Assembly (NCBI GenBank): GCA_025352235.1
Contig: JANXTU010000324.1
Span: 1 to 33,952, forward strand
Source of the DNA: Fimbriiglobus sp.
Lineage (GTDB): Bacteria > Planctomycetota > Planctomycetia > Gemmatales > Gemmataceae
Length of the DNA: 33,952 nucleotides
Direction of reading: 5' to 3'
Position numbers and translations under genes: made by a program. Below, in pieces: positions 1-33,952 of the stretch (position 1 is the first letter of the stretch; the number at the start of each line of letters is the position of its first letter). Under the pieces are notes generated by a model. It was not told the origin of the DNA. It saw nothing but the letters and a program-made list of their open reading frames with translations, and did no database searches.

Positions 1-1
1 T

Positions 2-928
2 CGTCGTCGCGGCTACACTTTGATCGAGATGATCGTCGTCATGGCGATCCTCGCGGTCTTAATCGGTTTGCTTCTCCCCGCGGTCCAGCGCGTGCGGGAT
101 GCGGCGGCGCGTTTGAAGTGCCAAAACAACATCAAGCAAATTGGCTTGGCCTCCCACAACTATGCGAGTTCGCACGACGGCGATTTGCCCACGCTCGACG
201 GCGGAGTGCGGAAGCGCGTTTTCGTACCGGGTGTGAACGTGTGGGGCGAGCAGCTCGAAGATACATTTTGCGATGCCCTGCTCGTGCAATTGGGGTATCC
301 GAATAGCGACGCCGGTGTCGGCCCGTCCCACCTGCCGAACGTCAAAGAATACTGCGGCCCGTCCGACCCGTCGCTGCTCAAAGAGTACGTTATCGGTACG
401 TCTTACGCACTCAACGCGCAAGTATTTGACGGCCGCGCCAATTTGGTCCGAACTTTCCCGGATGGGCTCAGCAATACTTGCCTTCTCACGGAACACTACG
501 CTCAGTGCAGCAACAAGTCTTTTTGGTACGCGAAAGAAGATGCCAGTCATCCATTGGAAGAAAACCGTCGTCCGTCATTCGCCGACGGCGGTCCTCTGTT
601 CCGCGGCAAAAACGAAGGGGACGTCCACCCGATGACGAGCGGGTCCCCGGCGTCGACCCAGCCGAGTCGGCCGTGGGCGACCTTCCAAATTCAACCGGCC
701 GTTTGGATTCCGAAAACGGTGACTTTCGACGGGAAATACGTCCACATCATCGACAATCCAATGCCCAACAACCCATGTGATCCCAGCCTACCCCAAACGC
801 CCCACCGGGCGGGGATGTGTGTCGGCATGGCTGACGGCAGCGTGCGGACCCTGAGCGGCTCGATTTCCCCCGGAACCTTCTGGTCAATGGTCACGCCCAC
901 CGGGGGCGAAGTGATTTCCGATTGGTGA
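2..928 (+). CDS. DUF1559 pseudopilin-like protein, 5' end outside window
   Basis: The reading frame is open to the left edge and begins mid-gene with R-R-R-G-Y-T-L-I-E, the type IV prepilin cleavage/methylation motif, followed by a hydrophobic helix ([18 protein letters not shown]). The true start lies a few codons upstream of base 1; a TTG at 20 is inside the motif and is not the start. After the helix comes the [23 protein letters not shown] segment typical of planctomycete DUF1559 proteins, and near the C-terminus the HRAG...[10 protein letters not shown] segment that closes this family. Such proteins are exported, with the helix anchored in the inner membrane or assembled pseudopilin-like; their precise role is unknown and planctomycetes carry many paralogs. 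The stop at 926-928 is one base from the stop of the convergent deacetylase gene. Family assignment is firm, function is not. Confidence 0.93.
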
Positions 929-929
929 A

Positions 930-1844
930 TCAACCCGCGCGGCGTAGTGCTGTCGGTTCGGCTTGTCGATGCAACTCCGCCGCGCCGCGCAAGTCGAACC
1001 CGGCTTTTGTGACCGCCTCGGCGAAGGTCGGCTGATTGAGCAACTGGTATTCGCGTTGGCGGCGGTGGAGTTGACCGTCGGCCAGACTGCCATCGCGGCC
1101 ATCGAGAGTGGTGTCGAGGAAGCCGGGGTGGCAAGTCAATTCGACGCGCTGGCCCGGTGCGGCGGCGAGCCATTCGGCGAAGAATTGATCGCGGTGGACG
1201 TAAGACGGATCCGTGATCCCCATCAGCCATTCGGCGCCGGGGAACCCCTCGGCCGCTTGACGCTTCGCCGCTTGCCTGCCGAACCGCGTGAGCGCCAGTC
1301 GCTTGATGCGCGCCCCGCGGATCCCGGTCAGTGTGCTCATCGGTTCGACGACGCGTCGCAGGAATGGCTTGGCTTCGACTTCACCTAGCACGGCCCGCAG
1401 CGCCCGGCCGACGGGGCCGAAGATGTGGAGGTGATGGTGGGCATTCACGTTGGCGGGTGGCTCGCCGACGAGGTCGAGGTAACGGTGGAACTGGGCTTGG
1501 AACTCGGCTTCGATTTCGTCTTCGCGGATTTGCCCGCGGAGCAATCGTTTCAAAAATGCACCCAGCTTCAAGAACCGACCATCCGTACCGACGAGCGAGG
1601 GGATGAGCCGCGCATCGAGAATTGGTGCATCGAGGGTGAGGCAGGGGTGCCAGCCGAGTTCGAGCGGGCAATCCTGGATTCGCCATTCGGCGACGCCCTC
1701 TTCGGCGTAAGGTGAGTTCGCAAGCATCACGGTGGACGTTACGACGCCGCGCTGGCCCAAATCGAGAATGCCCCGGCTGGTGTTCGGGCCGATGCCGAAG
1801 TCGTCGGCGGTCACGAGCAAAGTGCGCGGTGTTTCAGGTTCCAA
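930..1844 (-). CDS. YdjC/ChbG-family carbohydrate deacetylase
   Basis: About 304 residues. Family marks in order: TADDFGIG near residues 12-19 (metal-binding Asp pair), GWHPCLTLDAP, NAHHHLHIFGP (metal-binding His) and ELTCHPGFLD near the C-terminus. Family members remove acetyl groups from N-acetylated sugars, for example diacetylchitobiose (ChbG), or from lipid-linked GlcNAc (HpnK in hopanoid biosynthesis). The start is uncertain. The frame stays open far upstream through the glycosyltransferase gene, but there it is only an out-of-frame shadow. I chose TTG at 1844, giving MEPETPRTLLVTADDFG; TTG at 1820 is the alternative. The chosen start falls in a degenerate heptamer repeat and has no clear ribosome site. 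It lies 86 bases downstream of the glycosyltransferase stop on the same strand, so the two probably share a transcript. Substrate unknown; a sugar added by the neighbouring transferase is a reasonable inference. Confidence 0.88.
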   Translation of the reverse strand: MEPETPRTLLVTADDFGIGPNTSRGILDLGQRGVVTSTVMLANSPYAEEGVAEWRIQDCPLELGWHPCLTLDAPILDARLIPSLVGTDGRFLKLGAFLKRLLRGQIREDEIEAEFQAQFHRYLDLVGEPPANVNAHHHLHIFGPVGRALRAVLGEVEAKPFLRRVVEPMSTLTGIRGARIKRLALTRFGRQAAKRQAAEGFPGAEWLMGITDPSYVHRDQFFAEWLAAAPGQRVELTCHPGFLDTTLDGRDGSLADGQLHRRQREYQLLNQPTFAEAVTKAGFDLRGAAELHRQAEPTALRRAG

Positions 1845-1930
1845 GTGCTGAATTCCAAAGTGGTCGGTCGCGATCCGTGCGACGCGGTTCCGGTAGCCGC
1901 AGGGGTGTCGCGCGGAGAGCGACGCCGGGG

Positions 1931-2716
1931 CTAAGCCACTCGGATAAGCAACCGTCGTGCCGCGTCGTCCGCGGGGGCCGGGAAGCCTGATTTCGGCCAG
2001 CGCCGGCGGATCCGCCAAAGTTCGCGAATCATCGTCGCGATCGTCTTCAGGCCCCCGGTACTGCTGACCGCGTCGTCGTAACGGACGCAGACGGGCATCT
2101 CCGTGACCGGAATGCCGTAGCGGGCGCAAGCCGTGAGCAGTTCGCAGTCGAAACCGAAACCGTCGCACGTCAGGTTGGGGAGGACGCGCTCGGCTACAGC
2201 GGCCGTCATTCCCTTCAACCCGGCCTGCGTGTCGTTCAGGGTCAGTGGCAGCATGCGCCGGGCGAGTCCGCCGAAGATGCGGCTCTGTTTGCGGCGCTTG
2301 GCGATGTAGGCCAAGTGGCGGACGGGCACCTGCACCAAGCTGTCGGGGTGATCGCGGCTGCCGACGGCGAGTTGAGCCCCGCGTTGCAGTTCGTCGGCCA
2401 AGCGGGCGATGTCGTCGAAGGAGTAGGCGAGATCGATATCGGTGAAGATGCGCACCGACCCGGTCGCGGCGAGCAGGCCGACCCGCACGGCGTGCCCTTT
2501 GCCGCGGTTGCGGCCGTAGCCGACGACGCGGAGCCGGGGATCGGCGGCTTCGAGACTCAACGTTTCCAGCCGTTCGGCGGTCCCGTCGGTGCAACCGTCG
2601 CACACGAAGATCGCTTCCCACGGGTCTCGGCGCACGGCGATAAAATCGCGCACCGAATCCCACGTGCGTTCGACGATTGGACCGGGGTTGAATGCGGGAA
2701 AGATAAGGCTGATCAC
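1931..2716 (-). CDS. GT2-family glycosyltransferase, dolichyl-phosphate sugar synthase-like
   Basis: 261 residues, starting MISLIFPAFNPG, a typical GT-A opening. Asp40 lies in the VCDGCTDGT motif (nucleotide-sugar binding), RNRGKGHAVRVG spans about 69-80 and the DxD-like TDIDLAYS motif holds D93 and D95. Later GSRDHPDS, NDTQAGLKGM and FDCELL match the ALG5/DPM1-like polyprenyl-phosphate glucosyl/mannosyltransferase branch. No C-terminal membrane helices are visible, so it is probably a cytosolic face-bound enzyme that transfers a sugar from a nucleotide donor to a lipid phosphate or another lipid. It is followed on the same strand by a YdjC-type deacetylase, an arrangement functionally like HpnI/HpnK, which glycosylate and then deacetylate a hopanoid. 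Donor and acceptor cannot be told from sequence. The start ATG at 2716 puts the first beta-strand at residue 2, as is normal for the family. Confidence 0.9.
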   Translation of the reverse strand: MISLIFPAFNPGPIVERTWDSVRDFIAVRRDPWEAIFVCDGCTDGTAERLETLSLEAADPRLRVVGYGRNRGKGHAVRVGLLAATGSVRIFTDIDLAYSFDDIARLADELQRGAQLAVGSRDHPDSLVQVPVRHLAYIAKRRKQSRIFGGLARRMLPLTLNDTQAGLKGMTAAVAERVLPNLTCDGFGFDCELLTACARYGIPVTEMPVCVRYDDAVSSTGGLKTIATMIRELWRIRRRWPKSGFPAPADDAARRLLIRVA

Positions 2717-2804
2717 GTCGGCGACATCCTTTTCTTCAAACGATCCGCGGGGATTGTTGAGACGATTCAGGATCGATGCACAATCGGCTGATTGGGGAAA
2801 GTAC

Positions 2805-2816
2805 GGTACGCGTACC
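2805..2816. promoter_or_regulatory. 12-bp perfect palindrome upstream of glycosyltransferase
   Basis: GGTACGCGTACC is a perfect 12-bp palindrome about 90 bases upstream of the glycosyltransferase start, in the 157-base gap between it and the lipoprotein gene. It could be an operator half-site pair or chance. No promoter hexamers were convincing around it. Confidence 0.25.
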
Positions 2817-2838
2817 AGTTTGTAAAGTGCGGAACCGG

Positions 2839-2860
2839 GGCGCGCGGTTCGCCGCGCGCC
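2839..2860 (-). terminator. 9-bp GC hairpin after the lipoprotein gene, no U-tract
   Basis: Stem GGCGCGCGG / CCGCGCGCC with a TTCG loop on the plus strand (CGAA on the minus strand). It starts 13 bases after the lipoprotein stop codon on the minus strand. The stem is perfect and very GC-rich, but no T run follows on either strand, so it may act as an RNA 3' end stabiliser or a weak terminator rather than a classical one. Confidence 0.35.
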
Positions 2861-2873
2861 GCCGTATTCGTGA

Positions 2874-2975
2874 TCACCCGCAGGTGCTACAGCCTTTGGT
2901 CGACTTACAGCCCGTGGCGCTGACGGCGGTGAGGGCGGCGGCAGCGATCAGCATCGCGTAGAAGAATTTGCGCAT
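2874..2975 (-). CDS. Tiny cysteine-containing lipoprotein (33 aa)
   Basis: The reading frame encodes 33 residues: a basic start MRKFF, a hydrophobic core rich in Ala and Leu, then S-A-T-G-C at residues 19-23. This is an acceptable lipobox with Cys23 as the lipidation site. The mature part would be only about 11 residues (CKSTKGCSTCG) with three cysteines. A good ribosome site, AAGGA, lies 8 bases before the ATG. It is the first gene of the minus-strand group with the glycosyltransferase and deacetylase, separated from them by a GC hairpin. Planctomycetes commonly carry such miniature Cys-rich lipoproteins. The function is unknown; metal binding or envelope anchoring are guesses. Signal, lipobox and ribosome site together make translation likely despite the size. 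Confidence 0.7.
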   Translation of the reverse strand: MRKFFYAMLIAAAALTAVSATGCKSTKGCSTCG

Positions 2976-2996
2976 CGGAACCATCCTTGGTAGTGG

Positions 2997-3042
2997 AAAA
3001 AGCACTTCGCCACCCGGGCGGCGCCCGCATCTGGGGAAGTGC
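2997..3042 (-). terminator. Hairpin plus T5 just upstream of lipoprotein (terminator or attenuator)
   Basis: On the minus strand, GCACTTC at 3042-3036 pairs with GAAGTGC at 3008-3002. An inner GC-rich hairpin sits between them, and five T residues follow directly (3001-2997). The T run ends about 10 bases before the ribosome site of the lipoprotein gene. It could stop read-through from the upstream minus-strand gene (3342-4733), or be an attenuator in the lipoprotein leader. No promoter is visible between the hairpin and the ribosome site. Confidence 0.45.
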
Positions 3043-3192
3043 GAGAATTATCGGTATCTCCAGCCCGGACGACCGACCGATTCCGCCGGCAAACCCCGCA
3101 AAACAGAACCGGGGAGTCGGGTCGTGGCGAACGGGCCGATTGTACGGGCGATTCGGGGATTTCTCCCGCGGTCCGGTCTCGATCATACGGTC

Positions 3193-3341
3193 ATGAGCGA
3201 CGCGATTACCGTCCGCGATCTCGTCAAAACTTACCCGGCCCGACCGCTGGCTTCGGGGACATTTGACGGTCGTTCGCCGTGCTCGCGGCCTGGGGACTCG
3301 CGAGCTTCGGCATCGCGATGAAACTGTTCCGCTGGCGGTGA
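3193..3341 (+). pseudogene. Deletion scar: ABC ATPase N-terminus joined to ABC-2 permease C-terminus
   Basis: ATG at 3193 opens MSDAITVRDLVKTYPARP, the usual first strand of an ABC transporter ATP-binding subunit (VRDLxKxY). No Walker A motif follows. The frame turns to low-complexity sequence and stops at 3321. From about 3270, a different frame reads FAVLAAWGLASFGIAMKLFRWR and stops at 3341: a hydrophobic helix with the LFRWR tail typical of the last helix of ABC-2 type permeases. ATPase and permease are normally adjacent in this order, so one internal deletion of roughly two genes would give exactly this juxtaposition, with the junction near 3260-3270. The scar stop codon abuts the stop of the convergent gene at 3342. 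The reading is inferential because both remnants are short (about 23 residues each). Confidence 0.55.
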
Positions 3342-4733
3342 TCACTTCCGAATCCGAATCTCATAGACGCGGTTGGTATTTGCTTGGCCCGGATTGGAAT
3401 TGCCGCCGGTCAGCGTGGCGACGCCGTCCTTCACCGAGTAGACGAACGCCTCGCCCGTCACGGGGTCCGGCGGAATCGGGGATTTGATTTCTTTCAACGA
3501 TGCCGGCAGTTTGCCGGCGTTGTCGAAGGCGTGCAGACGAATGGCCTCGATGACCCGCAGGTACGCGACACGTTGCTGGAGCCGGACCTGTGCTTGGCGA
3601 GCCTTGTACGCATACGGCAGCATCTCCGACAGCCGGCGCTCCTTGTCGCCTTTCCACATCGCTTCCAGTTCGGCGGAACGCTTCCCGGCGTCGGAAATTG
3701 GCAACCCGTAGAGGCTCATGATATCGTCGAGATCGACTTCGTATCGGCGCACGTCTTTCGTCACCACGACTTGTAAAGCCGAGAACAATTTCACAAGTTC
3801 CGGCTTCGTGCCGGTTTGGACAAGGTAGGCCCGCGCCTCTGCGACTTTATTCGCATCTTTAGCAAGCTCGGTGAAGTGCTGGAAGGCCTTGATTTGCTTT
3901 TCATCCCCATTACGGGTCAGACCGTCATACTGCCGGATGACTTGTTTCACATCTGCATCGGGAAGTTCACCCTTGGCATTCATGAGCGCACCGAAATACG
4001 GCTCGATGAGGAACTTCTCGCCTTGAATGGGAATCCGCATGTTGAAAGCATCCGCAGGAATCTCTGTTAATGACCAGTACAAATTCGGGCAACCCTGCTG
4101 CTGGATCAACTCTTCAATAGCGTTCAGGCAGATCCCTTCGATGGCTATGCCCACAAGGGCGCCGATGGTGGTCGGGTGCGTTTCGAAGGCTTGCACCAAC
4201 CCGAAAAATGTGCGGGCCGTGTACGCGGCTTTCTCGAAGTCCTGGCTTGCGATCTCGTAACGCATGCGCACCTTCAGCACACTTGCAAGTTCTCGCATCT
4301 TTTGCACCTCGGGCAGCAGCATCCCGAGGCCGTCTCGCCGGATCTGGAACCAGATTTGCCAATCGGACGACAGCATCCGAGAGCCTTCGTCCACGTCCGC
4401 GAGCGGCCTGCCTTTGGTGCAGCCGGACATTTTGATTTTGTCGAGGGGAAGCTCCTTCAGCTTCATCAGGTTCCAATTCTCGCGTTCCGCAGCAGGATCC
4501 TTGCTAAAGAAAGCGGCCTGCTCCATGTAAGCCTTCATATAGCTGGGGACGCGGTTGCCCGGCTGCATCTCCTTGTACTGCGGCGTGAGGTAATAGCGAG
4601 ACAGCGGCTTCGGCAGCGCCGTCGGCGACAGGGTCAGCGGGATCGTCAGCTTGCCGTCTTTGGGTTCTGGTAACGGTTGAGCTTGGGCGAGTGCGCCGAG
4701 GGTCAGGAGTGCGAGGAATGAACCGATTCGCAT
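3342..4733 (-). CDS. Secreted protein of unknown function (463 aa)
   Basis: I do not recognise a named family. Residues 1-18 (MRIGSFLALLTLGALAQA) form a clear Sec signal peptide with an AQA cleavage site. The mature part is soluble, mostly helical and charged. The C-terminus (PASLKEIKSPIPPDPVTGEAFVY, with about 40 residues after it) resembles the end of pseudopilin-like planctomycete proteins, where a PxDPxTGxPFxY motif is common. A GGAG ribosome site lies 7 bases upstream of ATG 4733. It is the third gene of a minus-strand run after an ECF sigma factor and a membrane protein, with a 36-base gap, so it may belong to that regulon. Its stop codon touches the stop of the ABC remnant. Confidence 0.85.
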   Translation of the reverse strand: MRIGSFLALLTLGALAQAQPLPEPKDGKLTIPLTLSPTALPKPLSRYYLTPQYKEMQPGNRVPSYMKAYMEQAAFFSKDPAAERENWNLMKLKELPLDKIKMSGCTKGRPLADVDEGSRMLSSDWQIWFQIRRDGLGMLLPEVQKMRELASVLKVRMRYEIASQDFEKAAYTARTFFGLVQAFETHPTTIGALVGIAIEGICLNAIEELIQQQGCPNLYWSLTEIPADAFNMRIPIQGEKFLIEPYFGALMNAKGELPDADVKQVIRQYDGLTRNGDEKQIKAFQHFTELAKDANKVAEARAYLVQTGTKPELVKLFSALQVVVTKDVRRYEVDLDDIMSLYGLPISDAGKRSAELEAMWKGDKERRLSEMLPYAYKARQAQVRLQQRVAYLRVIEAIRLHAFDNAGKLPASLKEIKSPIPPDPVTGEAFVYSVKDGVATLTGGNSNPGQANTNRVYEIRIRK

Positions 4734-4769
4734 GGGAGGTCTCCGGATGATGGAAATGGAGCGGATGGA

Positions 4770-5159
4770 TTACAGATCGGAAAGACTCGTCCGGACGGTC
4801 CAATGCTGTTCCGGGACGATCGAGGCACTGGGGATCGGTTCGGGGCTTTGCGGATCGAGATTCAGCAGCCACGGCCCGGTGCTGCGCGGTGCTATCGAGG
4901 GCGGTTCGGGGATCGCGGGTAGCGGATCGGGAGGCGCTGGCTCGCCGGGGACATCGGCTTTCACGTAAACGATTGTTTCGGGCGTCTTCGGCGTCGTCCA
5001 AATCGAAATCAACACGGCCTGCTGGATGACGAGACCCGCCAAAAGCAAGCGCCACGGGCCACGCCGGGCCGACGCTCGCCCGGCGGCGAACAAAATCGCA
5101 TCGCGGTTCGCCGCGGCCGGTTTCAGTCTCGCCAAGGCTTCGATCACGTCGTCGGCCAC
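4770..5159 (-). CDS. Single-pass membrane protein coupled to ECF sigma factor, possible anti-sigma factor
   Basis: About 129 residues. A short cytoplasmic N-terminal part of about 35 residues is followed by one membrane helix at about 36-54 (WRLLLAGLVIQQAVLISIW) and a proline-rich extracytoplasmic tail. The gene overlaps the 3' end of the sigma factor gene. Possible starts are GTG at 5159 (AAAGG 11 bases upstream) or GTG at 5147, which overlaps the sigma stop as GTGA. Coupling to an ECF sigma gene and the topology fit an anti-sigma or sigma-associated membrane protein, but I see no zinc-binding HxxxCxxC anti-sigma motif, so the role is inference. The frame remains open upstream to 5273, but that part is inside the sigma gene. 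Confidence 0.75.
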   Translation of the reverse strand: MADDVIEALARLKPAAANRDAILFAAGRASARRGPWRLLLAGLVIQQAVLISIWTTPKTPETIVYVKADVPGEPAPPDPLPAIPEPPSIAPRSTGPWLLNLDPQSPEPIPSASIVPEQHWTVRTSLSDL

Positions 5160-5617
5160 GGGGCACCCAACCTTTCTCGCAAGGATTGCAGCCCGGCTTC
5201 GTAACGCCGGTGCACCGAACTGATCGAGCATTCGCACGCGGTCGCGATCTGCTCGAGTTTCAACCCGGACCAAATCCGAAGGACAATCACCTCGCGCTGA
5301 TCGGCCGGAAGGCTTTGGAGAGCGAGGATCGCCTCATCCGCGTCGGCGTCGGCGGTTTCCTCGAATCCACTCTCCGGCTTGGCCCGCTTGGTCTCGCGTT
5401 TCTTCCGGCGGCGTTCGGCTTTCCCGGCATCGATGGCCCCGTTCCGCACAACTCTGTAGAGCCAGGCCACGGGGTCGAGCTTGGGCGCCCGCGACTGCAC
5501 GAGTTTGCAGAACGCGTCTTGAACGACGGATTCCGGATCGCCGCAGTGCTGCCGGGCGAACAGCTTGAGCGCCGCCGCGTGGGTATCGATCCAGTCGGTG
5601 AGCTGCGGAGGGGTCAT
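5144..5617 (-). CDS. ECF-type RNA polymerase sigma factor
   Basis: 157 residues. The region 2-like part covers about 10-65 (GDPESVVQDAFCKLVQ...AWLYRVVRNGAIDAGKAERR), then a charged linker, then region 4 at about 95-150: LQSLPADQREVIVLRIW, then LEQIATACECSISSVHRRY, the helix-turn-helix that contacts the -35 element. It directs RNA polymerase to alternative promoters, normally in response to envelope or environmental signals. It is the first gene of a run with a membrane protein whose start overlaps its end and a secreted protein, which suggests self-contained regulation. Region 2 is short compared with canonical ECF factors, as in several planctomycete groups. No clear ribosome site is visible before ATG 5617. 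Confidence 0.92.
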   Translation of the reverse strand: MTPPQLTDWIDTHAAALKLFARQHCGDPESVVQDAFCKLVQSRAPKLDPVAWLYRVVRNGAIDAGKAERRRKKRETKRAKPESGFEETADADADEAILALQSLPADQREVIVLRIWSGLKLEQIATACECSISSVHRRYEAGLQSLRERLGAPWPTT

Positions 5618-5666
5618 GCTGAAACAGGAGACGGCGCGTGGGCGGGGATTTTCCGCGGGGATGGGA

Positions 5667-5963
5667 TTATTTTTTGAGGAACGCGACGAGAAGTGCGAGG
5701 CCGGCTCCAGCGAGAGCGAGCCAGACTTGCCAATGCCGGTCGGAGACTTTTTCGAGGGCGACGCAGCGTTGCTCGACGATAGCGAGCCGTTCGGTCGTTC
5801 TCAGTTGCAGTTGTTGGAAATCTTTCAGTTCGGATTGATGCCGCTTCAAATTCTCTTCGAGATGTTCAATTTCGATGACGACCGTCGTGCGGACGCCCTC
5901 CAAGGCGAGAGCGATGGCGTCGAGTCGTTTGGTGAGTTCGTCGATCCGCTCGCCTTGTGTCAT
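5667..5963 (-). CDS. Coiled-coil protein with C-terminal membrane anchor (98 aa)
   Basis: The protein starts MTQGERIDELTKRLDAI. Residues 5-75 are heptad-like and highly charged, consistent with a coiled coil, and residues 79-96 (QVWLALAGAGLALLVAFL) form a single membrane helix ending in Lys-Lys. This is a tail-anchored topology with most of the protein in the cytoplasm. ATG 5963 lies 8 bases after the stop of the preceding gene on the same strand, so the two are almost certainly cotranslated. The architecture resembles small phage or hemolysin XhlA-like proteins, but sequence similarity is too weak to assign. The frame continues open to 6542, but that part overlaps the preceding gene and is a shadow. 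Confidence 0.8.
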   Translation of the reverse strand: MTQGERIDELTKRLDAIALALEGVRTTVVIEIEHLEENLKRHQSELKDFQQLQLRTTERLAIVEQRCVALEKVSDRHWQVWLALAGAGLALLVAFLKK

Positions 5964-5971
5964 GGTCGAAC

Positions 5972-6370
5972 TCAGTCCCTTCCGGCGGCGATTAGGACTT
6001 TGAGATCGGATCGGATCTGGCGAATCTGCTCTCCGATTTTTTCCGAATAGGTCTGTGCATACTCCCAAAACACGCTCCGGACGAACTCTTTGGCGTTCGC
6101 GGGATCCCGTAAATTCTCGACTCGGACTTCTTGGCCGAAACTGTATTCGCTCGTGAAAAGGTGTAGCGACACCATCCAACCGAGGGTGGGATCTTTGCGG
6201 AAATGGCACCAACTCGCGTGGAGGGGCAACTGACGGAGCGCCGTCAACTGGTCGTCGAGCATCTGGTCGGCCGATGCAAGGATTTCGATCACGTCGCCGG
6301 GGAGATCGATCTCGCGGTTGGAAGCGTGGTCCATGCGATCGATCCGGTCGTCCAACATATCGATCCCCAT
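5972..6370 (-). CDS. Hypothetical cytoplasmic protein, operon partner of coiled-coil anchor
   Basis: About 132 residues, no recognised family. It is soluble, Asp-rich at the N-terminus (MGIDMLDDRIDRMDHASN), with a central segment (LPLHASWCHFRKDPTLGWMVSLHLF) and a helical C-terminal part rich in Gln, Arg and Lys. I chose ATG 6370; ATG 6358 is possible. The frame is open to 6445, but a good extended -10 element at 6391-6399 lies inside that longer version and points to the shorter start. Its stop is 8 bases before the next gene, a tail-anchored coiled-coil protein. The pair may form one complex, with this protein as the soluble partner; that is inference from context. Confidence 0.7.
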   Translation of the reverse strand: MGIDMLDDRIDRMDHASNREIDLPGDVIEILASADQMLDDQLTALRQLPLHASWCHFRKDPTLGWMVSLHLFTSEYSFGQEVRVENLRDPANAKEFVRSVFWEYAQTYSEKIGEQIRQIRSDLKVLIAAGRD

Positions 6371-6390
6371 TGAATGCGAGTGGCCAGAGC

Positions 6391-6399
6391 ATTGTAGCA
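6391..6399 (-). promoter_or_regulatory. Extended -10 promoter element for the 6370/5963 operon
   Basis: The minus strand reads TGCTACAAT, an extended -10 (TGnTAnAAT-like) with 5 of 6 matches to TATAAT. No -35 hexamer is evident 17 bases upstream, as usual for extended -10 promoters. The predicted transcript would start about 13 bases before ATG 6370. Confidence 0.45.
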
Positions 6400-6527
6400 C
6401 AATCGCTCCGCGGTGCTGCCGGTCGTTTGCCGATCGACGCCCCATCCGTAAAACACTCCCCGAAACCCGCGGCAGACGGCCCTCCGCCGCGCCCCGGCCA
6501 CTCTTCTTTTAAGCGAGATTCTGTTCG

Positions 6528-9254
6528 ATGAGTACCCAGCACGTTTACTTCTTCGGCGGCAGCACGGCGGACGGCGACGGCACGATGAAAGAACTCCTCG
6601 GCGGCAAGGGGGCCAACCTCGCCGAGATGTGCAAGATCGGCATTCCCGTGCCCCCCGGCTTCACGATCACCACGGAAGTTTGCGCGGCTTACCTCGAACA
6701 GGGCAAGAAGCTGCCCGACGCCGCCGTCCCCGAAATCGACGCGGCCATGAAGAAGGTCGAAGCGACCTTCGGCAAGAAGTTCGGCGACAATAACGACCCG
6801 CTGCTCGTGAGTGTGCGCTCCGGTGCCGCGCTCTCCATGCCCGGGATGATGAACACCATCTTGAACCTCGGCCTGACCGACTTAAGCGTCGAAGGACTCG
6901 CCAAGCTCACCGGCAACCCGCGCTTCGCCTACGACAGCTACCGCCGGCTCATCGACATGTTCGGCAGCACCGCGATGGGCTGCGAGCACGAAGCCTTCGA
7001 GCACGAAATCCACGCCCTCAAAGCCGAGAAGAAGGCCAAGCTCGACACCGACCTGAGCGCCGACGACCTCAAGGAACTCGTGAAGCGTTACAAAGTCGTG
7101 TACAAGAAGCACGTCGGCGCCGATTTCCCGCAGGATCCCAAACAACAGTTGATGCTCTCGATCAACGCGGTGTTCAACTCGTGGAACGGCAACAAGGCCA
7201 TCGAGTACCGCCGCATCGAACGGATCACGGGTCTGAAGGGCACGGCCGTCAACGTGCAAGCGATGGTCTTCGGCAACATGGGCGAAGGCTCCGGCACCGG
7301 CGTGGCCTTCACCCGCGATCCGAACACGGGCGAGAACGTCTTCTACGGCGACTACCTCATCAACGCCCAAGGCGAAGATGTGGTGGCCGGGATTCGCACC
7401 CCCGAGCCGATCAGCCAGTTGAACGACGAGATGCCCAAGGTCTACAAGGAACTCATGGGCATCCGCGAGAAGCTCGAAGTCCACTACAAGGACATGCAAG
7501 ACATCGAGTTCACGGTACAAGACGGTACCCTGTACATGTTGCAAACCCGCAACGGCAAGCGCACCGGCACCGCTGCCGTGCGCATCGCCGTCGAGATGTG
7601 CAACGAGGGGCACTTCGACCAGGCGACGGCGGTCAAGAGCGTGCCGCCAGACTCACTGAACCACCTGCTGCAGCCGCAGCTCGACCCGAAGTCGGCCGTC
7701 AAGCCGGTCGCCCAGGGCATCGCCGCCAGCCCCGGCGGCGCGTCGGGGCAGGTGGTGCTGTCCGCGGAGGCGGCCGTCGAGATCGCGGCCAAGTACCCCG
7801 ACCGGCCGCTGCTGCTGGTGCGCAAGGAAACCAGCCCCGAGGACGTGGCGGGGATGCACCTCGCCAAGGGGATTCTCACGAGCACCGGCGGCAAGGCGAG
7901 CCACGCCGCCGTGGTCGCCCGCGGCTGGGGCAAGCCCTGCGTCGTCGGCTGCGAGGCGGTCAAGATCGACGAGGCGGCCCAGACCGCCACGATTTATGGC
8001 ACCGTGCTCGAAGGCAAGGAGACGGTGAAGAAGACCTTCGTCGTCAAGGCGGGCGACTTCCTCACGATCAACGGCACCACCGGCGACGTGATGATCGGCA
8101 AGGTCGAGACGATCGCCCCGACGATGACCGGCGACTTCAAGACACTCATGACGTGGGCCGACCGCTACCGGACCCTGAAGATTCGCACCAACTCGGACAC
8201 CCCGGCCGACACGCTCAAGGCACGCGAGTACGGGGCCGAGGGGATCGGCCTGTGCCGCACGGAGCACATGTTCTTCGTCGGGGCCGACGAGGCCGAGAAG
8301 AAGGCCCGCATCTCGGCGATCCGCGAGGTGATCCTGGCCGAGACGACCGAGGAGCGCAAGGTCGCCCTCGCGAAAATCCTTGTGTTCCAGCGTAACGACT
8401 TCGTCGGCATCTTCGCGGCGATGGACGGCTACCCCGTCACGATCCGCCTGCTCGACCCGCCGCTGCACGAGTTCCTGCCGAAGGACAAAAACCCCAAGGG
8501 CCAGCAGGAGATGGCCAGCGAGATGGGCCTGACTGTTGAGCAGATTCGTCAACGCGTCGATGAGCTGCACGAGGAGAACCCGATGATGGGCTTCCGCGGC
8601 TGCCGGCTGCCGATCGTGTACCCCGAGATCGGCGACATGCAAGTCCAGGCCATCATCGAGGCCGTGATCGAGGTCAAGAAGCAGGGCAAGAGCGTGTTGC
8701 CGGAGATCATGATCCCGGTGATCGGCACTGTGGAGGAACTCGTCATCCTCAAGAAGCGGGCCATCGCGGTCGCCGAGGAAACCATGACGAAACACGGGGT
8801 GAAGGTCGAGTACCAGATCGGCACGATGATCGAGTTGCCGCGGGCTTGCCTGGTCGCCGGGCAAATCGCGGAGGAGGCCGAGTTCTTCAGCTTCGGCACC
8901 AACGACCTGACGCAGATGACATTCGGCTTTAGCCGCGACGACACCAAGGCGTTCATGCCGACCTACTTGAAGGAAAAGATCCTGGCGGTCGATCCGTTCC
9001 AGTCGCTCGACGTGGCCGGGGTTGGTCAACTCATCCAGATGGGCATCGAGCGGGGCCGGGCGAGCCGGATGGCGAAGCACAGCCAACACCTGAAGATCGG
9101 TATCTGCGGCGAACACGGCGGCGACCCGGACTCGGTCTTCTTCTGCCACAAAGTGGGGATGGACTACGTGAGTTGCAGCCCCTTCCGCGTGCCGATCGCC
9201 CGCTTGGCTGCGGCCCAAGCGGCTCTGGGCGTGAAGGCGGCGGGGAACAAGTAA
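6528..9254 (+). CDS. ppdK: Pyruvate, phosphate dikinase
   Basis: 908 residues, close to the usual 870-950. It interconverts pyruvate, ATP and Pi with PEP, AMP and PPi in the cytoplasm. The N-terminal nucleotide-binding domain starts with the GGKGANLAEM loop and carries GAALSMPGMMNTILNLGL. The central swivel domain holds the phospho-histidine His459 in TGGKASHAAVVARGWGKPCV. The C-terminal PEP barrel has LCRTEHMFF, GTMIELPRA, SFGTNDLTQMTFGFSRDD and the proton-donor Cys860 in GICGEHGG. The residue two before the catalytic His, a Thr in plants and most bacteria and the target of the PDRP regulator, is Ala457 here. ATG 6528 is preceded by no strong ribosome site; weak promoter-like hexamers (TTGCCG, TAAAAC) lie at 6427-6454. 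A strong terminator follows, so it is likely monocistronic. Confidence 0.98.
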   Translation: MSTQHVYFFGGSTADGDGTMKELLGGKGANLAEMCKIGIPVPPGFTITTEVCAAYLEQGKKLPDAAVPEIDAAMKKVEATFGKKFGDNNDPLLVSVRSGAALSMPGMMNTILNLGLTDLSVEGLAKLTGNPRFAYDSYRRLIDMFGSTAMGCEHEAFEHEIHALKAEKKAKLDTDLSADDLKELVKRYKVVYKKHVGADFPQDPKQQLMLSINAVFNSWNGNKAIEYRRIERITGLKGTAVNVQAMVFGNMGEGSGTGVAFTRDPNTGENVFYGDYLINAQGEDVVAGIRTPEPISQLNDEMPKVYKELMGIREKLEVHYKDMQDIEFTVQDGTLYMLQTRNGKRTGTAAVRIAVEMCNEGHFDQATAVKSVPPDSLNHLLQPQLDPKSAVKPVAQGIAASPGGASGQVVLSAEAAVEIAAKYPDRPLLLVRKETSPEDVAGMHLAKGILTSTGGKASHAAVVARGWGKPCVVGCEAVKIDEAAQTATIYGTVLEGKETVKKTFVVKAGDFLTINGTTGDVMIGKVETIAPTMTGDFKTLMTWADRYRTLKIRTNSDTPADTLKAREYGAEGIGLCRTEHMFFVGADEAEKKARISAIREVILAETTEERKVALAKILVFQRNDFVGIFAAMDGYPVTIRLLDPPLHEFLPKDKNPKGQQEMASEMGLTVEQIRQRVDELHEENPMMGFRGCRLPIVYPEIGDMQVQAIIEAVIEVKKQGKSVLPEIMIPVIGTVEELVILKKRAIAVAEETMTKHGVKVEYQIGTMIELPRACLVAGQIAEEAEFFSFGTNDLTQMTFGFSRDDTKAFMPTYLKEKILAVDPFQSLDVAGVGQLIQMGIERGRASRMAKHSQHLKIGICGEHGGDPDSVFFCHKVGMDYVSCSPFRVPIARLAAAQAALGVKAAGNK

Positions 9255-9274
9255 GCGGATGGAGTGGTATACTG

Positions 9275-9299
9275 GCCCGGAGGCAACTCCGGGCTTTTT
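9275..9299 (+). terminator. Rho-independent terminator of ppdK
   Basis: Perfect 8-bp stem GCCCGGAG / CTCCGGGC (9275-9282 and 9287-9294) with a GCAA tetraloop, followed by five T residues. It lies 20 bases after the ppdK stop codon and ends 20 bases before the Uma2 start. Confidence 0.92.
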
Positions 9300-9319
9300 C
9301 TGTTTCTGGAAAGACGACC

Positions 9320-9940
9320 ATGGCGACCGCCACACGCCCCGATCCCTATGCGGTGCCCCACCCGGCCCTCGTCGAGCGGGGTTTCTTTCGATTGTCGGTC
9401 GCGGATTACCACGACCTCGGCGAACGCGGCATCCTGACGCCCGCCGACCGCGTGGAACTCATCGACGGATACTTGGTGGTCAAATCGAAGCACAAATCGC
9501 CCAGCGCTTCCACTGTCGTTCGCATCGCACGGTATCTCGATCGGGCCGTCCCGCTCGGTTTCATGGTTCGCTCCCAGGTGCCGATCACGCTGGCCACCAG
9601 CGAACCGGAACCGGACGCGGTGGTCGCGCGCGGCGACCTTCGCACCTATGATCTTCGGCATCCGAAAGCGGCCGAAGTCGTTTTGGCGGTCGAAGTTTCG
9701 GATAGCTCACTCCGGAGTGACCGAGAATACAAAAGCGGTGTGTACGCCGCCGCCGGCATCCCGATCTATTGGATCGTCAACCTCCCCGAGGCCAAAGTCG
9801 AGGTCTATACGCTGCCGAGCGGGCCGGGAGACGATCCCAAATACGCCGAACGACAAGATTACACGGCCGGCGATTCCATCCCGCTGATACTCGATGGACA
9901 ACTCAGCGCTTCGCTGGCGGTTGCGGATCTTTTGCCATAG
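9320..9940 (+). CDS. Uma2-family (DUF820) restriction-endonuclease-fold protein
   Basis: 206 residues. It has the Uma2 layout: an N-terminal helix with RLSVADYHDLGERGILTPADRVELIDG (family signature), then the PD-(D/E)xK core with Asp99 in EPEPDAVVARG, Glu125 in LAVEVSDSSL and YKSGVYAAAGIPIYWIVNL. These proteins have a nuclease fold and occur in many copies in cyanobacteria and planctomycetes; their biological target is unknown. I chose ATG 9320 because the upstream open frame overlaps ppdK and its terminator, and GGAAAG lies 8 bases before the ATG. The gene is short and alone between the ppdK terminator and the convergent ggt gene (30-base gap). It may be mobile-like or domesticated, since Uma2 genes multiply in these genomes. 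Confidence 0.92.
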   Translation: MATATRPDPYAVPHPALVERGFFRLSVADYHDLGERGILTPADRVELIDGYLVVKSKHKSPSASTVVRIARYLDRAVPLGFMVRSQVPITLATSEPEPDAVVARGDLRTYDLRHPKAAEVVLAVEVSDSSLRSDREYKSGVYAAAGIPIYWIVNLPEAKVEVYTLPSGPGDDPKYAERQDYTAGDSIPLILDGQLSASLAVADLLP

Positions 9941-9970
9941 CACCCCGAATCGGCGCATTGTGCTACCGCA

Positions 9971-11602
9971 TCACTTCTCCCAGCCCTTCGCACTCCCGTC
10001 GAGGCGCTTGTCGGCGGCGCCGACCAACTGCCCCGTCGTCGGGTCGACCGCGATGCTATGGGCGTCCCCTTGTTTGTTCGTGACGACGGCGTGGCCGCGG
10101 GCCTTCAACTTCTCATCCAGCTTTGCCCGGCCGGGGAAGTCTTCGAGTGAAATCCGATCCGGGAACCATTGGTGGTGCATCCGGGGGGCGTCGACGGCCG
10201 CTCGCACATCGCCGCCGTAATCGACGTAATTGATCACGACGCAAAGCACCGTGTTAATGATCGTCCGACCGCCGGGGCTCCCGGTGACGAGCGCGAGTTT
10301 GCCGTCCTTCAACAAAATTGTCGGCGTCATCGAACTCAGCGGCCGCTTGCCGGGGGCGACGAGGTTCGCCTCGGTGCCAATCAGCCCGGCGCGGTTTGTG
10401 ACCCCGGGTTTGTGATTGAAGTCGGTCATCTCGTTGTTGAGGATAAACCCGGCCCCGCGGACGACGACCTTGCAACCGAAGGAGTTTTCGAGCGTGTAAG
10501 TGTTGGCCACGGCCATGCCGTCGGCATCGACAATGCTGAAATGGGTGGTCTCGTTTTTCTCCGCGGCGAATTGGATTTCGGGGGTCAGCGCTGCGCTGGC
10601 GGTCGCTTGCGTGGGGTCGATCGACTTCGCCAATTCCTTCGCGTGTTCTTTGCTCAGCAGGTTCGCTGGCACTTTTGTGAAGCCGGGATCGCCGAGATAT
10701 TTGGCCCGGTCGGCGAAGGCCCGGCGCATCGCTTCGGCGACGAGGTGCGCCGTCTCGGGGCTCATCCACGGGTTCTTTTTCAGGTCGTAGAGTTCCAAAA
10801 TGTTCAGCGCAGTGATGAGCGCCGTGCCCCCGGAACTCGGTGGCGGGGCACCGATGATTTCGTACCCCCGGTAAGTGCCGGTGAGCGGCGTGCGCGTTTC
10901 GGCTTTGTAAATCTTCAGATCGTTAAGCGTGATCAATCCCTCGCTCGCTTTCATTTCCTCGATGATCTTGTCGGCGAGGAGGCCGGTGTAAAACGCGTCC
11001 GGGCCTTTCTCGGCGATCTGTCGCAGCGACCAGCCGAGGTCGGGCTGTTTCAAAATGTCGCCGGATTTCCAACCGCCTTTCTTGCCGAAGATTCGTTGGA
11101 ACTCGGGGTTCTTCGCGGTCTGCACGCCGTTCAACCGCCCGGCCAAAGCCGCATTGACGACGAACCCTTCTTCGGCGAGTTTCACTGCCGGCAGCACGAG
11201 GTCCTTCCATGGGAGTTTGCCGAATCGTTTGTGGGCGAGCTCCAAGCCGCGGACGGTGCCGGGGACGCCGGCAGTCTTCGTCGATTGAAAATCGATGGCC
11301 TTGGCGAACATCTCTTTGGTGGCGGCGGCCGGTGCCATTTCTCGGTAGTCGATGAATACCGGTTTCGCATTCGGCCGGTGGATGAGCATGAACCCGCCGC
11401 CGCCGATATTCCCGGCTTCGGGCCATGTAACGGCTTCGGCAAAGCCGACGGCTACCGCCGCGTCGACGGCGTTCCCCCCGGCTTTGAGGATGTCGACGCC
11501 GACCTCCGTCGCCGGCGGCGAGACGCAGACGACCATGCCCCCCACGGCCCGTAAGGCCGGGGCAAACGCAAACAGCAAGGCGAAGGCGAGAGGGATGCGC
11601 AT
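9971..11602 (-). CDS. ggt: Gamma-glutamyltransferase (gamma-glutamyltranspeptidase), secreted
   Basis: 543 residues. It hydrolyses or transfers the gamma-glutamyl group of glutathione and related compounds outside the cytoplasmic membrane. A signal peptide (MRIPLAFALLFAFAPALRA) is followed by the family opening SPPATEVGVDILKAGGNAVDAAVA. The proenzyme is processed autocatalytically before Thr352 in NETTHFSIVDADG; Thr352 becomes the N-terminal nucleophile of the small subunit. Downstream lie NNEMTDF, GKRPLSSMTPTIL and GSPGGRTIINTV, which match the substrate pocket and oxyanion regions. ATG 11602 was chosen because it gives a normal signal peptide; the frame is open to 11917 but that part overlaps pfaD on the other strand. 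It is divergent from the lipid-synthase operon with a 130-base gap, so the two may share a regulatory region. No ribosome site stands out. Confidence 0.96.
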   Translation of the reverse strand: MRIPLAFALLFAFAPALRAVGGMVVCVSPPATEVGVDILKAGGNAVDAAVAVGFAEAVTWPEAGNIGGGGFMLIHRPNAKPVFIDYREMAPAAATKEMFAKAIDFQSTKTAGVPGTVRGLELAHKRFGKLPWKDLVLPAVKLAEEGFVVNAALAGRLNGVQTAKNPEFQRIFGKKGGWKSGDILKQPDLGWSLRQIAEKGPDAFYTGLLADKIIEEMKASEGLITLNDLKIYKAETRTPLTGTYRGYEIIGAPPPSSGGTALITALNILELYDLKKNPWMSPETAHLVAEAMRRAFADRAKYLGDPGFTKVPANLLSKEHAKELAKSIDPTQATASAALTPEIQFAAEKNETTHFSIVDADGMAVANTYTLENSFGCKVVVRGAGFILNNEMTDFNHKPGVTNRAGLIGTEANLVAPGKRPLSSMTPTILLKDGKLALVTGSPGGRTIINTVLCVVINYVDYGGDVRAAVDAPRMHHQWFPDRISLEDFPGRAKLDEKLKARGHAVVTNKQGDAHSIAVDPTTGQLVGAADKRLDGSAKGWEK

Positions 11603-11716
11603 GGGGGTGGTCCGGGTCGGGGCTCGCGTCCTGTGAATCCCCCAACAGATTACCGCAGTCCGCGCAATCCGTCGATGGATTCCGCCCCGGCGCCTGTTCG
11701 CAGCGGGGTGGCGCGT

Positions 11717-11722
11717 TATCTT
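11717..11722 (+). promoter_or_regulatory. Possible -10 element for the pfa operon
   Basis: TATCTT lies 10 bases before the pfaD ATG. If used, the transcript would be nearly leaderless, in keeping with the lack of a ribosome site before pfaD. No convincing -35 was found. Weak. Confidence 0.25.
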
Positions 11723-11732
11723 AACCCTAACT

Positions 11733-13361
11733 ATGACCTCTCCGATCACACCCCTCGGCCGGTGGCGCTCCGACGGTTCGGCGCCGACCGTTCTCCCGGC
11801 CGAGGCCTCCGCGATCCTCGGCGATTTGCGCTCGACCGTTTCCGTAGTAGTTGGGGAATCGGGCCCCGCCCTGGCCCGCAGCGGATCGGGAAATTTCGGT
11901 ACGGGCCAAGTTGGCACGCACGACCTCCTGGCCCTCCTTCCGCCACTGCCCCCCGCCCGACTCGGCGGGACCGGTTTCGCCGTGGACCACGGCTTGAAAT
12001 ACCCCTACATGACAGGGGCGATGGCCAACGGCATCGCCTCTGCGGAGATCGTCGAAGCCATGAGTCGGGCGGGGATGCTCGGCAGCTTCGGCGCGGCCGG
12101 ACTATCGTTCCAGCGCGTCGTGCAAGCCGTCGAGCGGTTGCAGGCGAATCTTGGGGATCGCCCCTTCTGCATCAACCTGATTCACAGTCCGAATGAAACC
12201 GGCCACGAGATGGCCCTCGCGGAGTTGTTCCTGAGCCGCGGCGTCCGGCTGATCGAAGCCTCCGCGTATTTGGATCTCACCCCGGCGGTCGTTCGTTATC
12301 GCCTGGCTGGATTGAAGCGTCGACCGGATGGAACGATCGAAATCGGCAACCGGATCATCGCGAAGGTCTCGCGGGTCGAAGTGGCGACGAAGTTTCTCTC
12401 CCCGGCGCCGGAGCGGATCGTTCGGGAATTGCTGGCGGCGCAGCAGATCACCGGGGACCAGGCCGAACTCGCCGGCTCCGTACCGATGTGCGACGACCTC
12501 ACGGCCGAGGCCGACAGCGGTGGCCACACCGACAACCGTCCCGCCATCACGTTGCTACCGACGATGACGGCTTTGCGGGATCGCTTGCAAGCTCAGTTTG
12601 GGTTCGCCAAACCGGTGCGTGTCGGGTTGGCGGGTGGAATCGCGACACCGGCGAGTGTGGCCGGGGCATTCGCCCTCGGGGCGGCGTACGTCGTGACGGG
12701 CTCGGTGAACCAAGCCTGCATCGAATCGGGGAGTTCGGATGCCGTGCGGGCGATGCTGGCGGGTGCGGGACAAGCCGATGTGGCGATGGCCCCGGCCGCG
12801 GACATGTTCGAGATGGGCGTGAAATTGCAAGTGCTCAAACGCGGCACCATGTTCCCGATGCGGGCGCAGAAACTCTTCGACTTATACCGGGCCTACCCGG
12901 GTTGGGAAGCGATGCCCGACGCCGAGCGCGTCCTTGTTGAGAAGACGATCTTGCGACGTTCCTTCGATGATGTCTGGTCCGAGACTCGCGAGTTTTTCCT
13001 GAAGCGCGACCCGGTCCAAGTGCCGAAGGCCGAAGCCAACGCCAAGCACAAGATGGCCCTTGTTTTTCGCTGGTATTTGGGTCTGTCGTCGCGATGGGCC
13101 AATGCGGGCGATGCCGGACGCCAGCTCGACTATCAGGTCTGGTGCGGCCCGGCGATGGGGGCCTTCAATGAGTGGGCCAAAGGGAGCCACCTCGAAATCC
13201 CGGCGAACCGCACCGTGGTAAATGTTGCCCACAACCTCTTGTACGGGGCGTGCGTCGTCACCCGGCAAACGGCGCTCCGACAACAAGGACTCGAATTGCC
13301 GGCGGATTGGTTTCCGCTGCGTCCGATGGCCAATGATGTATTGTCGGATCGTTTGAATTGA
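11733..13361 (+). CDS. pfaD: PfaD-type enoyl reductase of PUFA/secondary-lipid synthase
   Basis: 542 residues, the size of PfaD/Pfa1. It is a stand-alone FMN-dependent TIM-barrel enoyl reductase that reduces the trans-2 double bond on the growing ACP-bound chain. Family marks: GFAVDHGLKYPYMTGAMANGIAS, NLIHSPNE, IEASAYLDLTPAVVRYR, GLAGGIATPASVAGAFALGAAYV at about 297-320 followed by TGSVNQACIESGSS (flavin phosphate site), then the C-terminal PfaD-only part with FFLKRDP and NLLYGACVVTRQ. It is the first gene of the synthase operon, as in myxobacterial pfa1-pfa2-pfa3, whereas marine gamma-proteobacteria have pfaD last. pfaA follows after 16 bases. ATG 11733 has no ribosome site; TTAACCCTAACT precedes it. 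The assignment is very secure; whether the final product is polyunsaturated is not shown. Confidence 0.96.
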   Translation: MTSPITPLGRWRSDGSAPTVLPAEASAILGDLRSTVSVVVGESGPALARSGSGNFGTGQVGTHDLLALLPPLPPARLGGTGFAVDHGLKYPYMTGAMANGIASAEIVEAMSRAGMLGSFGAAGLSFQRVVQAVERLQANLGDRPFCINLIHSPNETGHEMALAELFLSRGVRLIEASAYLDLTPAVVRYRLAGLKRRPDGTIEIGNRIIAKVSRVEVATKFLSPAPERIVRELLAAQQITGDQAELAGSVPMCDDLTAEADSGGHTDNRPAITLLPTMTALRDRLQAQFGFAKPVRVGLAGGIATPASVAGAFALGAAYVVTGSVNQACIESGSSDAVRAMLAGAGQADVAMAPAADMFEMGVKLQVLKRGTMFPMRAQKLFDLYRAYPGWEAMPDAERVLVEKTILRRSFDDVWSETREFFLKRDPVQVPKAEANAKHKMALVFRWYLGLSSRWANAGDAGRQLDYQVWCGPAMGAFNEWAKGSHLEIPANRTVVNVAHNLLYGACVVTRQTALRQQGLELPADWFPLRPMANDVLSDRLN

Positions 13362-13377
13362 ATTCGAATGCGATGGG

Positions 13378-16300
13378 GTGCTAGGTTTGAAATCCGAAAT
13401 CCGAAATCCGAAATCCGAAATCGGGTTCGTTCCTTTGGCCATCGTCGGCATCGGCTGCTTGTTCCCGAAAGCCGACGGGCTCGGCGCGTATTGGGCGAAC
13501 ATCAAACACGGCGTCGATTGCATCGGCGATGTTCCACCGACGCACTGGAACCCCGACGATTATTACGACGCCGATCCGAAGTCGCCCGACCACACCTATG
13601 CCCGCCGGGGCGGGTTCCTGACGCCCATTGATTTCAACCCGCTCGAATTCGGGATCGCTCCGCGTGACCTCGAAGCGACCGATACTTCGCAATTGCTCGG
13701 CTTGGTCGCGGCCAAGCAGGCGTTGACCGACGCGGGTATCGTATTCGATACTCCGGGTGGCACGGCGCGCGGCAAAACCTCCGTCATCCTCGGGGTCACG
13801 GGGACGCTCGAACTCGTCATTCCACTCGGCGCTCGGTTGGGCCACCCGAAATGGCGCGCCGCATTGAAGGACGCCGGCGTCGCGGACGACGTGGCCCAAG
13901 ATGTGGTGGAACGCATCGGCGAATGCTATGTCCCGTGGCAAGAGAACAGCTTCCCTGGCCTGCTCGGCAACGTCGTGGCGGGGCGGATTGCCAATCGGTT
14001 GGATCTGCACGGGACGAACTGCGTCGTCGATGCCGCGTGCGCCAGTTCGTTGAGTGCCGTCCACCTCGCGGCGATGGAACTGGCCACGGGCAAGGCCGAT
14101 GTCGTCGTCACTGGCGGGGTCGACACGTTCAACGACATCTTCATGTTCATGTGCTTCAGCAAAACGCCGGCGCTTTCGAAATCGGGCGAGTCACGGCCGT
14201 TCGACTCCAACGGCGACGGCACCGCCTTGGGCGAAGGCCTCGGCATGGTCGTGCTCAAGCGCCTCGCCGATGCGGAAGCCTCCGGGGACACCATCTACGC
14301 CGTGCTCAAAGGCATCGGCACCAGCAGCGACGGCAAAGGGAACGCGATCTACGCGCCGTCGTCCGAGGGGCAGAAACGCTGCTTGAACGATGCCTACGCT
14401 CGCGCCGGCGTGAACCCCGGCACCGTCGAGCTCGTCGAAGCCCACGGCACCGGAACGAAGGTCGGCGACGCGGCGGAAGCCACGGCCCTCACCGATGTCT
14501 TCCGCAATTCGGGGCACGCGCTCGGTCGACCGTGGTGCGCCCTCGGCTCGGTGAAGTCGCAGATCGGCCACACGAAAGCGGCAGCCGGTGCGGCGTCGCT
14601 CATCAAGGTGGCGCTGTCGTTGTTCAACAAAGTGCTGCCGCCGACGATCAAGGTGAATCGACCGGTCGATCCCCTGAACTCGCCCGAGAGCCCCTTCTAC
14701 GTCAACGCCCAGATGCGACCGTGGCTGCCGCGGATCGAGCATCCTCGCCGGGCGGGACTGTCGGCCTTCGGCTTCGGCGGCTCCAACTTCCACGCGGTGC
14801 TGGAAGAATACCGACCGGCGAAAATTGATCCGGACTGGGATGGCCGAGTCGAAATTCTCGCGGTGTCGGGACGGACTGTCGAAGGGTTGCTATCGGCATT
14901 CACGCCATTCGGCGAAGCGCCGACTTGGAATGAATTCGCCCGCGCCGCGGAAGCGTCCCGGGCGGCGTTCGATTCTTCGGCACCCGTGCGATTGGTCCTC
15001 GTCGCCCAGCGCGGCAAGACCGACCTCGCACAATTGGTCGCGCGGGCGAAAGCCCGGCTCACTTCGCAATCCGGTTCTCAAAAGTGGCAGACGGCCGAGG
15101 GGGCCTTCTTCGGCACTGGCCCGGCGGGAAAACTCGCGGTGCTGTTCCCTGGCCAAGGTTCGCAGAGCGTCGGCATGCTCCGCGAACTCGCTTGCACCTT
15201 CCCCGAAATTCTGGAGTCGTTGGATCGGGCCAACGCCGGACAACCGGGCGACCGCTTGAGCGATTTCATTTACCCGCCGACCTCGTTCGCCGCGGATTCG
15301 AAGTCGTTGCAGGATGAAGCTTTGAAAGCGACCGACATCGCCCAGCCGGCGCTCGGCGCGGTGAGCTACGGCGCCTACCGCGTGTTGAACGAAAGGTTTG
15401 GATTGAATGCGGATTGTTTCGCGGGGCACAGTTACGGGGAACTCCCGGCGCTCGCTGCGGCGAAGCGGATCTCGGATTCGGACTTCTACCGACTCTCGCG
15501 TCGACGCGGGGACTTGATGGCCGCGCAGCGCGTCGGCGATGCCGGCGCCATGCTCGCGGTGCTCGCCCCGCTTTCGGAAATCGAAGTCCGGCTGATCCCC
15601 GGCGTCGTGATCGCGAACAAAAACGCTCCATTGCAGACGGTGCTCGCCGGCAGCACGGCCGACATCGAGGCCATCGCGAAAATCTACGCGTCGCACAACA
15701 TCCGCGCCATCAAGCTTCCGGTTGCCGCGGCGTTCCACAGCGACTTCGTCGCCGAAGCGGCGCGGCCCTTCCGGCACGACCTCGATTCCGTTGACTTTGC
15801 GGCGGGGGCGCCGGTGTACTCGAACACCACGGGCTCCGAGTACCCGGCCGAGGCCGATTCTTGCCGCGATGCGCTCGGGCACCAGTTGGCAAAACCGGTG
15901 GAGTTCGTCGCTCAAATTCAAGCGATGCTGCGCGATGGGGTGCGGACATTTTTCGAAGTCGGCCCCGGCGGCACGCTCGCCAAACTGACTCAGTCAATCG
16001 TCACCGAAGCGGCACCGGCGGATGACGTCGAAGCCATCGCACTGGAATCCCCCAAGCATGCGGGGATGCTCGACCTCGCCCTCGCGCTGGCCAAACTCGC
16101 CGCGCGGGGTCACGCGGTCGACCTCGGCGCTTGGGAAGCGAACGGCCGTTGCCGCCCGGCCCCATTGCCGTCGAAGCCGATCATGACAGTCCCGATCGGG
16201 GGGGCGAACATCGTCCAACCGCGTCCCAAGCGTCCCGCCCGTCCGCCCATATCATCCTCGAATAGTTCGGTTCCCCCCTCGAAGTCGTCCGCAGGAATTC

Positions 16301-19300
16301 GCCCGATGAACGATCCGCAGTCGACCGAGTTGAGCCGGGCATTGCAAGTGACGCAGCAAACGCTCGCCGCACTCCAAAAGATGCAGGAACAGACGGCGCA
16401 ACTCCACAAGCAGTTTCTCGAATCGCAAGAGAGCGCCCAGCGCACGTTGCATCAATTGGTGGCCCAGCAACAATCGCTTTTCTTCGGGACTGCCGCTCCC
16501 GCGCCAGACCTGATTGCGTTCTTGCCGCGAGAGATCCTGCCGCCGGTCGCGATTCGCCCGGTTCCCGTTCCGGTCGCACCCGCCCCGAAACCGCTCGCGG
16601 TTCCCCCGCCACCGCCCGCTGCGAAATCGGTGCATCCCGGCGTCGCGGAAACTTTGCTCGCGGTGGTCGCGGAGAAGACCGGTTACCCGGTGGACATGTT
16701 GAATCTCGGGATGAGCTTGGACGGCGACCTTGGAGTCGATTCGATCAAACGCGTCGAAATTCTGAGTGCACTCCAAGACAAATTGCCGGCCGCGCCGGTC
16801 GTCAAGCCGGAGCACCTCGGAACGTTACACACTTTGCAAGACGTCGCCGATTTTCTGTCGATCGCGACCGTCCCCGCTATAGCGACGCTTTCTCCGAGCC
16901 GATCTGGTGCGAATGTCAGCCCGACCCGCGAAATGAGGATCGATCCAATCCTCTTTGCCGAAGCGCCGGCCACCCTCATCGGCCCGGTGACGTTCGATAC
17001 GGTCTTTCCTGCGGGGATCGAACCCGACGTTGCCGGCGATATCGCGGCAATCTTGCTCGCGGTGGTCGCGGAGAAGACCGGCTATCCGGTGGACATGTTG
17101 AACTTGGGGATGAGCCTCGACGGCGACCTCGGGGTCGATTCGATCAAACGTGTCGAAATTCTGAGCGCGCTCCAAGACAAGCTTCCGGCCGCGCCGGTCG
17201 TGAAACCCGAACACCTCGGGGCATTGCACACGTTGCAGGATGTCGCCGATTTCTTGGCAACCGGAGGCGGGGTCGCGTCGGTGCTGGTTCCGAAGACGGA
17301 GCCGATCTCGGCGATTCGGATGCCCGAAATCACCCCTGCGTTCCCTGTGGAGCCACGCCTGTTTCCCACGCGGACGATCGATGGGTCCGCAAGTGCGAAC
17401 CGGTCGGCTGCCTCGGTAGTGGCCCTCGATAATATCGACCGGAGTATTTTGCAAGCGGTCGATCTCGACCTCGCGGCTCCCCGGCCCCGATTGAAGGTCC
17501 CCGAGAATTCTGCGGTGTGGATCGTTTCGGGAGAAGATTCCCTCGGCCGCGAATTGGTCGCCCAATTCCAAAGCCGCAAACTCGAGCCGGAACTGTACTC
17601 TTGGACCGATCCGATCCCGACCGACGGTCGGCCGGTCGGTTTGGTGTTGATCCCGCCGATCGCGCCGGTCGCGGCGATCAACCGGACCGCCTTCCTGTGG
17701 GCGCAAGCCGCGGCGCCGAAACTGCGTTCGGCGGGCCGCGCGGCGTTCTTCGGGACGGTCGTTCAGCTCGACGGCGCCTTCGGCTTGATGGACCTGGCGG
17801 TGAACGCCAACCCCGCGCTCGGCGGTTTCGCCGGCTTGGTGAAAACGGCCCGGCACGAGTGGCCGGAAGTCGCGTGCAAAGCGATTGACCTCGCACCCGA
17901 CTTCGCCCGCGAAGCCCCCGCGGCCGCGGCGGTGGCCATCGCCGACGAGTTACTCTGCATCGGACCGGTCGAAGTCGGGATCAGCGAATCGCACCGTTGC
18001 ACGGTGGAACTGGCCCGCACTGTGCGCAAGCCGTCGAGCAAGCCGCTCCCCCTCGGCCCGAACGACGTCATCCTCATCACGGGCGGCGGGCGCGGCGTGA
18101 CGGCCGAAGTCGCCGCCGCGCTCGCGGAGACTTTCAAGCCGACGTTGGTTCTGACCGGCCGCACCTCGATTCCTACCGGACCGGAGCCGGCATGGATGTC
18201 CGTCGCGACCGACGAAGCGGGTTTGAAGAAGGCCATCGCCGAGCACCTCGGAGCCACGGCGACGCCCAAAAGTGTTTCGGAGATGTACCACAAGGCGCTC
18301 GCGCAGCGCGAGATCCGGAGCAACCTCGCCCGCATGGAGCGTGCCGGATCGAAGGTCGTGTACCTCGTCGCCAACGTGGCGAATTCGCGCCAAGTCGCCG
18401 ATTTGCTACATCAGATTCAAGTGAAACACGGCGCGATCACCGGCTTGATCCACGGGGCCGGGGTGCTCGCCGACAAGCGCATCGAAGATTTGACCGCCGA
18501 GCAATTCGACACTGTCTACTCCACCAAGGTCGACGGTTTACGGAACTTGCTCGATCACCTCGGCGGCCAAGAATTGAAGATGCTGATTTTGTTCAGCAGC
18601 ACCACGGCCCGCTTCGGCCGCGTCGGCCAAGCCGCGTACGCCGCCGCCAACGAAGTGCTGAACAAGACGGCCCAGGTCGAATCGCGGCGTCGGCCGAACA
18701 CCCGCGTCGCGGCCATTAATTGGGGCCCGTGGGACGGCGGCATGGTAACCGCGAACCTCCGGAAAGTATTCGAGAGCGAGGGGATCGGTATGATTCCGCT
18801 AACCGAAGGCGGTCTCTTCGTCATTCAAGAATTGAATTTGTCCGGCCGCGCGGCGGAAGTCGTCGCCCTCGGCAAGTTCCGCTCCGCGAAAGGCCATACG
18901 GCACCCAGCGGCGCGATCGCGTCGATCCCGCGAGTTGAGGTTCCGGCGCCGAACGCAGCCGCGACAGCCCCCCCGCCCGAAATGACCGCCGTCTTCGAAC
19001 GCACGATCGACTTGGCGACCCACCCCGTATTGCGTTCGCACGTCATCGACGGCCGCGCCGTGTTTCCGATGGTGCTCCATATGGAATGGCTCGCCCACGC
19101 GGCGTTGCACGGCAACCCGGGCCTGCTATTCCACGGCTTCAACGAAATGCGGGTGATGAACGGTATTCTGATCGACGAGGCCGTGCCCGCCACCGTGCGC
19201 GCGTTCGCCGGGCGCGGGACGAAGAGCGACAAATACTTTCTCGTCCCGGTGGAATTGCGCGGCCGCCGCCGCGATGGCCGCGAGGTCGTCCACTCCCGCG

Positions 19301-19848
19301 CGGAGGTGGTGCTGGCGTCTGCGTTGCCGAAGCCGCCGGCGCCGAACCGCGTCCCGGAATTGCAACCGTACCCGCATCCGCTCGAAGAAGTTTACCGGCA
19401 CTTCCTTTTCCACGGGCCGGAGTTGCGCGGCATCGAGCGCATCGAAGGCGTCGCTGAGGGTGCGTTCGCCGCGAGTGTCCACCCCGCGCCGGCCCCGGGC
19501 GAATGGATCGCGGAACCACTGCGGAACGCGTGGGTCGCCGACCCGCTCGTCCTCGACGTGAGCTTTCAAATGATGATCCTCTGGAGCTACGCGCAGCACG
19601 GGGCCGGGTCGCTGCCGTGCTTCGCCGGGCGCTACCGCCAATACCGCCGCGCATTCACGGCGGGCCCGGTGCTCGTGCGGCTGCGTATCACGCGTGACAG
19701 CGGCACGTACGCCCGCGCCGATATCGACTACCTCGATCCGGCCGACGGATCTGTGATCGCGCAGATCCAAGATTACGAGTGCGTCATCGACCCGCAGTTG
19801 AACCAAGCCTTCCGCCGCAACCAACTGGGCCCGCGCGCGAAGGCGTAA
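13378..19848 (+). CDS. pfaA: PUFA-synthase-like megasynthase PfaA/Pfa2: KS-AT-ACP-ACP-KR-DH
   Basis: 2156 residues. KS at about 18-478 has Cys221 (DAACASS), His356 (EAHGTGT) and His398 (GHTKAA), with TGGVDTFNDIFMFMCFSK typical of PfaA. AT at about 585-880 has FPGQGSQ, Ser685 (GHSYGE) and His787 (AFHSD). A proline-rich and then coiled linker (about 960-1080) leads to two almost identical ACPs with Ser1122 and Ser1255 in GVDSIKR. KR has GGGRGVTAE near 1570, Ser1741 and Tyr1754. A PKS-type double-hotdog DH has His1888 (HVIDGRAVFP) and Asp2060 (DVSFQ). All catalytic residues are present. The protein elongates and partly reduces the acyl chain; PfaD and the next protein supply ER and further DH. 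Start is uncertain: GTG 13378, TTG 13387 or TTG 13435. A heptamer repeat lies between these, and no ribosome site decides. Most PUFA-producing homologs carry five to nine ACPs; this has two. Confidence 0.96.
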   Translation: MLGLKSEIRNPKSEIGFVPLAIVGIGCLFPKADGLGAYWANIKHGVDCIGDVPPTHWNPDDYYDADPKSPDHTYARRGGFLTPIDFNPLEFGIAPRDLEATDTSQLLGLVAAKQALTDAGIVFDTPGGTARGKTSVILGVTGTLELVIPLGARLGHPKWRAALKDAGVADDVAQDVVERIGECYVPWQENSFPGLLGNVVAGRIANRLDLHGTNCVVDAACASSLSAVHLAAMELATGKADVVVTGGVDTFNDIFMFMCFSKTPALSKSGESRPFDSNGDGTALGEGLGMVVLKRLADAEASGDTIYAVLKGIGTSSDGKGNAIYAPSSEGQKRCLNDAYARAGVNPGTVELVEAHGTGTKVGDAAEATALTDVFRNSGHALGRPWCALGSVKSQIGHTKAAAGAASLIKVALSLFNKVLPPTIKVNRPVDPLNSPESPFYVNAQMRPWLPRIEHPRRAGLSAFGFGGSNFHAVLEEYRPAKIDPDWDGRVEILAVSGRTVEGLLSAFTPFGEAPTWNEFARAAEASRAAFDSSAPVRLVLVAQRGKTDLAQLVARAKARLTSQSGSQKWQTAEGAFFGTGPAGKLAVLFPGQGSQSVGMLRELACTFPEILESLDRANAGQPGDRLSDFIYPPTSFAADSKSLQDEALKATDIAQPALGAVSYGAYRVLNERFGLNADCFAGHSYGELPALAAAKRISDSDFYRLSRRRGDLMAAQRVGDAGAMLAVLAPLSEIEVRLIPGVVIANKNAPLQTVLAGSTADIEAIAKIYASHNIRAIKLPVAAAFHSDFVAEAARPFRHDLDSVDFAAGAPVYSNTTGSEYPAEADSCRDALGHQLAKPVEFVAQIQAMLRDGVRTFFEVGPGGTLAKLTQSIVTEAAPADDVEAIALESPKHAGMLDLALALAKLAARGHAVDLGAWEANGRCRPAPLPSKPIMTVPIGGANIVQPRPKRPARPPISSSNSSVPPSKSSAGIRPMNDPQSTELSRALQVTQQTLAALQKMQEQTAQLHKQFLESQESAQRTLHQLVAQQQSLFFGTAAPAPDLIAFLPREILPPVAIRPVPVPVAPAPKPLAVPPPPPAAKSVHPGVAETLLAVVAEKTGYPVDMLNLGMSLDGDLGVDSIKRVEILSALQDKLPAAPVVKPEHLGTLHTLQDVADFLSIATVPAIATLSPSRSGANVSPTREMRIDPILFAEAPATLIGPVTFDTVFPAGIEPDVAGDIAAILLAVVAEKTGYPVDMLNLGMSLDGDLGVDSIKRVEILSALQDKLPAAPVVKPEHLGALHTLQDVADFLATGGGVASVLVPKTEPISAIRMPEITPAFPVEPRLFPTRTIDGSASANRSAASVVALDNIDRSILQAVDLDLAAPRPRLKVPENSAVWIVSGEDSLGRELVAQFQSRKLEPELYSWTDPIPTDGRPVGLVLIPPIAPVAAINRTAFLWAQAAAPKLRSAGRAAFFGTVVQLDGAFGLMDLAVNANPALGGFAGLVKTARHEWPEVACKAIDLAPDFAREAPAAAAVAIADELLCIGPVEVGISESHRCTVELARTVRKPSSKPLPLGPNDVILITGGGRGVTAEVAAALAETFKPTLVLTGRTSIPTGPEPAWMSVATDEAGLKKAIAEHLGATATPKSVSEMYHKALAQREIRSNLARMERAGSKVVYLVANVANSRQVADLLHQIQVKHGAITGLIHGAGVLADKRIEDLTAEQFDTVYSTKVDGLRNLLDHLGGQELKMLILFSSTTARFGRVGQAAYAAANEVLNKTAQVESRRRPNTRVAAINWGPWDGGMVTANLRKVFESEGIGMIPLTEGGLFVIQELNLSGRAAEVVALGKFRSAKGHTAPSGAIASIPRVEVPAPNAAATAPPPEMTAVFERTIDLATHPVLRSHVIDGRAVFPMVLHMEWLAHAALHGNPGLLFHGFNEMRVMNGILIDEAVPATVRAFAGRGTKSDKYFLVPVELRGRRRDGREVVHSRAEVVLASALPKPPAPNRVPELQPYPHPLEEVYRHFLFHGPELRGIERIEGVAEGAFAASVHPAPAPGEWIAEPLRNAWVADPLVLDVSFQMMILWSYAQHGAGSLPCFAGRYRQYRRAFTAGPVLVRLRITRDSGTYARADIDYLDPADGSVIAQIQDYECVIDPQLNQAFRRNQLGPRAKA
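13389..13423 (+). repeat. Heptamer tandem repeat GAAATCC x5 at the pfaA start
   Basis: Four exact copies of GAAATCC and a fifth ending in G run from 13389 to 13423. In the KS frame they encode K-S-E-I-R-N-P repeats; on the other strand they read I-S-D-F-G-F-R, a peptide I recall from many hypothetical proteins in planctomycetes and related bacteria, so it is probably a dispersed repeat family. A heptamer is not a multiple of three, so copy-number change shifts the frame. Confidence 0.95.
16654..17256 (+). repeat. Direct repeat: two ACP units within pfaA
   Basis: Two 204-base units (16654-16857 and 17053-17256) encode 68-residue ACP cores that differ at one residue (Thr/Ala near the end). I count about 28 base differences by eye, nearly all synonymous. 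A 195-base linker of unrelated sequence separates them. Confidence 0.95.
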
Positions 19849-19864
19849 TCCGCAACGTACTCCC

Positions 19865-22800
19865 ATGAACCCACATCCCCCGAGCATCGCCATCGTCGGG
19901 TCGGCCGGCCGATTCCCCGGCTCCGGATCCGACCTCGGCCGATTTTGGACGAACGTCCGCACGGCGGCCGACTGCTCGCGCGAAGTGCCAGCGGGGCGTT
20001 GGCTGTTGCCGCCGGAACGGTGCTTCGACCCGCGCGTGGCGAACCCGGATACGGTCTATTCCACCCGGGGCTACTTCCTCGATCCTTTCGAGCCGGACAT
20101 CGCGGGGCTGGGATTGCCGCCGGAGTTGATCGCCGAACTCGATCCGCTGTTCCACCTCATTTTGGACGTCGGCCACCGGGCGTGGAAGAGCGCGCAGACT
20201 GCTAATATTGATCGGCGCAAAGTGGGCGTCATCCTCGGCAACATCTGCTTGCCGACGGACAAAGCCTCCGACCTCGCCCGGAGCTTGCTCAGTCCGAACT
20301 CGCCGCCGGTCCACCCGTGGAACCGCTACGTCGCGGGGTTGCCGGCCGGGGTTCTCGCCAAGGCGCTCGGGCTCGGCGCCGGGCACTTCACGCTCGACGC
20401 GGCCTGCGCCAGCAGCCTGTACGCGATCAAACTCGCCTGCGATGAATTGATCTCCGGCCGCGCCGATGCGATGCTCGCCGGCGGCGCGTCGCGACCCGAT
20501 TGCCTCTACACGCAGATGGGGTTCTCGCAGTTGCGGGCACTCTCGGTGTCCGGGAAATGCTCGCCCTTTTCCGCGAATGCGGATGGCCTCGTCGTCGGCG
20601 AAGGTTCCGGAGTCTTCGTTTTGAAACGGCTCGGCGATGCCGAACGCGATGGCGACACCATCCGAGCCGTTCTTCGCGGCTGGGGCCTGTCCAACGATAT
20701 CCGCGGCAACCTGCTCGCACCGTCGAGCGATGGCCAACTCCGCGCGATGCGAGCCGCCTACGCGATGGCCGGCTGGCAACCGACCGACGTCGGCATGATC
20801 GAGTGCCACGCGACCGGCACCCCCGTCGGGGATCGGGTCGAATTCGAGAGTTTGCGCGAGCTTTGGAACGCGCATTCGTGGACCCCGGGACAGTGCGTCA
20901 TCGGCTCGGTGAAAGCGACCGTCGGTCACTTGCTCACCGGTGCGAGTTCGGCGGCACTCGCGAAAGTGCTGTTGGCCATTGAAAACAAAACCCTCCCGCC
21001 GCAGGCGAACTGTGATGCGCCGAACACTCAGCTCGACTACGCCAACGGCCCGTTCCGGTTGCTGAAGGATGCGGAAGAATGGCGAAGCGTGGGCCCGCGC
21101 CGCGCCGCGATCAGCGGCTTTGGCTTCGGCGGCATCAACGCCCATTTGCTGATCGAAGAATACAAGCCCGAGTTCGCCGGAGTCCACGCCCCGATCGTGG
21201 TGGGCGGCTTCGATGCTCCACCTGTTGTTTCGGAGCCGGACAATACCCCCGTCGCGATCGTCGGCGTGGGCGCCCACGTGGGCCCGTGGAAGACCGCCGT
21301 TGAATTGAAAGCGTGCTTCCTTAGCGGTGGGTTAGCGCCATCGCCGGCACGGAAACTCAACGGCTGGGATCGCGCCCCATCGCCATCCCCCGCGGGGCAT
21401 TTCATCGAGTCGATCGACGCGCCGCTCGACCGCTTTCGCATTCCGCCGCGCGAAATGGAGGAGATGCTGCCGCAACAACTGCTGATGCTGCACGTCGCCG
21501 CGGAAGCGCTCGACGATTGCCGAGCATCGGCGGTCGATCGGATCGAGGAATCGGACATCCACACGGGCGTGTTCATCGGACTCGGGCTCGATCTCAACAC
21601 CACGAACTACCACCTGCGTTGGGCCGGCGATACGGAACTCCCAGCACTGACGGCCGACCGGACGATGGGCGCCCTCGGCAGCATCGCGGCGAGTCGGATC
21701 GCGCGGGCGTTCCACTTCGGCGGGCCGAGTTTCACCTGTTGCAGCGAAGAGACCTCGGCCGGTACCGCGATCGCGCTCGCCGTGCGTGCGTTGCGCCGCG
21801 GGGAACTGGACCGTGCCGTCGTCGGCGGAGTCGATCTCCTCGGGGATCCAAGACAACTGCTAGCAACCGAAGCTCGGCCCCTGTCCACTGAGGGCGCGGC
21901 CGCCGTCGTGTTGAAGCGATTGGCCGATGCGGTGCGCGACGGCGACCGCGTTTACGCCGTGATCCGCGGCGTCGGCACTTCCACCGGCGGCGACCCGACC
22001 GCACTCGAGACCGATGCCGCGACGTACGCCACCTCGTTCGTGCGCGCCTGCGCCGATGCGATGATCGACCCCGCGAGTATCGACCTGCTGGACGGAGCCG
22101 CGTCCGGCGCCGAGGGCGCCGACCGACCCGAAGCCGAGGCGTTGAGCGCGCTGCTGAGCACGACCGAACGCCCCTTTCCGTTGGCGATCGCGGCGAGTCG
22201 CTCCCAAATCGGGCACACGGGGGCCGCGTCGGCGATGGTGTCACTCGTGCAACTCGGTTTGGCACTGCACCACAAAGTCCTCCCAGCGACGCCCGCGCCG
22301 GAGCGGGTCACTCCGCACGACGGACTCTATTCCGCCCGGGGGCCGCGATTTTGGCTCGCTGATCGGGATGGACCGCGCCGGGCCGCGCTCGCCGCCACCG
22401 GCGCCGACGGTTCGTGCGTCCACCTCGTGTTGGAAGAAGTCGAATCGAAGCAGCCGTCAACGGAATCGCCGAATTTATCCGAAGGCTTGTTCGCGATCGA
22501 CGGCGGCACGGCGGCCGAACTGCAGCACAAGTTAACCTCGCTCTCCGAATGGTTGAAATCCCAAGAATTCGGAACAATCGCCGAACTCGCCGGCGACTGG
22601 TGGCACGCAAACCCGCCGCATTCGAATCGCAAACTCGGCGCGGCGCTGGTCGCGCGAAATCGCGTCGAACTCCTCGAGCAGATCGACTACTTGGCCGAGT
22701 GCATCGCCGATCCGACGGCCCGCGATTTCGGCCGGGAACTGCGGGCGAGTTTGCGGGATCGCGTCTTCTATTCCCCTGTGCCGCTCGGGCCGAAGGGGAA

Positions 22801-25800
22801 GATCGCGTTCGTCTTCCCAGGTTCGGGGAACCACTTCCCCGGCATGGGCCGCGACCTGAGTGCCGCTTTCCCCGAGGTACTCCGTAAACAGCAAACCGAG
22901 AATCTCTACCTGCGGGGGCAGTACGCCCCGGATAAGTTCTGGGCCGACTATCTCCCATCCGACACGACCGCCAAGCAGTTCCTTTTCGGCCAAGTCGCAC
23001 TCGGCACCTTCGTCAGTGACACCCTCGTGTCACTCGGCGTGACGCCAGATGCCGGCATCGGCTTGAGCCTCGGGGAATCGTCGAGCTTGTTCGGACTCCG
23101 TATTTGGACCGGCTGCGATGAAATGTTCCGCCGCATCCATGCGTCGAGTTTGTTCGGATCCGACCTCGGACCGCCCTACGACGCCGCCCGGCAGCAGTGG
23201 AACCTCGAAGACGTGAATTGGGTTTCGGGGATCATCTCGGCCTCGCCGGACGATGTGTCGTCGCACCTCCGCCCGACTTTGAAGGCGTTTTTGCTGATCG
23301 TGAACACGCCGACGGAGTGCGTCATCGGTGGTCTCCGCGCCGATGTGGAGCAGTTGGCGAAGGAGTTGGGCAAGAGTTTCTTCGCACTCTCCGGAGTCAC
23401 GCTCGCCCACTGCGAAGCGGGGAAGCCGGTCGAGGACGCCTATCGGAAGTTGCACACGCTGCCGGCAACCGCGATCCCCGGCTTGCAAGTTTTCAGCGGG
23501 GCCTGGGCGCGACCGTACGACGCGACGAGCGCCAACGCCGCCGATTCGATCACCGCCGGTTTAGTGAACACGCTCGACTTCCCGGCGGTACTCGATGCGG
23601 CCTACCGCGAGGGCGTCCGCGTTTTCATCGAAGTCGGCCCCGGCAACTCTTGCACGCGGATGATTGGACAATCGCTGGTCGGCCGCGCGCACCTCGCCCG
23701 AGCCATTTCGGTCGCCCGGCAAGATGCCCCGTCGAATATCCTGCGCTTGCTCGGTTCGCTCATCGCAGAACGGTATCCGGTCGATCTCGGCGTACTCTTC
23801 GGTTCTCCCAAGACCAACTCGGACTCGCCGAAGCGCACTGTCACGATCGCGGTCGGTCGACCTTCGCACGGGGTCGATGTCGACCGGACGCCGCCGGTGC
23901 CGGCTCTCCCTCCGGAACTGGTCCCGACGCCGAAATCGGTCCCGACACCCCCGCCGATCCGATTCGAGCCGCCAGAATCGCTCGTCCCAACGCCGGCACC
24001 GCGTTTGGTGGAAACGCCGGGACCTTGTGCGAGTTTCGAACCGCCCGCGAGACCGGGGTGGGCCGCGACCATTCTCCCGGTTCTCGCGGGCAGTTCGTCG
24101 ACTCAAACCGCCATCGCCGAAACCCACGATGTGTTCCTGCGCGTGCAGCAAAGCTTCACCCGGAGTTCGATCGCGACCCTGCAGTTCCAAAACGAATTGA
24201 TCCGGCGATTGCTGGGCGACGTCGGGATCGAAGACGTGGTGGTCGATCCGACGGCGGTGCCGCGCTCGCTGACCTTCGAGCAATGCACCGAATACGCCGT
24301 GGGCAAAATCGGCCGCGTTCTCGGGCCGCTGTTCGCCGAGATCGACGACTTCCCGACGCGCGTCCGTTTGCCCGAAGGGCCGTTGATGCTGGTCGATCGG
24401 GTGCTGAAGATCGAGGGCGAACCGAAGTCGATGACACGTGGCCGGGTCGTCACGGACCATACCGTCCGCGCCGATCGCTGGTACCTCGACAACGGCCGCT
24501 GCCCGACGAGCATCGCGGTCGAATCGGGCCAAGCCGACCTGTTCCTCGCCGGCTTTCTCGGCATCGATTTTGAAACACAGGGTCGGGCGGTTTACCGACT
24601 GCTCGATGCCGTGGTCACGTTCCACCGCGATCTGCCCCGCGTCGGCGAGCGAATCGAATATGACATCCGCATCGACGAATTCTTTCGGCAAGCCGACTCG
24701 TGGTTGTTCCGGTTCCACTTCGAAGGGACGATCGACGGCGAACCGTTATTGAGCATGGCCAAGGGGATCGCCGGGTTTTTTACGTCGCAGGCTCTCGCGG
24801 CGGGGCAGGGGATCGTCCACACGAAACTCGACCGGCAACCGATGGTCGGCAAACGCCCCTCCGATTGGAAAGACCTCGTGCCGTTCGAGGCGTGTTCTCT
24901 GACGACGGATCATGTGCGAGCACTCCATCGCGGAAACACCGCCGAGGCCTTCGGACCGCAATTTTCGCGATTTCAAAATCCGATGAAACTCCCGGCGGGG
25001 ATGCTGCGCCTCGTTGACCGCGTCCCGTTACTCGATCCGACCGGCGGTCGATTCGGCCTCGGCTTCGCCCGCGCTGAGTATGACATTCAACCGAAAGAGT
25101 GGTTCATCGAGTGCCATTTCATCGACGACAAAGTGATGCCCGGCACACTGATGTACGAGTGCTGCCTGCACACGCTGCGCATCTTCCTCATGCGGCTGGG
25201 CTGGATCGGTGAAGACGGCGCGGTGACGTGCGAACCGGTACCGGGAATTCAAAGCCGCCTCAAATGCCGGGGGCAAGTGCTCGATTCGACGAAACTCGTG
25301 ACTTACGAAGTCAGCGTAAAAGAACTCGGCTTCCGGCCCGAACCGTACTGCATCGCCGACGCGTTGATGTTCGCCGACGGCAAACCCATTGTCGAGATTA
25401 CCAACCTCTCACTGCGGATGAGCGGACTTTCTCGGGACATACTGGAACGCGGCTGGGAGGCCGCGAGACCCGATACCCTCCCCACGATCCCCGCATACTT
25501 GTACGACTGCTCGAAAATTATGGCCTATTCCAACGGCAAACCGTCCGAGGGATTCGGCGAACCCTATCGCATCTTCGACGCGGGACGGGTGATCGCCCGA
25601 TTGCCGGGGCCACCGTATCAATTCCTCGACGGCATCACCGCCGTCACGGGCGAGCCGTTTGTTTTGAAAGACGGCGCCTCGTGCGATGCGCGTTACGCCG
25701 TGCCGCCGGATGCGTGGTATTTCGAATCCAACCGTTGCGACCGTATGCCGTTCAGCATTTTGCTGGAGGTTGCCCTGCAACCGTGCGGATGGCTCGCGGC

Positions 25801-26557
25801 CTACTGCGGCTCGGCGCTGACCAGTGACAGCGACTTGTCATTCCGAAACCTCGGCGGGCAAGGGACGCAATTCTCCCCCGTCGGGCCGGACATCGGCACG
25901 CTGACGACGCGCGTGACGATGACCAAAGTTTCAAACTCCGCCGGCATGATCATCCAGCACTTCGACTTGCTCGTCCTCGCCGGGGAACGGAAGGTCTACG
26001 AGGGTGCGACGTATTTCGGCTTCTTTGCGAAGACTGCACTCGTCAACCAAGTCGGCATGCCACAGGCGAAGGTGCCGTACCTGAATGAATCGCAGAAGGG
26101 TGAAGGAGAACTGCTCCCGGACGGTGCCCCGTTCCCCGCGCCGATGCTGCGGATGGTCGATCAGATCGACGGCTACCTCCCGGCGGGAGGATCGAAATCG
26201 CTCGGCCTCATTCAAGGTCGCATCGCCGTCGATCCGGAGTTCTGGTTCTTCAAAGCCCACTTTTATCAAGATCCCGTCTGGCCCGGTTCGCTCGGTGTCG
26301 AGTCGTTCCTCCAACTGTTGAAGTACGTCGCGTGGATGCGCTGGGGCGCACCTCCCGTCGACGGATGGCAGACGGTTGCGCCGAATCGCAAACACGCTTG
26401 GACCTACCGCGGCCAAGTGCTACCGACCGACCGCGAAGTCGTCGTCGTGCTGGAAGTGACGGAAGCCGACGACGCGGCGAAACGCCTGACGGCCGACGGC
26501 TTCCTCACCGTCGACGGCCGGGTGATCTACCAGATGACCGGGTTCACGCTGGAGTGA
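19865..26557 (+). CDS. pfaC: PUFA-synthase-like megasynthase PfaB/C fusion (Pfa3-like): KS-CLF-AT-DH-DH
   Basis: 2230 residues. KS at about 5-440 has Cys181 (DAACASS), His315 (CHATGT) and His355 (GHLLTGA). A second, KS-like chain-length-factor domain at about 460-860 has Glu629 where KS has Cys (CCSEETSAG), so it cannot condense. An AT domain at about 980-1310 carries FPGSGNHFPGMG and Ser1068 (GLSLGES), as in PfaB. A proline-rich linker with an H-x2-FL-x2-Q helix leads to four hotdog units at about 1490-2230. Units 2 and 4 have the FabA-like histidines His1751 (CHFIDDKVMPG) and His2132 (AHFYQDPVWPG); units 1 and 3 lack it, so they form two pseudo-dimeric dehydratases. The order equals myxobacterial Pfa3, but no acyltransferase (AGPAT) follows. 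ATG 19865 is 16 bases after pfaA. Its stop abuts the stop of the convergent gene. Confidence 0.95.
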   Translation: MNPHPPSIAIVGSAGRFPGSGSDLGRFWTNVRTAADCSREVPAGRWLLPPERCFDPRVANPDTVYSTRGYFLDPFEPDIAGLGLPPELIAELDPLFHLILDVGHRAWKSAQTANIDRRKVGVILGNICLPTDKASDLARSLLSPNSPPVHPWNRYVAGLPAGVLAKALGLGAGHFTLDAACASSLYAIKLACDELISGRADAMLAGGASRPDCLYTQMGFSQLRALSVSGKCSPFSANADGLVVGEGSGVFVLKRLGDAERDGDTIRAVLRGWGLSNDIRGNLLAPSSDGQLRAMRAAYAMAGWQPTDVGMIECHATGTPVGDRVEFESLRELWNAHSWTPGQCVIGSVKATVGHLLTGASSAALAKVLLAIENKTLPPQANCDAPNTQLDYANGPFRLLKDAEEWRSVGPRRAAISGFGFGGINAHLLIEEYKPEFAGVHAPIVVGGFDAPPVVSEPDNTPVAIVGVGAHVGPWKTAVELKACFLSGGLAPSPARKLNGWDRAPSPSPAGHFIESIDAPLDRFRIPPREMEEMLPQQLLMLHVAAEALDDCRASAVDRIEESDIHTGVFIGLGLDLNTTNYHLRWAGDTELPALTADRTMGALGSIAASRIARAFHFGGPSFTCCSEETSAGTAIALAVRALRRGELDRAVVGGVDLLGDPRQLLATEARPLSTEGAAAVVLKRLADAVRDGDRVYAVIRGVGTSTGGDPTALETDAATYATSFVRACADAMIDPASIDLLDGAASGAEGADRPEAEALSALLSTTERPFPLAIAASRSQIGHTGAASAMVSLVQLGLALHHKVLPATPAPERVTPHDGLYSARGPRFWLADRDGPRRAALAATGADGSCVHLVLEEVESKQPSTESPNLSEGLFAIDGGTAAELQHKLTSLSEWLKSQEFGTIAELAGDWWHANPPHSNRKLGAALVARNRVELLEQIDYLAECIADPTARDFGRELRASLRDRVFYSPVPLGPKGKIAFVFPGSGNHFPGMGRDLSAAFPEVLRKQQTENLYLRGQYAPDKFWADYLPSDTTAKQFLFGQVALGTFVSDTLVSLGVTPDAGIGLSLGESSSLFGLRIWTGCDEMFRRIHASSLFGSDLGPPYDAARQQWNLEDVNWVSGIISASPDDVSSHLRPTLKAFLLIVNTPTECVIGGLRADVEQLAKELGKSFFALSGVTLAHCEAGKPVEDAYRKLHTLPATAIPGLQVFSGAWARPYDATSANAADSITAGLVNTLDFPAVLDAAYREGVRVFIEVGPGNSCTRMIGQSLVGRAHLARAISVARQDAPSNILRLLGSLIAERYPVDLGVLFGSPKTNSDSPKRTVTIAVGRPSHGVDVDRTPPVPALPPELVPTPKSVPTPPPIRFEPPESLVPTPAPRLVETPGPCASFEPPARPGWAATILPVLAGSSSTQTAIAETHDVFLRVQQSFTRSSIATLQFQNELIRRLLGDVGIEDVVVDPTAVPRSLTFEQCTEYAVGKIGRVLGPLFAEIDDFPTRVRLPEGPLMLVDRVLKIEGEPKSMTRGRVVTDHTVRADRWYLDNGRCPTSIAVESGQADLFLAGFLGIDFETQGRAVYRLLDAVVTFHRDLPRVGERIEYDIRIDEFFRQADSWLFRFHFEGTIDGEPLLSMAKGIAGFFTSQALAAGQGIVHTKLDRQPMVGKRPSDWKDLVPFEACSLTTDHVRALHRGNTAEAFGPQFSRFQNPMKLPAGMLRLVDRVPLLDPTGGRFGLGFARAEYDIQPKEWFIECHFIDDKVMPGTLMYECCLHTLRIFLMRLGWIGEDGAVTCEPVPGIQSRLKCRGQVLDSTKLVTYEVSVKELGFRPEPYCIADALMFADGKPIVEITNLSLRMSGLSRDILERGWEAARPDTLPTIPAYLYDCSKIMAYSNGKPSEGFGEPYRIFDAGRVIARLPGPPYQFLDGITAVTGEPFVLKDGASCDARYAVPPDAWYFESNRCDRMPFSILLEVALQPCGWLAAYCGSALTSDSDLSFRNLGGQGTQFSPVGPDIGTLTTRVTMTKVSNSAGMIIQHFDLLVLAGERKVYEGATYFGFFAKTALVNQVGMPQAKVPYLNESQKGEGELLPDGAPFPAPMLRMVDQIDGYLPAGGSKSLGLIQGRIAVDPEFWFFKAHFYQDPVWPGSLGVESFLQLLKYVAWMRWGAPPVDGWQTVAPNRKHAWTYRGQVLPTDREVVVVLEVTEADDAAKRLTADGFLTVDGRVIYQMTGFTLE

Positions 26558-29221
26558 TTACCGGCCCGTGTCGAGCTTCCAAGCGCCGACGCCGTCGAAG
26601 AACGTCCCCGCGTTCAATTGCCTCGGCGGAACCGGTTCCGTCTGGCCGGGGAAGTAAATCTTGAGCTTCGCCGTGATGACCATGTGCCGGTCGATTTGCC
26701 AGAGCGGCACGAACGGCACCACTTCGTTGAACCGCGTGAAGAGATCGTGCGAGAGCGGCTTCAGCTTGCCGTCGGTGTCGCGGGACTGTTTCGCGCCGGT
26801 CAGCATCTTGCCGAATTTGGAATCTTCACTCGAAGGGTTGGTCGCTTTGTCGAGGAAGCCTGTGATATTCCGGCCGTTCTCCCCGGCGGCGGTCGGGTCG
26901 AGGAATTGGGCCAATCCCAGCGAGTACCAATCGTCGCGGTAATCGAAGGTCGTGTATGCCAGTTCGTAGCGATGTTCGACTTCCACGCGGCGGTACAAGT
27001 CGCGCGGGGCGACCGATTCCAAAGTGACGATCACTTTGGAATCGGCCCCGGCGTCTTCGATGTTCTTTTTGATTTTCGCACAGGCCTCGGCCGCGAGCGC
27101 GTCGTCCTCCGGGTAGAGCAGCGTGAATTGCATCGTGCCGGCGCGACCGGCTCGGAATTTCCCCGCGGCGGAATCGCGGTCGAACAGAGGCGGCGCCAGC
27201 CCGCCGAGCGGACGGGGCGCGGCCCAGCTTTCGGACGGGAACGGCCCGGCGAGGGCCTTGTGGTACTGCTTCTGCCCGGCGCGGAAGACGTCGTTCAAAA
27301 TCGCCTCGCGGTCGACGGCGACCGAAAGTGCGCGGCGGACGTTGATGTCCTGCAAGGCCGGCAGACGATGGTTGATCGCGAGGAAGTGGATCCGTCGATT
27401 CACCGCCGGGGTCGACACGGTGGCCCGGTCTTGTTGCTCGTACTTGGGCAAATCCTTCGTCGGTACGTCGGGCAAGATGTGGATGCGATCCCCGCGCACC
27501 TCGTTCAAGGGATCGGGGTAGTTCGCCAGATTGACGAATTTGATCTCGTTGATGTTCGGTTGGGTCGCCCGGCCGGCGTGGCTGGCGTAATCCGGATTCG
27601 CAAAGAACGTCACCTCCGGCACAATTTTCCCGACGACCGGCGGTTGGTAACTGGGTGCGAGCATGTATGGCCCGGTGCCGAAGGGCAGTCGGCCGAATTC
27701 CGGATCATCGACGGCTCTCTTGCGCTCTAAGAACCATTTTGCCGGGAGCATTTTCGTCGTGAGGACGGTCCGGGGGTCGGGGTGGCCCTGCTTCAGCTTC
27801 ACCCGGAGTTCGAGCGGGTTTTTCGTGTTCAGTTCGGGGTCGTCGAGCCAATCGGCCCAGACCGCGCTCGGGGTGTGCCGACTCGCCTGCAGAAGTTGGA
27901 TCGTCCCGGCGAGATCGGCCGCATCGAAGACGCCCGAATTCGGCCGGCTCCATTTGGCGTTCCCCAAGAGTGCGACGCTCCGACCCAGCGGACTGACCGT
28001 CGGCTTGGACGCCGCGAGTGCCGGTCGATACGCGACTCCGAGGGCTTCGTCCGGGATCGCTTCGAGCAATCCCTCGAAGAGCAGTTCCACGGCCCAAAGT
28101 TCGCTGTCGAACCGGGCCGTCCCCGGGGACAGGAACTCGGGCATGCGGCGCACGCCGATGACGAGCGCATCGCCGGTGTTTCCGAGTTTGAGTTCGAGAT
28201 CGCGGAGATCCTTTTGATTCGGGTCGAGCGAACGCACAGTCCGCAAACTATTCCGCGCCTTGGCCGCGTCGGACTGGGTCCGGGCGTCGTTCAAAAATTC
28301 CTGGGCCCGCGCGCTCAGGCCGGCGCGGACCTTCGGGATGGTCGGGTTCCCGGAGTTTGGGAATCGCGATTCGAAATCCTGGACCAAATCGCGGGCGAGT
28401 TCGAGTTCGGGGATGTTTCGCGATTGCGTGAGTTCTTCGGCTTCGAGCAAGCGGAACGCCGCGAATTCTTGGAGCAACTTCGGATTGGACCGATAGCGAA
28501 CCGAGAAGCGCGCGATCGATTCCTTCATGCGGAACCAATCTTTCGCGGTAGCCGCTTCGCGGGTCAACTCGACGCGCACCGCGGCGAGTTTGCCCGAGAG
28601 AGTGGTTTTGATCGGCTCCCAAGCCGGGCCGCGCCGAAGTTTTTGTTCGAGGGCCGACTCGTGGAAAAAAAGAACCTGAGTGAGTGCCCGTTCCACCGCG
28701 AGCAATCGGTCCCGCATCGACGGGGGATCGCTCGGCTTCGGGGTTTTGAGCGCGAGCAATTTGTCGGATTCGGCCAACACGGTTTGCTCGAAGGGCACCA
28801 GGCTGAAGACTTGATTCATCGGGATGCCGAGCGTCTCCTCGGCCGGTTTATTTTGCGCGTCGAGTTCGGCGACGCCGAAGGGGTCGGGGAACGACGCTTT
28901 GTCGGTCGGGAATAGCAGCGGGACGATGGCGATGCGAGCCGAGCGACCCGATTTCAGTGTGAGGCGGTCGTGCGGTACGGCGCAAGAGGCATAGTATTTT
29001 TTGATCGCCGCGTGGTCGGTGCCGGCCGCAGCCCGCGCTAAGTCGGCGATGGAATTCCCCGTCAGTCCCGGCGCCACCGGGTCGTCGTCGACGACGATCT
29101 TTTTGACCGGCTTCTTCGGTGCGGCTTCCTCTTCTTCACCCGCAACGGCGGCGAGCCGCACGCAGGCCCCCAGCAACGCGATCAGCGTCAAGAAGTGCGG
29201 GAGTTTGGAAATATGAGACAT
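26558..29221 (-). CDS. Solute-binding protein family 5 with long N-terminal extension
   Basis: 887 residues, against about 500-600 for ordinary SBP_bac_5 (peptide/nickel ABC-binding) proteins. Residues 1-27 are an export signal; LGAC at 17-20 could be a lipobox, or signal peptidase I may cut near AVA-G. Residues 30-345 form an extension, acidic then helical and heptad-like, of unknown function. The binding-protein fold begins near 351 (GDALVIGVRRMPEFLSP) and shows LPFGTGPYMLAP, INEIKFVNLANYPDPLNEVRGDRIHILP, RRIHFLAINHRLPALQDINVRRALSVAVDREAI (family signature) and a C-terminal VPFVPLWQIDRHMV. No permease or ATPase is adjacent, so it may act alone, as a sensor, or with a distant ABC importer. 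GAGG lies 9 bases before ATG 29221. The ligand is unknown. Confidence 0.88.
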   Translation of the reverse strand: MSHISKLPHFLTLIALLGACVRLAAVAGEEEEAAPKKPVKKIVVDDDPVAPGLTGNSIADLARAAAGTDHAAIKKYYASCAVPHDRLTLKSGRSARIAIVPLLFPTDKASFPDPFGVAELDAQNKPAEETLGIPMNQVFSLVPFEQTVLAESDKLLALKTPKPSDPPSMRDRLLAVERALTQVLFFHESALEQKLRRGPAWEPIKTTLSGKLAAVRVELTREAATAKDWFRMKESIARFSVRYRSNPKLLQEFAAFRLLEAEELTQSRNIPELELARDLVQDFESRFPNSGNPTIPKVRAGLSARAQEFLNDARTQSDAAKARNSLRTVRSLDPNQKDLRDLELKLGNTGDALVIGVRRMPEFLSPGTARFDSELWAVELLFEGLLEAIPDEALGVAYRPALAASKPTVSPLGRSVALLGNAKWSRPNSGVFDAADLAGTIQLLQASRHTPSAVWADWLDDPELNTKNPLELRVKLKQGHPDPRTVLTTKMLPAKWFLERKRAVDDPEFGRLPFGTGPYMLAPSYQPPVVGKIVPEVTFFANPDYASHAGRATQPNINEIKFVNLANYPDPLNEVRGDRIHILPDVPTKDLPKYEQQDRATVSTPAVNRRIHFLAINHRLPALQDINVRRALSVAVDREAILNDVFRAGQKQYHKALAGPFPSESWAAPRPLGGLAPPLFDRDSAAGKFRAGRAGTMQFTLLYPEDDALAAEACAKIKKNIEDAGADSKVIVTLESVAPRDLYRRVEVEHRYELAYTTFDYRDDWYSLGLAQFLDPTAAGENGRNITGFLDKATNPSSEDSKFGKMLTGAKQSRDTDGKLKPLSHDLFTRFNEVVPFVPLWQIDRHMVITAKLKIYFPGQTEPVPPRQLNAGTFFDGVGAWKLDTGR

Positions 29222-29324
29222 CGCTGAGAACCTCGAGCCGAGCGGAACCGAAGTCGATCATCCGTGTTTAGAGTTATGGTACCGTATTCCGGTCGGGTGA
29301 TGGAATGTCCGTAGTTGCCAAAAC

Positions 29325-29367
29325 TTCACGGATTTTTGCATTGACCCTTCGGCATCGGTTCCGTGAA
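29325..29367. promoter_or_regulatory. 8-bp inverted repeat overlapping the promoter of the small secreted protein
   Basis: TTCACGGA (29325-29332) and its complement TCCGTGAA (29360-29367) are 27 bases apart and bracket the -35, the right arm overlapping the -10. This layout could bind a dimeric repressor or form a loop; chance is possible. Confidence 0.35.
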
Positions 29368-29369
29368 AT
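29341..29369 (+). promoter_or_regulatory. Sigma-70-like promoter for the 99-aa secreted protein
   Basis: TTGACC (5 of 6) at 29341-29346, a 17-base spacer and TGAAAT (4 of 6) at 29364-29369. Transcription would begin near 29376, leaving an 80-base leader before ATG 29457. Confidence 0.45.
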
Positions 29370-29456
29370 CTCTCACGCCGCCCCCCGTCGGTTCGGGTTC
29401 GCCCCGTGGCACTTCGCCAAACGTGGCGGCCCGCACCCACGCCCAGGAGTTTTTCG

Positions 29457-29756
29457 ATGCGCAAGATGATCGTCGCCACCCTCAGCCTGTTGCTCTCGGC
29501 CGGGCTCCTCCTCGCCGCCCCGGTGCTCTTCGAGTCCTACGACAAGGATAAGAATGAACTGAAAGTCAAAGACGGCGACAAGAGTATCACTTACAAGCTC
29601 AACGACAAAACGACCTACAAGGCCGGCGACAAAGACCTCCCCGCCGACAAAGCGGGCGACGTGCTCGGCAAGCTCAAAGCCGGCAAGTCGAAGCTCGAAG
29701 TCAAAGCCGAAAAAGACGTCGCTACCGAAGTGACCTTCCTCAAAAAAGCGAAGTAG
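29457..29756 (+). CDS. Small secreted lysine-rich protein of unknown function (99 aa)
   Basis: ATG 29457 follows an excellent ribosome site, AGGAG, with 7 bases of spacing. Residues 1-21 (MRKMIVATLSLLLSAGLLLAA) are a signal peptide. The mature part, about 78 residues, is rich in Lys and Asp with alternating short beta-like stretches (NELKVKDGDKSITYKLND, KSKLEVKAEKD, ATEVTFLKK), consistent with a small beta-barrel or OB-like fold. Similar short secreted proteins with a KxGDKxL segment are common in planctomycetes, but I know no function. The gene has its own putative promoter (29341) and a strong terminator (29781), so it is a single-gene unit, and the strong translation signals suggest high expression. 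No cysteines. Confidence 0.9.
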   Translation: MRKMIVATLSLLLSAGLLLAAPVLFESYDKDKNELKVKDGDKSITYKLNDKTTYKAGDKDLPADKAGDVLGKLKAGKSKLEVKAEKDVATEVTFLKKAK

Positions 29757-29780
29757 TCCACCCCCCACGGGCCGCCTGCA

Positions 29781-29812
29781 AAAACTCCGCCGGAAACCCG
29801 GCGGAGTTTTTT
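29781..29812 (+). terminator. Rho-independent terminator after the 99-aa secreted protein
   Basis: Stem ACTCCGCCGG / CCGGCGGAGT (10 bp, 29784-29793 and 29798-29807) with loop AAAC. A run of A precedes it and six T residues (29807-29812) close it. It works in the plus direction and lies before the sbcD-like gene. Confidence 0.93.
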
Positions 29813-29843
29813 CGTTCCCGCGTGCAGTCGCTATACCACCCCC

Positions 29844-31079
29844 ATGAAACTCTTGCACACCGCCGATTGGCATTTGAACGACCGGCTAGGCCGGATCGAT
29901 CGCACCGAAGATCTGCGCCGCGCGGTCGAACGCGTCGCGGCGATTTGCCGCGAGCAATCCATCGACGTCCTGATCGTCGCTGGCGACCTGTTCAGCGAAC
30001 TCGCCCGGCCCGACGCCCTCCGCGAAACCATCCACCATTGGCAGGAAGTTTTCGCCGAGTTCCTCGGTCGCGGCGGCACGATCCTCACTCTGACGGGAAA
30101 TCACGACAGCGAAAATTTCTGCCAGACGCTGCTCAACGCCATGGGCCTCGCGGCGCCGGGTACCGGTCACTCCGGCGACCTCGTCCCGCCCGGCCGCCTG
30201 TACCTCGCGGCCGACCCGACGTTCCTGCGGCTGCGCGACCCGAGCGGCGAGTTCGAAGTGCAATTTCTCTTGATGCCCTACCCGACGCCGACGCGTTATC
30301 TGTTGGGGGCGGACGGGCAGAAGTATACCGACCCCGACGAAAAGAACCGGCTGCTGGTGAGAGCCTTCGAGGAAACGATCCAACTGCTGCGGAAGCACCC
30401 CAATTACCGGGCGGGTGTGCCGAGCGTCCTCGCGGCTCACGCCAACGTGTTCGGGGCCGTCGTCGGCGAATCGCTCTTCCGCATCACCCCGCAAGAAGAC
30501 GTCGTCGTGAACGGGCAAACCTTCGCCGATCAATTCGATTACGTCGCGCTCGGGCACATCCACAAAGCGCAGTTTTTGGGGCACGAACATATCCGCTATT
30601 CCGGGTCGATCGAGAAGATGGATCTCGGCGAAGCGACGGACAGCAAATCGGTCTGCGTTTTTGAACTCGGGCCGGCCGGCCGCGTCGGCGAGATCCGCAT
30701 CGTGCCGCTGCCGAGCACGCCGATTTACGAAGTGATCCTCGACGATCCGGAGGTCGATCTGCCCCGGTTGCAGGCCGAAACCGAAGGGGCCGAGAGGGAT
30801 CTCGTGAATTTGCACGTGCGGTATGAGGCTGGCAGAGACAGTCTCGACGAGACGCTGAAGCGACTCGCCGAGATCTTCCCGCGTTGGTACGCCCGCGATT
30901 GGAAAGAACGGGGCCGGCTCGGGCTATCGCTCGCCCCGGCCGAGGCCGAGAGGACCCGGTCGTTCGCGGAGACGGTGCGGAATTATCTGGGAGCGGAACT
31001 CCAAAATCACAGCGACGCCGAACGGGCGGGGATACTCGGCTTGGCCGAGGAACTACTCGCGGACGCGGAGGGGGGCTGA
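29844..31079 (+). CDS. sbcD: SbcD/Mre11-family DNA repair exonuclease subunit
   Basis: 411 residues, normal for SbcD. All metallophosphoesterase motifs are in place: Asp8 and His10 (ADWHL), Asp48 (AGDLF), Asn86-His87-Asp88 (GNHDSE), His199 (AAHANVFG), and His238 and His240 (GHIHKAQ), followed by the capping-domain opening RYSGSIEKMDLGE. With SbcC it forms a manganese-dependent nuclease that trims DNA ends and cleaves hairpins and cruciforms. Start ATG 29844 gives MKLLHTADWH, exactly the family opening, with no clear ribosome site. It begins 32 bases after a terminator. The next gene is convergent (13-base gap), so no SbcC follows; the ATPase partner must be elsewhere or absent. The assignment is firm for family, slightly less for orthology to SbcD. 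Confidence 0.93.
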   Translation: MKLLHTADWHLNDRLGRIDRTEDLRRAVERVAAICREQSIDVLIVAGDLFSELARPDALRETIHHWQEVFAEFLGRGGTILTLTGNHDSENFCQTLLNAMGLAAPGTGHSGDLVPPGRLYLAADPTFLRLRDPSGEFEVQFLLMPYPTPTRYLLGADGQKYTDPDEKNRLLVRAFEETIQLLRKHPNYRAGVPSVLAAHANVFGAVVGESLFRITPQEDVVVNGQTFADQFDYVALGHIHKAQFLGHEHIRYSGSIEKMDLGEATDSKSVCVFELGPAGRVGEIRIVPLPSTPIYEVILDDPEVDLPRLQAETEGAERDLVNLHVRYEAGRDSLDETLKRLAEIFPRWYARDWKERGRLGLSLAPAEAERTRSFAETVRNYLGAELQNHSDAERAGILGLAEELLADAEGG

Positions 31080-31092
31080 AGCCGGCATCTTT

Positions 31093-32052
31093 TTACCCCC
31101 GCAAGGTGGGGATCGGGCCGGCGTAGGGTTGCGGCGTCGCCAAGGCCCGACGCGCGGAGCGCAACAACCGGCCGTAGCGATAGGCGACGAGAGCGGTGAT
31201 CGCCGTCAAGCCGCCGAGCACGAACGCTCTCACGACGCGCACTTCAAAGGGGAGTGGGGCGGATGCGATATCGGTATCGACCGGGGGTGGTGCGGGCGTA
31301 CCCACCAGGGCGATCACCGCGATGCCGCCGGCGATCACGGTGAGCAGGGCCGCGACCGAGGAGAAGAGGAACGTCACGGCGTAACGACCGGTTTTGTTCG
31401 CGGCTTGCCAACCGGCCGTTTCCCAGAGCAGACGGTGGATGGCGGTGACGAAGGCGAATTCGAGCACGAGCCCAATCAGGCCGCAGAGGATGCCGAGGAG
31501 CGCGAGGGCGGCAATTTCGGGAGGCAATTCGAACACCGTCCGGCCGACGAGCCACGGGATGACCGAGGTGATCGCGGAGGTCTCACCGATGCCCGTGAAC
31601 ACGGCCCCCACGGCGGGGAGTCGCACCCACAGATCGACGCCTACGGCGGTGGCCGCGCCGCGGACTTGGAGATAGCCCCGCACCCGGAACCAACAAGCCA
31701 GTAAGCCGACGCCCCAGCACGCGGTGGTGAGCACGCTGAGCGGAACCCAGACGAACACGTACTCCGGCGGCTGCGAACCGACCGCGGCCCGCAAGCTGAG
31801 GGCGATGATCGCGAGGGCGGTGCAAACCAAAAACAACCAAAGGCTCAGCGTCAGCCGAGTTAAACCGGCGCGGGCGCGGGCCGCTTCGATGGCCGGTACG
31901 GCCGGGGTATCGTGGAGGGCTTCCCGCGGGTGGGTGTGGCGCGGAACGTGGATGGGCTCCCGGCATCCCGGGCAGGCGACCGTCGCGACGGCCACCGACC
32001 GGGACACTCGCAGATTCGACCCGCAAACCGGGCAACAAAAGAGCAAAGCCAT
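31093..32052 (-). CDS. Zinc-ribbon multi-pass membrane protein (second of a pair)
   Basis: 319 residues. The N-terminus, MALLFCCPVCGSNLRVSRSVAV, has CPVC and then CPGC about 20 residues later, a zinc ribbon. About six membrane helices follow, for example LTLSLWLFLVCTALAIIAL, VFVWVPLSVLTTACWGVGLL, ALALLGILCGLIGLVLEFAF and AVTFLFSSVAALLTVIAGG. The topology suggests a cytoplasmic zinc ribbon attached to a membrane bundle. The function is unknown; I recognise no transporter signature. ATG 32052 follows GGGAGG with 7 bases of spacing; the longer open frame to 32139 overlaps the preceding gene. Gene 32087-33409 lies 34 bases upstream on the same strand and has the same layout, so the pair likely arose by duplication and is cotranscribed. 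Confidence 0.85.
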   Translation of the reverse strand: MALLFCCPVCGSNLRVSRSVAVATVACPGCREPIHVPRHTHPREALHDTPAVPAIEAARARAGLTRLTLSLWLFLVCTALAIIALSLRAAVGSQPPEYVFVWVPLSVLTTACWGVGLLACWFRVRGYLQVRGAATAVGVDLWVRLPAVGAVFTGIGETSAITSVIPWLVGRTVFELPPEIAALALLGILCGLIGLVLEFAFVTAIHRLLWETAGWQAANKTGRYAVTFLFSSVAALLTVIAGGIAVIALVGTPAPPPVDTDIASAPLPFEVRVVRAFVLGGLTAITALVAYRYGRLLRSARRALATPQPYAGPIPTLRG

Positions 32053-32086
32053 CCGGTGCCCTCCCGCGCCATGCCGGCGAAACCGC

Positions 32087-33409
32087 TCACGTGCGGTCGT
32101 GCTGTTCGAGCCAATCCCGAACGGCCCCGCGACCCGCACCGATCATCCGCCAGTAGACCATCGCGATGAATAACCCGCCCAAAATGAACACCGCCGGCCG
32201 GACGGCGGCCCGGGCGTTCCCGATTTTATCGATCAGCGGTTCGGCCGTAGCATCCCACTGCTCGTGGATGAGCCGGTTGGTATCCGTGCTCACTTCCCGC
32301 GGCATCGTGCTGAAATTGTATGCCGGCGTGAGAGAACCGGATGCGACCAGTCCGCCGAAGATCAACCCGAGCAGGACGAGATACCGCGTGGCCCGCCCGG
32401 CCAAGCGGTTGCTATTCAACGCGGTGCCGATGCGGCCGAGCGCGGCGGCGAACCACACTTCGGCCAAAACGAATGCCGTCGCGCCCACGATGAGCCCGAG
32501 GCGCTGCATGATCCCCTCGTTGTCGGACGGTAGCATCAGGCGCCATTCGGCGACGCCGTTGGTCCGCACCACGATCGGCAAATCTTTTTCGCCGAGGGCC
32601 AACAGCGCGACAACCGGGAAGACGATGGCGATCCCCGAACAGACCACAATGAGCGTGGCCAAGGCCGCAAAACCGGCGAGACCGCGAGTTTGTGCGACCT
32701 GGGGAACGCGCGAGACACCCAACCGACCGAGAAGGATGAGGATGACCCCGAGCGCGAACGGGGCGATCACCGCGACGAGTTCCAGCTCTTGTTGCGAGGT
32801 CAACCACGCCTGTTTCAAATAGCCAGGGTCTTGAACGGGGATCGGCGCGACGAACTGTTCGTACAGTTTCAAGCCGTTTAAGACGAGGATCGGCATCAAG
32901 AAAAACGGGATCGAAGCGCGCACCCACCAGAGGCCACCCCGGACTTTCTTCCATCGGCGGGCGACTTTATCCCCGGCATCGGCGTCCGGAGTGCCGGACG
33001 ACTTGCGGGCGAAGGGATCGTTCGGCCGACTGCGATCGTCCGCCGGAGGGACTGCCGCTGCGGCACCACGTCCACGGCGGGCGGGAACCGCCGGTTCGTT
33101 CAGCGATGGTACCGAGGACCGCGCGGAGGCCGGGGCATCGTCCGCGAACGGGAGAGCCGAGCCCACGGCCGGGGCGGCGCGGGCGGTGGCCACCGGCGGG
33201 GAAGCCTGCGGCCCCAAGTTAAAATCGCCGAAGGAGGCGGGGCGGTGGCTGGCTTTGGTGGAATCACCGCTCGCTTGCGGGAGTTTCGGGGCTTCCGCCG
33301 GGATCGGGAGCACGTTGCCGCATGTGGGGCAGCGCCCGCGTTTGCCGCCGGCATCGTCCGGGGCGTGCAGGACGCCTCCGCAGTTGGAGCATGTGACCTT
33401 GATCGGCAT
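32087..33409 (-). CDS. Zinc-ribbon multi-pass membrane protein (first of a pair)
   Basis: 440 residues. The N-terminal zinc ribbon MPIKVTCSNCGGVLHAPDDA has CSNC and then CPTC (GKRGRCPTCG), a common planctomycete zinc finger of the MJ0042/DUF-like type. Residues about 40-150 are low-complexity, Pro/Ala/Ser-rich and probably disordered. About six membrane helices follow (WWVRASIPFFLMPILVLNGL, LELVAVIAPFALGVILILLG, ALATLIVVCSGIAIVFPVVAL, LGLIVGATAFVLAEVWFAAAL, YLVLLGLIFGGLVASGSL, PAVFILGGLFIAMVYW). The function is unknown. GAGAGG lies 5 bases before ATG 33409. The 158-base gap upstream (33410-33567) holds no gene that I can see. The domain plan matches the downstream neighbour. Confidence 0.88.
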   Translation of the reverse strand: MPIKVTCSNCGGVLHAPDDAGGKRGRCPTCGNVLPIPAEAPKLPQASGDSTKASHRPASFGDFNLGPQASPPVATARAAPAVGSALPFADDAPASARSSVPSLNEPAVPARRGRGAAAAVPPADDRSRPNDPFARKSSGTPDADAGDKVARRWKKVRGGLWWVRASIPFFLMPILVLNGLKLYEQFVAPIPVQDPGYLKQAWLTSQQELELVAVIAPFALGVILILLGRLGVSRVPQVAQTRGLAGFAALATLIVVCSGIAIVFPVVALLALGEKDLPIVVRTNGVAEWRLMLPSDNEGIMQRLGLIVGATAFVLAEVWFAAALGRIGTALNSNRLAGRATRYLVLLGLIFGGLVASGSLTPAYNFSTMPREVSTDTNRLIHEQWDATAEPLIDKIGNARAAVRPAVFILGGLFIAMVYWRMIGAGRGAVRDWLEQHDRT

Positions 33410-33567
33410 GATTCCCTCTCATGGCGGGGCAGGGCGGGGTAGTGGCTTGCCGACAGTGTACCGTCTGGCCCGCGCAAATCCATTGCAGCACGGGGAAAGC
33501 GCGGCAGGGCGGCCGAAATGGGTGGGACATCCGGCCCGATTTCAACGCCGATGGTCACTTGGCCAGA

Positions 33568-33952
33568 TCAAGCCGGCGTGGTCGTATACTCCGCCGGCAG
33601 CGCCTTCACGATCCGCACCGTCTCCAAACTCACCTTCACGACACGCCCGATCAACTTGACGATGTACTCCGGGTCGTCGTCGCGGTTCGGGTCGCTGACG
33701 ATGCCGCTGCGTTTGTCTTCGCTCACCTGATACTGGTCGATGATCCAGTGCAGGGCACTGCGATTGCCGAGGCGGTACTCGAACACAGCCGGCGGAATCC
33801 CGGCGAGCGTCAGCGAGTCGTTCACCCGCAGGCTCGCGGTGTCCTTGCTCAGCTTCATCTTCTCGACGCGGTAGCTCAGCGGCTTGTCGTTCGTGATGAA
33901 CTGCAGCGGGTGCGGTTCGAGCGTCTCGTAGTCCAAGTGCAGCGCGGCGAGT
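33568..33952 (-). CDS. C-terminal end of type ISP restriction-modification enzyme, 5' part outside window
   Basis: The frame is open to the right edge and reads LAALHLDYETLEPHPLQFI, then YRLGNRSALHWIIDQYQV, DKRSGIVSDPNR, PEYIVKLIGRVVKVSLETVRIVKALP and a stop at 33568. This string of motifs is the conserved C-terminal target-recognition end of the single-polypeptide type ISP (LlaBIII-like) restriction-modification enzymes, which combine nuclease, translocase, methyltransferase and target-recognition domains in about 1500 residues. Only about 128 residues are inside the window, so completeness and activity cannot be judged. Partial annotations elsewhere call such fragments helicase or DEAD/DEAH-box proteins. 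Confidence 0.85.
   Translation of the reverse strand, partial: LAALHLDYETLEPHPLQFITNDKPLSYRVEKMKLSKDTASLRVNDSLTLAGIPPAVFEYRLGNRSALHWIIDQYQVSEDKRSGIVSDPNRDDDPEYIVKLIGRVVKVSLETVRIVKALPAEYTTTPA

Follow-up and report, generated by a model that had tools for sequence, protein, structure and literature searches.

Type I pfa clusters, defined by Shulse and Allen in 2011 by KS phylogeny and by a pfaBC fusion, occur in Geobacter and its relatives and in Gemmata obscuriglobus, and a role in supplying olefin precursors has already been proposed for them (PMC3098273). The Type I member G. bemidjiensis makes the polyene hydrocarbon C31:9, and the proposal was extended to planctomycetes (PMC3098273). This bacterium carries its pfa and ole genes as a tandem cluster (PMC4882568), and when Shewanella genes are expressed in E. 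coli, OleA draws acyl groups off the Pfa ACPs, giving the 31:8 ketone (PMC6463001). A 2016 review stated that Pfa plus Ole was not known to yield such compounds in any aerobic bacterium (PMC4882568), a statement with which, in our view, the myxobacterial PUFA producers cited in the same review fit poorly. There, the Pfa1-Pfa3 synthases of Aetherobacter and Minicystis are filed under Type L, and a terminal acyltransferase (AGPAT) is given as a feature of the myxobacterial type (PMC4882568). As late as 2025, what Gemmata-type Pfa synthases do and make was described as unconfirmed (PMC11837533).

We analyzed a window of 33,952 nucleotides, which is one contig (C235) of a 5.49-Mb MAG comprising 613 contigs. 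Pfam and NCBIfam profile searches of the three pfa proteins found, in agreement with the initial annotation, PfaD first, then KS-AT-ACP-ACP-KR-DH, then KS-CLF-AT-DH-DH, all on one strand and separated by 16-base gaps (13362-13377 and 19849-19864). Both neighbors lie on the opposite strand and are unrelated, namely, a gamma-glutamyltranspeptidase upstream and a family-5 solute-binding protein downstream. The features are as follows.

11733..13361, + strand: pfaD homologue, enoyl reductase, 542 aa (TIGR02814, 642 bits; cut-off 449)
13378..19848, + strand: pfaA homologue, KS-AT-ACP-ACP-KR-DH, 2156 aa, GTG start (TIGR02813, 1391 bits; cut-off 1010; Pfam domains)
13423..14817, + strand: KS of PfaA, active Cys at residue 220 (Pfam, motif, KS tree)
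15142..16104, + strand: AT (malonyl) of PfaA, GHSYG motif (Pfam, motif)
16648..16857, + strand: ACP 1, GVDSIK (Pfam, motif)
17041..17259, + strand: ACP 2, GVDSIK (motif)
18070..18735, + strand: KR of PfaA (PF08659)
18979..19782, + strand: PKS-type DH of PfaA, HxxxGxxxxP and DxxxQ present (PF21089/PF14765)
19865..26557, + strand: pfaC/pfaBC-fusion homologue, KS-CLF-AT-DH-DH, 2230 aa, without C-terminal extension (Pfam/NCBIfam)
19883..21169, + strand: KS of PfaC, DAACASS (Pfam, alignment)
21230..22429, + strand: CLF, with Glu at the position of the active Cys, matching Moritella PfaC, PDB 6riw (alignment)
22790..23674, + strand: PfaB-like AT, GLSLGE (TIGR02816, 75 bits, below the family cut-off of 144)
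24185..25474, + strand: DH1, double hot-dog, second half catalytic (PF07977, alignment)
25475..26554, + strand: DH2, double hot-dog, second half catalytic, end of the protein (PF07977, alignment)

The second gene matched profiles for KS, AT, two PP-binding domains, KR and PS-DH, and the catalytic motifs of the cluster are intact (C-H-H of the KS, Ser of the AT, Ser of both ACPs, His of the DH). The initial annotation had counted only two ACPs, a count that stands. The ACP repeats have a period of 399 nt, are about 75 to 95% alike in DNA and share a longest exact run of only 29 nt, and since the units diverge to this extent, a collapsed repeat is unlikely. Two is also the commonest count: of 39 loci whose ACP region could be read (relatives and the window), 20 have two ACPs, among them that of the complete genome of Limnoglobus roseus. 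Repeat divergence and two-ACP relatives thus led us to reject assembly collapse.

In the third gene, the profiles identified two ketoacyl-synthase units, a PfaB-like AT and FabA-like DHs, and the protein stops straight after DH2. The Pfam scan did not find PF01553 (AGPAT) in it. This negative result has a positive control, since the identical scan detected PF01553 at residues 2570-2712 of the Azospirillum homologue, which runs 685 residues longer than the PfaC of the window. The planctomycete and Geomonas relatives of PfaC end at, or shortly past, the end point seen in the window, and none of the relatives checked carries an AGPAT at the end of PfaC. The lack of a terminal acyltransferase, noted in the initial annotation, is thus confirmed, and the linked AGPAT that could have made this a standard myxobacterial cluster did not appear.

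Phylogeny of the KS of PfaA placed the window in a 25-row clade (support 99/98) of planctomycete, Geobacteraceae (four), betaproteobacterial and acidobacterial Pfa sequences. Long branches had distorted an initial KS tree that included modular PKS and enediyne outgroups, and the tree was rebuilt without them. The AGPAT-bearing Azospirillum KS fell outside the clade, and a grouping of window and Azospirillum was rejected (p-AU 3e-14). In the KS-CLF tree, the window belonged to a 29-row clade (support 99) that excludes Moritella, Persicobacter, Streptomyces and Azospirillum; because this tree was made by a quick method and holds several compositional outliers, its deep order is less certain. The Azospirillum homologue was the sister branch in both trees, in which it stood in, as an AGPAT-type sequence, for the myxobacterial ones, while Moritella 6riw was the single marine KS-CLF. 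The trees contain no myxobacterial, Hgl, Shewanella PfaA, G. obscuriglobus or G. bemidjiensis sequences, the last two being represented by close relatives. Among named relatives, a Fimbriiglobus MAG (Gemmataceae) comes closest: its PfaA KS is 93% identical to that of the window, and the best-matching segment of the PfaC DH region reaches 82%.

On these sequence grounds, we assign the cluster to Type I pfa of Shulse and Allen 2011, here in a Gemmataceae planctomycete. Both trees separate its predicted synthase from those of the AGPAT, marine and actinobacterial types. The initial annotation had read the locus as a Pfa-type secondary-lipid synthase of a distinct subtype. The first part is borne out by TIGR02813 and TIGR02814 scores above cut-off and by a KS lying within the Pfa clade, not with the ordinary type I PKSs that would have spoken against it. 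The second holds insofar as the window separates from AGPAT-ended and marine types in the KS and KS-CLF trees, but the subtype is not new, being the published Type I. The KS and CLF phylogeny that it had proposed thus placed the window with Geobacteraceae and planctomycetes and left Moritella and Azospirillum outside.

We then considered how the chain could leave the synthase. Among 76 pfa loci that could be tested (75 named relatives and the window), 65 have the start of oleA at most 2.5 kb downstream of pfaC, and the window is one of the 11 without oleA within this distance. In the linked relatives, oleB, oleC and an OleD-like gene usually come next after oleA, so that oleABC(D) lies directly downstream of pfaC in most relatives, other Gemmataceae included. 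Across 392 genomes of the planctomycete phylum, OleC scored above cut-off in 48 of 53 PfaD-positive versus 96 of 339 PfaD-negative genomes (Fisher p 2e-18, a value that ignores kinship among the genomes), and in about 20 of the 48 both genes lie within 25 kb. The five PfaD-positive exceptions comprise two PKS-associated PfaD loci, the genome of the window, whose oleC is truncated at the end of a contig, one genome with OleA but without a full OleC and one with no clear OleA. Many more planctomycetes carry ole than pfa, and Ole can therefore work without Pfa.

The genome of the window carries ole genes of its own: the C terminus of OleA, OleB and the N-terminal part of OleC (cut) on contig C75, the N terminus of OleA at the end of C534 and a C-terminal piece of OleD (66% identity) on C335. 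Since contig ends interrupt oleA, oleC and oleD, the integrity of these genes is presumed from the Fimbriiglobus MAG, in which oleA-B-C-D lie together on one contig, away from pfa. In neither of these two genomes are pfa and ole adjacent, so that co-regulation is not given by linkage. A search of the window's genome for an Sfp-type PPTase, suggested in the initial annotation, was successful: a protein of 222 aa is encoded on C524, not adjacent to pfa, with the motifs FNMSH (P1b, of the PUFA type) and DGKP (P1a), while its P0 motif, LRSALA, is one residue off hRxhLS. PPTases of Type I clusters carry P0, P1a and P1b motifs typical of PUFA synthesis and are often encoded beside pfa.

We propose, with a probability of roughly 0.8, that this Type I synthase builds a polyunsaturated chain on its two ACPs that is offloaded by OleA toward a C31:9-like hydrocarbon, the product being named by analogy. 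PfaD, PfaA and the PfaBC fusion would assemble the polyunsaturated acyl chain on the tandem ACPs, activated by the unlinked Sfp-type PPTase. Rather than being moved to glycerol by a fused AGPAT, acyl-ACPs would be taken directly by OleA, encoded elsewhere in the genome, which would condense two of them (16:4, by analogy) head-to-head; OleD, OleC and OleB would then turn the OleA product into a polyene hydrocarbon of very great length, similar to hentriacontanonaene (C31:9). Linkage and co-occurrence of ole, the genome's own ole and PPTase genes and the E. coli OleA data make hand-over to OleA the simplest candidate mechanism, one that would need neither an AGPAT nor a thioesterase. Species descriptions of planctomycetes may mention C31:9, a point given no weight here; the papers that we searched contained no planctomycete C31:9 data.

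The initial annotation had instead suggested offloading by an unlinked acyltransferase and a novel product lipid. The former gains no support, since the relatives checked have no AGPAT and most have oleABC(D) directly after pfaC, which makes OleA the better offloading candidate; the latter is likewise unsupported, the subtype being the published Type I, a proposed source of olefin precursors (PMC3098273). An alternative is that the synthase makes a PUFA (EPA-, ARA- or 18-carbon-like) that an ordinary unlinked PlsC-type acyltransferase places in membrane lipids or that a thioesterase releases, while normal fatty acid synthesis supplies Ole. We consider this unlikely, in view of the missing fused AGPAT in the window protein and the relatives checked, the position of oleABC(D) in most of them, other Gemmataceae included, and the C31:9 of the Type I member G. 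bemidjiensis (PMC3098273), even though no domain required for PUFA synthesis is missing, this lineage has pfa and ole at separate places and PUFA and hydrocarbon are both products of marine Type A/B producers (PMC6463001). It is more doubtful still that the separation of pfa and ole marks a changed use in the Fimbriiglobus lineage, where the synthase would also, or only, feed a membrane lipid via an unrecognized transferase; if true, this would be a planctomycete with a new polyunsaturated lipid.

The locus might also be a standard myxobacterial (Type L-like, AGPAT) PUFA synthase whose terminal acyltransferase was lost or truncated, given that Aetherobacter Pfa1-3 have the same gene and domain order save for the AGPAT (PMC8436480) and that both trees show the AGPAT-bearing Azospirillum homologue as sister branch. 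However, the proteins of every relative examined stop past DH2 at roughly the same residue, on which basis recent loss was rejected, and the KS tree rejects a clade joining window and Azospirillum; this origin is thus very improbable. Lacking an AGPAT is usual in the clade, and a missing acyltransferase is normal for synthases of this kind. Three full-length ORFs with intact catalytic motifs and consistent GC, together with an independent MAG that has 93% KS identity and the same architecture, make a non-functional or misassembled cluster hardly credible, despite a source of 613 contigs.

The window adds one more Type I member and one case of separated pfa and ole, the latter being its only distinctive point, together with the Fimbriiglobus MAG. 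Cultured Gemmataceae with pfa-ole operons, such as Limnoglobus roseus and Zavarzinella formosa, make the question of the product testable by simple lipid analysis.

Compared to known systems, the window differs from ordinary modular type I PKSs, which have no CLF and a KS outside the Pfa clade, whereas it has a CLF and a KS inside. The heterocyst glycolipid synthase (HglE/Type F) has an HglC-like KS-CLF-AT without DH, while the window has two FabA-like DHs. Type J (Planctomyces limnophilus), consisting of PfaD and PfaA only, has PfaD followed by PfaA as in the window but lacks PfaC; the KS of PfaC-less clusters similar to Type J (L039-L041) falls within the same large clade as that of the window. 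The marine pfaABCDE clusters (Types A/B; Shewanella, Moritella) encode the same enzyme activities, and the KS-CLF of the window can be aligned to Moritella PfaC 6riw, but the window has no separate PfaB, has PfaD first instead of last and two ACPs instead of four to six, and occupies a separate branch of the KS-CLF tree. No stand-alone marine-type PfaB was found in 369 genomes of the class of the betaproteobacterial MAG, where the two PfaB matches above cut-off sit in ORFs of >2400 aa, and plasmid searches returned other types only. With Pfa1-Pfa3 of Aetherobacter and Minicystis, the window shares PfaD in first place, KS-MAT-ACPn-KR-DH, KS-CLF-AT-DH-DH and an unlinked PPTase, but it is without the terminal AGPAT, and the AGPAT-bearing Azospirillum homologue lies outside its clade. 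From Type I pfa, the window differs in that neither ole nor the PPTase gene lies next to pfa, but it agrees in the pfaBC fusion, the KS and KS-CLF clade, the PfaD-PfaA-PfaBC order, the lack of AGPAT and the presence of ole genes in the genome, which also encodes a probable PUFA-type PPTase. The seemingly unusual anatomy of the window is thus the norm for an already described group.

The 5' end of pfaA carries a short tandem repeat, and since the repeat sits there, the true start of the gene is uncertain.

Window 13389-13421: heptanucleotide AAATCCG in roughly 4-5 tandem copies, pfaA 5' end.

A degenerate version occupies the equivalent position at pfaA in the closest relative, the Fimbriiglobus MAG (locus L208), and the exact 23-base form recurs at a single further site in the window's genome, on contig C477. 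The repeat could serve as a small switch for expression, or it could be no more than a dispersed repeat.

On another contig of the same genome, C75, oleA and oleB are separated by an additional gene.

L062 2173-3195: leucine-rich-repeat gene between oleA and oleB.

The oleA-oleB gap is similar in size in Limnoglobus (L067) and in the Fimbriiglobus MAG (L200).

A PfaC homologue ending in an AGPAT domain was found on a plasmid of Azospirillum lipoferum, and this domain is therefore not confined to myxobacteria.

L173 10734-19274: PfaC homologue with terminal AGPAT domain (PF01553), A. lipoferum plasmid.

Within the window's own class, three closed or near-closed genomes encode PfaD-PfaA with two, three, and five ACPs (L039, L040, and L041, respectively), and PfaC was absent beside these genes in the 20 kb examined. 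In this respect they resemble Type J, the PfaC-less arrangement of Planctomyces limnophilus. Such synthases would lack CLF and the FabA-like DHs. OleC is encoded elsewhere in all three genomes.

Operons combining pfa and ole genes of the same type (L076, L093, L106, L110, L129, L196, and L198) were present in MAGs labelled Elusimicrobia, Acidobacteria, Verrucomicrobiales/Opitutus, and Betaproteobacteria, as well as in further members of the betaproteobacterial MAG's class. The gene order in Candidatus Uabimicrobium amorphum (L121) is pfaA-pfaC-oleA-oleB-oleC-oleD-like-pfaD, with pfaD placed behind the ole genes. The taxonomic range of the same-type pfa-ole operons is broader than the Type I listing in the 2011 survey of Shulse and Allen, the group to which the window was assigned.
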